DNA from: Synechococcales cyanobacterium C42_A2020_086
Lineage (GTDB): Bacteria > Cyanobacteriota > Cyanobacteriia > Elainellales > Elainellaceae
Reading direction: 5' to 3'
NCBI GenBank assembly: GCA_015272325.1
Contig: JACYLU010000029.1
Coordinates: 1-64,000 of the forward strand
Length of the DNA stretch: 64,000 bases
Shown here: positions 1 through 64,000 of the stretch, piece after piece
How positions within the stretch are numbered: position 1 is the stretch's first letter
How the letters are laid out: each line of letters opens with the position of its first letter
Program-made: the position numbers and the translations under genes
The notes under the pieces: model-generated
The model's database searches: none
What the model saw: the letters and a program-made list of their open reading frames with translations, nothing else
What the model was told of the DNA's origin: nothing

Positions 1-1
1 G

Positions 2-643
2 CTTCTGCTGTTTTCCCCGCTTCATCTACTTAATATCTCTTTGAAAACAAGCTCTAAAGTACCCTTTAGATTTGGTGAAGTACGCCAAACTGGAACCGAA
101 AAGGTAGTTATTGTGCCGAGCGTTTCATCGGAAAGTCGCGAATACTTGCCTGTAGGGTATTGCAATTCAGGAACGATTGTCAGTAACCTTGCCTTTGCCC
201 TCTACGATGCCCCGCTGTGGAACATGGCGCTGATCGCCTCGCGGCTGCACCTGGTTTGGATCGCCACCGTCTGCGGCAAACTCAAAACCGACTTTCGCTA
301 CTCCAACACCCTAGGCTGGAACACCTTCCCCGTGCCCACCCTCACCGAGCAAAACAAAGCCGACCTCACCCGCTGCGCCGAAGACATCCTGCTCGCCCGC
401 GAACACTACTTCCCCGCCACCATTGCCGAAATGTACGACCCAGCCCGCATGGATACCGAGTTTCCCCTGGTGCGCGAAGCTCATGAACGCAACGACGAAA
501 CCCTAGAGCGCATCTACATCGGGCGACGGTTCAAAAACGACACGGAACGGCTAGAGAAACTGTTTGAGATGTACGTCAAGATGACCCGTCAGCAGGGTAC
601 AAGCAAGAAGTCAGGAAAACGGAAAACCCAAGGAGGAAAGTGA
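2..643 (+). CDS. MmeI-like class I DNA methyltransferase/restriction protein, C-terminal part (5' end outside window)
   Basis: The frame is open to the left edge, so this is the 3' part of a longer gene; the first in-window start-like codon is TTG at 41. The visible stretch FGEVRQTG, PSVSSESREYLPVGY, then VCGKLKTDFRYSNTLGWNTFP is the pattern that ends the target-recognition domain of MmeI-type (type IIL/IIG) enzymes, followed by the C-terminal helical region and a Lys-rich tail. The SAM-binding and NPPY regions would lie upstream and are not seen. The family methylates adenine, and in fused members also cuts at a distance. Bases up to about 180 are AT-rich while the rest is strongly GC-rich. 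It is the first gene of a same-strand row with a toxin-antitoxin pair, a helicase and a nuclease. Confidence in the family is good; whether the full protein is active cannot be judged. Confidence 0.8.
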   Translation, partial: LLLFSPLHLLNISLKTSSKVPFRFGEVRQTGTEKVVIVPSVSSESREYLPVGYCNSGTIVSNLAFALYDAPLWNMALIASRLHLVWIATVCGKLKTDFRYSNTLGWNTFPVPTLTEQNKADLTRCAEDILLAREHYFPATIAEMYDPARMDTEFPLVREAHERNDETLERIYIGRRFKNDTERLEKLFEMYVKMTRQQGTSKKSGKRKTQGGK

Positions 644-790
644 TAGGTGCATCGCCAATACGCCCGCATCCCCCAGTCCCTGCTCCCAAGTCGGGAGAAG
701 GGGAGCCGGATTTTCAAGTCCCTTCCCAACGTGGGAGAGGAATTGAGGGTGAGGGAAAAATCAGCCAAACGTCAATCCAGCGGAGGTTAA
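640..790. repeat. Cyanobacterial intergenic repeat with two small hairpins
   Basis: Between the methyltransferase stop and the mntA ribosome-binding site lies a stretch with CTCCCAAGTCGGGAG and TTCCCAACGTGGGAG, each able to fold into a short hairpin, followed by a GAGGGTGAGGG tail. A related stretch (CCTGAGGGAGAGGGATTAAGG) occurs near 50729-50760. Such sequences are widespread between genes in cyanobacteria. A reading frame runs through it into mntA, but the translated piece is low-complexity repeat and is not part of the protein. Confidence 0.5.
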
Positions 791-792
791 TC

Positions 793-1125
793 ATGATTCA
801 AATTCAACTCAATTTGCCAATGGAGCAAATCGCTGAATTTTGTCAAAAATGGCAGGTCATAGAATTCGCGTTATTTGGTTCTGTCTTACGCGATGACTTC
901 CGCCCCGATAGTGATATTGATGTCATGGTCAAGTTTCATCCCGATGCTCACCCAAAATTCAGTACCCTCGACCAGATGGAAACAGAACTCAAAACGATTT
1001 TTCATCGCGATGTTGATCTGATTACTCGTCAAGGTATTGAATCCAGCCGGAATTACCTCCGTCGCCACGCAATTCTTTCCTCAGCCCAAGTAATTTATGC
1101 AACGGGATCTGCAATTTCTGCTTGA
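793..1125 (+). CDS. mntA: MntA-type nucleotidyltransferase antitoxin
   Basis: A 110-residue minimal nucleotidyltransferase. The signature is FGSVLRDDFRPDSDIDVMV (the GSx10DxD motif), with a later acidic residue in the DVDLI segment. I chose ATG 793 because GGAGG at 782-786 precedes it by six bases; the frame extends upstream only through a repeat. In characterised MntA/HepT pairs, MntA transfers AMP groups from ATP to a tyrosine of the HEPN toxin and so silences it. The stop overlaps the start of the HEPN gene by 29 bp, the usual coupling for this pair. The gene is more AT-rich than the helicase downstream, which suggests it arrived as a separate cassette. Confidence 0.85.
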   Translation: MIQIQLNLPMEQIAEFCQKWQVIEFALFGSVLRDDFRPDSDIDVMVKFHPDAHPKFSTLDQMETELKTIFHRDVDLITRQGIESSRNYLRRHAILSSAQVIYATGSAISA

Positions 1126-1435
1126 TATGCTGCAATCCGCAGAACTGATCATGACCTATACGACTCAATGTGAAAAGGAGCAGTTCATTAGCAATGTGCA
1201 GCTTCAAGATGCAGTGATTCGACGACTATTGGTGATTGCCGAAGCTGCAAGGCGAGTTTCAGAAACAACTCGACAAACCTTATCTAACATTTCTTGGCAA
1301 GAAATCAATGGAATGCGCAATCGCTTAGTGCATGACTATGATGATGTCAACCTCAATATCGTCTGGGAGGTGGTTCAGTCTGAGATACCGCACTTGATTG
1401 AGGAACTGAAGGCGCAGATCCCTCCTGAAAATTGA
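1097..1435 (+). CDS. hepT: HepT-type HEPN ribonuclease toxin
   Basis: A 112-residue all-helical HEPN (DUF86-like) protein. Near residues 75-82 it has RNRLVHDY, the Rx4HxY motif: Arg and His are the RNase site and the Tyr is the residue AMPylated by MntA in studied homologues. Length is typical of HepT. The start ATG at 1097 lies inside mntA in another frame, so the two are translationally coupled. The pair sits inside a defence-like row, consistent with either plasmid-style stabilisation of the locus or an abortive-infection role (inference). Downstream, 130 bp separate it from the helicase reading frame. Confidence 0.87.
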   Translation: MQRDLQFLLDMLQSAELIMTYTTQCEKEQFISNVQLQDAVIRRLLVIAEAARRVSETTRQTLSNISWQEINGMRNRLVHDYDDVNLNIVWEVVQSEIPHLIEELKAQIPPEN

Positions 1436-1536
1436 GCAACAAACACAACTACATCGGTGGTCAACAGCCGATCGCTATTTCCGTAAACCTACCATGATTT
1501 CCGCTATATCACTGGTAATCACACAATTACCGCCAC

Positions 1537-1542
1537 TATAAT
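1537..1542 (+). promoter_or_regulatory. Candidate -10 box for the helicase-nuclease pair
   Basis: An exact TATAAT lies 24 bp upstream of the probable original helicase start at 1566. No good -35 hexamer is visible 16-18 bp before it. It would give the helicase and nuclease genes their own transcript, apart from mntA/hepT. Confidence 0.35.
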
Positions 1543-1565
1543 TTCCTTGCTCTCACCCCAAAACA

Positions 1566-3704
1566 ATGGCTTCCCAATCCATGAGCAACCCGATCGCAAT
1601 TCCTTCCGTTTCCGTCACCTACGCCTAGGATGGCACCTCCACCAAAGCCAACGCTCTAGGGATGCGCCCCATGCAGGAACGCGCCTACCAAAAGCGCGGC
1701 GAACAATACCTGCTGATCAAATCACCCCCCGCCTCCGGCAAAAGTCGGGCACTGATGTTCATCGCCCTCGACAAACTGGAAAACCAGGGACTCAAACAGG
1801 CGATCATTGTGGTACCAGAAAAATCGATCGGGGCTAGCTTTCACAACGAACTCCTGAGCAAGTATGGCTTTTGGGCAGATTGGGTCGTCGAACCCTGCTG
1901 GAACCTTTGTGATGCTCCTGGCGGCGATAACGGCGGCAAAGTCGATGCGGTGAAAAAATTCCTAGAAAGCGATGCCAAAGTGCTGGTCTGCACCCATGCC
2001 ACCTTTCGCTTTGCCGTAGACAAGTTTGGGGTGGAGATGTTGGACGATCGCCTCATTGCCGTAGACGAATTCCACCATGTTTCCGCCAACCCTGATAACA
2101 AACTCGGCGACCACATTCGCCAACTCATGGCCCGCGACAAAACCCACATTGTCGCCATGACCGGTTCCTACTTTCGCGGCGATGCCGAAGCCGTGCTGCA
2201 CCCCGACGACGAAGCCCGCTTTGAAACTGTCACCTACACCTACTACGAACAACTCAACGGCTACCAATACCTGAAGCAACTGGATATTGGCTACTACTTT
2301 TATTCTGGTCGCTACAGCGACGAAATCATGCAGGTGCTTAACCCCAACGAAAAGACCATTCTGCACATTCCCAACGTCAACTCCCGCGAAAGCACTAAGG
2401 ACAAAATCCGTGAAGTCGAACACATCATCGAAGAACTGGGGGAATGGCAGGGCACCGACCCCCAAACCGGGTTTCAACGGGTCAAAACGGCTGACGGCAA
2501 GGTACTCAAAATTGCCGACCTGGTAGACGATGACCCCAGCAAGCGCGATCGCGTCGTTGCCGCCCTCAAAGACCCCGCCCAGAAAAACAACCGCGACCAT
2601 GTGGATATCATCATTGCCCTCGGTATGGCCAAGGAAGGCTTCGACTGGATCTGGTGTGAACACGCCCTCACCGTGGGCTACCGCTCCAGCCTGACGGAGA
2701 TTATCCAGATCATCGGACGCGCTACCCGCGATGCCCCCGGCAAAACCCGCGCCCGCTTCACCAACTTGATCGCTGAACCCGATGCCAGCGAGGAAGCCGT
2801 TACCGAGGCGGTGAATGATACCCTCAAGGCGATCGCCGCCAGCCTGCTGATGGAACAAGTCCTCGCCCCCCGCTTCGAGTTCAAACCCAAGCGCCCCGAT
2901 AATCAGCCCACTCCCGGCTTTGACTATGGTGAGGGCGGCTACGATCCCAATAAGTGCAACGTCGGGGTGAATCCTGAAACAGGGCAAATCCAACTGGAAA
3001 TCAAGGGACTCGCTGAACCCAAGAGTCCAGAAGCCACCCGCATCTGCCGCGAAGATTTGACTGAGCTAGTGACGGCGTTTGTGCAAGACAAGCCCTCCCT
3101 CGAACGCGGTCTCTTCGATGAGGAACTCGTCCCCGAAGAACTCACCCAAGTCCGTATGGGCAAAATCGTCAAAGAAAAATTCCCAAATTTAGACGAAGAA
3201 GATCAGGAAGCTGTCCGCCAACATGCGATCGCTGCCATCAACCTAGTGCAACAAGCCAAGCAACAGGTGAACGAAGCGACTGGAACTTACAACACCAATC
3301 CTGATGCGAGCAATCCTAGTATTACAACCCCCAGCCCCACTAGTTCCAGTGACAGCGGAACCACGAAAAATACGGCCCTTATCGACGGAGTCCGGCAGTT
3401 TGCTCTTTCCGTTACCGAGTTGGATATGGATTTGATCGATCGCATCAACCCCTTTGGCGAAGCCTACGCCATCCTCGCCAAATCCATGAGCGAAGAACGG
3501 CTTAAGCAGGTCGCAGAAGTCATTGCCGCCAAGCGGGTCAGCCTAACGGTAGAGGAAGCGCGAGAACTGGCCAAGCGGGCAAAGCGATTTAAGGAGGAGA
3601 GAGGTCGGTTGCCTTCTCTCACCGCAACCGATCCCTGGGAAAAACGCATGGCAGAAGGGGTAGCCTTCCTAACCCGCAAAGTTAAGGAGGAGCGCGATGC
3701 CTAA
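1566..3704 (+). pseudogene. DEAD/DEAH-like superfamily 2 helicase with an in-frame amber codon near its 5' end
   Basis: One frame runs from ATG 1566 to 3704, interrupted only by TAG at 1626-1628 (codon 21). The codons before it (NPIAIPSVSVTYA) and after it (DGTSTKANALGMRPMQERAY) look like one continuous protein start, so the TAG probably replaced CAG. The 680-codon stretch from ATG 1662 is intact: Walker A PPASGKSRA, motif II DEFHH, a helicase C-terminal half with IIQIIGRATRD (motif VI), then a low-complexity linker of Asn/Ser/Thr near residues 545-570 and a C-terminal helical region. The TAG removes only about 32 residues before the Q-motif-like segment. Reinitiation at 1662 could still make most of the protein, though only AGGG directly abuts that ATG. 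It overlaps the GIY-YIG gene by 8 bp. Listed as pseudogene because of the stop; it may be functional, suppressed or a read error. Confidence 0.7.
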
Positions 3705-4911
3705 ATACACCACCGATGAAGATTTAGAATTGCTCGATGAGTTGGGAGTGGACTTGGCTCCCGAACCCTCCAGCCAGCGCTCTGCTAGAGAAGAACGAAT
3801 CATTGCAGGCTTCGAGGAAATTGAGCGATTTGTAGAGGAAAAGGGCAGACTACCCCAACACGGGGATACCCATGATATTTTCGAGCGGCTTTATGCCGTG
3901 CGGCTCGATCGCCTGCGGGAATCGGAGGAATGTCGGGCTATCTTAAAACCCTTCGATTCCCGTGGACTCCTCGACGCTGAAGCAGAGAGTCTGACCTCAG
4001 CAGAGGTTTTGACCGATGAAGCATTGCTCGCCTCTCTGGGCATTGATGCCACTTCAGAAAATGACATCACTCAACTGACCCATGTGCGTAGCTTGCGCGA
4101 CAAAAGTCGTTCGCGCCGGGAAATCAGAGCGGCTGAAGAAATCGCCCAGCGCACACCCTGCAAAGACTTTGATCAATTCAAATCCATCTTTGACCAAGTG
4201 CAGCAGGATTTGCAGACCGGGGCACGGCAAACCGTCAAATATCAAGACAATGCGGTCGTCAACCCCGGCGATCTATTTATCCTTGATGGACAAAAAGTAC
4301 TCGTGGCGGAGATGGGAGAACCCTTCATCAGCGATTATGGTGTCCCTAACTGTCGCCTGCGGGTGGTGTATGACAACGGGACTGAGAGTGATTTACTGCT
4401 GCGATCGCTCCAGCGGGCATTGAACAAAGACAAAACCAGCCGCCGTATTACCAAACCTGAAACAGATTTCGGACCCCTATTTTCGCATGTTGAAGCAGAA
4501 GATGACTTGCCGACTGGCTATATTTACGTACTCAGAAGCCAATCCGATGATCCCTTCATTGCCGAGAATCGGTCAGTCATTCATAAAATCGGTGTGACAG
4601 GTGGCGATATCAAAAAACGAATTGCTAATGCTAAGCAAGACCCAACCTATCTGCTTGCAGACGTGGAAATCGTCGCAACCTTCAAACTGGCAAATATCAA
4701 TCGAAAAAAACTTGAGACAGTTCTTCACAATTTTTTTGACCATACTCGATTAGATGTCCAGTTGCAGGATCGCTTTGGCATCGCCGTAAAACCCAGAGAA
4801 TGGTTTCTGGTTCCACTAGAGGCAATTGAGGAGGCGATTGAAAAAGTTAAGGAAGGAACAATCAACCAGTTTCGATACGATCCGCAATCAGCCAGTCTGA
4901 CACGCTTGTAA
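3697..4911 (+). CDS. GIY-YIG (T5orf172/MUG113-like) nuclease
   Basis: A 404-residue protein. The C-terminal 120 residues hold a GIY-YIG fold: GYIYVL, then IHKIGVTGGDIKKRI (the YIG strand, in the KIG form usual for T5orf172), a glutamate in KKLETVLHNFF and REWF. The N-terminal part is acidic and helical, with the segment FVEEKGRLPQ at about residues 46-55, which resembles the end of the upstream helicase (FKEERGRLPS). The middle carries two segments that look like SH3-like or barrel domains (VVNPGDLFILDGQKVLVAEM). GAGG just before ATG 3697 and the 8-bp overlap with the helicase indicate tight coupling. Family members cut DNA; the target here is unknown. The pairing implies that the helicase delivers DNA to this nuclease (inference). 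Confidence 0.8.
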   Translation: MPKYTTDEDLELLDELGVDLAPEPSSQRSAREERIIAGFEEIERFVEEKGRLPQHGDTHDIFERLYAVRLDRLRESEECRAILKPFDSRGLLDAEAESLTSAEVLTDEALLASLGIDATSENDITQLTHVRSLRDKSRSRREIRAAEEIAQRTPCKDFDQFKSIFDQVQQDLQTGARQTVKYQDNAVVNPGDLFILDGQKVLVAEMGEPFISDYGVPNCRLRVVYDNGTESDLLLRSLQRALNKDKTSRRITKPETDFGPLFSHVEAEDDLPTGYIYVLRSQSDDPFIAENRSVIHKIGVTGGDIKKRIANAKQDPTYLLADVEIVATFKLANINRKKLETVLHNFFDHTRLDVQLQDRFGIAVKPREWFLVPLEAIEEAIEKVKEGTINQFRYDPQSASLTRL

Positions 4912-5037
4912 TTTCTCCAAAAGAGGAACTGTCACGAAGAAGATGATTAGAGAGCAAACGAAATGTACTTTCCAAGCGAGATAACAAATCGTTGGCGTAG
5001 CCTCTCCGCAGGAGTTAGGAGCCGACTGTTGAGAGGT
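4912..5037. other. Short intergenic stretch before the IS remnant
   Basis: No gene seen. It contains GGCGTAGCCTCTCCGCAGGAG near 4994-5014, a type of short repeat common between cyanobacterial genes. No clear terminator follows the GIY-YIG gene. Confidence 0.3.
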
Positions 5038-5039
5038 TA

Positions 5040-5910
5040 TAGCAGTCCCAAATCAGATGTGAGAATCTAGAGGGGTTACAGTGCATTTGAAAATTGCTCC
5101 ATGCTAGAGGACCTCAATACCTTCATCCACTCCAATCCCGATGCACGCGAACTGAAACGGGCTGTTGCAGTCCAGATGTTCCTGAACGGCTACAAGCACC
5201 GAGAGATCGGTGAGAGTTTAGGGGTCAATTCAGCCTTCATCAGCAAGTGGACTCAGCGCTACGAAGCATTTGGGGTGTCAGGCTTGCACCTCGCCTACCC
5301 TGGCTTGGTTGGCTATCTTACAGATGAACAACTCAAGCCATTATTGCTTGGCTGAGGAGCAAGAATTATTGGCATCTGGCGGAGTTGCAGGAGCATGTTG
5401 AGCAGGCGTATGGCGTTGTGTTTGAGTCTAAGCAGAGTTACTACAGTCTGTTCGAGCAAGCGGGGATCAGTTGGAGGAAGACCCAGAAGCGCAATCCCAA
5501 GACAGCCCTAGAGGCGGTCGAAAAAAAACAGGAAATTAGCACCTGGCTTGCAGCCCATCGAGATGAACTATGCTCTGGAGAGTTAGCGGTGTTTTTCGAA
5601 GACGAGTGCCATCTGCTATGGGGAGACCTCTGCGGCTATGTGTGGGGCAAGACTGACGAACGCATTGAGGTTCCTATCGCTAACGAGCCAAAAGATTACC
5701 TGTATTCGCTTTGCTGCCAACGACCCGAAGCAGAATCCAATATGAGGATATTTGGTTACAGGCGAAGCGGTTCATTAGGGAGTACTATCACTTGTGTACC
5801 TCGTTTGATGTGACCAAGTTCCTATTTGAGTTTGTGACTCATCGCCAAATCTTTGATTTCCCTAAGCTCTTCACTTATGGCCGCTTCTCACAACTCATTT
5901 AGAATCGCTA
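5040..5910 (+). mobile_element. IS630-family insertion sequence remnant with intact ends
   Basis: Imperfect terminal inverted repeats are visible: 5038-5065 (begins TATAGCAGTCCC) pairs with 5885-5912 read in reverse (begins TATAGCGATTCT), 22 of 28 positions matching. Both ends carry TA, the target duplicated by IS630 elements. The interior is a degraded transposase. The element could be mobilised only by a transposase supplied elsewhere. It separates the defence-like genes from the histidine kinase. Confidence 0.8.
5101..5902 (+). pseudogene. IS630-family transposase, frameshifted and internally deleted
   Basis: Four frame segments reconstruct one transposase. Segment one, 5101 to about 5345, holds the helix-turn-helix (YKHREIGESLGVNSAFISKW). 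Segment two, about 5350-5689, continues as LRSKNYWHLAELQEHVE and includes the first catalytic Asp in VFFEDECH and WGDLCGYVWGKTDERIEVP. Segment three, 5692-5741, reads KITCIRFAANDPKQNP. Segment four, 5744-5902, reads EDIWLQAKRFIREYYHLC and runs to the natural C-terminus. About 70-80 residues between PIANE and KITC, including the second catalytic Asp of the family, are missing, so the enzyme cannot be active. The first frame change could be a programmed one, as in two-ORF relatives, but the deletion and the change near 5743 are damage. Confidence 0.85.
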
Positions 5911-5948
5911 TATCTGTGAGCATCTAGAGTAATCTGCGGCGGCTCATC

Positions 5949-8900
5949 TCAATCGTTGTCTGGAATGTTGGCTGGAGATGTTGTCTGAAGCACAACTGGC
6001 GGCACAATTGGAATTTCGATAGTGAACTCGGTGCCCTGTCCTGGAGCCGAACTGCAGCGGAGGGTGCCGCCGTGCTTCTCGGTAACAATCTGGTAGCTGA
6101 TCGACAAGCCCATGCCAGTGCCCTTGCCGACTGGCTTGGTTGTAAAGAAAGGATTAAAAAGCTGTTGCTGCACCTCGACGGTCATACCGGGGCCATTATC
6201 CCGAATCTGAATGGCCACTTGATTTTGAGACACGCTAGTGCAAATGCTCAGCAGCGGGGTAAAGTGCGGTTCGCGCTCCGCCCGCTCTTCCAAGGCATCA
6301 ATGGCGTTACTCAGCACATTCATAAATACCTGGTTCAACTGTCCTGCATAGCACTCTACGAGCGGCAGTTCCCCATAGGATTTATCTACTTGGATCTCTG
6401 GACACCGCCCCTTCGCTTTCAGACGATTTTGTAGAATGAGCAGTGTGCTATCAATACCGTCATGGAGATCTACCGCTTTCATTTCAGCCTCATCCATACG
6501 CGAGAAGGTGCGCAGCGAGGCAACAATCTTCTGAATCCGCTCTGCCCCCATTTTCATCGAATCCAACAGCTTCGGTAAGTCGGTCATCAAGAACTCTAGA
6601 TCGATGGCTTCTGCCTTGGCTTGAATTGCCGCAACTGGGTCCGGGTAGTGAACTTGATAAAGCTTGAGCAGCGCCAACAAATCTCGGCTGTAGTCATCGG
6701 CGTGAACAAGATTGCCGTAGATAAAGCTGACGGGGTTGTTGATTTCATGCGCCACACCCGCCACCAGTTGCCCAAGGCTCGACATCTTTTCGCTCTGCAC
6801 CATTTGCATTTGGGTTCGCTGCAGCGTTTTCAGCGCCACCTCCAGATCCTCCGCTTGCCGTCGCAACAGCTCCTCCGCTTGCTTGCGTTCAGTGACATCT
6901 CGAGCCGTAACATACATGACACCATCTTGAATGAAGGGCACTGCCGTCCAAGATAACCAGCGATAGGAACCATCGCTGCAACGATAGCGATTCTCAAAAG
7001 CAATTGTGGTCGCACCTTGGCGAATCTTGGCGGCTTCGGCAGCTGTTGCAGCTTGGTCATCTGGATGCACAAAACTAAGAAAGGGATGGGCTAGCAGCTC
7101 AGTGGCGCTTAAACCCAAAATACGTTCAAACGCTGGGTTCACCCGCTTAAAGTAGCCATCAAATCCCGTCACGGCAAGAATATCTGCCGATAAATTAAAG
7201 AATCGATCTCGCTCTTCTTCGGCCCGCTTCCGGTCAGTAATGGTAAATGTAGTTCCCACAATTCGAAAGATGCGTCCGGTGGCATCGCGCAGTGGATTCA
7301 AAGTAGTGAGCCACCAATTTTCCTGATTGTGTAGCGTTAGGCATTCTTCATAGGTAATCGATGTGCCAGCTGCAACGCACTCCTGGTAGCGCTGACGAAC
7401 TTGTGCCCCCTTCACTAGTCCGTGAATGGCTTCCGGGGTTTGATGCATTCCTGCCAAGCTGGAGATACCGGAAAGGCGCTCTGTAACGACATTCCAGCCT
7501 GCATAGCGCAGATCGCCATCGTCCAAAACATCGACCACAAAGATAGAATGATCGACGCCATCGTAAATACTGCGTAGAAATTGCTCTTGTTCCTGCAAAA
7601 CGGCTTCTGCCTGCTTTTGTTCGGTGATATCGCGGGCAATGCCCAAGCAGTACAGCACCCGTCCTTGAGCATCCTTCACGGGCGACAGATTTGCCGTTAG
7701 CCACCGTTGACTGCCGTTTTGATGAAAGGCGCGAAACTCACTCAGACGACCTTTCTCGCCGCTGGCAACCTGCTTCAACACCTCAAAGCAAGAGGGCAAG
7801 TCCTCTGGATGCACAAAAGGGACAAAGCTTTGTTCAATAATAGTTCTGGGTTCATGTCCCAAAATAGTTGCCCATTGAGGGCTGACATAGGAGAAAATCC
7901 CCTCTGGAGAAATCATATAAATGAGATCGTCGGCACTCTCAACAATGCTGCGAAACAAGGCTTCACTTTCTCGCAAAATTGCTTCGGTTTGTTTGCGATC
8001 ATTGATTTCTTGTTTGAATCGAGCCACGAGTTGGTTCATTTGAGTAGTACGTTCCTCAACTCGTTTTTCTAATTGTTCATTTAGCTCATGCAGCGTCGCT
8101 TCAATTTGTTTATGAGCTGTGACATCTCGATAGGTCAGGATGACACTGCCATCTTCCGCTGGGGTCAGTCCAACCTCTTGGGACAGTGGACGACCATCTT
8201 TACACCGAGCTACTGCTTCTCCCTGCCAAGGCTGATCGGTGGTCAACAGTGGCAAAACATCCCGCTCTAGCCGCTGGCGTTCTGCTGGCTCATAGACTAC
8301 GTACCAGGGCTGCCCCAGTAATTCAGCCGGTTCAGCATATCCCAACTTATGACCATAGGCACGATTGAGGTAGCAATAGCGCCCCTGCTGCACAATCGCG
8401 ATTCCTTCATTGGCCGCATCTAGAGCTACCGTGAGCCGCTGCAGACGCTCAGCCAGCAACCGTCCACTGGCTGTTGAGGCGGCAAAGACAGCAGGTTTCG
8501 TAGCAGGTTCGGCCTCGGTTCTAGGAGCAGCGGCGGCAGGCTGAGGTCCCCCCTTCGCCACCCAAGGCTGGATTTCTTCGATGGTCACTATCACATAGGG
8601 AACTTCTGCGGCATCACGCACCAGCGAGCGGCGCACCGTTAGCTCGTAGGACCTGCCCGTTGCGATGGTCCAGACCTCATTCTGGAGGCAAGTCCCGCCT
8701 GCTGTAAAAACCTGCTCTTCTGCTGCCCAGCTTGGCTCAGCCTGAGAAAGCAGAGAACGCTCAGTTTGCCCCAACACCTCCTCAACTGAGCAACCCAACA
8801 GTTGAGCCAAGGCGCTGTTTAGCAGGAGCCAACGATGTTGCCGATCTTTCACACCGATGGGAATCGCTATGGACTCAATCAGGCTTTGCAAGAATGGCGG

Positions 8901-8963
8901 ATCTGGGCAGAAATCGAAAGCAGCAAGGACCATAGCGGGCGCAAGAAGTGAACCTGGATGCAA
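5949..8963 (-). CDS. Multi-PAS sensor histidine kinase (orphan)
   Basis: A 1004-residue soluble sensor kinase; no membrane segments are seen. About five PAS/PAC modules follow one another: near residues 15-125, 170-285, 325-450, 455-575 and 580-700, several ending in the PAC-type ITERKQAE or VTERKQAE. Short coiled coils join them, notably LEKRVEERTTQMNQLVARFK. The H box is VAGVAHEINNPVSF at about residue 745. The kinase end has an N box (NQVFMNVLSNAIDAL), G1 DNGPG and G2 GKGTGMGLSIS, a complete ATPase lid. No receiver domain or adjacent response regulator is present, so partner and signal are unknown. An alternative start is ATG at 8933. It faces the IS remnant at its 3' end. Confidence 0.9.
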   Translation of the reverse strand: MHPGSLLAPAMVLAAFDFCPDPPFLQSLIESIAIPIGVKDRQHRWLLLNSALAQLLGCSVEEVLGQTERSLLSQAEPSWAAEEQVFTAGGTCLQNEVWTIATGRSYELTVRRSLVRDAAEVPYVIVTIEEIQPWVAKGGPQPAAAAPRTEAEPATKPAVFAASTASGRLLAERLQRLTVALDAANEGIAIVQQGRYCYLNRAYGHKLGYAEPAELLGQPWYVVYEPAERQRLERDVLPLLTTDQPWQGEAVARCKDGRPLSQEVGLTPAEDGSVILTYRDVTAHKQIEATLHELNEQLEKRVEERTTQMNQLVARFKQEINDRKQTEAILRESEALFRSIVESADDLIYMISPEGIFSYVSPQWATILGHEPRTIIEQSFVPFVHPEDLPSCFEVLKQVASGEKGRLSEFRAFHQNGSQRWLTANLSPVKDAQGRVLYCLGIARDITEQKQAEAVLQEQEQFLRSIYDGVDHSIFVVDVLDDGDLRYAGWNVVTERLSGISSLAGMHQTPEAIHGLVKGAQVRQRYQECVAAGTSITYEECLTLHNQENWWLTTLNPLRDATGRIFRIVGTTFTITDRKRAEEERDRFFNLSADILAVTGFDGYFKRVNPAFERILGLSATELLAHPFLSFVHPDDQAATAAEAAKIRQGATTIAFENRYRCSDGSYRWLSWTAVPFIQDGVMYVTARDVTERKQAEELLRRQAEDLEVALKTLQRTQMQMVQSEKMSSLGQLVAGVAHEINNPVSFIYGNLVHADDYSRDLLALLKLYQVHYPDPVAAIQAKAEAIDLEFLMTDLPKLLDSMKMGAERIQKIVASLRTFSRMDEAEMKAVDLHDGIDSTLLILQNRLKAKGRCPEIQVDKSYGELPLVECYAGQLNQVFMNVLSNAIDALEERAEREPHFTPLLSICTSVSQNQVAIQIRDNGPGMTVEVQQQLFNPFFTTKPVGKGTGMGLSISYQIVTEKHGGTLRCSSAPGQGTEFTIEIPIVPPVVLQTTSPANIPDND

Positions 8964-9479
8964 CAGGGACGCGGATGAAAGGCTGATAAAAGAATAATGG
9001 TAAATATCGGTAAATATCGATCGACAGACGGGTTGATCTAGGATTCATCGAACACCTAAACCCTAAACTCTAAAAACTACCTCAACCACTTGTAGAACAG
9101 CTCTAATTGAGAATTCCACTAAATTCCTGCCCTGTAACAGCGCCAAAGCTCAGCCCATAGATTGCCATTCTACGAAATCACGCCAGTTTCACCGTGTACT
9201 GCTCATTCCATGGTGGACTCGGGAACACAACCCTATCTAGACTCATTCCACAGGTTGTCTTGATTGGATTCTGAGTTTTGCTAGTGACAGGATATGAGCG
9301 ATGCTGATCTTTCTACTTCTAGGTAGCTTCAGTTCTCGTTGTAGTATGGCTAACACTCTTTTCAGTTTGAGAAAAAATTAAATTCTAGCCACAGCCCTGA
9401 AAGTATGGTAAGAGTGAGCTTGACTAGTTGGGCAGTTGCCATCAAAACCACCCTATTTTTTGATTGTGAGGTGTAACCC
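8964..9479. other. Intergenic region between the histidine kinase and the DUF937 gene
   Basis: This 516-bp divergent promoter region has no credible gene. It carries a perfect tandem pair of GGTAAATATC at 8999-9018 and an AT-rich run around 9350-9400. GTGAGG at 9467-9472 is the likely ribosome-binding site for the gene starting at 9480. No promoter could be fixed with confidence. Confidence 0.4.
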
Positions 9480-10004
9480 ATGGGTCTCTTCTTTGAAGTT
9501 CTCAGTGCCATTAATAATCCTAATCAACAGGCTAGTGTTGACCAACTCAGCAGCATCACCAACACAGTTCAACAGCTCGCTGCAAGTCGTGGAATTGAAC
9601 CATCAACAATGCAGACGGTGCTATCGGGGTTGGGAAGTGCACTGCGCCCAGCCATGCAGCAACAGGCGAGAGGAGGTGGCTCTCTAGAGAACTTGATGGG
9701 GCAGCTAACCGGTGCTAGTGGTGGACTGGGGGCACTGTCATCGTTCCTTCCGCCGCAGATGCAACAGCAGCTTGTGCAGGGGATAGCTCAGAAAACAGGC
9801 ATTAGCGCCGGAACGTTAGAGGGAATGCTGCCGACTCTAATCCCGGTCGTGATGAATTTACTGAAAATGGGCAACAGCACATCGGGAGGGGGCATTGGCG
9901 ATAACCCGCTGCTGAGGACATTTCTCGACAGTGACAATGACCAAGATGTGGATTTGGGAGATGTCTTTAAGTTTGCAAATCGCTTCTTGACTCCGGCTCG
10001 TTAG
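9480..10004 (+). CDS. DUF937 (YidB-like) protein
   Basis: A 174-residue soluble protein with the features of DUF937: a Gln/Ser-rich N-terminal helix region, the Gly-rich segment ARGGGSLENLMGQLTGASGGLG, then helices IAQKTGISAGTLEGMLPTLIPVVMNLL. The C-terminus has DSDNDQDVDLGDVF, an acidic loop resembling a calcium-binding EF/dockerin-like loop. The family's function is not established. GTGAGG precedes the ATG. Its last 38 bp overlap the 3' end of the opposite-strand HEAT-repeat gene, so the two genes are convergent with no room for a terminator between them. Confidence 0.8.
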   Translation: MGLFFEVLSAINNPNQQASVDQLSSITNTVQQLAASRGIEPSTMQTVLSGLGSALRPAMQQQARGGGSLENLMGQLTGASGGLGALSSFLPPQMQQQLVQGIAQKTGISAGTLEGMLPTLIPVVMNLLKMGNSTSGGGIGDNPLLRTFLDSDNDQDVDLGDVFKFANRFLTPAR

Positions 10005-11010
10005 TTAGGGAACTGTCCGCGGGGTGAGCGGTCACCGCAGCCGTGAACGACCGCTCTTCAACAGACACCCCCCGCAGGCGATTGAGCTGTGCTAATGCCC
10101 ACTGTGCCGTTTCCCGCACTTCGCTGTCGCTGTCGCTGGTGGCATACTGCAAGCGCTGGCTCAATGGCGCGATTCCGTCGTAAACGCGAGCCACATCGCG
10201 GATAGCATTCTTGCGTACGTCGGTACTGTCGTCTTGCAGAGACACCAACAGTGCCCGATGCAGTGGTTTAAGCGAGCGCACGGCAATTTCTGACACGGCC
10301 GCCAGGATTAGGCTGCGCTGCTGCGAGTCAGAATCAATTAGCAGATCCACCAAGGGCTGAATCGCCCGCGAATCTCCCTGCTGCCCGAGTTCCCAAATAG
10401 CTTTGCGGCGATAACTAGCTTCGGTATGATGCAGGTCGCGAACGAGTTCCACAACTCGATCGGTTTTTGCTACCCGAGTCACCGAGGGCAGTTGCGACCC
10501 CTGGGCAAAATCCTGACTCGGCTGAGGAGGGACCGCTTCAGGAATTAAAGCTGTAGATTGCCTCGTCTGGCAGCAGTTCTCGTTGTGCTCGGTCCTCAGC
10601 GACCCTTCCCCTGCCTGAGAAGGACTAAGAGCAGACCCAACCGGAGAGGTTTCTGTAGGCTCGCCGGAAGGCATTGCCAGCAACGGGAATTGAGCTGCTT
10701 CAGCCGCCGGCAACAAAGAGTTCTGAGCCGTCAAGTTCAGGTGACTGCGCACTCCAGGCTGCATGCCATGCTGCACTCTGTGCTGTACCTTGTAGAGAAC
10801 ACCGCCAACAATTCCTGCCGGCACGAGCGTCAGGGCACCCCACCAAGCCCATTCAGGGATAGCTTCTAGTCCACTGGTCTGGGAGGCAGACTTCGCCAGC
10901 AGAGTGGGTGGTGTAGCCGCCGGCCGAGCAGGGAACCTGGCAGGAGCCGCCGCCGAAGAAGCTCCCAAGCCAAACCAGCAGACGATTAGCAGGAGTTTGA
11001 AATAAGACAT
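9967..11010 (-). CDS. HEAT-repeat protein with signal peptide and membrane anchor
   Basis: A 347-residue protein from ATG 11010 (MSYFKLLLIVCW). The first 25 residues form a signal peptide or anchor ending in Ala-rich sequence. A second hydrophobic helix, AWWGALTLVPAGIVGGVLY, lies near residue 55. A Pro/Gln/Ser-rich linker of about 100 residues follows, then four to five HEAT/PBS-lyase-type repeats (for instance YRRKAIWELGQQGDSRAIQPL and VRKNAIRDVARVYDGIAPL). Such repeats bind proteins. The upstream 17 codons in frame (to 11061) look non-coding, so I chose 11010, though no clear ribosome-binding site is seen. The partner is unknown. Confidence 0.75.
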   Translation of the reverse strand: MSYFKLLLIVCWFGLGASSAAAPARFPARPAATPPTLLAKSASQTSGLEAIPEWAWWGALTLVPAGIVGGVLYKVQHRVQHGMQPGVRSHLNLTAQNSLLPAAEAAQFPLLAMPSGEPTETSPVGSALSPSQAGEGSLRTEHNENCCQTRQSTALIPEAVPPQPSQDFAQGSQLPSVTRVAKTDRVVELVRDLHHTEASYRRKAIWELGQQGDSRAIQPLVDLLIDSDSQQRSLILAAVSEIAVRSLKPLHRALLVSLQDDSTDVRKNAIRDVARVYDGIAPLSQRLQYATSDSDSEVRETAQWALAQLNRLRGVSVEERSFTAAVTAHPADSSLTNEPESRSDLQT

Positions 11011-11122
11011 AGTCAGCACGATACAACAACCCAGGCCTTGGTCATGGCTGTCACCGCACAACGTCGGGTTTCAGCCTAGTAGGAAACTCTTCTCTAGAGA
11101 GTACCCATTGGCTAGGCAATTG

Positions 11123-12241
11123 CTACCGTGTAATCTCGGTTTCGGCTTCCACTGCCAGCGGCTGCACCGACGAACGCTCCATAGACTCTTCTGCCAACAG
11201 GGGGCGCAGCGACTCAGTGACCGTCTCTGCTGCTAGCGAATTTAGGGCTTGCGCTCGCCAAGCGGCCACTTTCTCGGCTAGCTGTACCCGCTGATTAATT
11301 AAATAGATACTGACCAGGGTTAAACTGACTCCCAACCACTGCACTGAATTCAGGACTTCTCCCAGAAACACATTGCCAAACAGCAGGGCAAACACGGGCG
11401 TCAGGAACGTGAGGGAGCTAAAGCTTGTGAGGTTGCCACTGGAGGCAAAGTAGAAAAACAGCCCGTAGGCAACAGCACTGCCGAAGATCGTGGAGTAAGA
11501 CAGAGCCATCCAGTCTGCCCATTGCAGCTGCTGCCACTGCTGTGATTCCCAAACAGCAGAGCCAATGAACAGCGGCACCCCCCCCAGCAGCATATGCCAG
11601 CCAGTTGCAGACACGGGATCAGCATAACGACAAACATAACGCACCATTACCGTTCCCACGGCCATTGACAGGGAGGCCAGCAGCATCAGCCATTCGCCGC
11701 TCTGAAATAGCTGCGCCACGCCTTCCCCTAAGGTGAACGGTTCGACCGCCATGCCGCCCTGAACGAATCCCAGAATCCAGTCTTGCGGGATACCCAGTAA
11801 ACTAATGCCCACAACACCGAACCCCAGCCCTAGCCAGCCCCAGACTCCCACCTGCTCGCCAAACAGCAGCCGCGCCATCAGCGCTACTGCCAGCGGTTGG
11901 GAATCAATCATGACCGAGCCGAGACCAGCTCCGGTTCGCATCAGCCCTTCCGCTAAGAAGCCTTGAAACAGGGTACCGTCCACCAGCGCAAATAGCCCAA
12001 TCCACAGCCAAGCCAGCCAGCCTTGGGGTTGGGGGCGTCCCATCCATCGCGCTGCCAGCAAGATCAGCAGTCCCGCAGGTGCCAGCCGCACCCCCGCCAT
12101 AAACAGTGGCGAGGTATGGGCAACTGTGCCCTTCATTGCTACCATCGCGGTGCCCCAGAGAAAGAAGGGCGCAATCAGCAGCAGGATGGAGGAAGCTCTA
12201 GAATCAGTGAGTTTCAACGGCATGAGTTGGGAGATATCCAA
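11123..12241 (-). CDS. EamA/DMT-family transporter
   Basis: A 372-residue inner-membrane protein with ten hydrophobic helices in two EamA halves. The first half contains FFLWGTAMVAMKG and RLAPAGLLILLAARWMG; the second contains GWHMLLGGVPLFIGSAVW and FLTPVFALLFGNVFLGE, the conserved helix that ends each repeat. The family exports amino acids, nucleobases or other small metabolites; the substrate cannot be read from sequence. The C-terminal 50 residues are hydrophilic and cytoplasmic. It stands alone on the minus strand, 112 bp after the HEAT-repeat gene start. Confidence 0.85.
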   Translation of the reverse strand: MDISQLMPLKLTDSRASSILLLIAPFFLWGTAMVAMKGTVAHTSPLFMAGVRLAPAGLLILLAARWMGRPQPQGWLAWLWIGLFALVDGTLFQGFLAEGLMRTGAGLGSVMIDSQPLAVALMARLLFGEQVGVWGWLGLGFGVVGISLLGIPQDWILGFVQGGMAVEPFTLGEGVAQLFQSGEWLMLLASLSMAVGTVMVRYVCRYADPVSATGWHMLLGGVPLFIGSAVWESQQWQQLQWADWMALSYSTIFGSAVAYGLFFYFASSGNLTSFSSLTFLTPVFALLFGNVFLGEVLNSVQWLGVSLTLVSIYLINQRVQLAEKVAAWRAQALNSLAAETVTESLRPLLAEESMERSSVQPLAVEAETEITR

Positions 12242-12470
12242 TTTGATCCACTGTACCGATTCTAGTCAATATATGTAGTTGTGTTAAGAAAATTTAAGCA
12301 AACGCTGACTTGTTGCTGTTTGCAGATGGATGCTGTGACGGCAAATCACCCATCGGCTAGAGATACAGTCACCCAACAAAGAGACGCAAAAAAGCCACCG
12401 CCGGCTACCAACGATGGCTCTATTCCACAAGGCATAAGGAATCCACTCTGACTTTTTTCTACCTGAGCAC

Positions 12471-12905
12471 CTAAGCAGAGACCGGTTGAGCCGCCTCTTG
12501 CTTCTGGTTAACCGTGTCTTGGGTGCCAAGTTGGATCAATTCAACTTTGTAACCATCGGGATCTTCAACAAAGGCAATCACCGTAGAGCCATGTTTCATC
12601 GGACCTGGTTCACGAACGACGTTGCCGCCTTGGGCTTTGATCCGCTCGCAGGTTGCATAAATATCGTCTACACCAATAGCGATGTGCCCGTAGGCATCCC
12701 CTAGTGTGTAATGATCGGTATCCCAGTTATAGGTCAGCTCTAGCACAGTATGATCAGCTTCATCGCCGTAGCCCACAAACGCCAGAGTAAACCTGCCGCC
12801 AGGGTAGTCTTTCTGGCGCAGCAGCTTCATGCCCAATACCTCACAGTAAAACTGAAGGGATTTTGCCAGATTGCCGACTCGCAGCATGGTGTGTAATAGT
12901 CGCAT
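12471..12905 (-). CDS. gloA: Lactoylglutathione lyase (glyoxalase I)
   Basis: A 144-residue protein that isomerises the methylglyoxal-glutathione hemithioacetal to S-lactoylglutathione in the cytosol. Metal-binding residues are visible as His in LLHTMLRV, Glu in TVLELTYN, His in YGHIAIGV and Glu in YKVELIQL. The 130-residue core matches the family. A short Gln-rich tail ([11 protein letters not shown]) extends it. GAGGGC lies just upstream of the ATG in the transcript sense. It is monocistronic and divergent from truB. Confidence 0.95.
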
Positions 12906-13079
12906 CGTGCCCTCCTAGATCGCCTTGAATGCAATAGGTTCCATCAGCGAATGCTCGGTTTACCGCATCTCCATCCATTCTGAGGGAGATCCTGAATTTG
13001 TGCTAGTCTCAAAAACCTGATTCCAAGAGTGAATAGGCTGGAACAAGAGCCAGCAGACCTCTCGCAGCAGGGCAACGGT

Positions 13080-13994
13080 ATGAATGGTTTTCTCAATCTG
13101 GATAAGCCTGCCGGACTGACATCTCATGATTGCGTGGCGCAAGTGCGGCGTCTCTTGAAAACTCAGCGAGTTGGGCACGGTGGCACACTCGATCCGGCTG
13201 CAACGGGGGTTCTGCCTATCGCCATTGGCAAAGCAACGCGGCTGCTGCAATATCTGCCCTCGGGAAAAGCCTACCGCGCCACAATTCGGTTTGGCGTCCG
13301 CACCACCACCGACGATTTGCAAGGGGAGATCCTCAGCAGCCAGCCCACATCCGAGCTGACACTAGCGCAGATTCAGTCCTGTCTGCCGCAGTTCATTGGC
13401 ACCATTCAGCAGATTCCACCGCGCTATAGCGCCATTCAAGTTGACGGCAAACGGCTCTATGACTTGGCTCGGGCTGGAGTGGCGGTTGAGGTGCCGGTGC
13501 GGTCGGTGCAGGTGGAGGCGATCCACATTTTGGATTGGCGACCCGGTGAGTCTGCGGAACTCGATGTCGATATTACCTGTGGCAGCGGTACCTACATTCG
13601 TGCCATTGCTCGGGATCTGGGGGAAGCGGTGCAGACGGGCGCTACGTTGGCAGGGTTGCTGCGTACGGCGAGCAGCGGCTTTCAGTTGAAAGACAGCCTC
13701 AGTCTTGATGCGTTGTTGACCCAAGTCCAGGCAGGCACTTTCCAGCCCATCCCGCCGGAGGTGGCGCTGCAACCCTTACCCTTGGTTTTGCTGTCGCCTG
13801 AGCAGGCTAAACGCTGGAGCCAGGGTCAACGAATCGTTGGCGCCGACCTTGCTGCCCTGTCTGCCCAGGAACCGGAGGCTGGCGTTTGCCGAGTCCATCA
13901 GCAGAGCGGAGCGTTTCTAGGAATTGGACAGCGGGTGCTCTCACAGGCGGAGGAGTTGCTGGTCCCTAAGCTGGTATGGTCAGCCGCTAATTGA
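13080..13994 (+). CDS. truB: tRNA pseudouridine(55) synthase
   Basis: A 304-residue enzyme that makes pseudouridine 55 in the T-loop of tRNAs. Near the N-terminus it has GFLNLDKPAGLTSHD and the catalytic GHGGTLDPAATGVLPI (Asp nucleophile), then YLPSGKAYRATIRFGVRTTTDD, the RYSAIQVDGKRLY segment and the C-terminal TruB domain. I chose ATG 13080 because MNGFLNLDKP matches the family start; the frame also opens at 13029, adding 17 unlikely residues. It lies 120 bp before prmA on the same strand. Confidence 0.95.
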   Translation: MNGFLNLDKPAGLTSHDCVAQVRRLLKTQRVGHGGTLDPAATGVLPIAIGKATRLLQYLPSGKAYRATIRFGVRTTTDDLQGEILSSQPTSELTLAQIQSCLPQFIGTIQQIPPRYSAIQVDGKRLYDLARAGVAVEVPVRSVQVEAIHILDWRPGESAELDVDITCGSGTYIRAIARDLGEAVQTGATLAGLLRTASSGFQLKDSLSLDALLTQVQAGTFQPIPPEVALQPLPLVLLSPEQAKRWSQGQRIVGADLAALSAQEPEAGVCRVHQQSGAFLGIGQRVLSQAEELLVPKLVWSAAN

Positions 13995-14114
13995 TCGACA
14001 CCAATCGAATCGACGCTGATCGACAAATATGCAGTGCTTCATCTCATCGTTCAGTGCAGCCTGTTTTTATTGGGCAATAGGTGAGATAGATTAAATAGGC
14101 AAATTGTCTAGCGG

Positions 14115-15020
14115 GTGGAGCAGGCAGAATTGGCGAATAGCTGGTGGGAAATTCAAGTCATAGCAGATCCAGCCGCAGAGGAGCTAGTATTCTGGCGGCT
14201 AGAGGACTTTGGCTGTCGCGGCACTTCCAGCGAGGTGCGGGGTCATTCTTATTTAATCCGCGCCTATTTGCCTCAGATCAAAGCCCAACAGCTCGATTTA
14301 GCAGCCTTGGCACTGCTGTTACGGCAAGACTGCCTCTGCAGCGGGTTGCCTATCCCCAACGTCCAGTGGCAGTTGATCGACGAAGAAGACTGGTCGAGCA
14401 GTTGGAAGCAGCACTGGCATCCCGAACCGATTGGCGATCGCTTTTTGATCAATCCGGCGTGGCTGCCTCTGCCTGCCGATACCGACCGCTTGGTGATTAG
14501 GCTGGATCCAGGTGTTGCCTTTGGCACAGGCAACCATGCCACAACCCAACTCTGCTTGGAATCCCTAGAGATGCGCCTCAGCGATCCTGATGCCGATGTG
14601 ACGGTAGCCGATATTGGCTGCGGCTCAGGTATTCTGTCGATTGGGGCGCTGCTGCTGGGTGCTAAACAAGCCTATGCGGTGGATATCGATCCATTGGCCG
14701 TGCTTTCGACGATCAGTAATCGCGATCTCAATGGCATTCCGGCAGAGCGGCTAATCGTGGCAGAAGGCAGCCTCAGCGAGCTAATTCACCTGCTGCCTCG
14801 ACCCGTCGATGGCTTTGTCTGCAATATTTTGGCGGAAGTAATCCTTGATCTGATTCCTCAAATGGGGGAGATTGCCCACAGCAGCACTTGGGGCATTTTG
14901 AGCGGGCTGTTGCTCGATCAGGTGAAGCCCATTGCCGACACCCTGGAGCAACACGGTTGGGTAGTGGCCACCCTATGGCGACGGCAGGACTGGGCTTGCT
15001 TAAACATTCGCCGCAGCTAG
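14115..15020 (+). CDS. prmA: Ribosomal protein L11 methyltransferase
   Basis: A 301-residue SAM-dependent methyltransferase that trimethylates ribosomal protein L11. The N-terminal substrate-recognition domain ([27 protein letters not shown]) is followed by [22 protein letters not shown] and the SAM-binding motif [31 protein letters not shown] is the expected catalytic-domain segment. The start is uncertain: GTG 14115 is the longest choice, and TTG 14130 would give the more usual short lead before the NSWWEI segment. Downstream T-rich DNA (15030-15060) has no clear hairpin. It converges on the malic enzyme gene. Confidence 0.93.
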
Positions 15021-15074
15021 TTGCGGGATCTATTTTTTAGTTTTTAGGTTTTCTTTTTTAGGATTTAGGTGCCT

Positions 15075-16466
15075 TCAGTTGCCTGCGATGCCTTCGGCTC
15101 GGGCTGCGTGCTGCACTGCTGCCGCCACAGTAGACGCGACACGCTCATCAAACACGGAAGGAATGATGTGTTCCCGATCGAGATCGGCAGGTTTGATCAG
15201 CGAAGCAATCGCCTCCGCTGCCTCCAGGAACATGGTGGTTGTCATCGTTTGGGCGCGACAGTCGAGGGCCCCCCGAAAGATGCCCGGAAAGGCTAGCACA
15301 TTGTTGATCTGGTTTGGGTAATCGCTGCGGCCGGTCGCCATCACTGCCACATCGTCTGCTACCAGCTCCGGCTGGATTTCGGGAATTGGGTTCGACATCG
15401 CAAACACAATTGGATCGGCGGCCATCGACTTCACCATTTCCGGGGTTACCACTCCCGGCGCACTCACCCCCATAAACACATCGGCTCCTACCATGGCGTC
15501 AGCCAGACTTCCACTTTGGGTTACGGCAAAGCTGCGCTTCTGGTCGTTGAGGTCGCTGCGGCTCGTCGAAAGAATACCGCGGGAATCGCAGAGCACAATG
15601 GTTTGGGCTCCGGCTTTTTGCAGCAACCGCGCAATGGCTACACCTGCTGCTCCTGCCCCATTGATCACAATCCGCACCTGATCAAGCGATTTCTTTACCA
15701 GCTTCAAAGCGTTGAGCAGTGCTGCTAAGGAGACAATGGCCGTGCCGTGCTGGTCATCATGGAAGACGGGGATGTCGAGTTCTCGCTGCAGCCGCGCCTC
15801 GATCTCAAAGCAACGAGGGGCACTAATATCCTCTAAATTGACGCCACCAAATACCGGCGCGATGTTTTTGACGGTTTCAACAATGGCGTCAGTGTCTTGG
15901 GTCGCCAAGCAGATTGGAAAGGCATCGACGCCGGCAAACTCCTTGAACAGCATGGCCTTGCCCTCCATCACCGGCAGCGCCCCCGCCGGTCCCAGATTGC
16001 CTAACCCCAGCACGGCACTGCCGTCGGTGACAATTGCCACGGTGTTGCTCTTGATCGTCAGGTTATGCACCTGCGACGGGTCCTCGGCAATCGCCATGCA
16101 AATCCGCCCAACGCCCGGCGTGTAGGCCATGGCAAGCTGGTCCTGGCTCTTGAGGGGAATTTTGCTCTGGACGCTGATCTTGCCGCCCCGATGCAGGTTA
16201 AACGTGCGGTCATACACATTCAGAACTTTAATGTTGCTCAGGGCTTTGACCGCATCTACAATCGTCTCGGCGTGTTCGGTACTAGAGGCATCTACCGTAA
16301 TGTCTCGCACAAGCGTCTTGCGCGACTGCTCTAGCAGGTTAATTTGACCGATGCTACCGCCTGCAGAGGCAATGGCTTGCGTTACGTGGGCTAGCATCCC
16401 GGCCTGGTTGGGAAGTTGAATCCGAATCGTTAAACTGAAACTGGGATTGGGGGTCAAATTAACCAT
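15075..16466 (-). CDS. NAD(P)-dependent malic enzyme with N-terminal ACT domain
   Basis: A 463-residue protein from ATG 16466 (MVNLTPNPSFSLTIRIQLPN). Residues 9-85 form an ACT domain (QAGMLAHVTQAIASAGGSIGQI), a small-molecule-sensing fold seen in this subgroup. The malic enzyme core follows: AMAYTPGVGRIC, VTDGSAVLGLGNLGP, the metal-binding HDDQHGTAI and the NAD(P) loop INGAGAAGVAIARLLQKAG. It decarboxylates malate to pyruvate. The frame extends 22 codons upstream to 16532, but that lead lacks family similarity and contains the tandem CGGCAAACTT repeat at 16504-16523. It is divergent from the SRPBCC gene. Confidence 0.92.
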   Translation of the reverse strand: MVNLTPNPSFSLTIRIQLPNQAGMLAHVTQAIASAGGSIGQINLLEQSRKTLVRDITVDASSTEHAETIVDAVKALSNIKVLNVYDRTFNLHRGGKISVQSKIPLKSQDQLAMAYTPGVGRICMAIAEDPSQVHNLTIKSNTVAIVTDGSAVLGLGNLGPAGALPVMEGKAMLFKEFAGVDAFPICLATQDTDAIVETVKNIAPVFGGVNLEDISAPRCFEIEARLQRELDIPVFHDDQHGTAIVSLAALLNALKLVKKSLDQVRIVINGAGAAGVAIARLLQKAGAQTIVLCDSRGILSTSRSDLNDQKRSFAVTQSGSLADAMVGADVFMGVSAPGVVTPEMVKSMAADPIVFAMSNPIPEIQPELVADDVAVMATGRSDYPNQINNVLAFPGIFRGALDCRAQTMTTTMFLEAAEAIASLIKPADLDREHIIPSVFDERVASTVAAAVQHAARAEGIAGN

Positions 16467-16641
16467 ACGCTTGCGATTGCTCTCCTTCGGCACGATCGAA
16501 TCACGGCAAACTTCGGCAAACTTACTGATCATAGCCGGTGTCTTCGCTAGTGTAAGGGAGCCATCAGCGCTTAATTGTGCTGAGCCACACCGATCCCGTT
16601 TTGATCTTAGGTGTCTTGATGCCTCATTTTGGATTGCGGTT

Positions 16642-17076
16642 ATGCCAACGCTCTACGCTGAAATTGAAATTAACGCCGCAAAGTCAGCCGTATGGCAAGC
16701 CCTGATCCAAAAGGAGAAATGGCTAATGTGGAATACATTTCTCTATGACCGCAACCCAGACCAACCGTTTGAGCAAGGGCGGGTGGTGCAGCTCTCTCTG
16801 CGTCGGTTGCGTGAAGAGAGCGAAACTGAATTTGAGCCGCGGGTTACGTTGCTGCAGCCGGAAGCGTGCCTGTGCTGGGTATACGCGGTTCCTGGTTTTC
16901 GCAGCGAACATAGTTTTGAGCTGCAAGACATCGGCCGCACTCGGACTAAATATGTCCATCAAGAAAAACTGTCGGGGGTCATAACCCATCTATTTCTGTC
17001 GTTTCTGCGTCAGGATGAGCAGCAGGGGCTTCGCCGCATGGCACGAGAACTCAAGCAATATGTTGAGGGATATTAG
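16642..17076 (+). CDS. SRPBCC-family protein
   Basis: A 144-residue START/Bet v1-like protein. Typical elements are the first strand IEINAAKSAVWQALIQKEKWLMWNTF, the Arg-rich strand around QLSLRRLREESETEF, LCWVYAVPGFRSEHSFELQ and the long C-terminal helix QDEQQGLRRMARELKQYVEGY. Such proteins bind a hydrophobic ligand in a cavity; none can be named here. I chose ATG 16642 because the 65 codons before it overlap the malic enzyme start region and lack family features. It is convergent with futA, with a shared terminator between them. Confidence 0.8.
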   Translation: MPTLYAEIEINAAKSAVWQALIQKEKWLMWNTFLYDRNPDQPFEQGRVVQLSLRRLREESETEFEPRVTLLQPEACLCWVYAVPGFRSEHSFELQDIGRTRTKYVHQEKLSGVITHLFLSFLRQDEQQGLRRMARELKQYVEGY

Positions 17077-17083
17077 GGGGCAT

Positions 17084-17151
17084 GGGGTAGGAAGTGGAGG
17101 AGTAGATAGATTTTCCTTCACTAACTCATCCACCCCCCTATTCCCTACCCC
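17084..17151. terminator. Bidirectional terminator-like hairpin between SRPBCC and futA genes
   Basis: GGGGTAGG at 17084-17091 pairs with CCCTACCCC at 17143-17151. Further G-rich bases at 17094-17100 face C-rich bases at 17131-17138. TTTT follows on the + side. The two flanking genes are convergent, so it could end both transcripts. Confidence 0.55.
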
Positions 17152-17179
17152 TTTTACTCACCAGCCTATACTGACCAGC

Positions 17180-18256
17180 CTACGTCCAGCCTGCCCGATC
17201 GGTAATGCGCAGAGCCTCCGCACTGTTCTTACCAAACACCGACGCATTCATCGGATCGGACTTGAAGCTGCCGTAGCTAGCCAGCACAGGATCGAGGGGC
17301 ACACCCTCTACGACGGGATACTCGTTATTCCCATTGGCAAAGATGGCTTGGGCTTCGGGTCCAGCGAGATACTCCAAGAAGCGAATCGCCGCCTCCTGGT
17401 TCTTGGCGGTCCTCACCACACCTGCCCCACTGATGTTGACGTGGGTGCCGCGATCTCGCTGGTTGGGGAAGAAAATGCTGACCTTTTCTGCTACCTCCCG
17501 ATCGGCGGGGTTATCCGATTTTGCTAGGCGAATCAAGTAATAGCTGTTGGCGATCGCCAAGCTGCCCACACCCGCCGCACAAGCCTGAATTTGTGCCGTA
17601 TCGTTGCCTTCGGGCGGGCGGGCAAAGTTTGCCACTAGACCCCGAACCCAGGTTTCCGTTTCGGGCGCGCCGTGCACTTCGATCAGCGACGAGACCAGCG
17701 ACACGTTATAGATATTCGTCGAGCTGCGGGTCAGGATCTGCCCTTGCCATTGCGGATCGGTCAGCGCTTCGTAGGTAGACAGATCGGCAGGGTTCACCTT
17801 CGATGTGTCGTACATGATCACCCGTGCCCGCTTCGAGAAACCAAACCACATCCCATTGGGATGCCGCAGGCTAGAGGGAATCGCCTGGTTCAGCACTTGC
17901 GAATTCACCGGCTGAAACAAGCCCTCTTGCTCAGCACGCCAGAGCCGTCCAGCGTCCACGGTCATCAAAACATCAGCGGGGCTATTGGCTCCCTCACTCT
18001 TGATCCGTTCGATTAGGGGATCGGCTTCTGCTTCAATCAGGTTCACCTGAATCCCGGTTTCCGCCCTAAACCCCTCATAGAGGGCATTGTCTGTATCGTA
18101 GTGGCGAGAGGAATAGAGGTTGACGACCCGATCGGCCTGGGCAATGCGAATCGTCGGTGAGGGTTGCGCCGTAGCTTTGGCTTTCCCTAGTCCCATGGCT
18201 ACCGTAGCGGCAGCGGCACCCGCGCCCAAAAAAGTGCGCCGAGTCATTTTGTTCAT
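17180..18256 (-). CDS. futA: Iron(III) ABC transporter substrate-binding protein (FutA/IdiA type)
   Basis: A 358-residue periplasmic iron-binding protein. The N-terminus [18 protein letters not shown] is a twin-arginine signal. The mature part shows [39 protein letters not shown] and [13 protein letters not shown], with the tyrosines used by this family to hold ferric iron. GAGGGA lies about ten bases before the ATG at 18256. The permease (FutB) and ATPase (FutC) are not in this window, as is usual in cyanobacteria. FutA homologues are induced by iron shortage; the AT-rich leader could hold a Fur site, but I could not identify a convincing one. IdiA, a thylakoid-linked relative, is the alternative name. 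Confidence 0.93.
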
Positions 18257-18994
18257 GTTGCTTTGCTCCCTCGTAGGCAGTTATGCAGTCCAGTTGCTAA
18301 GTGGTGAATCGACAGCCAGCGTCACCGCCGAAAGCTGCCGAAATCGTCCAACTTAATTATTTTATGCTTATTGCAACTTATTCCTGATACAAATTCTATT
18401 GAGTTACAGATTTTAATAATGGAACTCATCAACGCGGTTCGATAATCTTTGCCGATATCGCTTACAGTGGCAGCACAGCATTCCCTGCTCTATCGTAAAA
18501 TGGCTAATTTTGCGACGCTAATCTCGCTTCAGAAACGGATCGACCGATCCAGAGCAAGCGACAAACCCAAGGTATTATGACATCTAAATGACAACTAATA
18601 ATGGAGTAAGCAGCCCAGCAAACAATTGCAAGTTCTTCTTACCAGGTTGACAGGATGTGACCGCTGAGGTGCTGCGGCTTCAGCAGTTAAAGATAGCCCC
18701 CCTTCCGCCTGACCTAAGGCAGCCATCCTGCTTTTCTGAAAACGCAGCTTGCAGAAAGTAACACTTGAGCATTTATACTTAAAGATAAGCAGGTTTCGCG
18801 TTGACGCTTGATTGACTTAGTGACCTCAGGTTGTTCCAGTCTCTGAGTTGGAGCAACGTCATTTCGAGCACAGCGGAACTTGAACTTGCTAGATACAATT
18901 CACCGCAAAGGGAAAAGTATCTTAAGATTGTCGTAAGCATTTGTTTGACTTACACCCATAATTAGCTGATCACACCAACTTAGGAGGACTCCCT
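18257..18994. other. Divergent regulatory region between futA and the aldolase gene
   Basis: This 738-bp region has no supportable gene. The futA-proximal part (18350-18420) is very AT-rich (AATTATTTTATGCTTATTG at 18355-18373) and is the place to look for a Fur box; its match to the classic consensus is weak. The aldolase-proximal end has AGGAGG at 18982-18987 before ATG 18995. The long leader suggests regulated transcription of the aldolase. Confidence 0.35.
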
Positions 18995-20074
18995 ATGGCG
19001 CTTGTGCCAATGCGACTGCTGCTGGATCACGCGGCCGAGAATGGCTATGGCATCCCCGCATTCAACGTCAACAACATGGAGCAGATTCAGGCAATTATGC
19101 AGGCTGCCCATGAAACCGACAGCCCCGTGATTCTGCAGGCTTCTCGTGGTGCTCGCAAGTATGCTGGCGAAAACTTCCTCCGCCACCTGATCCTGGCTGC
19201 GGTTGAAACCTATCCGCATATCCCCATCGTCATGCACCAGGACCACGGTAACGAGCCTGCCACCTGCTACTCGGCCATGAAGAATGGCTTCACCAGCGTC
19301 ATGATGGATGGTTCGTTGGAAGCCGATGCTAAAACGCCCGCCAGCTATGACTACAACGTCTCGGTGACCAGCGAAGTCGTGAAAGTGGCTCATGCTATTG
19401 GGGTTTCGGTGGAAGGAGAACTAGGCTGCCTCGGCTCTCTGGAAACCGGTAAGGGTGAAGCCGAAGATGGTCACGGGTTTGAAGGCGCACTGGATCACTC
19501 CATGTTGCTAACCGACCCGGATCAAGCCGTGGACTTCGTGGAGCGGACTCAGGTAGATGCCCTGGCAGTGGCGATTGGAACTAGCCACGGTGCCTACAAG
19601 TTCACCCGCAAGCCAACCGGCGAAATCCTGGCTATCAGCCGCATTGAGGAAATCCACAGCCGCTTGCCCAACACCCATCTGGTGATGCACGGTTCCTCTT
19701 CGGTCCCCGAAGATCTAATCGCCCTGATCAACCAGTACGGCGGTGCTATTCCCGAAACCTACGGTGTGCCCGTGGAAGAAATTCAGAAAGGCATCAAGAG
19801 CGGGGTGCGTAAGGTCAATATTGACACCGACAACCGCTTGGCAATCACGGCTGCCGTGCGGGAAGCGCTGGCTGCTAGCCCCAAAGAATTTGACCCGCGC
19901 CACTTCCTGAAGCCGTCGATCAAGTACATGCAGAAAGTGTGTGCCGATCGCTATCAGCAGTTCTGGGCGGCTGGTCAAGCGAGCAAGATCAAGCAAGTGA
20001 CCCTCGAAGAGTATGCGGCCAAGTACGCCAAGGGTGAACTGGCTCAGGTTGCCAAGAAAGCGGTAGGCGTGTAA
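18995..20074 (+). CDS. fba: Class II fructose-bisphosphate aldolase
   Basis: A 359-residue zinc-dependent aldolase of glycolysis and the Calvin cycle, joining or splitting fructose-1,6-bisphosphate (and, in cyanobacteria, probably sedoheptulose-1,7-bisphosphate). The N-terminus [27 protein letters not shown] is typical. Zinc and catalytic residues lie in [41 protein letters not shown] and [22 protein letters not shown] binds phosphate. AGGAGG lies eight bases before the ATG. Good codon usage and a strong ribosome-binding site suggest high expression. A terminator follows. Confidence 0.97.
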
Positions 20075-20119
20075 ACCACTGCCGTTGTGAAGGTGTTCTC
20101 TTCTAAATCTCTTCTAAAG

Positions 20120-20149
20120 TCGGGTAGTCGCAAGGCTGCCCGATTTTTT
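20120..20149 (+). terminator. Rho-independent terminator after the aldolase gene
   Basis: TCGGGTAG at 20120-20127 pairs with CTGCCCGA at 20136-20143 (one G-T wobble), with an eight-base loop and then six Ts at 20144-20149. A perfect tandem pair of TCTCTTCTAAA (20097-20118) lies just before it. Confidence 0.85.
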
Positions 20150-20189
20150 GTCATTGAACATTGAACGTGGCTTCTAAGAGGTTGCTTCT

Positions 20190-20645
20190 GTGTCTCTGCT
20201 GCATACCCTAAGCTGGGCGACCCTCAAGCTGCTGATTCGGGTCCGCTTTCCGCAGGTAAAATCGTTGACCGTCGCAGAACTGGCTGCGTGGTTGAATCAG
20301 TCACCCCCGCCACTGCTGCTGGATGCCCGCAGCCCGATGGAATATCAGGTCAGCCATTTGCCTAATGCTCAACTTGCTCCTGCCAATCTAAGCAACTGGC
20401 AACCAACAATTTGCCCGACCCAGCCGATTGTGACCTACTGCTCAGTTGGCTACCGCTCGGCCGTCTTGGCCAACCAGTTGCGACAGCACGGGTTTCAGCA
20501 GGTGTGGAATCTGGAAGGCTCAATCTTTGAGTGGGCTAATGCCGGTTATCCGGTGTATCGCCAGCAGCAGCAGGTGGGGCAGGTGCATCCCTACAATGCT
20601 CTCTGGGGCAATCTGCTTCGTGCGGAGTTGCGGTCGCCCAACTAG
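20190..20645 (+). CDS. Rhodanese-like domain protein
   Basis: A 151-residue single-domain rhodanese. The conserved blocks are LLLDARSPMEYQVSHLPNAQL and the active-site loop IVTYCSVGYRSAVLA, whose cysteine would carry the persulfide. The N-terminal 30 residues are hydrophobic and amphipathic (LLHTLSWATLKLLIRVRFP). The start is GTG 20190. It lies 48 bp before pta on the same strand and after the aldolase terminator, so it may be co-transcribed with pta. The sulfur acceptor is unknown. Confidence 0.85.
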   Translation: MSLLHTLSWATLKLLIRVRFPQVKSLTVAELAAWLNQSPPPLLLDARSPMEYQVSHLPNAQLAPANLSNWQPTICPTQPIVTYCSVGYRSAVLANQLRQHGFQQVWNLEGSIFEWANAGYPVYRQQQQVGQVHPYNALWGNLLRAELRSPN

Positions 20646-20693
20646 CCTTGCTATCAAAGGGCTGATCTGTCGCTTCTACGCTAGCGTTAAATC

Positions 20694-22808
20694 ATGCTAA
20701 AGAATCTGTACATTGCAGCTATTGAACCAGGCAGTGGCAAATCCCTCGTACTGCTAGGAATCATGGAACTGCTCTCGAAGCGGGTTCGCCGGCTGGGCTT
20801 CTTTCGCCCGGTCATTCATAGCGGCAGCGAACATGACTGCGATATTGAACTCGTGCGCAGCCGTTATCACTTGCAGAGTTCCTACGATGCTCAGTATGGC
20901 TTAACCCATGACGCAGCGCTGCGGCTAATTGCCGACGGGCAGTTTGATGAACTGCTCAAGCAAATCATTCAGAAGTATAAGCTGCTAGAGGCGCAGTGTG
21001 ACTTTGTCGTCTGTGAAGGCATTGATTCCACCCATATTGATTCTGCTCTTGTCGATAATTTTGATAGCCGGGTTGCCAACCATCTGGCCGCTCCGATTCT
21101 CTTGGTGGCCAACGGCGATGGCAAAACCCCCGATCAGGTGGTTAGTGCTGTACGCACCGAACGCGAAGCCTTCATTCAGGAAAACTGTGCCATCATTGCC
21201 ACTATTGTGAATCGAGTTGCCCCCGATCAGCTTGAGCAGATTCGCCAGCAGCTCGACCGCGTCTGGACTGCCGATGATCCCGTGTTTGTGCTGCCGGAGG
21301 CAGATATTCTCGCTAAACCCACCATTGCCGAGATTGCCAAGGCACTCAATGGTACGCTGATCCACGGCTCTGCCGATCGCCTCAACCGTGAGGTGCTTAG
21401 CATCAAGGCCGCAGCCATGCAGGTGCCCAACTTTCTGGAGCGATTGCAGGAAGGCAGCTTAATTATCACTCCCGGTGATCGAGCCGACGTGATTTTGAGC
21501 TGTCTGGCAACCACGTTCTCCGAGCATTATCCGACGGTTGCTGGCATCATCCTCACGGGTGGGTTGCCGCTAGCCCCTCAAATTCAAAAGCTGATCCACG
21601 GCACGCGCTGGACGGTTCCCATCTTTAGCGTCAACACCGACACCTACGAAACCGCCACCCGCATCAGCTCGGTACGAGCCGAGATCACCGCCGACAACCC
21701 GCGCAAAATTGCCTCGGCACTGGGCACCTTTGAAGCTCATCTCGATGTCGCTAAACTGAGCGAGCGGATTGCCGTTTCGCGCTCTACCCGAATGACGCCG
21801 CTTATGTTCGAGTACGAACTGATCGAGCGTGCTAAAGCCTCGCGGCAGCATATCGTTCTCCCCGAGGGCAACGAAGAGCGCATCCTGCGGGCCAGCGAGA
21901 TCTTAATGCGGCGCGGCGTAGTAGACCTGACGCTGCTAGGCAACGAGCAGGAGATTCGCCAGCACATTGATACGCTAGGGCTTGACCTCGATGGCATCCC
22001 GATTGTGGACCCGCTGCAGTCTCCCTGGTATGAAGACTACGTCGCCACCTACTACAGCCTGCGCAAACACAAAGGCATTACCGAAGACTATGCCCATGAT
22101 GTGATGCACGACGTCAGCTATTTCGGTACCATGATGGTCTACAAAGATGTCGCGGACGGCATGGTCTCAGGAGCAGTGCATACCACAGCCCACACGATTC
22201 GTCCCGCCCTTGAGTTCATCCGCACTCAGCCCGGCTGTTCGATTGTGTCCAGCGTATTTTTCATGGGATTAGACGATCGGGTGCTGGTCTACGGCGACTG
22301 TGCAGTGAACCCCAACCCCGATCCGCGGCAACTTGCCGATATTGCCATCAGCTCGGCCATGACGGCTCAGATGTTTGGCATTGAGCCTCGGGTGGCGATG
22401 TTGTCCTATTCCACTGGTGAATCGGGCGGTGGCGAAGATGTCGAGAAAGTGAAGCAAGCGACTCAAATTGTTCGTCAGTTGCGCCCTGATCTAAAAATCG
22501 AAGGACCCATTCAATACGATGCTGCAATCGATGAAGGGGTTGCCCGCACTAAGCTGCCCGGTAGCCAAGTCGCTGGTCATGCCACAGTGTTTATCTTTCC
22601 GGATCTCAACACCGGCAACAACACCTACAAAGCTGTGCAGCGCTCAGCCAACGCTGTTGCCATTGGCCCCGTGTTGCAGGGCCTCCGCAAGCCAGTTAAC
22701 GATCTCAGCCGCGGCTGCACCGTGACGGATATTGTCAATACCGTGGCGATTACAGCCATTCAGTCTCAAGCGCTGAAAGCCGACAAGCTGATGCAGTACA
22801 GCCCATGA
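20694..22808 (+). CDS. pta: Phosphate acetyltransferase
   Basis: A 704-residue long-form Pta that interconverts acetyl-CoA and acetyl phosphate. Residues 1-220 form the P-loop (dethiobiotin-synthetase-like) regulatory domain with EPGSGKSLVLLGI. Residues 225-345 form a DRTGG domain. Residues 385-700 form the catalytic PTA_PTB domain with HIVLPEGNEERILRA, GMVSGAVHTTAHTIRPAL and VAMLSYSTGESGGGEDVEKV. No ackA gene is adjacent. The 3' side lacks a clear terminator. Confidence 0.95.
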   Translation: MLKNLYIAAIEPGSGKSLVLLGIMELLSKRVRRLGFFRPVIHSGSEHDCDIELVRSRYHLQSSYDAQYGLTHDAALRLIADGQFDELLKQIIQKYKLLEAQCDFVVCEGIDSTHIDSALVDNFDSRVANHLAAPILLVANGDGKTPDQVVSAVRTEREAFIQENCAIIATIVNRVAPDQLEQIRQQLDRVWTADDPVFVLPEADILAKPTIAEIAKALNGTLIHGSADRLNREVLSIKAAAMQVPNFLERLQEGSLIITPGDRADVILSCLATTFSEHYPTVAGIILTGGLPLAPQIQKLIHGTRWTVPIFSVNTDTYETATRISSVRAEITADNPRKIASALGTFEAHLDVAKLSERIAVSRSTRMTPLMFEYELIERAKASRQHIVLPEGNEERILRASEILMRRGVVDLTLLGNEQEIRQHIDTLGLDLDGIPIVDPLQSPWYEDYVATYYSLRKHKGITEDYAHDVMHDVSYFGTMMVYKDVADGMVSGAVHTTAHTIRPALEFIRTQPGCSIVSSVFFMGLDDRVLVYGDCAVNPNPDPRQLADIAISSAMTAQMFGIEPRVAMLSYSTGESGGGEDVEKVKQATQIVRQLRPDLKIEGPIQYDAAIDEGVARTKLPGSQVAGHATVFIFPDLNTGNNTYKAVQRSANAVAIGPVLQGLRKPVNDLSRGCTVTDIVNTVAITAIQSQALKADKLMQYSP

Positions 22809-23020
22809 GCACTGTCCTGTCCGATCTCAACCACTCGACCAGTGGCAGAAAGGACGCAGCCAGGAAGTCATCCTCAACGCTGCATCTCTTCGAGAATATT
22901 CATTTTTTTAGAATCGGGTCACTGGTGACTGACGCTCAGGTTGTGCTACATTAATAAAGCTGCCAGCAAGGCTCGAAGGCATCTTTTGCTGTGACTGTAG
23001 CACAGTTATGGTAGCGTCAT
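22809..23020. other. Intergenic region upstream of the tRNA gene
   Basis: No gene seen. The region should carry the tRNA promoter. TTGCTG at 22986-22991 and TATGGT at 23007-23012 are possible but badly spaced hexamers. Confidence 0.3.
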
Positions 23021-23093
23021 GGCTCAGTAGCTCAGTGGTTAGAGCAGGGGACTCATAAGCCCAAGGTCGCAGGTTCAAATCCCGCCTGAGCCA
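23021..23093 (+). tRNA. tRNA with CAT anticodon (tRNA-Ile2 or elongator tRNA-Met)
   Basis: A 73-nt cloverleaf: acceptor GGCTCAG/CTGAGCC, D arm GCTC-GAGC, anticodon loop CTCATAA with CAT at 23054-23056, T loop TTCAAAT. CCA is not encoded. The bases around the anticodon and variable loop (AGAGCAGG, GACTCATAA, GGTCGC) resemble bacterial tRNA-Ile2, whose CAT is converted by TilS to read AUA, more than elongator tRNA-Met. The anticodon stem has unpaired ends (27-43 and 31-39) and the T stem has one A-C mismatch, which is unusual for a working tRNA. Confidence 0.85.
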
Positions 23094-23110
23094 TCACAAT
23101 TTTAAGCTTT

Positions 23111-23151
23111 ACAAGCCTCTCAAACAGGGGCTTGTAGCTTTTTTATTTTTT
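23111..23151 (+). terminator. Rho-independent terminator after the tRNA gene
   Basis: ACAAGCC at 23111-23117 pairs with GGCTTGT at 23129-23135 and is followed by a T-rich run at 23139-23151. Confidence 0.85.
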
Positions 23152-23640
23152 ATCAGGTATTTTCGGAGCAGTAGTTTTGGAGCGATTTGGGGCAACCATT
23201 GGGGTAGGATTGGGGTAAAAATTTCACAATTCCCAACGAACCCCTGCAACTGGTTTCTACCTACGCAAACCAACGAATGTAGAGATCGAAATAGATTGAC
23301 CGCTCAGACCATTTCGCTCCTGGAGTGGTTCAAAAACCTGCTTCATGAACAAACGTACCAATTCACTGACTGAAGAAGTTGGAGCCTCATAAGGCAGGAT
23401 GGATTTAATATGACAGTAGAAATTTAGGATGGCATCAACTTCGTTGTCCTAGCTTTATCGTGTCTGTCAAATGTCTTATTGGCAGACCGAGGCTTGGCTG
23501 ATAGCAAGTTATTGTAGAGTGCTACAAAACTGTCAAAAGGCGCGGGAAGTTAGATCTTTGCGCCTTTTCTACATTTTCTACATTTTAAGCGGATTAAGCT
23601 GAACAAAATTGGGAAAGCAACATCCAGAGTTCACGGTTAC
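23152..23640. other. Intergenic region after the tRNA gene
   Basis: No firm gene. It contains three TTGGGG units in close succession (23189-23216). On the minus strand a 63-codon open frame (23448 down to 23257) reads plausibly as protein (SVSELVRLFMKQVFEPLQE) but has no upstream start codon and may be a gene remnant. Confidence 0.3.
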
Positions 23641-23651
23641 TCTGTTCGCGC

Positions 23652-24641
23652 CTATTCTATGGCTCGGGCTTTATCACCCACCTGAAAACCACTGCCGCTG
23701 ACAATTCGACCCACTCCAGAACGGGTGTCTACTTCTGTCAGCTCGATACGGCCCACGGGTGAAGTGACGGTGCGCAGCACTTCGCCGGTTTCTGGATCAG
23801 TCACTTCCCGCTCAACTCGTTCAATCGACAGCACCATGCCTGTGCGAAATCCATCCTGCGAGCCTCGGTTAATGATCACTGTATTGCCAGAGACATCCGC
23901 AACCGTGGCATCAATTACCGGCACCACCTGCGGCAGGGCCGCGAGCCGCGACGCAGCTGCCGAGAGCTGTTGGGCAAGCTGAGTGACGGCAGCATCGGCT
24001 GCATTGCTCAATAGCGCATCATCGTTGCTGGCATTCGTACCCACACTGCCAAAAAACGGAATCGACACACCGCCTGTGCCCTGTTCGGAGGTTCCCGATC
24101 CTTGAGCTGCGGTGATGATTTCAGCTGTGGTGGTATTGACAATTCGCGCCGTCAGCTCCACCTCAGCGGTACGAGTTCTGCCACTGCCGCCAAACCCGAA
24201 GAAGGAGCCGCCACCGCCTCTCTCGTCGAGGTTGAACCGAGTCACCGAGCCTAGAACCACGGCATCTGCTCCCAGGATGCGACCAATTTGAGCGGCGGTA
24301 CTGGGGTCAATCCGTCCTGCTTGGGCTAGGTTTTGTTCTTGCAGCACTTCGGCAATGCGGCTGCGTTCAATCAGCGTGTAGGTCCCATCCTGCACCAGCT
24401 TATTGGTCAACAAATCACTGACGCCCTGGGCGACATCGCGGTTGCCATACCACCAATAGTCTGCGCCGGTACTGGCATAATCGAAATCCAGCACGGCAAT
24501 TCGCAGCCGGCCTTGGCGCTGTGCTTGAGCCAACTGAACATCTTGAGCAACCGCTGGCGGCAGTAGCGGCAAAGTAGAGATCCCGGTTATTAGCAATACA
24601 CAGGAAAGGCAAGCTCCGTTGATTGGTCTAAGTGCATTCAT
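23652..24641 (-). CDS. CsgG/HfaB-family secreted protein
   Basis: A 329-residue protein from ATG 24641. A signal peptide (NGACLSCVLLITGISTLPLLPPAVAQ) precedes a CsgG-like domain: RLRIAVLDFDYASTG, VSDLLTNKLVQDGTYTLIERSRIAEVLQEQNL, and IGRILGADAVVLGSVTRFNLDERGGG. The C-terminal 90 residues form a separate beta domain (GNTVIINRGSQDGFRTGMVLSIER). CsgG proteins form outer-membrane pores for curli export, but most cyanobacterial relatives are of unknown role, and no lipobox is obvious here. The frame extends 17 codons further upstream. No curli genes are nearby. Confidence 0.8.
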   Translation of the reverse strand: MNALRPINGACLSCVLLITGISTLPLLPPAVAQDVQLAQAQRQGRLRIAVLDFDYASTGADYWWYGNRDVAQGVSDLLTNKLVQDGTYTLIERSRIAEVLQEQNLAQAGRIDPSTAAQIGRILGADAVVLGSVTRFNLDERGGGGSFFGFGGSGRTRTAEVELTARIVNTTTAEIITAAQGSGTSEQGTGGVSIPFFGSVGTNASNDDALLSNAADAAVTQLAQQLSAAASRLAALPQVVPVIDATVADVSGNTVIINRGSQDGFRTGMVLSIERVEREVTDPETGEVLRTVTSPVGRIELTEVDTRSGVGRIVSGSGFQVGDKARAIE

Positions 24642-24845
24642 AAAGGGAAATAACGAGCGACAATACAATCTGCGAGCGTTACAAGCGCGCACCTAATCCA
24701 GCCTTCAACTCAAAGACAACCCTTTCCGGATTCTAAAACTCAGATTCGAGAGAGGTGGAGGGGGAGTCGCCAGCCGAGGGGTAAGCCTGATCCATTTATT
24801 ACTCTACCCTTCCACTCGGTTTCAGTATCAGTCTGAATCTCAGTA

Positions 24846-26603
24846 TCAGGCGAACACTGCAAAGTCACTAGCGCTCAGGGCTAACCCTTCAGTCAAGACA
24901 GCAAACTGGCCGCCAGTGCCAAAGCCAGGTCGCGAGCCATTCTGGTTGTAGTAGAGCTTGCCAGACGACCGCACATAGGTAATCAGGGCGGAGCTACGTT
25001 TGGCGGCAGTAAAGCCATTTACGGTCGCAAAGCTGACTCGTCTACCCGCTTCTAGGGCGGTAAAGGTACCAGCATCGAGAACGATCTTGTCGCGTCCCCG
25101 CTCGAAATCGACGATGCGATCGATCCCCATGGCGTCACGGCTGAAGGGAATGTTTAAGCCTTCTGGGTAGTTGGGCGTAGCGCTAAAGATAAAGCGGTCT
25201 CGGCCACGGCCACCCTCGAGCCGGTCGTTGCCTGCGCCTCCTACTAAACGGTCGTTGCCGTTGAAACCCAAGAGCGTATCATTACCGGCTGACCCATTCA
25301 GCAGGTTTCGGCGCTGGTCTCCCCGGATTTGGTCATTCTGAACGGTACCCACCACATCGACAACGGCATCCGTCAGCCGCAGGTTGAGGGGAGTCGCACC
25401 GCGCAAAGTCAAGGTATTGCGCCGCAGATCCACTCGAACTGAGCCGCCCAGTTCGCTTGAGGCATCGACAAAGGTTTCTCCTAGGGCAAGGGCGTCAGTG
25501 CCGGTCGTAGTATTGAACAAAACCGACACATCCGTGAAGGCGGGCGTCACGGAGACCAGATCCAGCTTGTTGTCTTTGTTCAGGTCCGCCGCAGTGATGG
25601 AATCCGAACCGCCGAGAATAAAACTGCCGCTGGTGACCGGAAAAGGAACGGGACGACTGAAGCCACCACTTCCGTTGCCCAACAACACAGTAGCCTGAGC
25701 TGTGAAATCGCTGCCAAAGGCATTAGTGGCAAGATCGAGTCGCCCATCGCCGTTGAAGTCGCCGGTCGTCAGAGAGCTAGCGGTTTGGGGCGTCCGGTAG
25801 CTGAGGCGGAACAACTGCACTGGATCGGATAGCAGAATCGAGATGTTGCCGCCAATCAACGCTGCAATGTCCACTCGTCCATCGCCATTGAAGTCAGCAA
25901 CCGTCATGTCGGCGGCAGAGGGAAACACCTCTCCCAGATCGACTGCGGTGACCGGCGTGAATACCCCTGTGCCGTTGCCCAGCAGCACCGACAGTTTGGC
26001 GGTTCCTGCCAACACTCCAGGGGTTTCGGTGACCGTAACCGCTGCAATATCAAGCTGACCGTCGCCATTAAAATCGCGCAACTCCACGGCCTTGGGGCTA
26101 CTATCCAGCGGAATGGTGCTCACCGAGAAGCCGCCGCGGCCATCGCCTAGCAGCACCGAAATCGTCCGACCGCCGCTATTTGCCGTCACTGCATCGAGCC
26201 GATTGTCGCGGTTGATGTCGCCCACAGCCAGCGACTGCGGGTTATTGCCGACAGCAATGCTGGTAGTAGGGGTAAACCGACCGCGGCCGTCCCCCAAGGA
26301 AACAAACACATCACTAGCCGAGAAGAAGCTACCAACCGTGATCACATCTAGGCGACGGTCATTGTTGAAGTCTCCGACAGCTAGGGCGTTGGCAGCACCC
26401 ACCTGCCCTGACGAGACAATGGGAGCACCAAACTGCCCAGCGCCATTGCCCAGTAAGGCCGTCAACCCGGGTGTCGGCGAGCCAACCGTGGGGCCGCCAG
26501 TCAAAATATCAAGATTGCCATCGCCATCGAGATCGGCAATTGCGACCGAATTAGAATTCCGACTGACCGGAAACGTGGTTGCTGAATTAAAACGAACGGA
26601 CAT
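24846..26603 (-). CDS. FG-GAP/VCBS repeat protein with RTX calcium-binding C-terminus
   Basis: A 585-residue extracellular-type protein. Residues 1-370 hold six to seven FG-GAP (VCBS) repeats, each with a calcium loop such as DLDGDGNLDI, DFNGDGRVDI or DINRDNRLDA, predicted to fold as a beta-propeller. From about residue 425 come RTX nonapeptides (GSAGNDTLLGFNGNDRLVGGAGNDRLEGG), then a C-terminal region ending ASDFAVFA, the usual type I secretion signal area. AAGGAG lies 11 bases before ATG 26603; a GTG four codons upstream is possible. No secretion ABC transporter is encoded in the window. Confidence 0.9.
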   Translation of the reverse strand: MSVRFNSATTFPVSRNSNSVAIADLDGDGNLDILTGGPTVGSPTPGLTALLGNGAGQFGAPIVSSGQVGAANALAVGDFNNDRRLDVITVGSFFSASDVFVSLGDGRGRFTPTTSIAVGNNPQSLAVGDINRDNRLDAVTANSGGRTISVLLGDGRGGFSVSTIPLDSSPKAVELRDFNGDGQLDIAAVTVTETPGVLAGTAKLSVLLGNGTGVFTPVTAVDLGEVFPSAADMTVADFNGDGRVDIAALIGGNISILLSDPVQLFRLSYRTPQTASSLTTGDFNGDGRLDLATNAFGSDFTAQATVLLGNGSGGFSRPVPFPVTSGSFILGGSDSITAADLNKDNKLDLVSVTPAFTDVSVLFNTTTGTDALALGETFVDASSELGGSVRVDLRRNTLTLRGATPLNLRLTDAVVDVVGTVQNDQIRGDQRRNLLNGSAGNDTLLGFNGNDRLVGGAGNDRLEGGRGRDRFIFSATPNYPEGLNIPFSRDAMGIDRIVDFERGRDKIVLDAGTFTALEAGRRVSFATVNGFTAAKRSSALITYVRSSGKLYYNQNGSRPGFGTGGQFAVLTEGLALSASDFAVFA

Positions 26604-27361
26604 AACCGAGCACACTCCTTCATACGTAACTATTCGTAACGAACTCGTTGGCTTGTAACTTCTGTGGCCATAGACGGACTATCTCGCGGTAAAGGCTCAG
26701 CACAGCTCGCCTGCTAAGTAACAGTCCAGCTAGACCTGCAGACGCCAAGATTCTGATGGCAAGTTCCCGACCGACCCAGAGCGGATAAGTTGCTACATCC
26801 CCACCAGACTCAACCTCCAAATTCCTGAAAGCGAGCATGATGGCACCGGATGATTATTCTGGAGGGTCAGTGAGAGCAAGAAAATCACTGTATTTCAGCC
26901 ACAACACGTAAACATTAAGCGACAGCAGTCAATCGTCAAGTAGAGTTTTGATAAATATAGTTAAGCTATGTTCGGTTGATTTTAGATTAATGCTTAGAAA
27001 AGCATCAAGGTTGACTTCTGTCCTAAATCTTCTGTCCTAAATCTTATATCCTCATAGGAAGAAGCACTGCAGGCTAAGTTTTCCTTTATTTTTGAAAGGG
27101 CTAGGCTAGGAATAAGAACAACTTTGCAGTAATCCAGAGACACGATCTTCTACTAAATGGGTGAAGCTAAAGTGCTGAAGCAACTTATGCTTCGAGTGTA
27201 GCAACTGAGCAGTGATGAAATGGAGATTTGAATAGAAAATATAAATTTTCCAGAAAGCTTGAGGTCGATCGGTTTGATTGCTCTGCCGAGACATCCTCGA
27301 TTTGGTCACTCCACACCGGACATTCCGACTCGGACATTCTGGAATCAGTATTTCAGTGATT
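26604..27361. other. Intergenic region between the RTX and DNA methylase genes
   Basis: No supportable gene in 758 bp. It is AT-rich around 26900-27060 and holds a perfect tandem pair of CTTCTGTCCTAAAT at 27015-27042. An open frame at 26620-26838 (minus strand) has no recognisable features. Confidence 0.4.
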
Positions 27362-28186
27362 TCAGTAATTCTGGATCAGCAGCTCTTGCCCTAGGGCTGC
27401 ACCAGGTTGTTTGTAATTGTTCATGCCATACTGTAGAGTCCACTCTGTAATGGTGGCGAAGCTGAATAGCCTGCGGATTTCGGGAGAGTCGTCGTAGGTG
27501 ATAAGCCATCGATGGGGACAGCGACGCATCGCCTGAGCAAATCGCTCATGATCAAATACCGTATGCAGATTCCCCTTCAAGCCATACAGCTTCGATTTTG
27601 TGGCGCTAAGATAGGGCGGATCGAGAAAAATAAACACGTTCTCCCCATCTTTGAACAGCAGCTCTTCGTAGTCGCCGTTTGTAATCTGAACCGACGTCAG
27701 GAAACCCGAAAGATTGCGTAAACGCTCAATCGAGGAAGCAGTAAATCGGCGCTCAAATGCCTGCTGAGAATAGCCGCCAGAATCGACAGTGCCTGAGAAT
27801 GTAATACGGTTGAGAACAAAGAACCGCACGGCCCGCTCAAAATCGTTTAGCTTCAGATCGTCGCGGGTGAAATGCTGAAACAGCGCTCGGCCATCGCTGT
27901 ATTTCCGCCGGATGGTCTCGACTTCATTGGCGAGCCGCTCGGTATCGGTTTGGGCGTAGGTCCAGAAGCAGCAGAGATCGCTATTCAAGTCGTTGATCCA
28001 GTACCGTTGGATGCGGTTGCCAAACAACTGCTTCACTGCCAGCAACACCGATCCACCGCCGACAAACGGCTCTCTATATTCGCCAATCGTCAGCGGAATG
28101 TGAGGCAGGATTTTATCCAGTGCTTTCGATTTGCCACCGGGGTAGCGCAGCGGACTTTTGACTAGAGTGGGGGAATTGGCTCTCAT
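27362..28186 (-). CDS. Dam-like DNA adenine methyltransferase (D12 class)
   Basis: A 274-residue alpha-class N6-adenine methyltransferase. The SAM motif is LRYPGGKSKALDKILPHIP with FVGGGSVLLAV; the catalytic motif is FLDPPYLSATKSKLYG; the target-recognition region includes VRFFVLNRITFSGTVDSGGYSQQ. No restriction endonuclease adjoins it, so it is probably a solitary methylase. Many cyanobacteria carry such an enzyme that modifies GATC-type sites, which occur in their HIP1 repeats; the exact target is inference. The C-terminus LGQELLIQNY completes the family length. Confidence 0.9.
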   Translation of the reverse strand: MRANSPTLVKSPLRYPGGKSKALDKILPHIPLTIGEYREPFVGGGSVLLAVKQLFGNRIQRYWINDLNSDLCCFWTYAQTDTERLANEVETIRRKYSDGRALFQHFTRDDLKLNDFERAVRFFVLNRITFSGTVDSGGYSQQAFERRFTASSIERLRNLSGFLTSVQITNGDYEELLFKDGENVFIFLDPPYLSATKSKLYGLKGNLHTVFDHERFAQAMRRCPHRWLITYDDSPEIRRLFSFATITEWTLQYGMNNYKQPGAALGQELLIQNY

Positions 28187-28374
28187 CTTGATTTCTGAGC
28201 GACGCTTGATTGTACCTCAAGATCACCGTTCGTGCTGCCGAGGTCACTCCTGCCGTTCAGTACGGAATTGCCCACTCGGCGCGTGAAGTTGATCTCGTTA
28301 CAATGAAAAGTGTGATTACGAATTCAAGATTACGAAATAGACACAAGCTAGATACAAGGCAGATAGGTCAGACA

Positions 28375-28584
28375 ATGAGCCAACGACTGAAACGCTGGGA
28401 ATCACCCCGCAGAGAAGGCAGAAACGACAAAGGCAGAGGCGGCAGTGCCCGGCAGCGCCAGAAGCAGAAGCAGCTGAAAGCCCTGCGCCAAAGGCTGAAA
28501 CCCAACGACGGATCGCCTGAAGCTGCTAAACCTCAAGCTAAACCCCGCCCGAGAGGAGACGAGTTCTCCTCTTTGTGGTTTTAA
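28375..28584 (+). CDS. Small basic hypothetical protein
   Basis: A 69-residue protein from ATG 28375. It is rich in Lys, Arg and Gln (SARQRQKQKQLKALRQRLKP) and low in hydrophobic residues until the end (FSSLWF), so it is likely disordered and nucleic-acid-binding if real. The frame extends upstream to 28210 without clear coding character. It is divergent from the methylase gene with 188 bp between. I do not recognise a family. The strongly biased composition leaves some doubt that it is a gene. Confidence 0.45.
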   Translation: MSQRLKRWESPRREGRNDKGRGGSARQRQKQKQLKALRQRLKPNDGSPEAAKPQAKPRPRGDEFSSLWF

Positions 28585-28778
28585 AGGGTATTTTCCAGGT
28601 ATTTCCGTGTTTCAGATGAATCGGACCGATAATCTGACCGATCCATTAATGGGTGCCCTTGTCTACCCGTCGTCTATCAGCCGTCTATTAGCGAGCCAGT
28701 TGAATGCCTCTTCGTTCAGGTGCTTTCCTAGCAGCCATCACTGAGGCATTGAAGCGGCGGCATGCACCGTTTTGCATC

Positions 28779-31541
28779 CTAACCACGTAGCGGGAACCGC
28801 TGCTGCAGAAACGCCTCAGCCTCAGCTGGATTGTGGATCTCGCCATCCAACGTAGCGGCCAGCAGGGCTGCTAGGATTGACTTGTATTGGCGACCAGGTT
28901 TGTAGCCTAGGCGCTTCAGGTCGTTGCCATCTAGAGGTGCTTTCACCGCTGCCCACTGCGTCAAGTAACGCCAGATTTGCCGCCGCACAAAACGCGAGCT
29001 AGTAGCTGCCAGCAAAATCAGCATCGGCAGATCGTAAGCGCTGAGCTGTTGCGCCACCTGACTGGGCCGTTGGCACTGCGGCAGCGTTTGGATCAGGTCT
29101 GCTTGAGCCTCGTTGAGATCCCGCAGCCGGTTGAGGCTATCGGCCGGCAGTTGAAAGCTAGTAGCAACATGCAGCCGGGCTTCGGGGTCGAGATGGCTGA
29201 GGATCAGCTCTAGCAACATGAGCCAATGGGGAACGGTTTGATTAGGATCAAAGCGCCTCAGGCTGCGATCAATGAGCCGCAACTGCCACCAGAGGGTTTC
29301 GGTCATGTCTAGGCTGGGATGAATGCAGCAGAGGGCCCCTAGATCGGCTAGTAGCTTGAGCGCCGGTCGCCAGTAGTCTGCCTCCAGGATGTACTTGAGT
29401 TCCTGCCGCAGCCGGGTTTGCAGGGCTGGCGTTTTTGCCATTTCGTCTTGAATGCGGTGATAGATGCCGCTGGCAATCGCATGACGAATGTAGCCCTCAG
29501 TTTGGGGGTCGATCTGAAAATTCAGCCGCACGGCAAACCGCACCGCTCGGTAGATGCGCGTTGGGTCTTCAATAAAACTATTGGCGTGCAGCACCCGAAT
29601 TTGCCGCAACTCGAGATCGAGCAAGCCACCGAAGAAGTCGAGCATTTCCCAGGCGCGTGGAGAGGTTAGCCGGATCGCCAGGGCATTGATGGTAAAGTCT
29701 CGCCGGTAGAGGTCCTGACGAATCGAGCTAGCTTCGACTTCGGGATTCGCAGCTGGATAGGGATAAAACTCAGTGCGGGCTGTAGCGATGTCAATCCACA
29801 GCGAATCCAGCTCCGGATCGTGGTGCCACAGTAAGGCCGCGGTTTGAAAGCGCCCGTGAACTTGCAGCCGTGCCGCAGGATAAAGCGACTGTAAGGCCCG
29901 CGCCAGCTCAACCCCCGCTCCTTGATCGGCCGCCCTATGGAAGCCGTCCACCACCAGATCAATATCGTCAATCAACAGAGATTCGTGGGGAGGAGTCAGC
30001 AGCAGATCCCGTACCGCTCCCCCGACTAAATAAAGCTGCCAGCCGCGCTCTTCTGCCTGCTGAGCCGCCTGCATGAGCACGTCCCAGAGCGGTGGAACCA
30101 GCCGTGTTTGCAGCACATGCCCGACCACCTCCGGCAGCAAGCAGCGTTCCCGCAGCGATGAGGCACGGGCAGCGTCATCCTCGGGCCAGTCAGTCCAGTC
30201 GGAATGGTTGCGGATGCCCTGCTGATGTAGCTGCCGCAGTACGTCGGTCCGGGTGACAATACCCACGAGTTGCCCCTCCTCCAACACAGGTAACCGTCCA
30301 ATGTTAAAGGTCATCATTAGTGACTCGATCTCAGGCAGTGGCGTCGCTGGCGTGATTGTTTTGAGATTCGTTGCCATGTAGCCCTTGACTGGCGCGTGGC
30401 TAAACCCGTGGTGCAAGGCAATATCGAGATCGCGGCGGGAAATGACACCCACAAGCTGCCCTTGAGCGTCTACGACCGACAATCCCGAATGCCCATAGCG
30501 CAGCAGAATCCGTTGTGCTTCGGCAATCGTGGTTTCGGGGCGGATGGTGCGCACCGGCGATGACATGAGTTCGCGGGCGGTGGGCGGCTGAGGAATCTGC
30601 TGCCGCAGCTGGGTCAAAATCTGCTCTAGGACCAGCGGCGGATCCAGGCTACGCACCGTCAGAGCAGCTGCCTTGGGATGGCCACCGCCCCCCCAAGCCT
30701 GAAACAGCTCTCCCAGATTAATCCCTTCGGTAGAAGCGGCTCCAGCACTACCCCGCGAGCGCCCAATCACTGTCAGCCGCTCCTCGGACGACTCGCCACC
30801 ATAGCGGACTGCCAGCAGCAGTATGTCCGCCTCGGTCAGGCTGAGCAGACGGGCCGCTAAGCTAGAAAGTCCTGGCATGTAGGATTCCACCGGCAGCAGC
30901 ACCCAGGCCAGCACATAGCCCCGCACAACTTCGGTATGCAGCTTATCAAGGGCGAGGGTAAGCAAATCCTGTAAGGGTGCCGACAGCCCTGGCTCCACAT
31001 ATTCGGCAATGGCCCGTAGACTCGCTCCCTGCTGCATCAACCAAGTCAGGGCGGCTGCATCGCGCACTGTTGTATGGTCAAAGGTGAGAGACCCTGTATC
31101 CACATGGATGCCCAGCGCCATCACCGTTGCTTCTGAGGCAGTGAGATCGAGCGATTGGGCTTGCAGTTGCTCGACGATCAGGGTCGTCACGGCACCCACG
31201 GCTTCTGTGATCACCTGAGTTGCAGCAATGTCGCTGTTTGCTTCAAGGTGATGGTCGTAAATCGTAATGTCTACACCGGGTAAATCGAGCCATTCGGCAG
31301 CTTTGCCTAACCGCTCGCGTGATTGCGTATCCACGATGCTAATACTGCGGATTTGGGCCGGATTCACCGAGCGACGCTCGATCAGCGCATACTCATCGCG
31401 GTGCAGTGCCAAAAAATCGCGCACGGCCGGGTGAGCACCTCCAGTGAGAACAATTCTGGCACCCGGTTTGAGGCGAGCCAAGCCAACGGCGGCTCCCAGC
31501 GTGTCAAAGTCGGCGGTCGTGTGGCATAGGATGAGGTCCAT
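28779..31541 (-). CDS. DHH phosphoesterase - CBS - tRNA nucleotidyltransferase fusion
   Basis: A 920-residue three-part protein from ATG 31541 (MDLILCHTTADFDTLGAAVGL). Residues 1-315 are a DHH/DHHA1 phosphoesterase (DFDTLG, IYDHHLEAN, DTGSLTFDHT, GGGGHPKAA). Residues 320-435 carry two CBS domains (SSPVRTIRPETTIAEAQRILL and MATNLKTITPATPLPEIESLM). Residues 475-920 are a class II CCA-adding/poly(A) polymerase head and neck (YLVGGAVRDLLL, DDIDLVV, RRDFTINALAI). In Aquifex and some cyanobacteria, separate CC- and A-adding enzymes exist, and the longer, DHH-CBS-fused form is one of them. I cannot tell which specificity this has. It would repair tRNA 3' ends; the tRNA in this window lacks encoded CCA. 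Confidence 0.9.
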   Translation of the reverse strand: MDLILCHTTADFDTLGAAVGLARLKPGARIVLTGGAHPAVRDFLALHRDEYALIERRSVNPAQIRSISIVDTQSRERLGKAAEWLDLPGVDITIYDHHLEANSDIAATQVITEAVGAVTTLIVEQLQAQSLDLTASEATVMALGIHVDTGSLTFDHTTVRDAAALTWLMQQGASLRAIAEYVEPGLSAPLQDLLTLALDKLHTEVVRGYVLAWVLLPVESYMPGLSSLAARLLSLTEADILLLAVRYGGESSEERLTVIGRSRGSAGAASTEGINLGELFQAWGGGGHPKAAALTVRSLDPPLVLEQILTQLRQQIPQPPTARELMSSPVRTIRPETTIAEAQRILLRYGHSGLSVVDAQGQLVGVISRRDLDIALHHGFSHAPVKGYMATNLKTITPATPLPEIESLMMTFNIGRLPVLEEGQLVGIVTRTDVLRQLHQQGIRNHSDWTDWPEDDAARASSLRERCLLPEVVGHVLQTRLVPPLWDVLMQAAQQAEERGWQLYLVGGAVRDLLLTPPHESLLIDDIDLVVDGFHRAADQGAGVELARALQSLYPAARLQVHGRFQTAALLWHHDPELDSLWIDIATARTEFYPYPAANPEVEASSIRQDLYRRDFTINALAIRLTSPRAWEMLDFFGGLLDLELRQIRVLHANSFIEDPTRIYRAVRFAVRLNFQIDPQTEGYIRHAIASGIYHRIQDEMAKTPALQTRLRQELKYILEADYWRPALKLLADLGALCCIHPSLDMTETLWWQLRLIDRSLRRFDPNQTVPHWLMLLELILSHLDPEARLHVATSFQLPADSLNRLRDLNEAQADLIQTLPQCQRPSQVAQQLSAYDLPMLILLAATSSRFVRRQIWRYLTQWAAVKAPLDGNDLKRLGYKPGRQYKSILAALLAATLDGEIHNPAEAEAFLQQRFPLRG

Positions 31542-31677
31542 CCCGGGTTTTCCTGACGGTGTTGATATTGGATAGCTTAACTTGAGTTTGCGATCCGTAC
31601 CGATTGAGTCACCAGCCGGAAGTTCCCCTATGCTGAGGAAATCGATAATCGATAGTGCAGAAGGTGATGGACGGTAA

Positions 31678-33561
31678 ATGAACGGCATGCGACGTTGGGT
31701 ACTTGGAGTTTGGGTGTGTCTTGTGGTCTTGCTGCTCGGGCTAAGCGGCTGCCGACCGACAGGCTTCAAAACAGAAGCAGCGGCAGTGCCACAGCTCGTT
31801 CTCACGACCTTGCAGGATCCCAAAACCTTTAACTTTGCGTTGAATCAGGAGTTTCCCAGTATTTTCCTGTTTTGCTTTCGCGGACTGACTCGCGAAGAAG
31901 GCACCACCGGGGAACTGCAACCCGATCTAGCGGAGTCGTGGCAGATCTCGCCCGACCAGCGGCGGATTGTTTTCACATTGCGAGATGGGCTGCGATGGTC
32001 GGATGGGCAACCCCTTACCGCCGATGATGTGGTTTTCACCTATCGCGATGTCATTTTCAACCCCAAAATTCCGGCAGAAGCTCAGGAGGTGCTGCGAATT
32101 GGCGACAGCCGCACACTGCCCGAGGTGCGCAAACTCGACGAGCGGCGCGTGGAATTTCTGCTGGCAGAACCCTTTGCACCGTTTCTAGCCGCAACAGCAG
32201 GCCCCCCCACCGACATTGTGATTCTGCCCAAGCATGTGCTGGAATCCTCGGTGCAGACCCTCGATGCCAATGGCAACCCTCTATTTCTCTCGACCTGGGG
32301 CACCAATACTGATCCGCGGCAGATTGTCGTCAACGGTCCTTACCAGATCGAATCCTATCGTCCCGGTGAGCGGGTAATCTATCGCCGCAATCCCTACTAC
32401 TGGGAGCGCGACGCCCAAGGCCAGCCCTTGCCATACGTGGAGCGAATTATTTGGCAGATTGCTGAATCAACGGATAGCCAGCTCCTATCCTTTCGTTCCG
32501 GCGATCTAGATGTGATGGGGGATGTCCGCCCACTGCGCCCCGAGTATTTTTCGCTGCTGAAGCGGGAGGAAGAACGCGGTCGGTTTACCATCTATGTCGG
32601 CGGTCCGTGGTCAGGCACCACATTCATTACCTTTAACCTCAATCAAGGCAAAAACGCCAAAGGACAACCGTTTGTGAATCCGGTGAAGTCGCGCTGGTTT
32701 AACACACTGGAATTTCGTCAGGCAATTGCCTATGCAATCAACCGTCCGCGGATCATCAACAATATCTATCGCGGCATCAGCGAACTGCAAAATTCCCCAA
32801 TTTCGGTGCAAAGTCCCTATTATTTGCCCCCTGAGCAGGGGCTGCGTGTATATGACTACAACCCCGATCGAGCCAAGCAGCTCTTGCAGTCGGTAGGGTT
32901 TCGCTACAGCGCCACTGGCGAGTTGCGCGATGCCGAAGGCAACCCAGTAGAATTCACACTGCACACAAACGCCGGCAACAAGATTCGAGAAGCAATGGGT
33001 ACCCAAATTCGCGAGGACTTAGCTCAGATCGGCATTCGCGTTAACTTCAGGCCAATCAATTTCAACACTCTAATCGGCAAAACGAGTGATACCCGCGATT
33101 GGGACTGCGTTTTACTCGGTTTCACAGGCGGCGTTGAACCCCACGCAGGAGCCAATCTCTGGATGAGTAACGGCAGCTCACATCTATTCAATCTGGGACC
33201 GCAGCCCGGACAACCCGCCATGACAGACTGGGTTGTATCCGATTGGGAGCAAGAAATTGATCGCTTGTTCCAGGCAGGGGCGCGACAGTTTGACCCAGCT
33301 CTACGCAAGCCGTATTACGATCGTTTTCAACAAATCGCCCAGGAACAACTGCCCGTGATTCACTTGGTGCATGAAATTGCGTTGATGGCTGTACGCAATC
33401 GAGTAGAGGGCATAGATTACAATGGCCTACCAAGTTGGGGGCTTTGGAATATTCAATACCTTAATATTCAAGATAGTTCTCAAGATAGTTCGAGTCCTGC
33501 AGATCACAAGAGCAGCACAAGCAGAATGGGGAACACTATAAAGTACGCTATTGGCAAATAG
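31678..33561 (+). CDS. Peptide/oligopeptide-type ABC transporter substrate-binding lipoprotein
   Basis: A 627-residue periplasmic binding protein of the SBP_bac_5 (DppA/OppA) family. The N-terminus MRRWVLGVWVCLVVLLLGLSGC is a lipoprotein signal with the lipobox Cys at residue 25. The domain begins LTTLQDPKTFNFALNQEFPS and includes LAESWQISPDQRRIVFTLRD, LRWSDGQPLTADDVVFTYRD and VVNGPYQIESYRPGERVIYRRNPYYW. A low-complexity Ser-rich tail ends it. ATG 31687 is an alternative start. No permease or ATPase genes adjoin. The ligand may be a peptide, nickel or another solute. Confidence 0.9.
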   Translation: MNGMRRWVLGVWVCLVVLLLGLSGCRPTGFKTEAAAVPQLVLTTLQDPKTFNFALNQEFPSIFLFCFRGLTREEGTTGELQPDLAESWQISPDQRRIVFTLRDGLRWSDGQPLTADDVVFTYRDVIFNPKIPAEAQEVLRIGDSRTLPEVRKLDERRVEFLLAEPFAPFLAATAGPPTDIVILPKHVLESSVQTLDANGNPLFLSTWGTNTDPRQIVVNGPYQIESYRPGERVIYRRNPYYWERDAQGQPLPYVERIIWQIAESTDSQLLSFRSGDLDVMGDVRPLRPEYFSLLKREEERGRFTIYVGGPWSGTTFITFNLNQGKNAKGQPFVNPVKSRWFNTLEFRQAIAYAINRPRIINNIYRGISELQNSPISVQSPYYLPPEQGLRVYDYNPDRAKQLLQSVGFRYSATGELRDAEGNPVEFTLHTNAGNKIREAMGTQIREDLAQIGIRVNFRPINFNTLIGKTSDTRDWDCVLLGFTGGVEPHAGANLWMSNGSSHLFNLGPQPGQPAMTDWVVSDWEQEIDRLFQAGARQFDPALRKPYYDRFQQIAQEQLPVIHLVHEIALMAVRNRVEGIDYNGLPSWGLWNIQYLNIQDSSQDSSSPADHKSSTSRMGNTIKYAIGK

Positions 33562-33810
33562 GTTTGAACTACAAAGAAAATTCTAAAGTGTAAGAAACAG
33601 GATATTATAACGCAGCTTCTATAGCAAAGCATCTTCCTAGAAACTGAAAAAACTGACGGAATGCCTCAGCAAGAGGAGACACCTCTTCGCTCAAGCAGCC
33701 CGCCAGTTTACTACTAAGCATTCTAATCTATCTGTCGCGATTAGTCTGCCTTAAGCATTTGCCTTAAGCAATCGATGGTCAATTGCTAGTTTAGCTAGTT
33801 TAGACAGATC
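33562..33810. other. Intergenic region between convergent genes, with two tandem repeats
   Basis: No gene seen. It holds TGCCTTAAGCA twice (33747-33757 and 33760-33770) and GCTAGTTTA twice in tandem (33785-33802). No clear terminator is visible. Confidence 0.4.
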
Positions 33811-34020
33811 CTAGCGAGCATAAGGCAACAGGTGCAGAATGTCGCGGACAACACTGTAACCAGCAATATCCCACAGTAGATAAGCCAAGAAACCGATCAT
33901 CGCCAGACGACCATTCCAAATCTCAGCTTGCGGAGTGAAGCCAAACAAAAAAGCGTTCCGATCACGGCCGTTAAACTCTTGAGCAACGGGAGGCAGATTA
34001 GTAGGATTTTGCGTTTCCAT
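33811..34020 (-). CDS. hli: High-light-inducible protein (one-helix chlorophyll a/b-binding family)
   Basis: A 69-residue thylakoid protein with one membrane helix. The signature is FTPQAEIWNGRLAMIGFLAYLLWDI, including the Glu, Asn and Arg that ligate chlorophyll. The soluble N-terminus (PPVAQEFNGRDRNAFLFG) is also typical. HLIPs bind chlorophyll and carotenoid, quench excess energy and assist photosystem assembly under light stress. CAGGAGAAC precedes the ATG. An RpaB/HLR1-like element would be expected upstream; a partial candidate is noted separately. Confidence 0.95.
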   Translation of the reverse strand: METQNPTNLPPVAQEFNGRDRNAFLFGFTPQAEIWNGRLAMIGFLAYLLWDIAGYSVVRDILHLLPYAR

Positions 34021-34650
34021 GGACAGTTCTCCTGTGGTCTAGCGTGAGGTCTAACGAATGTAACGTTATGTTTCAAACGGTACTGATCCCCACAGGTCTT
34101 GATATCTGTCTAAAGAGAGAAGTCGTAGAGAAGCGGTATCAGGTTAAGAAACACCGGCTGGTTGTTTATCAGGCATTAACCTGTTGCAATCGCTGCATTC
34201 CGCCTGTATGCTTCAGAATTCATTTTCATTCATGAGATTCGTTCATTAGAGAAATTGAAAATTAAAATTCTGGATGGCATAACTCAAGTTTAATAAATGG
34301 TTTAATAAACGAATTTATAAGGTCTTTACAAGATCTTCTTTACAAGATCTTTAGAGAAAAGGAATTATCAGTATAAAGTATCCGTGATAAGTCGCATCAG
34401 ATTATCTATGCCATCGAGCTGAACCCACCACAGAACGGTAGCTATTGCTCTATTGGATAGCACTCAGAGGAATTTTCCCTGTACAGAGTTGCATTGAGGC
34501 TATAGAGAGCCACGCTCAAGAATTGAGCCAAATCTGAGAACACGCTCGGATATTGATCCCTCTCTTGAGAGATGAGAAACCGATTCTAGATATGTCACCT
34601 TACTAGCTAGTTGTATTCAAGACACAACTAGACAACGAGAGGAGAACACA
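34021..34650. other. Divergent regulatory region between hli and the hemerythrin gene
   Basis: No gene in 630 bp. It is AT-rich from 34240 to 34400 and carries an exact tandem pair of the 14-mer TCTTTACAAGATCT (34323-34350). GAGAGGAG at 34638-34645 is the ribosome-binding site of the gene at 34651. Confidence 0.5.
34050..34064 (-). promoter_or_regulatory. Possible degenerate HLR1 (RpaB) element upstream of hli
   Basis: Read on the minus strand the site is GTTACATTCGTTAGA: one perfect GTTACA half-site and one imperfect half nine bases on. The known HLR1 spacing is ten, so this is only a candidate. Confidence 0.2.
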
Positions 34651-35688
34651 ATGGTAACGAGCCTTGATGACGCAAAGCGGACAGCAATTGCTTCCAAGCT
34701 AGAAGATATGAAACTTGTGCAGAATCTACTCATTGCCACTGAGCAATCGCTGATGTCTGCTTGTAATGATGCTGATATTCGTGAGCGTTTACAGAAGATG
34801 CTCGACGATGACCAAAAGAACATGGGGATTCTCGATACGGTTATCGTACAGTATGGGGTGAAAGGCGAGCCTAAGTCCACGACTCGAGAAATGATGCAGA
34901 AAGTGCAGAGCTTGATGCAAGGATCTGAGCTGTCTCTCTACGAAAAGTTTGCTCAGTTTGAGCTGTTGAAGCATGGTCAAACTATGAGTGGGCTGTTGAT
35001 CCACAAAGCGGCTCAGGTCGTGGGTGCCGACATCGAGGCTGCAATTACGCCGCTGAATACAGTGAACTTCGAGAACCGGGCGCATCAAGAACAGCTAAAA
35101 GGAATTCTGGAAGTCATTGGTGTTCGCGAGTTGACTGGTAAAGATGCCGATCAAGGAATCTGGGCCCGAGTGCAAGACGCAGTTGCGGCTCTCTCGGGTG
35201 TGGCAGGTAGCGTGATCAGCCGCACCGATGACGAGATGAACATCCAGGATATTATCCGGATGGATCATCAGAAGGTGAACGTGCTGTTCGGGCAGATCGA
35301 AAGCACTGATGATCCGCAGGAGATCCAGGAGTACTTTGGTCAACTCTACAAAGACCTGACAGTCCATGCGGAAGCGGAAGAACAGGTGGTTTACCCAGCG
35401 GTGCGCCCCTTCTATGGCGAGCACGACACCCAAGAGCTGTACGACGAACAGGCTGAAATGAAGGTGATTCTGGATTCGCTGAAGTCGATGAATCCTACCT
35501 CGCCTCAGTTCAAGCAAGAGATCAAGCGTTTGAAAGACATAGTGATGGATCACGTGCGGCAGGAAGAGAGCACCATGTTTGCTGCCATCCGTAACAATTG
35601 CAGCGATGAGCAGAAAGAGCAGTTGGCTACTCAGTTCAAGACCGCAAAGCGAGAACTGCAAGATCGTCTATCTGCTTCCATGAAGTAG
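34651..35688 (+). CDS. Two-domain ferritin-like/hemerythrin protein
   Basis: A 345-residue cytosolic protein. Residues 1-165 are an all-helical ferritin-like part (KLEDMKLVQNLLIATEQSLMSACND). A Gly/Ala linker follows near 170-190. Residues 195-345 form a hemerythrin HHE domain with iron-binding residues in IRMDHQKVNVLFGQIE, VHAEAEEQVVYPAV, YDEQAEMKVIL and MDHVRQEESTMFAAI. Hemerythrin domains hold a di-iron site that binds oxygen or reacts with NO or peroxide. A strong ribosome-binding site and a strong terminator bracket it, and the next gene is a stress-type SDR, so an oxidative or light-stress role is likely (inference). Confidence 0.88.
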   Translation: MVTSLDDAKRTAIASKLEDMKLVQNLLIATEQSLMSACNDADIRERLQKMLDDDQKNMGILDTVIVQYGVKGEPKSTTREMMQKVQSLMQGSELSLYEKFAQFELLKHGQTMSGLLIHKAAQVVGADIEAAITPLNTVNFENRAHQEQLKGILEVIGVRELTGKDADQGIWARVQDAVAALSGVAGSVISRTDDEMNIQDIIRMDHQKVNVLFGQIESTDDPQEIQEYFGQLYKDLTVHAEAEEQVVYPAVRPFYGEHDTQELYDEQAEMKVILDSLKSMNPTSPQFKQEIKRLKDIVMDHVRQEESTMFAAIRNNCSDEQKEQLATQFKTAKRELQDRLSASMK

Positions 35689-35698
35689 GTTGAACCAG

Positions 35699-35739
35699 CG
35701 CGGGCAGGGGTATAGAGTGCCTCTCGCCCGCGTTCTTTT
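35699..35739 (+). terminator. Rho-independent terminator after the hemerythrin gene
   Basis: CGCGGGC at 35699-35705 pairs with GCCCGCG at 35726-35732, with further inner pairs, followed by TTCTTTT. Confidence 0.85.
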
Positions 35740-35856
35740 CAATCCTGCCTATTGCAGGTTAAGACGCACTGTTCAGACTGGCAAGGGATGCGATTAGGCT
35801 AAAGCCAACGCCATAGCAGCCTGCAAACAGCAGCCTATAAACTGGGAGACACAAGC

Positions 35857-36720
35857 ATGACTCAAACGAAAGAACATCTGCAACCACCCCAAGAGCAGAG
35901 TCAGCAGCCGGGCTTAGAGACCGAAATGACGCCGGCACCCAAAGCAGAAGACTCCAACTATCGTGGTAGTGACAAGCTCAAAGGCAAGGTCGCGCTAATT
36001 ACCGGCGGTGATAGCGGCATTGGGCGTGCCGTTGCGATTGTATTTGCTAAGGAAGGAGCTGATGTTGCCGTTGCCTATCTGAACGAACATCAAGATGCCG
36101 AAGAGACCAAGCGGCGAGTGGAGCACGAAGGGCGGCGCTGCATTCTTATGGCAGGTGACATTGGCGATGAATCGTTTTGCCAAAAGCTGGTACAAGATAC
36201 CGTAAAGGCATTTGGAAAGCTGGATATTCTGGTCAATAATGCCGCTGAACAGCATCCCCAGGAGAGCATCGAGCAGATTAGCGCCGAGCAACTCGAGCGG
36301 ACCTTCCGCACCAATATTTTCTCTATGTTCTATCTCACCAAGGCGGCACTGCCCCATCTCAAAGAAGGCAGCACGATTATCAATACCACCTCGGTTACAG
36401 CCTATAAGGGCAACCCGCAACTCTTAGACTATTCAACCACCAAGGGAGCCATTGTTGCCTTTACCCGCTCTCTGTCGCAAGCACTCGTTGAGAAGGGTAT
36501 CCGCGTCAATGGAGTTGCTCCGGGGCCGATTTGGACTCCCTTGATTCCAGCAACCTTCCCGGCTGAGAAGGTAGCTAGCTTTGGGCAGCAAGTTCCAATG
36601 CAGCGAGCTGGACAGCCAGAAGAAATAGCGCCCAGCTACGTGTTTCTAGCATCGGATGACTCGTCCTATATGTCGGGACAAATTCTCCACCCCAATGGAG
36701 GCGAAGTCGTCAACGGTTAG
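35857..36720 (+). CDS. SDR-family oxidoreductase (YghA/general-stress type)
   Basis: A 287-residue short-chain dehydrogenase. A polar 45-residue N-terminal extension (Gln/Pro-rich) precedes the Rossmann fold: VALITGGDSGIGRAVAIVFA (cofactor loop), LVNNAAEQHP, the catalytic Ser in NTTSVTAYKGNP and the YSTTKGAIVAFTRSL Tyr-Lys pair. C-terminal NGVAPGPIWTPLIPATFP and YMSGQILHPNGGEVVNG match the YghA-like subgroup, often induced by osmotic or general stress. Substrate unknown. Its stop is four bases from the stop of uraD on the other strand. Confidence 0.9.
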   Translation: MTQTKEHLQPPQEQSQQPGLETEMTPAPKAEDSNYRGSDKLKGKVALITGGDSGIGRAVAIVFAKEGADVAVAYLNEHQDAEETKRRVEHEGRRCILMAGDIGDESFCQKLVQDTVKAFGKLDILVNNAAEQHPQESIEQISAEQLERTFRTNIFSMFYLTKAALPHLKEGSTIINTTSVTAYKGNPQLLDYSTTKGAIVAFTRSLSQALVEKGIRVNGVAPGPIWTPLIPATFPAEKVASFGQQVPMQRAGQPEEIAPSYVFLASDDSSYMSGQILHPNGGEVVNG

Positions 36721-36724
36721 CGCT

Positions 36725-37234
36725 TTAAGGCTGCGATCTATCTACTAAATCTAGCAAGCGGAACCAGGCGATCTGATTAATTTCGGCAAGCGCCTGGTTT
36801 TGTTCATCCCTGATGCTGTTACGGAGCCGGCGCTCGAACTCGCTGAGAATGCTCTCTTTTGTATGGTTTTTCACCGCTACAATGAACGGAAAGCCAAAGG
36901 TTGCCCAGTAGGTATGATTGAGCTGCTGAAAGCGCTCATATTCCTCGGGGCTAAGACGATTTAATCCCGCTCCAGCCTGCTCTTGCACAGAGGCATCTGC
37001 CATTTTCGCCCGCGTGCCCAAGTCGGGATGGGCGCGAATCAGAGCGAGCTGCTCATCAGGAGTCATCGCCTGCACCACCGTCACCATTTGCTGATGCAGA
37101 TCTGCTACATCCCGGAACGGGCGCCGCTGCCAAACTCGTCTTGCAACTTCAGGCGTATCTTCAAAGACCGTCTCCAAGGCAGCCGTAAATTCAGACTGAC
37201 TCATGGCATTCAGGGCGGCGATCGAATAGGTCAT
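36725..37234 (-). CDS. uraD: OHCU decarboxylase
   Basis: A 169-residue helical enzyme that turns 2-oxo-4-hydroxy-4-carboxy-5-ureidoimidazoline into S-allantoin in uric acid breakdown. Family markers are LNAMSQSEFTAALETVFEDTPEVARRVW, the catalytic His in LIRAHPDLGTRAKMADAS, LNHTYWATFGFPFIVAVKNHT and FERRLRNSIRDEQNQAL. Other ureide genes are not in the window. It starts 17 bp after the leucine-rich-repeat gene on the same strand, so the two may share a transcript. Confidence 0.92.
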   Translation of the reverse strand: MTYSIAALNAMSQSEFTAALETVFEDTPEVARRVWQRRPFRDVADLHQQMVTVVQAMTPDEQLALIRAHPDLGTRAKMADASVQEQAGAGLNRLSPEEYERFQQLNHTYWATFGFPFIVAVKNHTKESILSEFERRLRNSIRDEQNQALAEINQIAWFRLLDLVDRSQP

Positions 37235-37251
37235 GGAGAAGGGCTAGGGGA

Positions 37252-38331
37252 TCACTCAAATGGCGTAGGAGAGGAATCGGCGGACAGATCGGGAGAAAAG
37301 CGGCAAATGGTTTCGGGTTGCACCGGACAGGTCAGCAGATTCAGGGGGTTGCCGCGCAGATCCAACCAGGTCAGACGCGACAGCGATTTTAACATGCTGA
37401 CATCGACCACACGATTATTGTACAGATCCAGCCAAGTCAAGTTAGTCAGAACCATTAGGGGACTGACATCCTCAATTTGGTTATTAAACAGCAGCAGCTC
37501 CGTTAAGTTAGTTAGGGGCTGCAGCGATTCCACATTGGCAATTTGATTGTTGCCTATGGTCAACTTGTTCAAATTCGTTAGAGCCGCCAAGGGGCTGATA
37601 TCGCTAATCTGGTTATCAAACAGAGCTAGCCAACGCAGGTTGGTTAGCGTGGACAGAGGGCGAATGTCTGTGATTTCATTGCTGCCCAGAGACAGCCAAG
37701 TGAGGTTGGTGAGGGTCGTCAAGGGGGTGATATCAGCAACTTGGTTGCTGAGCAGCGAAAGCAGAGTGAGATCGGTGAGCGAACTGAGCGGCCGCACATC
37801 GCTAATTTGATTGTCTGATAGGGACAGAGTTGTTAGGCGGGTCAGCGAGCTGAGGGGGCGCAGGTCACTAATCTGGTTATCAAACAACGACAACACCGAT
37901 AAATTCGTGAGTCCAGACAGAGGCGTCAGATCGGAGACTTGGTTGCTGTCGATGTAGAGGGCCGTCAGCTGGGAGAGAGAGGCTAGAGGACGGAGATCAG
38001 AAATGTGATTGACGTTGAGAGAAAGCCACTGTAACTGATCAAAAACCGCCAGCGGGCTGATATCCACCAAATTGAGCCGACTCAGATCGAGGGCGGGCGC
38101 ACTGGATAGAAGCCGATCTGCCGTTTCGCAGTCCGAGGTGCCGCTGATTTGCAGCAGCGTTTCAACTGTGTAGCGGGCATCCGGCGATAAAGCTTGCCGT
38201 TGCTCACACCAGTCGGCAAACCGCTGCCTCGGTGACTGGTCCGGCAGCCCTTGCTGAGGAGCGGCAGCCGCGGGGCACCCCACAAGAGCCAGTATGAACC
38301 CGAACCATGCGTATGTTTGCTGCTTGATCAT
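37252..38331 (-). CDS. Leucine-rich-repeat protein (internalin/SDS22-like), secreted
   Basis: A 359-residue protein from ATG 38331. A signal peptide (YAWFGFILALVGCPAAAAP) is followed by an 80-residue Cys-containing region and then about eleven 22-residue leucine-rich repeats of the form LTxLxLxxNxISDIxPLSxL. Repeats are nearly identical, for example LSSLTRLTTLSLSDNQISDV and LSTLTNLRWLALFDNQISDI. Such solenoids bind proteins. Nothing shows a catalytic domain. The frame extends 12 codons upstream with no features. Repeat copies invite recombination, so copy number may vary between strains. Confidence 0.88.
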   Translation of the reverse strand: MIKQQTYAWFGFILALVGCPAAAAPQQGLPDQSPRQRFADWCEQRQALSPDARYTVETLLQISGTSDCETADRLLSSAPALDLSRLNLVDISPLAVFDQLQWLSLNVNHISDLRPLASLSQLTALYIDSNQVSDLTPLSGLTNLSVLSLFDNQISDLRPLSSLTRLTTLSLSDNQISDVRPLSSLTDLTLLSLLSNQVADITPLTTLTNLTWLSLGSNEITDIRPLSTLTNLRWLALFDNQISDISPLAALTNLNKLTIGNNQIANVESLQPLTNLTELLLFNNQIEDVSPLMVLTNLTWLDLYNNRVVDVSMLKSLSRLTWLDLRGNPLNLLTCPVQPETICRFSPDLSADSSPTPFE

Positions 38332-38686
38332 GATTAAGATGCGCGAGGATAAGCAGAGGATAAGCAAGAGTGAGGACAGATCTAGCCGGGAATCTCAGCT
38401 TTACTCGTTGATTCTAGCGAGCTTTGGGCAAACTAACCGCAGTGCTAATTTTCGGCTGTTCTCAGTTCCGTCCGTTCTCGCAATGCCCGCCCACGCTCTA
38501 TGACCGCTAGTATAAAGTGAGTATCTAGGGAGTTACCTTAGCAACGGCATCGCAGGGTCTACGGATTTAAATCAAGGGGTCTAAGCTTCTAATCCTAGTT
38601 TTGCCCATCTAGGAAAAGTGGTTTAGAACACTTGAAAGCCGATCAAAAAGCAGATCAAGAGGATAAAAGAGGAGCACGTAGCAGTT
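38332..38686. other. Divergent region between the LRR gene and msrB
   Basis: No gene in 355 bp. GAGGAG at 38667-38672 lies about 15 bp before the msrB start. AGTATAAAG near 38509-38517 could be part of a promoter. Confidence 0.3.
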
Positions 38687-39097
38687 ATGGCATCCACCAA
38701 TCAGGAATTCGAGATCAGCAAATCTGAAGCAGAATGGCGCGAGAGTCTAACGCCGGAACAGTTCTACGTCCTGCGTAAGCATGGCACAGAACGCGCTGGT
38801 ACTAGCCCGTTGGATAAACTCTACGATGCGGGCATCTATGAGTGCGCCGGCTGCGGCCTACCGCTGTTCTCCTCCGACACCAAATTCAACAGCGGCACAG
38901 GTTGGCCCAGCTTCTACGCGCCCCTCGACAATGCGGTAGAAACGTCGGTGGACCGCTCGCTGTTCATGACGCGCATTGAAGTTCACTGCCGACGCTGCGG
39001 TGGGCATTTGGGGCATGTGTTCAATGATGGTCCGGCACCCACGGGTCAGCGCTATTGCATGAATGGTGTGGCGCTCAAATTTGTGCCAAGGGCTTGA
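38687..39097 (+). CDS. msrB: Peptide-methionine (R)-S-oxide reductase
   Basis: A 136-residue MsrB that reduces methionine-R-sulfoxide in proteins. Two CxxC pairs for zinc (YECAGCGLPLF and VHCRRCGGHLGHVF) and the fingerprint FNSGTGWPSFYAP are seen. The catalytic Cys is in GQRYCMNGVALKF near the C-terminus. Length and blocks are complete. It lies between stress-type genes. Confidence 0.96.
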   Translation: MASTNQEFEISKSEAEWRESLTPEQFYVLRKHGTERAGTSPLDKLYDAGIYECAGCGLPLFSSDTKFNSGTGWPSFYAPLDNAVETSVDRSLFMTRIEVHCRRCGGHLGHVFNDGPAPTGQRYCMNGVALKFVPRA

Positions 39098-39207
39098 ATC
39101 ATCATGGCCCGCCGTGTGGCTGCCAAAAGCTCGACAATTTGGGCATTGGGATCGCGCTGCTGCACAAAGGCTGCTGTGGCAGTGCCATCATAATGCCAAT
39201 CCGCACG
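39055..39207 (-). pseudogene. Possible coding remnant antisense to the end of msrB
   Basis: A minus-strand frame without start codon reads RADWHYDGTATAAF, then DPNAQIVELLAATRRAMM. About 36 of its 51 codons lie outside msrB and look like protein. It sits directly downstream, in transcript sense, of the DUF1400 remnant. I do not recognise the family; it could be chance. Confidence 0.25.
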
Positions 39208-39220
39208 TTTTCTAATCTAC

Positions 39221-39466
39221 CTAATAGAAGCCGTTCAACCCCGCATCGGTTCGCAGCACCGTACTCAGTTGCTGCAATGCCTCCACCCCCAGGGTGAAAT
39301 AGGTTAACTGCGAGACTGTAACAGGGGCGACTTCAAATCGATAGCGCAGAAACTGCCGCAGTTCTGCCAGTGCCTGTGCATTCACAAAATTGTTGTCGCC
39401 GTTCCCGTCATACTCGTTCCTATGCTGTAATCCACGATTGATCACCAGACAACACCCTCTCCTCAT
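39221..39466 (-). pseudogene. Alpha/beta hydrolase (DUF1400 domain) gene remnant
   Basis: The segment LAELRQFLRYRFEVAPVTVSQLTYFTLG and the following ALQQLSTVLRTDAGLNGFY match the middle of the DUF1400 domain at the N-terminus of many cyanobacterial alpha/beta hydrolases. In intact relatives GFY is followed by an Ala-rich helix; here a stop comes at once, and the hydrolase domain is absent. The N-terminal codons (39386-39466) do not resemble the family. It is a truncated leftover of 80-odd codons, not a working gene. Confidence 0.5.
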
Positions 39467-39655
39467 GCCGCTAACCCCGGGTCAAGCTGCTCTTTCAGGA
39501 CACCTGCGCAGACACTGACTGCAGAAAGGTGTGAAGTCTTCACTGAATACCCCACGTTATTCCACTTTTTCTTACGGGCAACCCTCATAAGGCTGATTAA
39601 GGTAGAGAAGCAGAAGCAAATCCAGATCTATTCATTTGGATTATTTGGAGATTCT

Positions 39656-40138
39656 ATGATTTATCACATTTCGATTTCTGCTTATAACCCCAAACATGTT
39701 GCCGAGGTGATTGCTCAACTCTGGCAAGGTCAGGTCATTCCCTTTCCCAATCATCCGGGATCCTATATAGCGCTCGCCTTTGATCTCTATGGCACGATGA
39801 TTGAAGTGCTGCCTAAGGGGACAGAGCTGAGACCAGGCAAAACCGAAGGATATGTTCAGTTTGCTGAGGCTACGGCGCAGCAGTCGCCCTATAGCGCCAC
39901 CCATGCGGCAATTTCGGTACCGCTGAGCGAGGCAGAGATCCGCGCCATTGGTGAGCGCGAAGGTTGGCAGGTAAATCGCTGCAATCGCGCTGGTTTCTTT
40001 GAAATCATTGAATTCTGGCTCGAAAATCAACTAATGCTAGAACTGCTGCCGCCGGAATTTGCCGCTCGCTATCTGGCGTTCACCGAACCCCACGCCCTGA
40101 AGTACACCCTAGGCGAGATGGCGACCGCTGCACCCTAA
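39656..40138 (+). CDS. VOC-like (glyoxalase-fold) hypothetical protein
   Basis: A 160-residue protein beginning IYHISISAYNPKHVAEVIAQLW, with ALAFDLYGTMIEVLPKG and a second half ATHAAISVPLSEAEIRAIGEREGW ending IIEFWLENQLMLELLPPE. The paired beta-alpha-beta pattern suggests a vicinal-oxygen-chelate fold, with possible metal ligands His4, Glu in MIEV, His in THAA and Glu in LELL. It has no recognised activity. It lies 37 bp before the DUF3574 gene on the same strand and is probably co-transcribed. Confidence 0.7.
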   Translation: MIYHISISAYNPKHVAEVIAQLWQGQVIPFPNHPGSYIALAFDLYGTMIEVLPKGTELRPGKTEGYVQFAEATAQQSPYSATHAAISVPLSEAEIRAIGEREGWQVNRCNRAGFFEIIEFWLENQLMLELLPPEFAARYLAFTEPHALKYTLGEMATAAP

Positions 40139-40175
40139 GACCGCCGCTCATTATCATTCACCCACGAGGTTCATC

Positions 40176-41336
40176 ATGAGTGCTGCACTCTCCCAACCCC
40201 CTGCCTTGATTCAGCACGATCTCTACTTCAGCCAGACCTTACTAAATGGCGATCAGGTGACGCCGGAGCAGTTTCAATCGTTTATCAACGAGGTGATTAC
40301 GCCGCGTTTCCCCGCCGGATTGACGCTATATGAAGCCCAAGGGCAAGCCCAGAACGGTTCCCTTACCTCCACGCAGGTTATCAGCCTGTTTGTAGAAGAT
40401 ACAGCGACTAGCGAGGCGTCTGTAAACGAGATTGTTACCGTCTATGAACGCTGCTTCCCCGGAACAAGGGTGGTGCAAGCTGCCAATACCGACGAACTCA
40501 AGGTGGGTTTTGGCATTGGCGAGAATCTGATCGATAACGATCCGGTTCCCGAACTCATTCAGGTCGATCTGCTGTTTGGTCGCGCTATCGCAGGGATGGG
40601 GGAAGTGTCACCGGAGCAGTTTCAGAGGTTTGTCGATCAATCGATCACGCCGCGCTTTCCCGAGGGTTTGACCGTCATTGATGCTCGTGGGCAATTTCAA
40701 GATAGGACAGGCACAATCATCAAAGAGCCTTCGCAAGCCGTCAGCCTGATCCTGGAAGACACTCCACAAAACGAAGCAGCACTTGATCAGATCGTTGGCG
40801 ACTATGTGCAGCAATTTCAGCAGGAAAGCGTGTTGCAAGCCGTCAACGAAGCGATCACCGTTCGTTTTGGTCCAGATGATCAGCTCATCGATAGCGATAG
40901 CGTTCCCGAGATCATTCAGGTTGATTTGTTCTTTGGACGCAACATTGCAGGTAGAGACGAAGTTAGCGAGGCACAGTTTCAAGACTTTGTGGATGAGGTG
41001 ATCGCGCCACGCTTCAGTCATCAATCTGTCCCGATAACGGTATTTGATGCAGACGGTCAATTTCAAGACCGCACAAGTACTATTATCGAAGAAAACTCTA
41101 AGGTCGTGAGCCTGCTGCTGCCCGACACCCAGCGCAATGAGGCTGCCATCAACCAGACTGTGACGCAATACATGCAGCAGTTTCAACAGGAAAGTGTGCT
41201 GATGGTCGTGGATGAGGAGATCGAGACGAAAATCGAGGTGGAGTCACCAGCTTGCGGGATTGGCAGATGCGAAACACTGCTGCCAGACTGGCTGCTCCAG
41301 AATTTGAGTGTGATGGTCCCTGGTTTTAGCCACTAA
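40176..41336 (+). CDS. Triple DUF3574-domain protein
   Basis: A 386-residue protein with three tandem copies of a DUF3574-like unit of about 120 residues. Each begins with a hydrophobic strand and helix: HDLYFSQTLLNGDQVTPEQF, VDLLFGRAIAGMGEVSPEQF and VDLFFGRNIAGRDEVSEAQF, then TPRFPxGLTV or APRF, GQFQDRT, VSLIL and YVQQFQQESVL. Units two and three are the most alike, even in DNA, so the second duplication is recent. The function of DUF3574 is not established, and members usually carry one unit. No signal peptide is seen. GAGG precedes the ATG. The gene converges on the GMC oxidoreductase with nine bp between. Confidence 0.75.
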   Translation: MSAALSQPPALIQHDLYFSQTLLNGDQVTPEQFQSFINEVITPRFPAGLTLYEAQGQAQNGSLTSTQVISLFVEDTATSEASVNEIVTVYERCFPGTRVVQAANTDELKVGFGIGENLIDNDPVPELIQVDLLFGRAIAGMGEVSPEQFQRFVDQSITPRFPEGLTVIDARGQFQDRTGTIIKEPSQAVSLILEDTPQNEAALDQIVGDYVQQFQQESVLQAVNEAITVRFGPDDQLIDSDSVPEIIQVDLFFGRNIAGRDEVSEAQFQDFVDEVIAPRFSHQSVPITVFDADGQFQDRTSTIIEENSKVVSLLLPDTQRNEAAINQTVTQYMQQFQQESVLMVVDEEIETKIEVESPACGIGRCETLLPDWLLQNLSVMVPGFSH

Positions 41337-41345
41337 CAAACAAAA

Positions 41346-42851
41346 TTACTTCAGCCGTTCGATCAGGTGGTCGCCCACCCGCAGAGCATTCGCCATGACC
41401 GTCAGTGCAGGGCTAGTACTAGAACTCGACGGGAAGAAGCTGCTGTCTACGACATACAGGTTGTCTACCTCATGGGTGCGGCAATTGAGATCAAGCACGG
41501 AGGTATCTGGATTGCTGCCAAAGCGACAGGTGCCGCACTGATGGGCAACCACCTGCACCGGCATCATGGCGTGGGGGTGGATGTTTTGCGCAAACACGGA
41601 CTGACCCATAGCCTTATCCACCTCCTTCAGCGCTTCCTGCCAGTGATAGAGCAAACGGTCGTGGGCTTCTAGATTGTTGGGTTCGTAGTGCAGCGTGATC
41701 TTTTCTCCCGAGAGACTGACGCGGTTATTGGGATTGGGCAGATCCTCGGTTTGCAGCCACCAGCCAATTGTACGAGTAGCCAACTGTCGCAAACCGGAAC
41801 CGGGCATTAGCTTGGCCAGCACAGACAACAGCGGCGGGGCTTCAGCAAAGATCACGTCCTGTAGGATGCCGCCCGAGTTTTGGATATGTCCCATTGGGTA
41901 GGGAAAACTATCGTTGCCCCAGTAGAAATCGTTGAAGTAGACAGTGCGCTGAAATAGCCCGGAATTGGGATTGGCACTGCGCTGCACAATCACCGTCATC
42001 AGCTGCTTCATCAGGTTGCATCCGACTAAACCGGTGCGATTGGCGATGCCGTTGGGGTGGGTTTCGTTGGCAGAGCGCAGCAGCAGCACGGCCGAGTTAA
42101 TGGCTCCACAGGACAACACCACCAGATGTCCCAAAAACAGGTAGGATTGCCCGTCTACCTCGGCCTCCACCGCTTTGACGGCCGTTCCAGAAGGATTAGT
42201 GTGCAGGCAAACTGCCTTTGCGTTCGACTTGAACGTGACATTGTTGTAAGCCAGAGCAGGCGTGATACCGCTATCTTCCGAATCGGTTCGCCCCTGATCG
42301 CCCAATCCCAACGGCAAATGGCTCGGATGTAGCCCCTGCTTGCTGAAGGAATCGCAGAGGGCGGCGATTTGTGGTTCGTGCTCAACGGCAGGAAAGGGAT
42401 AATCGGCACTGTGGGGCGGCTCGGTGGCATCATCCCCAAGTTTGCCATGCACTTGATAGAGTTGTTCTGCCTCGGTGTAGTAGGGTTCAAAGTCGGCGTA
42501 GGTCAGCTCCCAAGCCGGAGACATGCCATTCTGGTGCGGTACAGCTGTAAAGTCGCGTTCTCGCATCCGCAGCAGTGCCCCGCTCCAGACCTTGGTGTTG
42601 CCACCCACCGAGTAGCTGGTTTGAGGATAGAATGGCTCTCCAGCGTTGTCGTACCACTGCTCAGGCGCATGATACTGCTCCTTTTTGAAGACTTCCACAT
42701 CCACGAGTTCGGAGCTTTCTTTCTCGAGGTAGCCGCCTCGCTCCAGCACCAGGATTTTTTTGCCGCTAGGAGCCAGCTTGCGAGCCAGCGTGCCTCCGCC
42801 TGCGCCGGTACCAACAATAATCACGTCATAATATTGGTCATCAATAATCAT
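41346..42851 (-). CDS. GMC-family FAD-dependent oxidoreductase
   Basis: A 501-residue flavoprotein. The FAD-binding fold starts VIIVGTGAGGGTLARKLA and continues ILVLERGG. The C-terminal substrate part has AHQCGTCRFG and the FAD-contact SSSSTSPALTVMANALR. GMC enzymes oxidise alcohols, sugars or sterol-like compounds; the substrate is unknown. It begins 119 bp after the oxidase subunit III stop on the same strand, so it may be read from the same transcript, passing electrons toward the quinone pool that the oxidase drains (inference). Confidence 0.88.
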   Translation of the reverse strand: MIIDDQYYDVIIVGTGAGGGTLARKLAPSGKKILVLERGGYLEKESSELVDVEVFKKEQYHAPEQWYDNAGEPFYPQTSYSVGGNTKVWSGALLRMRERDFTAVPHQNGMSPAWELTYADFEPYYTEAEQLYQVHGKLGDDATEPPHSADYPFPAVEHEPQIAALCDSFSKQGLHPSHLPLGLGDQGRTDSEDSGITPALAYNNVTFKSNAKAVCLHTNPSGTAVKAVEAEVDGQSYLFLGHLVVLSCGAINSAVLLLRSANETHPNGIANRTGLVGCNLMKQLMTVIVQRSANPNSGLFQRTVYFNDFYWGNDSFPYPMGHIQNSGGILQDVIFAEAPPLLSVLAKLMPGSGLRQLATRTIGWWLQTEDLPNPNNRVSLSGEKITLHYEPNNLEAHDRLLYHWQEALKEVDKAMGQSVFAQNIHPHAMMPVQVVAHQCGTCRFGSNPDTSVLDLNCRTHEVDNLYVVDSSFFPSSSSTSPALTVMANALRVGDHLIERLK

Positions 42852-42970
42852 GGGAGACTCCTTGGAACGGGCAATTGCAGAATTAGACAGCGGTTGAGCA
42901 ATGCTTTAGAGAGCAGTTGTGCAACAACCAGATAGGACGCTGGAAACGCAAGCCAGAACATGGCGAAAGA

Positions 42971-43579
42971 TTACTGCCACACGTAAATCAAGATGAACAG
43001 GATAATCCAGATTACATCCACAAAATGCCAAAACAGAGAAGTCGCTTCAACCCCAAAGAAGCCATTGTCGTAGTTGCCGGGCACAAAGGAACGCGCCAGC
43101 ATCAGGCTCTGCAGCAGAATGCCGGTGAGTACATGTAGTCCATGAAAGCCGGTCAGCAGGTAGAACATGCCGCCGAACAAGCCATCGGTGAAACCGAAGG
43201 GCAGACTGCGCCACTCCATCGCTTGACCCAGTAGGAAATAGCCGCCCATCGCCATCGTGGTCAGCAGAAAGACGCGGAAGCCCCAGAGTTTCTTGTCGTG
43301 CAGGTAGCGCTCGGCGACGTAGATCACAAAACTACTCGACACCAGCACCACAGTATTAATTGCCGGATCGCGGGTTTCCAGACCAGTGACGCCAGAGGGG
43401 TACCAATCAGCAACCGTGGTTTTGTAGATAATATAGCCAGCGAAAAAACTGAGAAAGATGACGCTTTCCGACAGTAAGAACACAATAAAGCCAAACTTGC
43501 TGTTGCCCGCAGCATCATGGGCTTGCTCGTGGCGGATATCGGCTTCAATGGCGTTGGCGATCGAACTTTCAGTAGTCAT
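42971..43579 (-). CDS. ctaE: Heme-copper oxidase subunit III (alternative oxidase cluster)
   Basis: A 202-residue membrane protein with five hydrophobic helices. Markers are FGFIVFLLSESVIFLSFFAGY, AINTVVLVSSSFVIYVAERYL, FYLLTGFHGLHVLTGILLQ and ATSLFWHFVDVIWIILFILIYVWQ, all typical of subunit III. It is 44 bp after ctaD on the same strand. It completes the II-I-III order of cyanobacterial oxidase operons. Confidence 0.93.
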   Translation of the reverse strand: MTTESSIANAIEADIRHEQAHDAAGNSKFGFIVFLLSESVIFLSFFAGYIIYKTTVADWYPSGVTGLETRDPAINTVVLVSSSFVIYVAERYLHDKKLWGFRVFLLTTMAMGGYFLLGQAMEWRSLPFGFTDGLFGGMFYLLTGFHGLHVLTGILLQSLMLARSFVPGNYDNGFFGVEATSLFWHFVDVIWIILFILIYVWQ

Positions 43580-43623
43580 GATTGGCTCTTAGCAGAAAGG
43601 GTGGGCAGGAGTCCAGACATAGG

Positions 43624-45300
43624 TTAAGTGGCTTCAGCAGACGGCTCCGTCGCGGCAACCAGTGGCTCGTCTTTACCGTAACCATAGGGAGGCGCAATCA
43701 CCGTAGGAATGACTTCAAAATTTTCAACGGGGGGCGGCGAGGTGGTCAACCATTCCAAGCCGATGGCTCGCCACGGGTTATCGCCCGCTTTCTTGCCCTG
43801 AATCCAGGAGCTAACCATATTGAGGATAAAGGGCAGCGTGGACATGCCCAGCAGGAACCCACCCAAGCTCGCCACCACATTCCAGTAGGCAAATTCTGGA
43901 TCGTAGGAGGCAACGCGGCGCGGCATCCCCATTAGCCCAGCGGGATGCATCGGCAGAAATGTCAGTGCCGTGCCCACAAAGGTCAAGACAAAGTGGAGTT
44001 TGCCCAATCCTTCGTAATACATGCGTCCGGTTGCCTTGGGGAACCAGTGGTAGAACCCAGCATAGATCCCCATGACAATTGTGCCGTAGAGCACATAGTG
44101 AAAGTGACCAACCACAAAGTAGGTGTTATTCACATGAATATCGAGGGGGACAGAACCCAGCATAATGCCGGTAATGCCAGCGAATACGAAGTTAACAATC
44201 GCCCCCAAGGCAAACAGCATCGGCGTCGTCAGGCGAATTTTGCCGCCCCAAACGGTAGCGACCCAGCCAAACACCTTGATACCCGTTGGCACGCCCACCA
44301 TCATCGTCGTCACCATGAACAAGATGCGCATCCAGCCGGGAGTAGCGCTGGCGTACATGTGGTGTACCCAAACCAAGGCGCTGATGCCGGTAATCAGCAC
44401 TGATGAAACGGCGATCACCCGATAACCAAACAGCGGCTTGCGGGCATGCACTGGCAGCACTTCCGAGAAGATGCCAAACACCGGCAACACCATGACATAC
44501 ACCGCTGGATGGGAATAGAACCAGAAGAAGTGCTGATACAGAATCGGGTTGCCGCCACGCTCTGGCGCAAAGAAGCTGGTGCCTACCGTGAGATCAAATA
44601 GCAGCATTACCGCTCCAGCCGTGAGGGCGGGTAAGCCGTAGAGCTGAATGAGCTGTGCAGCCAGCACCGACCAAACAAAGGCAGGCGTTTTAAACCAGGT
44701 CATGCCGGGGGCGCGCATCTTGAAAATTGTCGTAACGAAATTGACGCCGCCCATAATTGACGAGACGCCCGAGATCGCCACCGCCAGCAGCCACAGCACC
44801 TGACCATTGATCAAGTTGCCTGTGGGGTTTTGCAAACTCACCGGCGGGTAGGCCCACCAGCCCGACTGCGACGGTCCACCCGGCACAAAGAAGCTGGCAA
44901 TCATCAGCACGCCTACTACTGGAATCAACCAGAAGGAAACGGCATTCAGGCGAGGAAAGGCCATATCGGGTGCTCCGATCATTAGCGGCACCAGATAGTT
45001 TGCCAGCCCCACCAGCACTGGGAATGTCCACAGAAATAGCATGATCGAGCCATGCATCGTGAACAGCGCATTGTAGATGGTGCGATCAATCAAGTCGGCA
45101 TCGGGCGTAATCAGCTCGCCGCGCATAATCATCGAGAGCAGCCCACCAACCAGAAAAAAGAAAAACGACGTAACGATGTACTGAATACCAATTACTTTAT
45201 GGTCAGTACTAAAGGTGAAAAACCGTTTCCAGTTGTCGGGCGCACCCGGATAGGGCTGAGCGCGGGTTTCGCCAATGGCTTCGATAGGAATATTGGTCAT
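43624..45300 (-). CDS. ctaD: Heme-copper oxidase subunit I (A2-like, alternative oxidase)
   Basis: A 558-residue, twelve-helix catalytic subunit from ATG 45300. Heme and CuB ligands are present: HGSIMLFLW, FFWFYSHPAVYVMVLP (His-Tyr pair), VWVHHMYASATPGW and FVVGHFHYVLYGTIV. The usual Glu of HPEVY is Ala, and the preceding residues are Tyr-Ser, the A2-type pattern of proton pathway. Canonical aa3 enzymes have HPEVY followed by GFGIIS. It reduces oxygen to water in thylakoid or cytoplasmic membrane. The frame extends 11 codons beyond the chosen start. Confidence 0.95.
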   Translation of the reverse strand: MTNIPIEAIGETRAQPYPGAPDNWKRFFTFSTDHKVIGIQYIVTSFFFFLVGGLLSMIMRGELITPDADLIDRTIYNALFTMHGSIMLFLWTFPVLVGLANYLVPLMIGAPDMAFPRLNAVSFWLIPVVGVLMIASFFVPGGPSQSGWWAYPPVSLQNPTGNLINGQVLWLLAVAISGVSSIMGGVNFVTTIFKMRAPGMTWFKTPAFVWSVLAAQLIQLYGLPALTAGAVMLLFDLTVGTSFFAPERGGNPILYQHFFWFYSHPAVYVMVLPVFGIFSEVLPVHARKPLFGYRVIAVSSVLITGISALVWVHHMYASATPGWMRILFMVTTMMVGVPTGIKVFGWVATVWGGKIRLTTPMLFALGAIVNFVFAGITGIMLGSVPLDIHVNNTYFVVGHFHYVLYGTIVMGIYAGFYHWFPKATGRMYYEGLGKLHFVLTFVGTALTFLPMHPAGLMGMPRRVASYDPEFAYWNVVASLGGFLLGMSTLPFILNMVSSWIQGKKAGDNPWRAIGLEWLTTSPPPVENFEVIPTVIAPPYGYGKDEPLVAATEPSAEAT

Positions 45301-45363
45301 GGGTATCGGCAATGCAAAACGGTAGGGCGACAATAGGGGGTTTGCAGGGGCGCAGGCAGCTCT

Positions 45364-46323
45364 TTAGGACGGCGGACTCGTCGGCTCTTGCTTTGGCGCG
45401 TAGTTGACCACAGGGGGCGGAGCTGGTGGCACGGTTTTCCAGCCGCTCACGATAGCGCGTTCACCAGCTCGGGCGTACTCGAAGGCAGCTTGATTGTAGG
45501 CCGGCGACGGGGGCTGAGCAGCGGCGGCAGCGAGCCACTGCCGATAATCATCCTCGGACTGCACAACGACATCCGCTTGATTGGCTGCGAAGTAGGTGCC
45601 GCTATACAGAGAATCGCGCAAGCGGTAGGTACCAATCCGAATCGGAGTAAACTCGAAGTCGATTGTGTGATTGGGCACCACATCCTGTTTGAGGCGAAAG
45701 GCCGGCACATAGAACCCGTGCAGCACATCCTCGGAGCGCAGCACCAGCCGCACGCGGCGATCAACTGGCAGATGCAGTTCAGTGCTCGTCACGTCGTCAT
45801 GGGGGTAATGAAACACCCAGGCCCACTGGCGGGCCGTCACGTCAATTTCTTCGACGGGCTGTGACGCCGTTTCTTCAATCAGATTCACCTCAGGTTCTAG
45901 ACGCTCGTCAGCATAGGCAGGCTGAATCATTTCCGGCATGTGCAGATGCACCAACTCCATCGGGCCACGAATCGCCATTTTGCTGTAGGTTTGGTAGCTA
46001 GCGGTAACCAGCCCCGCCACGAGCAAAATCGGCACTGCCGTCCAGATCACTTCTAGCGTTGTGCTGCCCTCAATCGGCGGACCATCGCTAAAATCGTAGC
46101 GGCCGGCTCGGTGGAAGATCAGCGAGTAGATCAGCGGACCAAGGACTCCCAAAAAGATCATCGTGCCCAGCGCGGTGAAGATGCTGAACAGGTTATCAAT
46201 CAGCTTCGACTCCGCTGCCGCCGCCGGCGGAAACCAGGAATAGGACTGCTGTGCCATCCACCAGCTTGCGGCGATTACGAAGAGGGCATAGACAGTCAAG
46301 ATCACAATCGCACGAGTTTTCAT
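45364..46323 (-). CDS. ctaC: Oxidase subunit II lacking the CuA site (ARTO type)
   Basis: A 319-residue protein with two N-terminal membrane helices and a cupredoxin domain. The first copper-ligand His is kept in VLHGFYVPAFRLKQD. The loop that should read CxExCGxxHxxM is instead RLRDSLYSGTYFAANQADVV: Asp for the first Cys, Leu for Glu, Ser for the second Cys, Phe for His and Asn for Met. CuA therefore cannot form, so electrons cannot come from cytochrome c or plastocyanin in the usual way. This is the hallmark of the cyanobacterial ARTO, proposed to act as a quinol oxidase. A Pro/Ala-rich tail ends it. Confidence 0.92.
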   Translation of the reverse strand: MKTRAIVILTVYALFVIAASWWMAQQSYSWFPPAAAAESKLIDNLFSIFTALGTMIFLGVLGPLIYSLIFHRAGRYDFSDGPPIEGSTTLEVIWTAVPILLVAGLVTASYQTYSKMAIRGPMELVHLHMPEMIQPAYADERLEPEVNLIEETASQPVEEIDVTARQWAWVFHYPHDDVTSTELHLPVDRRVRLVLRSEDVLHGFYVPAFRLKQDVVPNHTIDFEFTPIRIGTYRLRDSLYSGTYFAANQADVVVQSEDDYRQWLAAAAAQPPSPAYNQAAFEYARAGERAIVSGWKTVPPAPPPVVNYAPKQEPTSPPS

Positions 46324-46356
46324 AATCCACCAAAAAGATCAGCAAGCAAAGCAGCG

Positions 46357-46959
46357 CTACAGGCGTACATTTGGGTCTTCACCAACTTTCAGGAGCTGAT
46401 CAGCAGTGACATGAACGCCAAATTCACCGCCAAGATGAGCACCCAGCGTTCCTTGGAAAAACATCAGGGCAAAAATCACCAGACCGACCGCCAGATAACT
46501 CCACTGTACCTGTCGAGCCATGTCTTTACGCCACACATAGCGCTGAAACCCCCGCCATACAGTCATTAACACAATCAGCAGCAGCAGCAGCACGCCGCCC
46601 ACCCCATGCCAGAGCATGGTACTCATCGCGCCCAAGCCCCACGCGCTCCGCACCTCTTCAAAAGGCTGCGCCAGCATGATCTCATAGAAGCCAGACGCCA
46701 CCGTGAAGAAGGTGACAATGGCCGACGCCAGCAAGTTATACCAGCCAACATCGAAAAAGCTAGAGCGCGTTGCCGGGATCGCCAGGTACTTGAAGAGAGG
46801 TTTTTCCAATGGAAATAAGGCTCCGACAAGGTCGAAGGCAACAGCTACGATGAATAGCCCCAGCGTCAGATGCACGAGATTGGGATGAATCGGGATCGGG
46901 TAGGGGAGGTTGTTTGCCCCGAGCTGATCGCCGAGTTGATTAACGAGATCGGATCTCAT
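46357..46959 (-). CDS. DUF2231 membrane protein, second of a pair
   Basis: A 200-residue membrane protein of four to five helices: the DUF2231 start LPYPIPIHPNLVHLTLGLFIVAVAFDLVGAL, then VGWYNLLASAIVTFFTVASGFYEI, AMSTMLWHGVGGVLLLLLIVLMTVW and YLAVGLVIFALMFFQGTLGAHLGGEFGV. Several conserved His (IHP, VH, WH) could hold heme. Its ATG overlaps the stop of the upstream DUF2231 gene (ATGA at 46956-46959) and it ends 33 bp before ctaC. Similar pairs precede ARTO genes in other cyanobacteria and may pass electrons to the CuA-less oxidase (inference). Confidence 0.88.
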   Translation of the reverse strand: MRSDLVNQLGDQLGANNLPYPIPIHPNLVHLTLGLFIVAVAFDLVGALFPLEKPLFKYLAIPATRSSFFDVGWYNLLASAIVTFFTVASGFYEIMLAQPFEEVRSAWGLGAMSTMLWHGVGGVLLLLLIVLMTVWRGFQRYVWRKDMARQVQWSYLAVGLVIFALMFFQGTLGAHLGGEFGVHVTADQLLKVGEDPNVRL

Positions 46960-47456
46960 AGCAACTCTCCTGCCTTTGTAGCCTCCACAACCGGTACCGT
47001 ATGCAGCCCATAGATCCACACCAGCAGGTCGCCCAGATAGGTTTGAAAGAGCACCAGCCCCGCGAGCAACAAACTGACTAGCAGGTAGGGCATCGGTAGC
47101 TGAGGTTTTTTCTGGGAACGGATCACGTAGCGCCAGCCGGTCACGCCCGCCAGAATTCCAGACAGAGACCACCCAAGCAGAGTATGCAGGTTGAGGGTGG
47201 ATACAGCAGCGGCATAAGGCTCGGCTAGCCCAGCCTCGATCTGTCCAAAAATCACGGCGATAAATATCGAAATCGTGGCAAAGAACAAGTTCCACCAGCT
47301 CACTTCGTAGAGGCGCGAATTCTTTGTAAAGTAACCTATCACATCGCAAAGAACGGCAAACAGCACCATTGCGATCACAAAATGAACCACAATTGGGTGG
47401 ATGGTGTCTGGATAGGGCAAATTGTGGTCGTTTAGCGGCGGAAGATACTCAAACAC
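46956..47456 (-). CDS. DUF2231 membrane protein, first gene of the oxidase operon
   Basis: A 166-residue relative of the next gene with four helices: NLPYPDTIHPIVVHFVIAMVLFAVLCDVIGYF, WWNLFFATISIFIAVIFGQIEAG, LNLHTLLGWSLSGILAGVTGW and MPYLLVSLLLAGLVLFQTYLGDLLV. His residues in TIHP, VVH and LH are shared with its neighbour. CAGGAGAAC lies just before the ATG. It heads a five-gene minus-strand operon with the second DUF2231 gene, ctaC, ctaD and ctaE. Confidence 0.88.
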   Translation of the reverse strand: MFEYLPPLNDHNLPYPDTIHPIVVHFVIAMVLFAVLCDVIGYFTKNSRLYEVSWWNLFFATISIFIAVIFGQIEAGLAEPYAAAVSTLNLHTLLGWSLSGILAGVTGWRYVIRSQKKPQLPMPYLLVSLLLAGLVLFQTYLGDLLVWIYGLHTVPVVEATKAGELL

Positions 47457-47840
47457 AGTGTTCTCCTGGACACATCTTTCAAGCCTGGATCAACCCTAGC
47501 AATCTCACTTCTTACGGTATGTATAGATGAATTCAAGGAGGGATTTTTTAGGGAAGTTTTAAGACTGCGGTAGAGTTTTTGAGGTTTGACTGCAAGTCTT
47601 ACAAATCATTTCAGGTCATTTCGGGTTTATGCAGAGTGTGTAGGGCAGAGAGGGTTCAGCCGATATCGCCTAGTCTATACAGCCTGTCTATACAGCGTGA
47701 AATTGAGTCCTTGCTCTCACTAGGGTAACGCGACCGCAAAAATGAATGGCTCGATCCTGACATGGCATAGACAAATTAAACAAAATGAAGGTGGTCTAGC
47801 CAGGTGAGCCAAGGAATGCCCAAGGTTCTAGGTCCCATCC
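47457..47840. other. Promoter region of the alternative oxidase operon
   Basis: No gene in 384 bp. It carries an 11-bp unit GTCTATACAGC twice (47673-47683 and 47686-47696). No promoter hexamers could be chosen with confidence. Confidence 0.35.
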
Positions 47841-50558
47841 TCACAACCAGTTTCCCAACAGCACAAACGGTGCCCAGTAGCGGGGAGCAGTATAAAGCGG
47901 GTCGGCTAACAGCGCTCGCTGAGCCTGCCGCAGGGCCTCTGCCTTGGAAATCGGGTTCTGAACCAGCGCCTCGTAGAATTTCCCCATTAGGGTGGCTCCC
48001 GAATTATCGTCTACGTTCCAGAGAGAAGCAATCGTGCTGCGGGCCCCGGCACGAACTGCCACTCCGGCCATGCCCAGGGTGGCGCGGCGATCGCCAACAG
48101 CGGTGCGGCAGGCGCTTAGGACGAGCAGCTCGATCGGCTCGGGGCTACTCACTTCCTGTCCTTGCAAGAGCTGGCTGAGTTCGTTGACGTTGATTGGGCT
48201 ATCCCATGCCAGAATGAAGGTTTCGGCAGCATTAGAGCTGAACTGCCCGTGGGTGGCAACATGCACGATCGAGACGGGCGATCGGCTCAGTTCCTGGCGG
48301 AAATTCTCGCGGGTGAAGCTCTGGTTCAACAGCACTGTGCTGGGAATATCGGCCTCGATCTGCTGCACCTCTTCTGCGACATAGTTAAGGGGGGCAAAAT
48401 TGGCACGAGCCTCGCTTAAGCCGGCGATCAGAGCGCGGAATCGCTGCCGCAATGGCTTAGGATCAGGAAGCTGCAAGCCGGGGGCGAGGGCAACGCTGTA
48501 GTTCTCGATTAGGTAGTGCTGCCCGTCGTAGAGGGCGGCCACCGGAATACTGCGCAGCGCTCCATCCAGAACAAACACCAGGGTTTCAATGGGCTGAGCA
48601 GCTAAATCGGCCTCTGCTGGACGAATCAGCCACTCGTACACCTGCTGAGCCGTAGAGCGCAAACGCTGCGAGGTGTAGGGACGCTTCAGCTCCGTTAGCA
48701 ACGTATCTACGGTCACCTCTAGTTCGGTCTGGGCAACTCGGGCTTCGTAGTGGCGCAGGGCTTGCTGCGGCAGCTTCAGCACTACTTCTAGCCGATCCGG
48801 CAAGACAATCGCGTAGAAAATGGCGGCCGACAGATTCGCCTGATCGACCACGCGATCGATCTCAAACTGGGTCTCGAGGCAGGCTTCCCGGAAGAAATTA
48901 TCGAGTTCAGCAATCTGCAAGCCTTCAATTACCTGACGCGCCTGCACGAGTTCCGCTGCGCTGGGTTCTGTGCCTGCTTGCAGCAAGAGGCTAACCAGCT
49001 CCCGGTAGGCTGGCTCCACCTGATCGCGAAACGAAAACTGCACCTCGCGGTTGATCGCCACCAAATCATTGCGCAGTGCCTGCAAGCTCTGAATAGCTTC
49101 GCTGTAAGCAGCAATAGCCCCAGCGCGATTGCCCTGAGCCGCCAGTAGCCGCCCCAACTGCCACTGCCAGCGGTAGGCAATATCTTTGGCATCAATCGAC
49201 TGCGCCAGCAGCAAGGCCTGCTGCGTTAAGGAGGTCGCCTCTGCTGGCTGCTGCGGTTCTAGCCAGGCTGCTAGTGTGCCCGTCGCAAAGGACTGGGTGC
49301 GGATGTCTCCCAGGCTTGTAGCTTGCTGTATCGCCGTTGTTAGCAGTTCGGGAATCGCTGATGTTCCAGTTCTCTCAAGACCCGACTCCCCGATCGCCAT
49401 CCAGCTCAGTGCTAGATCGATACGCAGATTGACACTCGTGCGATCTACCGACAAGGTCGCTAGTTCGGTTTGGAGTTGTGACGCCAAGTTCTGAGCAGCG
49501 AGCCATTGCTGTTCGGCAATCAGCAGCCGTAATTGGTTGATGCGCGACTGTACTCGCGTGGTGCTAAGGCTTGCCTGCTGCTCTGCCCTCTGGTACCACT
49601 GCCGGGCCGACTGGCTAGCCTGCACAAAGGCCTGAGCGGCGGCGGTTCGTCGTTGCGCCAGAGTAACGGCTGCCAGATCAGCGGCGGGCGGCGGGGCACT
49701 GCTGAGTTGGGCAATGGCATCGGCGGGCGTGAGATTGCTGAGGCTGAGGTTCGTCAGTGCTTGCACCCAGGTAAGGTTACCCAAACTGAGGGCGGCCGCC
49801 GCAACTGCTTCTGCTGACTGGCTGGAAGGATCGAGCTGCTCGGCAACCCGCAGACTTTGCTTCAGAATCGGCTCTGCCTGCGCCAGATCGCCAGCGATTT
49901 GGAGTGCCTCTCCCCAACTGCGCAGTACGGTGCTCTTAAGCAGGGAATTGGGCTGCGGCTGCATCGTCTGAGCCAAGGGCATCAGCAGTTCGATGGCGCG
50001 ACGGTACAGCCCCAACGCCTGTAGGGCTTGAGCCTGGTTCAATTGGCTCTGCCACAGCCCAGGGGTGTCGTCAATCTGCTCGTAGAGAGTGGTGGCCTGT
50101 TGCCAAGTGGCTAGAGCTGCTTCAGCCTGCCCCTGCGCCAACTGAATTCGCCCCTGAATGGTGAATACCTGCGCCTGAGCACGAATATGCTCAACTGGTT
50201 CAACCAGTGAACCGGAGAGCACCAGTTCAACGCCGACCGCGATCATCTGATTTGCTTCTGAAAATTGCCCGAGGCTCTGGTAGACCAGCGCCAGGTTACT
50301 CAGGGTAATGCCCTGCCGCAGCCGGTCACCGCTGGCCTCAAACGCCTGAGCAGCCCGCTGCAGAACGGCAATGGCGTCTACCGCTTGCCCTGCCTCAAAG
50401 AGGGCTTTGCCCTGCTGCACCAGCGCCATTGGGTCGCGTGCCTGAACCACCAGCCTCGATGACCAGAAGGACAGCGTTGCCAGTCCTGGCTGCCCCTGGG
50501 CGAGCAGCAGGCTACAGATCATGCCTAGCCCCATCAGCAGCCAATTGCGATGACGCAC
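47841..50558 (-). CDS. CHAT-domain protein with TPR repeats, secreted type
   Basis: A 905-residue protein from GTG 50558, preceded by AGAGAGG. A signal peptide (LLMGLGMICSLLLAQGQPGLA) leads into about ten TPR-like helical repeats (QGKALFEAGQAVDAIAVLQRAAQAFEASGDRLRQGITLSNLALVYQSLG and onwards). A helical linker follows, then a C-terminal CHAT peptidase domain of about 300 residues. The catalytic pair is intact: His in VHVATHGQF and Cys in LVLSACRTAVGD, with LWNVDDNSGATLMGKFYEAL after. CHAT proteases are caspase-like. Secreted TPR-CHAT proteins are abundant in filamentous cyanobacteria with no settled role. ATG 50534 is an alternative start. Confidence 0.88.
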   Translation of the reverse strand: MRHRNWLLMGLGMICSLLLAQGQPGLATLSFWSSRLVVQARDPMALVQQGKALFEAGQAVDAIAVLQRAAQAFEASGDRLRQGITLSNLALVYQSLGQFSEANQMIAVGVELVLSGSLVEPVEHIRAQAQVFTIQGRIQLAQGQAEAALATWQQATTLYEQIDDTPGLWQSQLNQAQALQALGLYRRAIELLMPLAQTMQPQPNSLLKSTVLRSWGEALQIAGDLAQAEPILKQSLRVAEQLDPSSQSAEAVAAAALSLGNLTWVQALTNLSLSNLTPADAIAQLSSAPPPAADLAAVTLAQRRTAAAQAFVQASQSARQWYQRAEQQASLSTTRVQSRINQLRLLIAEQQWLAAQNLASQLQTELATLSVDRTSVNLRIDLALSWMAIGESGLERTGTSAIPELLTTAIQQATSLGDIRTQSFATGTLAAWLEPQQPAEATSLTQQALLLAQSIDAKDIAYRWQWQLGRLLAAQGNRAGAIAAYSEAIQSLQALRNDLVAINREVQFSFRDQVEPAYRELVSLLLQAGTEPSAAELVQARQVIEGLQIAELDNFFREACLETQFEIDRVVDQANLSAAIFYAIVLPDRLEVVLKLPQQALRHYEARVAQTELEVTVDTLLTELKRPYTSQRLRSTAQQVYEWLIRPAEADLAAQPIETLVFVLDGALRSIPVAALYDGQHYLIENYSVALAPGLQLPDPKPLRQRFRALIAGLSEARANFAPLNYVAEEVQQIEADIPSTVLLNQSFTRENFRQELSRSPVSIVHVATHGQFSSNAAETFILAWDSPINVNELSQLLQGQEVSSPEPIELLVLSACRTAVGDRRATLGMAGVAVRAGARSTIASLWNVDDNSGATLMGKFYEALVQNPISKAEALRQAQRALLADPLYTAPRYWAPFVLLGNWL

Positions 50559-50720
50559 GTTCGTCACCTCTCTTCTTGCCCGATTACCCGCCCAACTCAA
50601 CCCTGACTCGGGGCTGCACCGGCTTCTCTTGCCTACGGTAGCGCTCCTTGGAAGCACTCCTTGTTTGGGGAGAGAGTGAAGGCGGCAGACTAGAGTATGA
50701 CACTAGACATGAGCCTGTTC

Positions 50721-50765
50721 AACTCTCTTGCCCTGAGGGAGAGGGATTAAGGTAAGGGTGGTGTT
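50721..50765. repeat. Cyanobacterial intergenic repeat fragment
   Basis: CCTGAGGGAGAGGGATTAAGG with a GTAAGGGTG tail, of the same kind as the element at 640-790. It is followed by TACTCTCAAT twice (50772-50781 and 50785-50794). Confidence 0.4.
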
Positions 50766-50801
50766 CAGACCTACTCTCAATGCGTACTCTCAATACACGC
50801 T

Positions 50802-53800
50802 CTAAACAATGAAGTTCCGGGCACCGAAGCGAGAGGCGTCTACGTTCAGCAGGGTAATGAAATCGCGGAAGCCGCCGCGGGCATCGCCGTTGGTGTCAAG
50901 CCGCACAATAGTATCTGCCCCGACCTGCTGCAAGCGCACGTAGTTTTCAAATCTCGGGGAGCGACTATAGTTGCCTCTCTCAAAGATGCGCCTTAGCTCG
51001 ATGCGATCCACACGCTTGAAGTCAAGGATGGTATCGCCGCCGTGATTAACATTGCGATAGATAAATCGGTCTGGATCATTGCCGCCTTGCAGAATATCTC
51101 GACCACCGCCGCCAATCAATCGATCTCTGCCGCGTCTGCCAAAAATCTGATCATCCTGGGCACCGCCGTGTAATCGGTCGTTGCCGCGCTTGCCGTCAAT
51201 GATGTCGTTGCCAGATCGCCCCTTCACTCGATCGGCTTGCAATCCGGCATTAATGGCATCATCGCCCTTGCCGCCGTCAATGCGGTCATTGCCCTGACGT
51301 CCTAGAATTACGTCATTGTTGCCGCCGCCGATGATCTGATCGCGCCCGCGCCCACCATCGATGCCATCATTGCCCGCTCCGCCGTTGAGCCGATCGTTGC
51401 CGCGTCGCCCAAACAGCCGGTCACTACCCTGCCGGCCGCGAGCAATGTCGTTGCCCAGCCCACCATTTAGCAGGTCAATCCCTCTGCCGCCATCGAGCCG
51501 ATCTCGGCCCGCATTACCAAAGAGGCGGTCGTTGTCGTTATTACCAAAGAGGCGGTCGTTGCCATTGCCTCCTTCGAGGCGATCGTCGCACTGCCGGCCG
51601 CGAATCCGGTCGTTGCCGTTGAGACCCCGCAGGCGGTCGTTGCCAGGAGTCCCGACCAACCGATTATTGCCGCTCGTGCCCCGCCGATTCACCCCCGGAC
51701 CGCAGCCCGGCGTACTGGGAATATCGGGAGAGATTGCGGTGGGAATACCGTCCGGACCAACGGGAAGAACAGGCGTGACGCCGGTACCCGTCACCGAGAA
51801 AGTGAGGGTTCGCGGGTTAGACAACGCTCCCCGGTTATCGACAGCTGCATAGCTGAAGCTGGTGGTTCTAAAGCCAGCACCCGGACGGAAAAATAGCTGA
51901 TTGATTTGCTCGGGAGTGAGCGACTGACCCACCGTAACGGGGGTGCCACCCTGGGCCGGATTGCCCAAAAACACCGTTCCTTGGTTTGGCGGCGGCACAG
52001 CGGTGATTTCGTAGCCGGTGATCGTACCATCGGGATCAGTACCCTCCAAACCCGTCAGATTCACGACGCTACCCGGCGCTACGAGAGTCGTAGAATTGTC
52101 GGGCAACACGGGCGGCAGGTTGGTGATTCGGCTGAGGGTGGCGGTAGCAGGCGTGGCATCTACTGCTCCGGTGGAGTCGGTTGCGGTGAAAGTGAAGGTA
52201 CCACCAGTGAAATTAGGGGACGGCTGGAATACGAGCTGATTCGCCTGATCAGGGGTCAGGGCTTGCCCCGGCGCCACCGGAACACCGCCTGCTGTAGGAT
52301 CCCCCAAAAACAGCGTGCCCTGATCAGCTGGCGGCAACGTCACGATAGTGTAGGAAACGATGGGGTCACCATCGGGATCGACCGCTGGCAACGGCGGAAT
52401 ATTGGTAAGGCTGCCCGGCGTCACCTCAATCGTGGTATCGCTGACACTTGGTGGCGAACCAGCTCCCAAATTCAGAGTCACGGTACCGGGAACTTGGCTA
52501 AAATCGCCGTCGCTGTCTACGGCACGATAGGTGAAGCTACCGCCGGTATAGCCGGGTGCCGCCTGGAAAAACAGCTGAGTAATCTGCAGTGGATCCAGGG
52601 ATTGCCCGACGGTCACCGGAGCACCCCCCGCCAGCGGATTGCCCAGAAACAGCGTCCCCTGAGACGGATCCGGCAGGGTCAGGATCGTGAAAGAAGCAAC
52701 GCTGGTTTCAGCGTCGGTGCCTCCGAGTCCGGTTAGGTTGACGATCGAGTTGGGGGCAACAGTGGCGCTGGCATCTGCCGTGGTGGGCGGTGTGGTAAAG
52801 GTCGTGATCGAGACATTCCGCACCTCATGGATATTGGTAGAGTCGCCAGTAGAGCTGGCAAAGCCAAACTTAAAGCTGGCAGGAATCGGCCCATTGTTAA
52901 CAACCGCATCAAAGTTCGCCAGGGCAACTTCGCCGGGGTCCAGGAAATCACCGTCGTTGTTGAGGTCCACTCGCACGGTCAGCAGTCCCGCCGGGGTAAT
53001 GTCGAGTCGGGCCCGGCGAGCGGCATCATTGCGATTGGTTGCGCCAACATTGTCGATACCAGGAGATAGAGTGCCCGACCCACCCAGATAGGCATAATTT
53101 GTACCGCTGCTGCCCCGTACCGACACCGAATCGGGAATGCGACCCGGTCCACCGACTCGCTGCTGTGGCCCTGTAGGACCAACGTCCGTTGGATTGGAGA
53201 AATTGCCAAATTCATCAAGACCAATGCCGATATAGCCACCCTCAATGCCCGCAATACCGTCGGCGAGTTTTTGGGCATACCCTAGGGAACCGCCAAACGC
53301 GCCCGGCCGTGTGGGAGAAGCCGCGCCATCAATCAAGAAAAAACTAATGCCGTCGGCTCCAGCGGGAGCGGTAGCATTGCGGGTGGTGCCGCCGTAGGCA
53401 AAGAAGTCAAAGGTGATGGACAACCCGGCGTTGGATGCAATCGGGCTGTTGTAGATAACAAACGCATCTTGGTCAAAGTTGGCGTTGGTTAGCCGCAGCA
53501 CGCCGCTACCGCTGGGGTCTAGAGCTACACCAGTACTGCTACCGGGCAGTCCATTCGCGGACGGATCCGTCGTCGCCCGAGCCGTCAAAAAGGGGTTCGC
53601 TGAACCAGCAGAGCCAGTGCCAAAGATCCAGGGTGTGGTGGTGACATCCGCTTCGGTAAAAGTTTCTCGCAACAGCACCGCCAGCGTGTGGGGATAGGTT
53701 GCTAGCGCCTCCGCTCGCATTGGGAGTGGAACTGCAACAGTCTGGCTCGATGCAGCAGCAAACTCGAGTTGCCAACAGCCCCGACCAATCGGCTGAGTGG

Positions 53801-54200
53801 CGGCAGCAAGCGCGGTTCCGGTCAACCGCTGCAGATAGCGAACCAACTGTTTGCCCGTCTCACTGGCAGCCACTTGGCAGCCATAGAGCAAAATCTGGGC
53901 TTCGGTTGTCAAGGCAGTTGCCCAGTGCTGAATCATTGCTGCATAGCGACCCAAGGTGCCGAGGCTCAGCTGAGCTGAACCAAGTTGCAGTTGTCCAGGC
54001 GCACCATGACAAAGAATGTGCAGGCTATCAACGCCGCGCCGACTCGCAAGCACCTGGCTAATTTGCACAACTCCATCCTGGGTCGGATCGAGTACAACGA
54101 CATCTGCCTCGGGCAAGACAGCAGTCACTAGGTGCTGGTAATCTGCAACGGCAGCGTCGATCAGAATAAGGGCAGCAGAGCAGGGAAGTCTCATAAGCAT
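50802..54200 (-). CDS. Large extracellular protein: DUF4347 - lectin-like - cadherin-like - RTX
   Basis: A 1132-residue protein from ATG 54200. Residues 1-160 are DUF4347 (LILIDAAVADYQHLV, SLHILCHGAPGQLQLG, ILLYGCQVAASETGKQLVRYL), common at the front of giant RTX proteins. Residues 180-490 resemble an L-type lectin fold (LSITFDFFAYGG, DGISFFLIDG, GGYIGIGLDEFG). Three cadherin-like repeats of about 100 residues follow, each with LTGLxGTD, PxQGTLFLG and FTYRAxD-type strands. Residues 850-1030 are RTX nonapeptides (GNDRLFGNNDNDRLFG). The C-terminal 100 residues would hold the type I secretion signal. Likely calcium-dependent, cell-surface or released, perhaps adhesive (inference). Confidence 0.87.
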   Translation of the reverse strand: MLMRLPCSAALILIDAAVADYQHLVTAVLPEADVVVLDPTQDGVVQISQVLASRRGVDSLHILCHGAPGQLQLGSAQLSLGTLGRYAAMIQHWATALTTEAQILLYGCQVAASETGKQLVRYLQRLTGTALAAATQPIGRGCWQLEFAAASSQTVAVPLPMRAEALATYPHTLAVLLRETFTEADVTTTPWIFGTGSAGSANPFLTARATTDPSANGLPGSSTGVALDPSGSGVLRLTNANFDQDAFVIYNSPIASNAGLSITFDFFAYGGTTRNATAPAGADGISFFLIDGAASPTRPGAFGGSLGYAQKLADGIAGIEGGYIGIGLDEFGNFSNPTDVGPTGPQQRVGGPGRIPDSVSVRGSSGTNYAYLGGSGTLSPGIDNVGATNRNDAARRARLDITPAGLLTVRVDLNNDGDFLDPGEVALANFDAVVNNGPIPASFKFGFASSTGDSTNIHEVRNVSITTFTTPPTTADASATVAPNSIVNLTGLGGTDAETSVASFTILTLPDPSQGTLFLGNPLAGGAPVTVGQSLDPLQITQLFFQAAPGYTGGSFTYRAVDSDGDFSQVPGTVTLNLGAGSPPSVSDTTIEVTPGSLTNIPPLPAVDPDGDPIVSYTIVTLPPADQGTLFLGDPTAGGVPVAPGQALTPDQANQLVFQPSPNFTGGTFTFTATDSTGAVDATPATATLSRITNLPPVLPDNSTTLVAPGSVVNLTGLEGTDPDGTITGYEITAVPPPNQGTVFLGNPAQGGTPVTVGQSLTPEQINQLFFRPGAGFRTTSFSYAAVDNRGALSNPRTLTFSVTGTGVTPVLPVGPDGIPTAISPDIPSTPGCGPGVNRRGTSGNNRLVGTPGNDRLRGLNGNDRIRGRQCDDRLEGGNGNDRLFGNNDNDRLFGNAGRDRLDGGRGIDLLNGGLGNDIARGRQGSDRLFGRRGNDRLNGGAGNDGIDGGRGRDQIIGGGNNDVILGRQGNDRIDGGKGDDAINAGLQADRVKGRSGNDIIDGKRGNDRLHGGAQDDQIFGRRGRDRLIGGGGRDILQGGNDPDRFIYRNVNHGGDTILDFKRVDRIELRRIFERGNYSRSPRFENYVRLQQVGADTIVRLDTNGDARGGFRDFITLLNVDASRFGARNFIV

Positions 54201-54814
54201 AGATGCTATGTATACAGCAAAGGGTGCAAACAGTCGTGCAGCCACCTGCTTCAGCAGGCAATCGGGCAAACTCCGATGAACATCCTGCCGGGCTGAACAA
54301 CATCAACGATTCACACTTCAGGACGCAAATCAAGATGCAAGCAGTGTCGATAGGACGAGTTGCATCTAGGCACTGCTATCAACTTGCTTGCAACAAGTTT
54401 GGACAAGACAAACTGCAACAGGATAAACAGGGAAGCACAGGCTGATCACCTTCAGGCTTTCGAGCTAAGCAGGAATGTTCAGCTCGATAACGTCGCCCTC
54501 ACTACAGGTCTCAGTACAGGAGTGTTACAAAAATTCCTCCCCTCATAGGTTAAAACATCTCAGGGATTTTCGAGCAAAATTGTGCAAAATTTCCTTAATT
54601 TTTTGAAAACGGCGATCCCAAATGGAGTTGCCCACTCTGGCATTCACTGGTCTACCCAAGGCATTCCAAAAATCTTTGTGGCGGCTTTTGGCATGGCATA
54701 ATTGACATCTACTCACCTGACGTTTGCCAATCCATTCTCTGTAGAGCCATTGCTACCATTCCAGCGATAGTGAGTGAATTCCCAAGCAAACTCACAATCG
54801 ATCAATTCATCAAT
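54201..54814. other. Intergenic region between the RTX giant and mgtE
   Basis: No gene seen in 614 bp. The end next to mgtE holds TCAATTCA twice in tandem (54802-54817), running into the mgtE stop. No terminator with a T run is clear. Confidence 0.35.
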
Positions 54815-56221
54815 TCAATTCATATTGAGAATCAAACGCGCAACGTTCAAATAGATGAAAACCCCTAATACATCCACTACGGTGGTGATAAAAGGGGCAG
54901 ACATCAGGGCGGGATCAAATCCAAAAGCGCGAAACAGAAATGGCAAAATCGATCCTGCAATAGATGCCAGAATGGATATAGAAATCAAGCTAATGCCGAC
55001 GGCAGCAGAGACGAGCAGGTTACCCTGCAAGACATATGCCCAGACCAAGACAACTGCTCCCAGCATCACCCCAAGTAGAAGGCCAGCAACGGCTTCCCGT
55101 CGGGTTACATACAAGGCTTGATTGTTGTCAATCTCATCGGTATTCAAACCGCGAATCACCACTGTTGAGGACTGTGCTCCCACATTGCCACCTGTACCAA
55201 TCAATAGAGGGATAAAGGCCGCTAGCGCCACTACCTGTTGCAGCACTTCTTGCTGGCTGCGGATCACAGCCGAGGTTCCTGTGTTGGTCACCAGTAGCAC
55301 CAACAGCCAAATCACGCGCCGCCGCGCCACGGTGAACAGATCCATTTGGAAATAGCGGTCCGCTCCTGCCTGCACACCGCCCCCCAAGGTATAAATATCC
55401 TTCGTAGTTTCCTGTTCCAAAATATCGATCACATCATCTACCGTCACAATGCCCACCAGTCGCTTTTCCGTATCGACTACAGGCACCGCCAAAAAGTCAT
55501 ACCGCTGAATCAAACGGGCCACTTCTTCTTGATGAGTATCCGTCTGTACATAGACAACTTCTCGAACCATAATGTCGCCAATGGTTTGTTCGGGTTGAGC
55601 CGTCACTAGGGCGCGCAGCGACAAAATTCCCGTCAGGTGGCGAGCCGCATCGGTAACATACAGGTAGTAAATGGTTTCGCTGGCGTTCGCGAGCTGTCGA
55701 ATTCGCTCTAGTGCCTGGTCAATCGTCCAGTGCTCTTCAAGGGAGATATACTCGGGCGTCATGATCCGCCCAGCGGTGCCTGCCTCGTAGCCCAGCAGCA
55801 GTGCCGTTGCTTGACGCTCCTCTGGACTAAGCTGTTCTAGGAGGCGACTAACCACTTTAGCGGGGAGTTCGTCAAACAGGCGCGCTCGATCATCCGGCGA
55901 CATGTTGTCCATGATGTCTAGAACATCTTGTCGCTTGAAGTCTTCGAGCAGTGACTGTTGCACCGCCGAATCGAGATATTCATAGACTTCAATTGCCTCT
56001 CCCTTGGACAACAAGCGAAAGGCAATCACCTGCATCGCTTCAGGCAGTTCCCCAATAGCCTCGGCAATGTCGGCTGGACGCACGGGCAGAAGCAGCGTTT
56101 TGGCATCCTGCAGGTTGTTCTGTTCCAAGAGAGCCTGAAGCTGCATCCGCACCCGTTCTCGCAGTTCTTTCCGAGACAGGGTTGGTGCGGTGAGTCGATC
56201 GCGGTCGTCTGCAAAGGTCAA
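54815..56221 (-). CDS. mgtE: Magnesium transporter
   Basis: A 468-residue MgtE channel. Residues 20-140 form the superhelical N domain (DIAEAIGELPEAMQVIAFRLL, DELPAKVVSRLLEQLSPEER). Residues 150-275 form two CBS domains that sense magnesium (GRIMTPEYISLEEHWTIDQAL, VDDVIDILEQE). Five membrane helices follow, with the selectivity signature PLLIGTGGNVGAQSSTVVIRGL. The conserved end DVLGVFIYLNVARLIL is present. The 200-bp leader upstream could hold a magnesium riboswitch, but I do not recognise an M-box in it. Confidence 0.95.
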   Translation of the reverse strand: MTFADDRDRLTAPTLSRKELRERVRMQLQALLEQNNLQDAKTLLLPVRPADIAEAIGELPEAMQVIAFRLLSKGEAIEVYEYLDSAVQQSLLEDFKRQDVLDIMDNMSPDDRARLFDELPAKVVSRLLEQLSPEERQATALLLGYEAGTAGRIMTPEYISLEEHWTIDQALERIRQLANASETIYYLYVTDAARHLTGILSLRALVTAQPEQTIGDIMVREVVYVQTDTHQEEVARLIQRYDFLAVPVVDTEKRLVGIVTVDDVIDILEQETTKDIYTLGGGVQAGADRYFQMDLFTVARRRVIWLLVLLVTNTGTSAVIRSQQEVLQQVVALAAFIPLLIGTGGNVGAQSSTVVIRGLNTDEIDNNQALYVTRREAVAGLLLGVMLGAVVLVWAYVLQGNLLVSAAVGISLISISILASIAGSILPFLFRAFGFDPALMSAPFITTVVDVLGVFIYLNVARLILNMN

Positions 56222-56427
56222 TGCTTGAGCCTATAGATACGGAGAGGGGATAGGCGGCCCTACTACCAGACTTGACGTCCATCCCCATGGGAGCACTGGC
56301 ATTCAGGTACGAGAATAGAACCCGGACAGGTAACTCTACACTATTACCCAATAGCAGCGCTTTGGCAATGGGGTGAATTGTCTCTGAAAGACCCTCCAGT
56401 TTTGTTTAGGCTGCTTCTTGGTGATCC

Positions 56428-56787
56428 CTAGCAGTAACGGGAAATATCTTCACCGCACACATCGGCCAAATAGCAGAGCGCTCGGAAGCGCAGCCCCACA
56501 ACCTCCTCGTACAGCGGATTGAGCTTACACAGGGGGGGAATATGGAACAGGGTGCGCCCTCCCAGCTTAACATCGCGCTCAAAGGGGCATTGGGCTGGAA
56601 TGAGCTGACACAACTTATGAGCTAGCCACGGGTTTTCTACAGAGAGGTTATTGAGCCAATTGCGCAGGGGGCGTAGCGGTGCAACGGTAGGTTGAGGCGG
56701 AATAGGAGCAGGAGTGACGTGGGAGTGCGTAATCCAACTCCAGGTGACCAGCACAGGATGGGGAGATTTGGGTTGGGAAGCGTTCAT
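56428..56787 (-). CDS. Protein with Mo-dependent nitrogenase C-terminal domain
   Basis: A 119-residue protein from ATG 56787. The C-terminal 80 residues (LPNNLS-like region, then LIPAQCPFERDVKLGGRTLFHIPPLCKLNPLYEEVVGLRFRALCYL ADVCGEDISRYC, given here in parts) carry the cysteine pattern of PF06967. Despite the domain's name, it is common in cyanobacteria that do not fix nitrogen and its function is unknown. Cys in AQCPF, PLCKLN, LCYL, DVCGED and the final Cys could bind metal. No nif genes are in the window. Confidence 0.85.
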   Translation of the reverse strand: MNASQPKSPHPVLVTWSWITHSHVTPAPIPPQPTVAPLRPLRNWLNNLSVENPWLAHKLCQLIPAQCPFERDVKLGGRTLFHIPPLCKLNPLYEEVVGLRFRALCYLADVCGEDISRYC

Positions 56788-57171
56788 AACAATCTGCAAT
56801 GGGGGAAGTGAATGAAGGGAAGCCCACGTATTCTCTATCAGACTTCTACAAAGGGCAGTGGCTACTTCACGGACAAAATTGAAATTGTATGAAGGTATGA
56901 AGTAGGGTGGTCAAACCAGCCAGGCTATATTCGAAAGTCTCTACAGGCTCGTAGCTCCGATTGTGCCCATCAGAATGTAACGATTAGTGGGTAATCTTAC
57001 TCAACTTTTCTTTAGACAGAAGTTGAGCCTCAGAAACTGTACGTGGGAGTTCGGCGCTCTGTCAATCTCTGCGCGTACATTAAGTATCGAAATTTGCCAA
57101 TCCTAAAGTTTGGTTCTATAGAAATTTCTAGGCAAGGTTCCAAAAGACATTGTTATGGGCGGATTGAAGCC
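56788..57171. other. Intergenic region between the Mo-nitrogenase-domain gene and rnj
   Basis: No gene seen. AT-rich sequence near 57070-57130. The rnj terminator candidate lies at its right end. Confidence 0.3.
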
Positions 57172-57211
57172 CATAAACAAAACCGATCGCCTGAAGTCAG
57201 ATGATCGGTTT
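57172..57211 (-). terminator. Terminator candidate after rnj
   Basis: A perfect nine-bp stem, AAACCGATC (57180-57188) with GATCGGTTT (57203-57211). On the minus strand it is followed by TTGTTTAT, a weak T run. Confidence 0.6.
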
Positions 57212-57270
57212 GAAGTGTAGAGTTTAGATCATTTCACGCCTGATCCCGAGGGAGGATCACAGCCAAAGTC

Positions 57271-59031
57271 CTAAGAAGCGACCTTGGCCGTCGAACGTTG
57301 GCGGCGGGCAGTAGTCACTGGTGGCTGCAGGGGAGTTTGCAGCAGGAATACCACTGTAGGATTGCTTTGTAGCTCTCGCCGCAGCAACCGTCGCAGTTCT
57401 AGCTCGATGTCGCTTTGCAGACGGGTCCATGCAACTTCCACCACGCTGCCGCCCAAGGTTTGGGTATATTCCGACCAGCGATTTTCAACCACGGTTTCGA
57501 TGGTCTGCACAATCGACTGCTCTAGTTTTTCCTTCTCGACGAGCGTTGCTACGCCCCGCAGGTGAACCTCTGGCTTAGCGATCAGTTCACCGCTCCAGCC
57601 AATTGCTGTGGCAACGGTGACAATGCCATCTTCAGCGAGCTGCTGCCGCTCCTTCAGCACCCGATCCGGCACCACACCAGCATGGGAAGAATCGACTAGC
57701 TCAATCCCCGAGGGCACCTTGTCGATAATCCGGATACCATCGGTCGTCAGTCCCACGACGTCACCGTTGTTGACGATCACCATATTCTCAGCCGGAACGC
57801 CCATACTCTGCGCCGTTTCAGCGTGTTTCACCAGCATGCGGTGCTCACCATGCACTGGCAGGAAGAATTTAGGCCGGGTGAGGGCAAGCATCAGCTTCTG
57901 GTCTTCCTGAGCGCCATGACCCGACACATGAATGCCCTTGTCGCGCCCATACACCACCTTGGCTCCCTGCATCATCAGCTTGTCAATAGTGTTGACCACG
58001 GCAATGGTGTTGCCCGGAATCGGATTTGCTGAAAACACAACGGTATCGCCTTCGCGAATCTTGACCTGTCGGTGCGCCTGATTGGCAATGCGAGTCATCG
58101 CCGCCATCGGCTCGCCCTGGGAGCCGGTTGTTAGAATCACCACATGCTCATCCGGGATTTTATTCAGCATATTCAGCGGCACAAACAGATCGTCCTCGCA
58201 TTTGATGTAGCCCAAGGTGCGCGCATGGGCAATCACGTTAAGCATCGAGCGACCCAACACCGAGACCACCCGACCATGCTTTTTGGCTAACTCCAGAATC
58301 ATATTGACCCGGTGCACCGAGGAGGCAAAAGTAGTAACAATTAACCGTCCTGGGGCCTGTGCAAAGATGCGATCCAGATTTGGGTAGACCGAGCGCTCAG
58401 ACGGCGTGAAGCCAGGAACCTCCGAGTTAGTGGAATCGCTAATCAGGCACAGCACTCCCTTTTCCCCATGCTCTGCTAGGCGCTGCAGGTCAAATCGCTC
58501 GCCGTCTACTGGAGTATGGTCAATTTTGAAATCTCCCGTATGAATCACGACGCCGAGGGGCGTATGAATTGCCACGCTGAAGCTGTCCGCAATCGAATGG
58601 GTGTTGCGAATATATTCAACTAGGAAGGAGGGGCTGATGCGCACCATTTCTCGCGGCTGTACCGTACGCAGCTCAGTCCGATCGGCAACGCCTGCCTCTT
58701 CTAACTTGTCCTGTAATAGGGCCATCGCCAAGCGAGGTCCATAGATCACGGGGATATCGAACTGCTTCAAGTGGAAGGGGATACCGCCAATATGGTCTTC
58801 GTGCCCGTGGGTCACAATCATGCCTTTGATCTTGTGACGATTTTCCCGCAAATACGTGGTATCGGGTAACACCACATTCACTCCATGCATTCCATCAGTG
58901 GGAAAGGCTAAGCCGGCATCGAGCAGGACAATTTCGTCGTTGTATTCAAACACACAGGTGTTCTTGCCGATTTCATGTAAGCCACCCAGAGGAATGATTT
59001 TGAGAGTGTTTGAGGAATCGTTTTGATTCAT
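57271..59031 (-). CDS. rnj: Ribonuclease J
   Basis: A 586-residue metallo-beta-lactamase/beta-CASP ribonuclease with 5'-exonuclease and endonuclease activity in mRNA decay and rRNA maturation. From ATG 59031, LKIIPLGGLHEIGKN leads to the zinc motif HGHEDH at residues 75-80. Further motifs are VVIHTGDFKIDHTPVDG, CLISDSTNSEVPGFTPSE, the beta-CASP region VVSVLGRSML and TTGSQGEP, and FLPVHGEHRML. The C-terminal domain ends in a basic tail (TTARRQRSTAKVAS). The frame continues 33 codons upstream to 59130 but without family similarity. The gene follows dapA on the same strand, 229 bp on. Confidence 0.96.
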   Translation of the reverse strand: MNQNDSSNTLKIIPLGGLHEIGKNTCVFEYNDEIVLLDAGLAFPTDGMHGVNVVLPDTTYLRENRHKIKGMIVTHGHEDHIGGIPFHLKQFDIPVIYGPRLAMALLQDKLEEAGVADRTELRTVQPREMVRISPSFLVEYIRNTHSIADSFSVAIHTPLGVVIHTGDFKIDHTPVDGERFDLQRLAEHGEKGVLCLISDSTNSEVPGFTPSERSVYPNLDRIFAQAPGRLIVTTFASSVHRVNMILELAKKHGRVVSVLGRSMLNVIAHARTLGYIKCEDDLFVPLNMLNKIPDEHVVILTTGSQGEPMAAMTRIANQAHRQVKIREGDTVVFSANPIPGNTIAVVNTIDKLMMQGAKVVYGRDKGIHVSGHGAQEDQKLMLALTRPKFFLPVHGEHRMLVKHAETAQSMGVPAENMVIVNNGDVVGLTTDGIRIIDKVPSGIELVDSSHAGVVPDRVLKERQQLAEDGIVTVATAIGWSGELIAKPEVHLRGVATLVEKEKLEQSIVQTIETVVENRWSEYTQTLGGSVVEVAWTRLQSDIELELRRLLRRELQSNPTVVFLLQTPLQPPVTTARRQRSTAKVAS

Positions 59032-59260
59032 AAGTATCCTTAAACTAAAGGGATAGGTTTGGAGAAAAGCGAAGGCTGGGGCGGAAAGCAAGGTGAGCCA
59101 GATCGCGAGATCAGAAAGTAGCTCAGGCATACCATAAGTACTGTTCTGGTGGATTCTCGGCGCTAACGTCTAACCCCACAGAATCCGCAGAACCAGTCAA
59201 TTTCCGTATTTAGTTGTCAAAAATCTGGTAGATAGCCGCGGGCAGAGATTAGCGCTGCAC

Positions 59261-60154
59261 TCATCCTGCTTCTAGCAATCCCAGTTCTGCCATTGCCGTT
59301 CGCAAGGTGTGCTCTAGAGTAGAGGATTGCTCAACCAGAGGCAGGCGAGTATGACCAACGGGCCACCCTCGCAGCCGCAGAGCAGCCTTAATGGGAATTG
59401 GGTTCGTGCTGACAAATAGCGCCTTAAATAACGGAAAGAGCCGCAGATGAATTTGAGTCGCGAGCTGTGTCTGCCCCTGCTCAAAGCTCTGGATCATCTG
59501 CTGCACCTGCTGACCCACAAGATGGCTGGCTACGCTAATCACACCCTGTGCCCCCACCGCCAGCATCGGCAAGGTTAAGGAGTCATCGCCCGAGTAAATG
59601 GCAAACTCGGCTGAAGTCATGCGCCGAATCTGACTAACTTGGTCCAAGTTACCGCTCGCTTCCTTAATGGCCACAATGTTGGAGATTTCGCTCAAGCGAA
59701 CCACGGTTTCTGGCAACAAATTTTGCCCTGTTCGCCCAGGAATGTTGTACAGCACGAGGGGTAAGTCAGGACTAGACTGAGCGATGGCCCGGAAGTGCTG
59801 GAATAACCCTTCTTGCGGCGGTTTATTGTAGTAGGGAACCACTTGCAGCGTCCCATCTAATCCTAGCTTATCGGCCTTCTGAGTAGCAGCAATCGCCTCC
59901 TCGGTTGAATTGGACCCGGTACCAGCAATGACCTTGGCTTGACCAGCCACGGCACGCTGCACCACCTGAAACAGCTCATATTCTTCGTCCCAGGTTAGGG
60001 TTGGCGACTCTCCTGTTGTACCACAGACAACCAGGGTATCTGAACCCTGTTCAGCTAAATAGACGGCAAGCGACTCGGCAACAGCATAATCAACCCGTCC
60101 GTCTTCCCGAAACGGCGTGATCATCGCTGTTATAACCCGTCCGAAAATGGTCAC
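59261..60154 (-). CDS. dapA: 4-hydroxy-tetrahydrodipicolinate synthase
   Basis: A 297-residue enzyme that condenses aspartate semialdehyde with pyruvate in lysine and diaminopimelate synthesis. Motifs: [14 protein letters not shown] (substrate loop), [16 protein letters not shown] (catalytic Tyr), [14 protein letters not shown] (Schiff-base Lys) and [25 protein letters not shown]. It lies downstream of asd on the same strand, so consecutive steps of the pathway are together. Confidence 0.97.
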
Positions 60155-60357
60155 GCTCTGCGATCTCCTCTATCTGGGGCAGCATTCAACAAAAGGGGTA
60201 TCCACGAGGCTAGCACCGGCAGCAATGATGTTGAGTACAAATACCTTAACTCATAATGAGGCGAGATGGACGCTCTTCAGCAATCCAATTCACAGACCGA
60301 ATTGTCCTGATTGATATTCAAGTCCCAACTCAAGTCCCATCATGTCGCTTGGGGAAC

Positions 60358-61407
60358 CTACGTCCCAGCAATGGCTGCTGTCAGGGTAGGACGAATCAGG
60401 TCCTGTTCCACTAAAAGCTCAGCAATCTGCACCGCATTCAGGGCTGCACCCTTGCGAATCTGGTCACCGCTGAGCCACAGCTCCAGTCCGTTTGGGTTCG
60501 AAATATCCTGGCGGATCCGCCCCACCAGCACATCATCTTGACCACTCGCATCGATAGGCATGGGGAAATAGTTTGTCTGCCAATTCTCCACTAGTTTGAC
60601 TCCAGCGGCCTGAGTTAAGATCTCTCGCGCCTCAGCCACACTGAATGGACGGGCAAACTCCAGATTAATCGCTTCCGAGTGGGCCCGCAGGACGGGAACC
60701 CGAACACAGGTTGCCGTAATTCGCAAATCAGGCGCACCCAAAATCTTGCGCGTCTCGTTCACCATCTTCATCTCTTCCTCACAGTAGCCTAAGTCGTTGA
60801 GGGCAGAATTGTGAGGAAACAGATTGAACGCTAAGGGGTAAGGAAATACCTCCGGTTGCGGTGCCTGCCCGTTCAGAATGGCTAGAGACTGCGTCTTGAC
60901 TTCTTCCATTGCCCGAGCACCCGCTCCACTAGCGGATTGGTAAGTAGCGGCTACAATTCGCTGAACAGGCTGCACTCGATGCAGCGGATAAACCGCCACC
61001 ACCATCAGGATGGTTGTGCAGTTGGGATTGGCAATAATGCCTTGATGAGCGGCGGCTGTCTGCGGGTTGACCTCGGGAACCACCAACGGCACAGCCGGAT
61101 CCATCCGGAAGGCGCTGGAATTATCAATCACAACCGCTCCTGCCGCTACCGCTTTCGGGGCCCATGCTTTGGAGATGGAGCCACCCGCCGAAGCCAGTAC
61201 CAGATCGACACCCTCAAAGGACTGCTCATTGACAGCTTCCACCTGCAACGACTCGCCCTGGAAAACTAAGGATTGCCCTGCCGAACGAGGAGAGGCCAAA
61301 AGCCGCAGCCCTGCCACAGGAAAATTTCGCTGCGCTAGCAGTTCCAGAAGCTCAGTTCCGACCGCACCTGTTGCACCCAAAATGGCAACTCGATAAGACT
61401 GGGGCAA
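60358..61407 (-). CDS. asd: Aspartate-semialdehyde dehydrogenase
   Basis: A 349-residue NADPH-dependent enzyme making aspartate semialdehyde from aspartyl phosphate. Motifs: VAILGATGAVGTELLELLAQR (nucleotide loop), IDNSSAFRMDP, the catalytic Cys in GIIANPNCTTI, and VPVLRAHSEAINLEF (catalytic His). AGGAGG lies close before the ATG at 61407. The asd-dapA-rnj order next to a divergent tig is common in cyanobacteria. Supplies DapA and the threonine/methionine branch. Confidence 0.97.
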   Translation of the reverse strand: MPQSYRVAILGATGAVGTELLELLAQRNFPVAGLRLLASPRSAGQSLVFQGESLQVEAVNEQSFEGVDLVLASAGGSISKAWAPKAVAAGAVVIDNSSAFRMDPAVPLVVPEVNPQTAAAHQGIIANPNCTTILMVVAVYPLHRVQPVQRIVAATYQSASGAGARAMEEVKTQSLAILNGQAPQPEVFPYPLAFNLFPHNSALNDLGYCEEEMKMVNETRKILGAPDLRITATCVRVPVLRAHSEAINLEFARPFSVAEAREILTQAAGVKLVENWQTNYFPMPIDASGQDDVLVGRIRQDISNPNGLELWLSGDQIRKGAALNAVQIAELLVEQDLIRPTLTAAIAGT

Positions 61408-62086
61408 ATTAAACTCCTCCTAAAGCTCAGGTGAATTGCACAAAAGCAACTAAAACAGAATCTTTAATTCATCGCCTCGTGGAACGGCATGCCTATGAAT
61501 CATGAATAATGAGAGTAGACAGAATTAGACCAGGAAAACGGGTACTCGTCAAACTGAATTCACTGGATTCAGTTTAATTGGGCTAAGCGAGCAACGGGTG
61601 AAATGCATCTTACCTAACAGCTTGGCACGAAGTGTGGAAAAGAAACCTTAAATTCTAGAGAGTTGCGACAGAAACCCTTTACAACGCTTAAACTCACCAA
61701 ATGCGATTTGGCAGCTATCGACAATCTTTTCTAGCTCGCTCACAATTCTCACAAGCAGATCACAGCTGGCTTTTCCAGTGAGGTTCCTGGCTGTTACTCC
61801 ATTGTTGATGCTTGGCAACACCTAGTGAGATGCCTAGTGAGACAGTAGGGCAGATGCCTCTCCAGTCGACTCTAGTCAAAACTCCCAAGTCTCCCGACAG
61901 TGAACAGTGGAGTAATACCTTTCCGGCAGGACCTTATCCGGCAGAGATTATTTTAGTTAACCGTCAAGGATAGTTATACTACAATTCCCGCTATTTCCCC
62001 ACAGTCTGAGTCAGGATCAGTTACCATAGCTTATTGCAGCAACGCTGATGAGATCAGCGCTCCAGCATACTGTCATGAGAGATGCG
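61408..62086. other. Divergent regulatory region between asd and tig
   Basis: No gene in 679 bp. It holds CCTAGTGAGA twice (61821-61830 and 61833-61842) and TCCGGCAG twice near 61922 and 61937. The tig-proximal end has a promoter candidate. Confidence 0.4.
61952..61980 (+). promoter_or_regulatory. Candidate promoter of tig
   Basis: TTTAGT at 61952-61957 and TATACT at 61975-61980 are 17 bp apart. The -10 matches five of six consensus bases; the -35 is weak. It lies about 107 bp before the chosen tig start. Confidence 0.4.
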
Positions 62087-63730
62087 ATGAAAGTAACCCA
62101 GGAAAAACTGCCAGCCAGCCAGATTGGTTTAGAGATCGAAATCACGCCGGAAATGACGCAGCAGGCGTACGACAAAACCCTGCAAGATTTTACTCGGTCG
62201 CTCAATATTCCTGGGTTCCGTAAGGGAAAAGTCCCGCGGCAGGTGCTCATTCAGCGGTTTGGGCTAACCCGTATCAAAGCTGCGGTGGTGGAAGACTTGA
62301 TCCAAACTAGTTTGCGACAGGCGCTAGAGCAAGAAAAGATTGAAGCCATTGGTAGCCCAGAGCTGCGTTCGTCGTTTGAGGAACTAGTTGAGCAATACAA
62401 GCCAGGAACTGCCCTAACTTTCTCGGCTTCTGTGGATGTGCCGCCCGAGGTCAAGCTGAATCAGTATACCGGGCTAGAGGTCAAGGCAGAGGAGTTTAAG
62501 TACGACCCAAGCCGCGTTGATCAGATGTTGGAAGACTACCGCAAACGCTCGGCCACCCTGGTGCCAGTAGAAGATCGTCCCGCACAGATGGGAGATGTGG
62601 CAACAGTCGATTTCAGTGGACGACTGACCGAAGTCGCGGAGGGGGAAACTGCCGATATACCGGGTGCCAGCGCTGAGGATTTTGAAATTGAGCTAGCAGA
62701 AGGGCGCTTTATCCCCGGGTTCATCGACGGCATCGTGGGTATGCAGCCCGGAGAAACCAAAGAGGTCGCAGTCACCTTTCCTGAGGAATATCCCCAAGCC
62801 GATCTCGCGGGTAAACCTGCAGTTTTTACCATTACGCTGAAGGAGCTGAAGGAGCGGGAGCTTCCCGAGCTAGACGATGATTTTGCTCAGGAAATCAGCG
62901 AATTTGAGACCTTAGCAGCGCTACGCGAATCCCTGGAAGCTCGTTTTCAAAAAGAAGCGGAGCAAAAGACAAAGAACAGTAAGCAAGAGGCACTGCTCAA
63001 AGAGCTTGTGCAGCATTTGGAGGTGGAGCTACCAGAAAGCCTCATCCGTCAGGAGGTTGATTATGCCATTACCCAAACCGCGATTCGCTTTGGGCAGCAA
63101 GGGATGGACATCAAGAAAACCTTCACCCGCGACGTTGTATCGATGCTGCGGCAGCAAGCTCGTCCAGAAGCGATCGGCCGCCTGAAGCGCACCATGGCCT
63201 TGGGCGAGGTTGCTAAACGAGAGTCAATTCAGGTAGATGCTGAGGCGGTACAAGCCCGTATGCAGGAGGTGCTGGAAAGCTACAGCGATCAGCAGGATGT
63301 GGACGAACAGCGGCTGCGCGAGGTGGTAGAGGAAGAGCTGCTGCAAGAGAAAATTTTCGAGTGGTTGGAAGCCCACAATACGGTGGAGCTAGTGCCTGAA
63401 GGAACTTTACCCAAGGAACCTGAGGATGTAGCGCCTACGGCAGAAGCAGTTCCAGACGAGACGCCTTCGGAAACTTTGGAACTAGAGGCAGTGGAAGCAG
63501 TAGAGGCAACAGAAGTATCTGGGGTAGAGGCGGCTGAAGCGCCAATCGCCACACCAGTAAGCGATGTGACCACGACCGAAGCAACCACGGTCGAAGTTGC
63601 AGCAGAAACGGTGGCATCAGATGCAGCACCTGCGGAAGCAAGTCCAGAGGTGACTGAGAAACCGGCTGCTTCTGAGGCGAAAAAGACCAGCTCTAAGAAA
63701 GGGAAATCCGGCAAGTCTGCCGCTAAATAG
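62087..63730 (+). CDS. tig: Trigger factor
   Basis: A 547-residue ribosome-bound chaperone with peptidyl-prolyl isomerase activity. From ATG 62087 (MKVTQEKLPASQIGLEIEI), the ribosome-docking domain includes NIPGFRKGKVPRQVLIQRFG. The FKBP-like domain includes GDVATVDFSGRL and FIDGIVGMQPGETKEVAVTFPEEYP. The C-terminal helical chaperone domain runs to about residue 440. A long acidic, Ala/Thr/Val/Glu-rich tail of about 105 residues follows and ends in a Lys/Ser cluster. The tail is longer than in enterobacterial Tig. The frame extends 13 codons upstream. clpP and clpX usually follow in cyanobacteria and would lie beyond 64000. Confidence 0.95.
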   Translation: MKVTQEKLPASQIGLEIEITPEMTQQAYDKTLQDFTRSLNIPGFRKGKVPRQVLIQRFGLTRIKAAVVEDLIQTSLRQALEQEKIEAIGSPELRSSFEELVEQYKPGTALTFSASVDVPPEVKLNQYTGLEVKAEEFKYDPSRVDQMLEDYRKRSATLVPVEDRPAQMGDVATVDFSGRLTEVAEGETADIPGASAEDFEIELAEGRFIPGFIDGIVGMQPGETKEVAVTFPEEYPQADLAGKPAVFTITLKELKERELPELDDDFAQEISEFETLAALRESLEARFQKEAEQKTKNSKQEALLKELVQHLEVELPESLIRQEVDYAITQTAIRFGQQGMDIKKTFTRDVVSMLRQQARPEAIGRLKRTMALGEVAKRESIQVDAEAVQARMQEVLESYSDQQDVDEQRLREVVEEELLQEKIFEWLEAHNTVELVPEGTLPKEPEDVAPTAEAVPDETPSETLELEAVEAVEATEVSGVEAAEAPIATPVSDVTTTEATTVEVAAETVASDAAPAEASPEVTEKPAASEAKKTSSKKGKSGKSAAK

Positions 63731-63925
63731 CCTCTCAGCAATCTCAGCTGATTCTTCAACTGATTCTTAACACCCCCATGGCACCCTAATTCGCTGTGAG
63801 GGGCGGATTGCTGTGCTCCGCTGGAGGGACGCCATTGCCTGTAAGATTGACGGCCTAGTCATTTGCGCTCTGCTCAACGACCCTAGTAAATCCAAGAATC
63901 AAACCAAGAATTTAAGTTCTGATGA

Positions 63926-63962
63926 GAGGGGCAAATCTTACACTTTGATGAGGATTTGCCTC
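63926..63962 (+). terminator. Hairpin downstream of tig
   Basis: GAGGGGCAAATC (63926-63937) pairs with GATTTGCCTC (63953-63962) with a two-base bulge and a 15-base loop. No T run follows, so it may be a processing stem or a weak terminator. The remainder of 63731-64000 shows no gene I can support. Confidence 0.4.
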
Positions 63963-64000
63963 TGTTCCTACCAGTCTCAACTAGTTAAGGCATAATGTCG

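Follow-up and report, generated by a model that had tools for sequence, protein, structure and literature searches.

The closest described relative of the genes analysed here is the dnmA-yeeB-yeeC cluster of B. subtilis, for which the accessible parts of two reports have already raised the possibility of a restriction-modification system resembling type I (PMC9973331, PMC7261158). According to the same parts, yeeB and yeeC lie directly 3' of dnmA, and toxin-antitoxin genes neighbour the group (PMC9973331, PMC7261158). As far as the available text of the first report goes, DnmA methylates GACGAG and changes expression, single yeeB or yeeC deletions left susceptibility unchanged for all three phages tested, and no restriction or phage phenotype is given for the B. 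subtilis locus; the same text refers to work in V. crassostreae in which deleting dnmA and yeeB made cells more sensitive to some phages (PMC9973331). MmeI has an N-terminal nuclease of its own (PMC7261158). Restriction operons with embedded genes have been described before (PMC11411939, PMC3710099), and an Rx4-6H motif has been named for HEPN toxins (PMC3710099).

Gene content of the locus

We analysed a row of genes at the beginning of a 64,000-nucleotide stretch of DNA (the window), whose base 1 is base 1 of its contig. ORF and domain searches recovered every gene and family that the initial annotation had described, all on the + strand and in the places it had given. The features were as follows.

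1..55, no strand assigned: one terminus of a repeated element, probably an insertion sequence, interrupting the methyltransferase, at the contig edge; 55-base repeat shared by three contigs
59..643, + strand: 3' fragment of a DnmA-type methyltransferase (MmeI family, no restriction domain; latter half of the target recognition domain, then the C-terminal domain; PF20466, PF20467)
793..1125, + strand: mntA-type nucleotidyltransferase antitoxin, embedded cargo (ORF 640-1125, likely start ATG 793; NTP_transf_2 3.5e-15)
1097..1435, + strand: hepT-type HEPN ribonuclease toxin, embedded cargo (HepT-like 2.9e-25; RNRLVH)
1566..1661, + strand: conserved 5' portion of the helicase coding sequence, with in-frame TAG 1626-1628 (from comparison with relatives)
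1662..3704, + strand: YeeB-type SF2 helicase/translocase ORF, 3' of the early stop (DEAD 5.1e-10, ResIII 3.5e-6)
3697..4911, + strand: YeeC-type T5orf172/GIY-YIG nuclease (T5orf172 5.5e-14)

The MmeI-family tail (2-643) matched MmeI_TRD (PF20466) over profile positions 107-207 of 207 (E 2.7e-47) and also MmeI_C (PF20467, 4.9e-14), and its portion at 59..643 shared 75% identity with residues 776-965 of a full-length 965-aa homologue. An SF2 helicase gene lies 3' of it on the same strand, with cargo in between and the TAG interrupting it, and the T5orf172/GIY-YIG gene follows immediately, the two ORFs overlapping by 8 bp. In the cargo, a nucleotidyltransferase gene is followed by a HEPN gene whose translation contains RNRLVH (Rx4H). 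The nucleotidyltransferase translation carries a GSx10DxD-type motif, which we take to mark it as mntA-type, and the MntA/HepT pair appears intact.

In a PADLOC scan of five proteins, DrmMI matched the methyltransferase tail weakly (37 bits at best, where type IIG scored 206) and no other DISARM or BREX component was found, so both systems were rejected as identities; the best match of the helicase was PbeA at 22 bits. Among control genomes, a profile search identified B. subtilis as matching PF20473 and PF10544. The row had been regarded as an unnamed new combination, a view that does not hold, as the same three families occur in the same order in dnmA-yeeB-yeeC as far as the accessible parts of the reports describe it (PMC9973331, PMC7261158). 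Matched by families, order and strand, the three genes here appear to be a copy of that cluster, with the methyltransferase probably a decayed member by descent. We hold with good confidence that these genes represent a mobile DnmA-YeeB-YeeC cluster in decay, carrying an MntA/HepT payload in a slot between methyltransferase and helicase.

Protein conservation and predicted mechanism

To place the methyltransferase relative to MmeI (5HR4), we aligned a profile of 12 homologous sequences picked by hand. The alignment started only at MmeI residue 104 (residue 108 when a single protein was used as query), leaving the N-terminal restriction part unmatched. Judged by this profile alignment, the protein belongs to the MmeI-family methyltransferases without an N-terminal restriction motif; nuclease and methyltransferase are not joined in one polypeptide, and a type IIG/IIL enzyme was rejected. 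Two complete homologues had all five MmeI domains. Across 61 proteins, mean pairwise identity was 0.37 in the target recognition segment, 0.66 in the methyltransferase core and 0.79 in the tail, and such a hypervariable segment is expected where recognition sites diversify.

The nuclease residues Y277, K297, G299, R308 and E340 were identical in 69/69 aligned sequences, own copy included (68 of 75 references, hand-picked). In the helicase alignment (56 of 80 references, hand-picked), the motifs SPPASGKS, DEFHH and MTGSY were found in 57/57 sequences and IIGRATRD in 56/57, and the closest homologues among the matches listed were up to 88% identical. Sequence searches found no solved relative of the helicase and no convincing one of the nuclease. 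The nuclease structure model (mean pLDDT 84, pTM 0.42) had no PDB match at E <= 0.001, its top matches being eIF5A-like proteins with a query TM-score of only 0.12; the structure search covered the nuclease model, the helicase model having a mean pLDDT of 60, and no structure match supports the role given to either protein.

In intact copies, the MmeI-family protein would recognise an asymmetric site through its target recognition domain and methylate one adenine, the helicase would move along DNA as a translocase, and unmodified DNA would be cut by the GIY-YIG protein. Marking and cutting would thus be divided among three proteins in a type I-like manner. It is also conceivable, though we judge it unlikely, that the cluster is a relic and that its methyltransferase alone still counts, regulating gene expression as an orphan enzyme. 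This has been argued for B. subtilis, where, in the accessible part of the study, DnmA alters expression and yeeB/yeeC deletions had no effect with three phages (PMC9973331). Against it, helicase and nuclease are kept across phyla in the same order with invariant key residues, the target recognition segment diversifies, the V. crassostreae dnmA and yeeB deletions cited in that same part increased sensitivity to some phages (PMC9973331), and the methyltransferase is the most damaged gene in this genome.

State of this copy

The 5' part of the methyltransferase was found at the edge of another contig, C26, and contained only MmeI_N and MmeI_hel, with a frameshift after residue 241. The catalytic middle (residues 254-775; 522 codons) was not found anywhere in the assembly, so that an intact, active methyltransferase is lacking there. 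The C26 edge ends with the same inverted terminal motif, AGAGCTTGTTT, as the repeated element of the window, and the pieces on C26 and on the window's contig, C29, presumably derive from one gene. The 55-base repeat was also present at the start of C36 and the end of C32, the three sequences being unlike one another beyond it, and it was absent from the 116 other genomes searched with up to 3 mismatches allowed. Target duplication at element ends is judged by the TNA rule. On the sense strand, the two element ends are flanked by TTA and TAA, which does not look like one target duplication. These unlike triplets, together with the loss of 522 codons, led us to reject one clean insertion of the element.

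The helicase coding sequence starts upstream of the ORF first listed, at ATG 1566 or 1581, and TAG 1626-1628 cuts its frame. Ahead of the conserved methionine, the frame (typically reading VSVTYAxxGxSTKxNALGM) was open in 92/92 readable loci of 93 listed (L049, a helicase match without a start, was dropped), and one codon of this conserved N-terminal stretch reads TAG in this copy. The TAG at 1626 could be a sequencing error, and translation of the helicase might begin anew at ATG 1662, which precedes Walker A. The assembly consists of 38 contigs, and two further eroded copies of the cluster lie in the same genome.

The repeated element splits the methyltransferase, which lacks its catalytic middle, and the helicase stops early; the chassis is probably dead. 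The initial annotation had likened the row to a restriction-like system; with the methyltransferase cut, frameshifted and short of its middle, and the TAG in the helicase, this is probably a non-functional copy, and the restriction chassis in this genome has probably lost its function. That the locus is instead intact and working, the breaks being artefacts of a collapsed edge repeat, a miscalled base at 1626 and a missing short contig, is a decidedly improbable reading. The contig does end in a repeat present in several copies, a place at which assemblies from short reads tend to break off, and as the smallest contig has 4,400 bases, the missing middle could sit on a shorter one of about 1.6 kb that was dropped from the assembly; the helicase motifs and nuclease residues are conserved as well. 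Such a reading has to account for three separate lesions (the element in the methyltransferase, the frameshift after residue 241 and the helicase TAG), for the unlike triplets at the element ends, and for two more eroded copies in the same genome.

Conservation of the three genes across relatives

To assess the conservation of the gene order, we compared distinct helicase loci (L069, identical to L041 in its helicase DNA, was dropped). The 80 named loci are the best 80 of at least 581 matching stretches and therefore lean towards close relatives. Among the matches listed, the 3' end of an MmeI gene was found upstream of the helicase in 77/91 distinct loci. The other 14 stand outside the 77; 11 of them have just 240-3,222 bases of contig upstream, one counted as lacking the MmeI end (L079) has the last 25 MmeI residues at its contig edge, and two (L058 and L063) carry an MmeI tail several kb downstream instead. 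In an independent class sample, drawn evenly and yielding only 17 new loci, the MmeI end was upstream in 17/17. The helicase-nuclease junction was tight in 85/90 loci among the matches listed, in 16/17 of the independent sample and in 24/24 viral contigs, which may include near-duplicates. In Synechococcus elongatus PCC 11801, the homologue is carried on a plasmid.

The initial annotation would have been contradicted by helicase-nuclease pairs occurring mostly without a methyltransferase, a pattern opposite to the 77/91 listed loci with MmeI upstream. Conservation in these loci and in 17/17 independent ones supports its view that the methyltransferase belongs with the helicase and the nuclease in a single conserved unit. 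A stand-alone two-gene defence of helicase and GIY-YIG protein, with the methyltransferase as an incidental neighbour, would fit the helicase-nuclease junction being the tightest, and is very unlikely given that only 3/91 listed loci lack an MmeI end despite more than 8.7 kb of upstream sequence; of these, L048 is a helicase fragment, the L043 genome has MmeI on another contig, and L058 has its tail downstream. Chance adjacency of unrelated genes in a decaying mobile region, suggested by the mobile-element debris on both sides, the patchy helicase (14/292 genomes of the phylum, own genome counted) and the decayed copies in the genome, is hardly credible. For the trio it is already refuted by the recurrence of the same order in other phyla, with helicases 75-88% identical; for MntA/HepT, five other loci among the matches listed speak against it, as HepT and nucleotidyltransferase genes adjoin there in the same slot.

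A payload slot between methyltransferase and helicase

The reading of a decayed cluster with a payload draws on the methyltransferase-helicase junction of the relatives. Among the matches listed, this junction was sealed in 29/77 loci and filled with 0.4-7 kb in 48/77, with none in between ("filled" meaning >300 bases in the main set and >150 in the independent and viral set). Viral contigs had 7 filled junctions, three of them merely 233-424 bases. At least 31 of the 48 filled loci listed contained a toxin-antitoxin or defence-type family, so the comparison locates where the cluster accepts cargo, at a site rich in such genes that can be mined for new ones. The cargo was varied: 104 scanned ORFs formed 53 BLASTP clusters (loci among the matches listed). 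In the same loci, 101/117 cargo ORFs followed the strand of the operon, or 101/104 of those scanned, 13 minus-strand ORFs of <100 aa having been removed before the family scan. The cargo began with an ATGA overlapping the methyltransferase stop in 20/48 filled loci listed. The cargo Pfam families, among the matches listed, refer to 25 of 27 and 25 of 31, and the cargo PADLOC scan took in 50 of the 104 ORFs (alignment A2). Joint movement of target recognition segment and cargo was rejected, segment identity being 0.37 in cargo-sharing pairs vs 0.37 in others. We found no report of a payload slot in the DnmA-YeeB-YeeC cluster in the open-access literature searched.

The junction acts as a slot that unrelated genes enter, mostly in the same direction and often with a stop/start overlap. 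The toxin-antitoxin pair had been taken for a fixed second line of the system; it is one of many interchangeable cargoes, and by these gene neighbourhoods MntA/HepT is exchangeable cargo. Judging from the eroded copies in this genome, toxin-antitoxin cargo may persist after the restriction genes around it have decayed, and the pair may be retained by addiction. More tentatively, the trio might serve generally as a chassis that reserves a single slot for payload, where translationally coupled, unrelated toxins deliver a second strike upon failed restriction; we regard this as possible rather than probable. If it were true, the slot would offer a natural inventory of backup weapons that includes many uncharacterised ones.

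Comparison with known systems

The window's own locus adds little by itself, being a broken copy of a described cluster. With B. subtilis DnmA-YeeB-YeeC (dnmA = yeeA) it shares order, strand, an MmeI-family methyltransferase without a restriction motif, an SF2 helicase and a T5orf172 protein; the horizontal acquisition of that cluster and its adjoining toxin-antitoxin genes, as given in the accessible descriptions, were also counted as shared. Unlike in B. subtilis, the toxin-antitoxin pair here lies inside the cluster, and methyltransferase and helicase are interrupted. Type IIL MmeI (5HR4) has methyltransferase, target recognition and C-terminal domains homologous to those here, whereas its N-terminal nuclease part is unmatched and separate helicase and GIY-YIG genes follow. 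The MntA/HepT module is alike in both genes, their order, their overlap and the HEPN toxin motif; its position is unusual, the pair itself ordinary. TgvAB inside a type I operon (PMC11411939) likewise represents independent defence genes lodged between restriction-system genes, and of the PrrC, RhuM and DOC genes in restriction-modification operons (PMC3710099), the RhuM and Fic/DOC families are common to the cargo here. These embedded genes occupy other host operons, whereas the slot described here is one fixed junction, either sealed or filled.

Gene order and conservation of the locus

The genome comprises 5.9 Mb in 38 contigs, and base 1 of the contig studied (C29) is the start of the window. 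The initial annotation had placed a methyltransferase tail, MntA/HepT, a helicase and a GIY-YIG protein in one row on the plus strand, and this gene row was confirmed as follows:

2-643, +, tail of an MmeI-family methyltransferase
793-1125 and 1097-1435, +, MntA/HepT pair
1662-3704, +, SF2 helicase
3697-4911, +, T5orf172 GIY-YIG protein (nuclease)
5101-5355 and 5385-5813, two ORFs with transposase-type HTH domains, after the nuclease

The two HTH ORFs are presumably IS630-like. A 58-base stretch just ahead of them (4943-5000) has a copy on contig C15 and a partial copy on contig C11 of the same genome. The right border of the locus also looks like mobile-element debris.

The methyltransferase, helicase and nuclease form a conserved unit. 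The helicase was matched in 14 of 292 genomes of the phylum (own genome and fragments counted), and a scan of GTDB genomes returned at least 581 matching stretches, of which the best 80 loci (75-88% identity) were kept; by their record titles, these 80 came from cyanobacteria, Verrucomicrobia, proteobacteria, Bacillota and others. The phylum search contributed 13 further loci, for a total of 93, of which 92 are distinct. An MmeI 3' end lay upstream on the same strand in 77 of the 91 distinct loci with a helicase start. Among the 14 without one, 11 have just 240-3,222 bases of contig upstream; L043, L048 and L058 have more than 8.7 kb upstream and no MmeI end there, and in L058 and L063 an MmeI tail lies several kb downstream instead. 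The helicase/nuclease junction did not exceed 60 bases in 85 of 90 loci. We also sampled 385 genomes evenly from one class, chosen around the named relative L117. The helicase was matched in 17 of them, at 17 loci new to the comparison, with MmeI upstream in 17/17 and a tight helicase/nuclease junction in 16/17. The helicase matched 259 plasmid records, with 80% or more of its length covered in 147; 116 of these 259 records are predicted conjugative. It also matched 24 viral contigs, 18 of which had an MmeI end in view.

A payload slot between methyltransferase and helicase

Measured between methyltransferase stop and helicase start, the first junction takes two states across the 77 loci: sealed in 29 (-22 to -10 bases) and filled in 48 (395 to 6,958 bases), with no locus between. 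Filled first junctions (48/77) far exceeded open helicase/nuclease junctions (5/90; Fisher p about 5e-16, a guide only as the loci are related), and the class sample repeated the two states (8 sealed, 9 filled). The TGA of the upstream frame overlaps the helicase start codon in 26 of 29 sealed loci. In filled loci, the ATGA start of the first cargo gene sits on the methyltransferase stop in 20/48, these 20 starts belonging to nine clusters unlinked by BLASTP, and in 14/48 the gene adjoining the helicase ends with a like overlap on the helicase start.

The operon strand was shared by 101 of 117 cargo ORFs, and removal of 13 short minus-strand ORFs left 104, which formed 53 clusters. They included YhcG nucleases (7 ORFs), nucleotidyltransferase antitoxins (7), HepT (5), RhuM (4), Schlafen AlbA_2 (4), Uma2 (4), DUF2281 (4), Fic (3) and Bro-N (3), with PIN domains and HigBA, BrnT, TacA and RelE types besides; we take these families to be toxin-antitoxin or defence-type. 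For nine clusters the representatives were scanned singly; 30 of the 48 filled loci contain a member of these clusters, and a BrnT locus is the 31st (at least 31/48). The MntA/HepT pair of the window is cargo in this slot.

On viral contigs, the slot of L215 and L221 is almost empty, and that of their close relative L216 holds a RhuM gene. Helicase-side DNA is 90-91% identical, similarity resuming at the helicase start; on the other side the methyltransferase tail is 75% identical and the recognition segment does not align, which together ruled out a clean insertion.

Fragments of the methyltransferase 3' end are repeated inside the slot, ahead of successive cargo genes, at L059 1162-3614 (the gene's own end plus three more tails, different cargo genes between them), L057 8075-8224 and L041 2539-2760, with further cases at L040 15899-16051 (minus strand, weak) and on C11 18165-19852 of the own genome. 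Recombination at the conserved methyltransferase tail may enlarge the slot. At L085 2528-2767, a fragment of the helicase start (residues 1-58) is directly joined to a methyltransferase tail fragment; tandem duplication of the slot region would produce such a join. The own genome holds two more eroded copies, L012 (C11) and L013 (C37), consisting of methyltransferase tail pieces, cargo and a helicase scrap. From translations, the cargo is an MntA/HepT-like pair in L012 and a Uma2-like ORF adjoining a toxin-antitoxin-like pair in L013. Both copies have kept their cargo in better condition than the three-gene chassis.

Lesions in the methyltransferase and helicase

The first 55 bases of the window are also the start of contig C36 and the end of C32, all three diverging beyond. 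Compared with the own genome, a complete homologue of 965 residues matched in two places, by the 242 residues of its N-terminus at the C26 contig edge and by residues 774-965 in the window; the part between had no match in the genome. Finer alignment gave residues 1-241, a frame change and residues 244-253 at the C26 edge, then 776-965 in the window. The C26 and C29 edges carry an identical inverted terminal motif, as expected of two ends of one insertion sequence. Because the flanking triplets differ, a single simple insertion is insufficient for the break; a deletion between two element copies would account for it. The assembly may also lack a piece of about 1.6 kb, since none of the 38 contigs is shorter than 4,400 bases. 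From the shared element and the one long piece of each kind, we infer that the C26 and C29 pieces are one gene. The Pfam MmeI methyltransferase domain had a single genome match, on C23 (27 bits), away from this locus. The first line, restriction, is probably gone in this strain.

On C36 (L014, 45-1713) the 55-base element end directly adjoins a truncated ORF whose translation resembles a SAM-dependent methyltransferase, and another nucleotidyltransferase/HepT-like pair lies further on. Between the methyltransferase tail and mntA, window 664-699 resembles part of an in-frame insertion within the L037 methyltransferase, at about 5844-5880 (58% over 12 residues, E 0.023), and in-frame insertion of a small repeat element is one possibility.

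In 92 of 92 readable loci (of 93), the frame is open for at least 18 codons ahead of the conserved helicase methionine, and the N-terminus carries VSVTYAxxGxSTKxNALGM in recognisable form. The corresponding stretch of the window begins at ATG 1566, or at 1581, the apparent start of the helicase in several cyanobacterial relatives, and a TAG at 1626-1628 interrupts it; the helicase ORF of the initial annotation begins at the conserved methionine after this stop. As Walker A lies 20 residues past that methionine, a restart could yield a nearly complete helicase without the conserved N-terminus. The nuclease had no lesion, its key GIY-YIG residues being among those identical in 69/69 sequences. 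A second T5orf172 domain of the own genome (C31 2689-2967, open frame of 468 aa) lies away from this locus.

Recognition segment and proposed mechanism

Across 61 complete methyltransferases, mean pairwise identity was 0.37 in the central recognition segment, 0.66 in the methyltransferase core and 0.79 in the tail, and it was 0.76 in the helicase. Selection for new recognition sites would be expected to produce such low identity in this segment. The cargo and this segment do not move as one (0.37 vs 0.37). Judging from their families, the MmeI-like protein would recognise and mark sites, the helicase would translocate along DNA that lacks the mark, and cutting would fall to the GIY-YIG protein. 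The payload may act once this first line fails, by analogy with other toxins in restriction operons, for which such a role is proposed in PMC3710099.

Comparison with known systems

Genes embedded in restriction or defence operons are already known, according to PMC11411939, which also cites Payne and colleagues, and PMC9973331 notes uncharacterised proteins scattered around the dnmA-yeeB-yeeC cluster. We found no description of a payload slot in this cluster among the open-access papers covered, which is weak evidence of absence. The cluster in the window is the one already described: in PMC7261158 and PMC9973331, B. subtilis dnmA (yeeA), yeeB and yeeC encode an MmeI homologue without an endonuclease motif, a helicase and a T5orf172 protein; yeeB and yeeC homologues most often take the first and second places downstream of dnmA in other species; and a type I-like restriction system is suggested. 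The B. subtilis cluster reportedly showed no restriction or phage phenotype, and PMC9973331 reports heightened sensitivity to some phages after deletions in the V. crassostreae homologues.

Follow-up and report, generated by a model that had tools for sequence, protein, structure and literature searches.

The DnmA-YeeB-YeeC cluster of Bacillus subtilis, suggested to be a type I-like system whose methylase is needed for restriction, is among the closest known counterparts of the locus considered here (PMC9973331, PMC7261158). DnmA is one of the MmeI homologues that lack an endonuclease motif, and the cluster has itself been called a restriction-modification relic (PMC7261158, PMC9973331). The B. 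subtilis cluster is reported to give no protection against phages, and deletion of the dnmA and yeeB homologues of Vibrio crassostreae is reported to lead to greater sensitivity to some phages (PMC9973331, PMC7261158). Decay of restriction-modification genes is documented in cyanobacteria, as Anabaena sp. 90 carries 13 restriction-modification pseudogenes, and nonsense mutations account for 10.1% of the 227 pseudogenes in that genome (PMC3542288).

The DNA analysed here, termed the window, comprises positions 1 to 64,000 of contig JACYLU010000029.1 (C29) from Synechococcales cyanobacterium C42_A2020_086, and all lesions described below were read from a draft assembly of 38 contigs. To judge from gene order and domains, the locus at the beginning of the window is an operon of the DnmA-YeeB-YeeC type, a type I-like restriction-modification system. 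There is a remnant of an MmeI-like methylase gene upstream, followed by a gene for an SF2 helicase and then by a gene for a T5orf172/GIY-YIG nuclease. This is the same order and the same domains as in B. subtilis. What the locus lacks in the assembly is a functional methylase, which is needed for a live system but not for common descent. B. subtilis keeps an active DnmA, whereas the methylase is the broken part here, and the two clusters also differ by the MNT-HepT type toxin-antitoxin pair (793-1435, plus strand; PF01909, PF01934) that separates the methylase remnant from the helicase gene. The remnants match the Pfam models for the N-terminal, helicase-spacer, target-recognition and C-terminal domains of MmeI-family (type IIG/IIL) enzymes. 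However, MmeI is a single-chain enzyme, whereas separate helicase and nuclease genes come after the methylase at this locus.

For comparison, 80 homologous loci were fetched with the window helicase from position 1662 onwards, and these come from cyanobacteria, verrucomicrobia, proteobacteria, Bacillota and others. Most of them have MmeI-like sequence upstream, and all have the nuclease downstream. Two of the helicases from Bacillota (L048 and L067) are 76-77% identical to that of the window, and the gene is carried by 4 of the 36 genomes of the organism's own family.

The helicase gene (1581-3704, plus strand), which encodes a YeeB-like protein with domains PF00270 and PF04851, is interrupted by a premature amber codon at 1626-1628 on the same strand. 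When the intact homologue L028 is used as the query in a six-frame search, the whole query aligns to window positions 1581-3701 with 88% identity and with a single internal stop, the TAG. Both the reading of the frame and this independent search bear out the preliminary description, in which ATG 1566, the TAG and ATG 1662 were placed in one phase. From ATG 1566 the codons translate as MASQSMSNPIAIPSVSVTYA before the TAG, which is the only one, and as DGTSTKANALG followed by MRPMQERAYQKRG after it. Because the codons on either side of the TAG agree with the N-terminus of the homologues, and because the 26 sense codons of 1581-1661 differ from those of L028 at 1, 1 and 11 sites in codon positions 1, 2 and 3, respectively, the occurrence of TAG in this frame is not due to chance. 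The same pattern indicates that this segment was coding until recently. The amber codon is therefore genuine in the assembly and breaks an authentic helicase frame.

With the residue that corresponds to position 1662 as the anchor, the N-termini of the homologues were read in the upstream direction without leaving the frame. Every one of the 80 has the block (I/V)PSVSVxYAxxGxSTKxNxLG and, after it, MRPMQ or a sequence close to this. Within the block, P8, N24 and G27 are invariant and Y14 and G18 are each present in 79 of the 80. The methionine encoded at 1662 is likewise found in every homologue, and it serves as the start in none of them. A natural start at 1662, which the preliminary description had named as one of the observations that would overturn its reading, was accordingly rejected, since a conserved in-frame extension precedes this position in all 80 homologues. 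In cyanobacterial relatives the protein opens with MSNPIAIPS, MSKPIAIPS or a similar sequence, and the counterpart here is ATG 1581 (MSNPIAIPS). The real start is therefore most likely ATG 1581, not ATG 1566, with 1566-1580 probably being leader, and the amber is codon 16. The earlier numbering as codon 21 is a correct count from ATG 1566, the start that the homologues do not favour. An AlphaFold model of L028, built with the role of residues 1-27 in mind, is of low confidence, with a mean pLDDT of 57 and values below 50 at the N-terminus. A profile search of the PDB returned no relative.

At the amber site, cyanobacterial relatives have CAA, CAG, CAC, CAT, AAA or CGC. The CAG-to-TAG change proposed earlier is thus compatible with a codon that occurs in relatives, although CAA is the most frequent, and we regard this origin as plausible but not proven. 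Had the ancestral codon been CAG, the one seen in L005, the mutated base would be the inner C of a CCAGG sequence (window 1623-1629). This is a context prone to deamination wherever 5-methylcytosine is made there, and its relevance to position 1626 is hypothetical.

Apart from this stop, the helicase and nuclease genes are in excellent condition. In leave-one-out tests, none of the 295 near-invariant columns of the helicase downstream of the stop is violated, nor are any of the 79 near-invariant columns of the nuclease, which agrees with the earlier view that both are intact. The nuclease is a YeeC-like GIY-YIG/T5orf172 protein (3697-4911, plus strand; PF10544 and PF13455) whose start overlaps the helicase end by eight bases and is served by a strong ribosome-binding site of its own. 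There are no internal stops in the 80 fetched homologues, and when 386 genomes of the phylum were sampled, the window copy was the only near-full-length helicase with one. The pristine state of the remaining helicase and of the nuclease indicates that the stop is recent, as the preliminary description had supposed, and silencing is its likely effect. Taken with the distribution of differences over codon positions, it also suggests that both genes were under selection until recently. In two of the related loci, the match to the nuclease homologue falls into two separate pieces (L008, 2228-3435; L028, 3658-4835), suggesting frameshifts in these operons or assembly errors.

The methylase gene is in a very different state. 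The window opens at a contig end (C29) within a gene for an MmeI/DnmA-like methylase, of which only the second half of the target-recognition domain and the C-terminal domain are left (56-643, plus strand; PF20466 and PF20467). The Pfam matches to MmeI_TRD (2.7e-47) and MmeI_C fall on window positions 2-640. The N-terminal part is located on another contig of the same genome (G000:C26:115-849, minus strand), oriented toward the contig end, and includes MmeI_N and part of the helicase-spacer domain. This piece is frameshifted near residue 245, at NWVS/FPYVNGG, with NWVS in the starting frame and FPYVNGGLFSGRVEVPRF in another. Beyond the frameshift it runs into a 53-base repeat end that is distinct from window positions 1-55. 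The catalytic domain MmeI_Mtase (PF20473) spans residues 361-644 in L014, where the motifs DPACGSGNF and NPPY stand at 385 and 527, respectively; it is in neither piece and nowhere in the assembly. From the order of residues and the absence of other intact copies, we infer that a single gene copy was divided into these two pieces. A simple single insertion into the methylase gene is excluded by the missing residues. Deletion of the core and a double insertion are both compatible with the data, as short contigs may have been dropped.

Both edges of the gap resemble the ends of a mobile element. Window positions 1-55 are identical to the start of contig C36 and to the end of contig C32, forming three right ends, and the 53-base end on C26 also occurs at contig ends of C31 and C34, forming three left ends. 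An inverted terminus, AAACAAGCTCT, is common to the left and right ends. Thus, three copies of an element are implied whose interior is unassembled, which means that small contigs may be missing and that the methylase core could sit on one of them. The repeat looks like an insertion sequence. The 59-bp repeat end has no plasmid match, there is no copy of the repeat in the 35 other genomes of the family, and no target-site duplication was found between any left and right flank, so that none joins C26 and C29. In addition, broken transposase-like open reading frames are located just downstream of the nuclease gene (5101-5813), with HTH_23 in one piece and HTH_33 in the next, and these are probably an IS630-type remnant.

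Several explanations of the amber codon can be weighed against this background. Perhaps ribosomes terminate at 1626 and begin again at the next in-frame ATG (1662-1664, plus strand), or at 1671, to produce a working helicase that lacks the first 27 residues and keeps the RPMQ and Walker motifs. The restart codon lies only 33 bases past the stop, all downstream motifs are intact, and an otherwise pristine helicase would also be expected of a functional reinitiated protein. However, such a protein would lack the block kept in 80/80 homologues with its near-invariant residues, its methylase partner is broken, and the restart site is poor. The predicted energy of the anti-Shine-Dalgarno duplex is -0.3 kcal/mol at ATG 1662, compared with -1.5 kcal/mol at the start at 1581, which is also weak, and -11.1 kcal/mol at the nuclease start at 3697, and ATG 1662 lies within a local fold of -17.9 kcal/mol. 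We therefore consider a working reinitiated helicase unlikely. Of the reinitiation suggested in the preliminary description, a weak form is possible, yielding a product without the conserved block, whereas an efficient one is disfavoured by the lack of a ribosome-binding site. A related proposal, that the shortened helicase and the intact GIY-YIG nuclease, perhaps with MNT-HepT, retain a function that needs no methylase now that the DnmA-like one is lost, is very unlikely.

Reading of the TAG as an amino acid, by suppression or recoding, would be in keeping with a frame that stays open before and after the stop. Yet no CUA anticodon is present among the 39 tRNAs detected with Rfam and ARAGORN, a list that is incomplete and omits expected species such as Ile-GAU and Leu-UAA. 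TAG is an ordinary terminator in the window, ending 16 of 39 large non-overlapping open reading frames and being the commonest terminator among them, and no homologue has a stop at this site. A recoding organism would combine a CUA-anticodon tRNA with avoidance of TAG as a terminator, and neither feature was found here. The suppression that had been raised earlier is thus hardly conceivable, and the same observations, together with the near absence of a Shine-Dalgarno sequence at 1662, favour neither suppression nor efficient reinitiation. The draft status of the assembly could point instead to an error at 1626, where the true codon would be a sense codon. This is decidedly improbable. The difference amounts to a single substitution, all other bases of the region being in line with the family, and the frameshift and repeats that were independently seen to disrupt the neighbouring gene of the operon make real decay the simpler reading.

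The preliminary description also raised the possibility of a lone single-base off switch in an intact defence system, and the pristine remainder of the helicase and the nuclease would suit a switch that is selected and reversible. This idea is contradicted by the methylase gene, which is frameshifted, split by repeats and devoid of its catalytic domain in the assembly, lesions that no single base could revert. Moreover, inspection of the window sequence revealed no repeat or phase-variable tract at 1626, and there is no alternation at the site in any homologue. A selected switch is therefore highly improbable. Because the partner gene is also broken, the amber is best viewed as one lesion of an ordinary dying operon.

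Very probably, then, this operon is turning into a pseudogene, wherein the helicase has acquired a nonsense mutation and the methylase has been frameshifted, disrupted by repeats and left without its catalytic domain in the assembly. Since the family is thought to be type I-like, with the methylase carrying target recognition, loss of the methylase would have made restriction impossible or useless. Should the whole complex depend on the methylase for target recognition, this loss would have sufficed to end restriction. The helicase would then have been released from selection and the stop codon tolerated, with little or no helicase being produced. The nuclease gene has a strong ribosome-binding site to itself, so its translation may continue, albeit with no partners for the product. 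There is no essential difference from the restriction-modification pseudogenes of Anabaena sp. 90, where nonsense, frameshift and insertion lesions likewise occur near insertion sequences (PMC3542288). Pseudogenization is known in kind, and no new regulatory mechanism is revealed by this example.

The MNT-HepT pair is also found near the helicase gene in six other loci (L006, L011, L013, L016, L023 and L024) and, in decayed form, in a relic elsewhere in this genome, and may thus be a passenger that recurs with the operon among cyanobacteria. That relic (G000:C11:18-20 kb; L121) is an older one, in which two methylase C-termini in degenerate form are found together with the remains of MNT and HepT and with a piece of the helicase. 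Another older relic, a methylase fragment with five stops, is located at 204-205 kb of contig C37. Systems of this family were probably acquired and lost by the genome on earlier occasions. The locus thus documents the decay of a widespread, little-studied restriction-type operon, with lesions in the methylase and helicase genes and an intact nuclease gene, and the presence of a decaying operon and older relics in one genome supports the repeated gain and loss of such systems.
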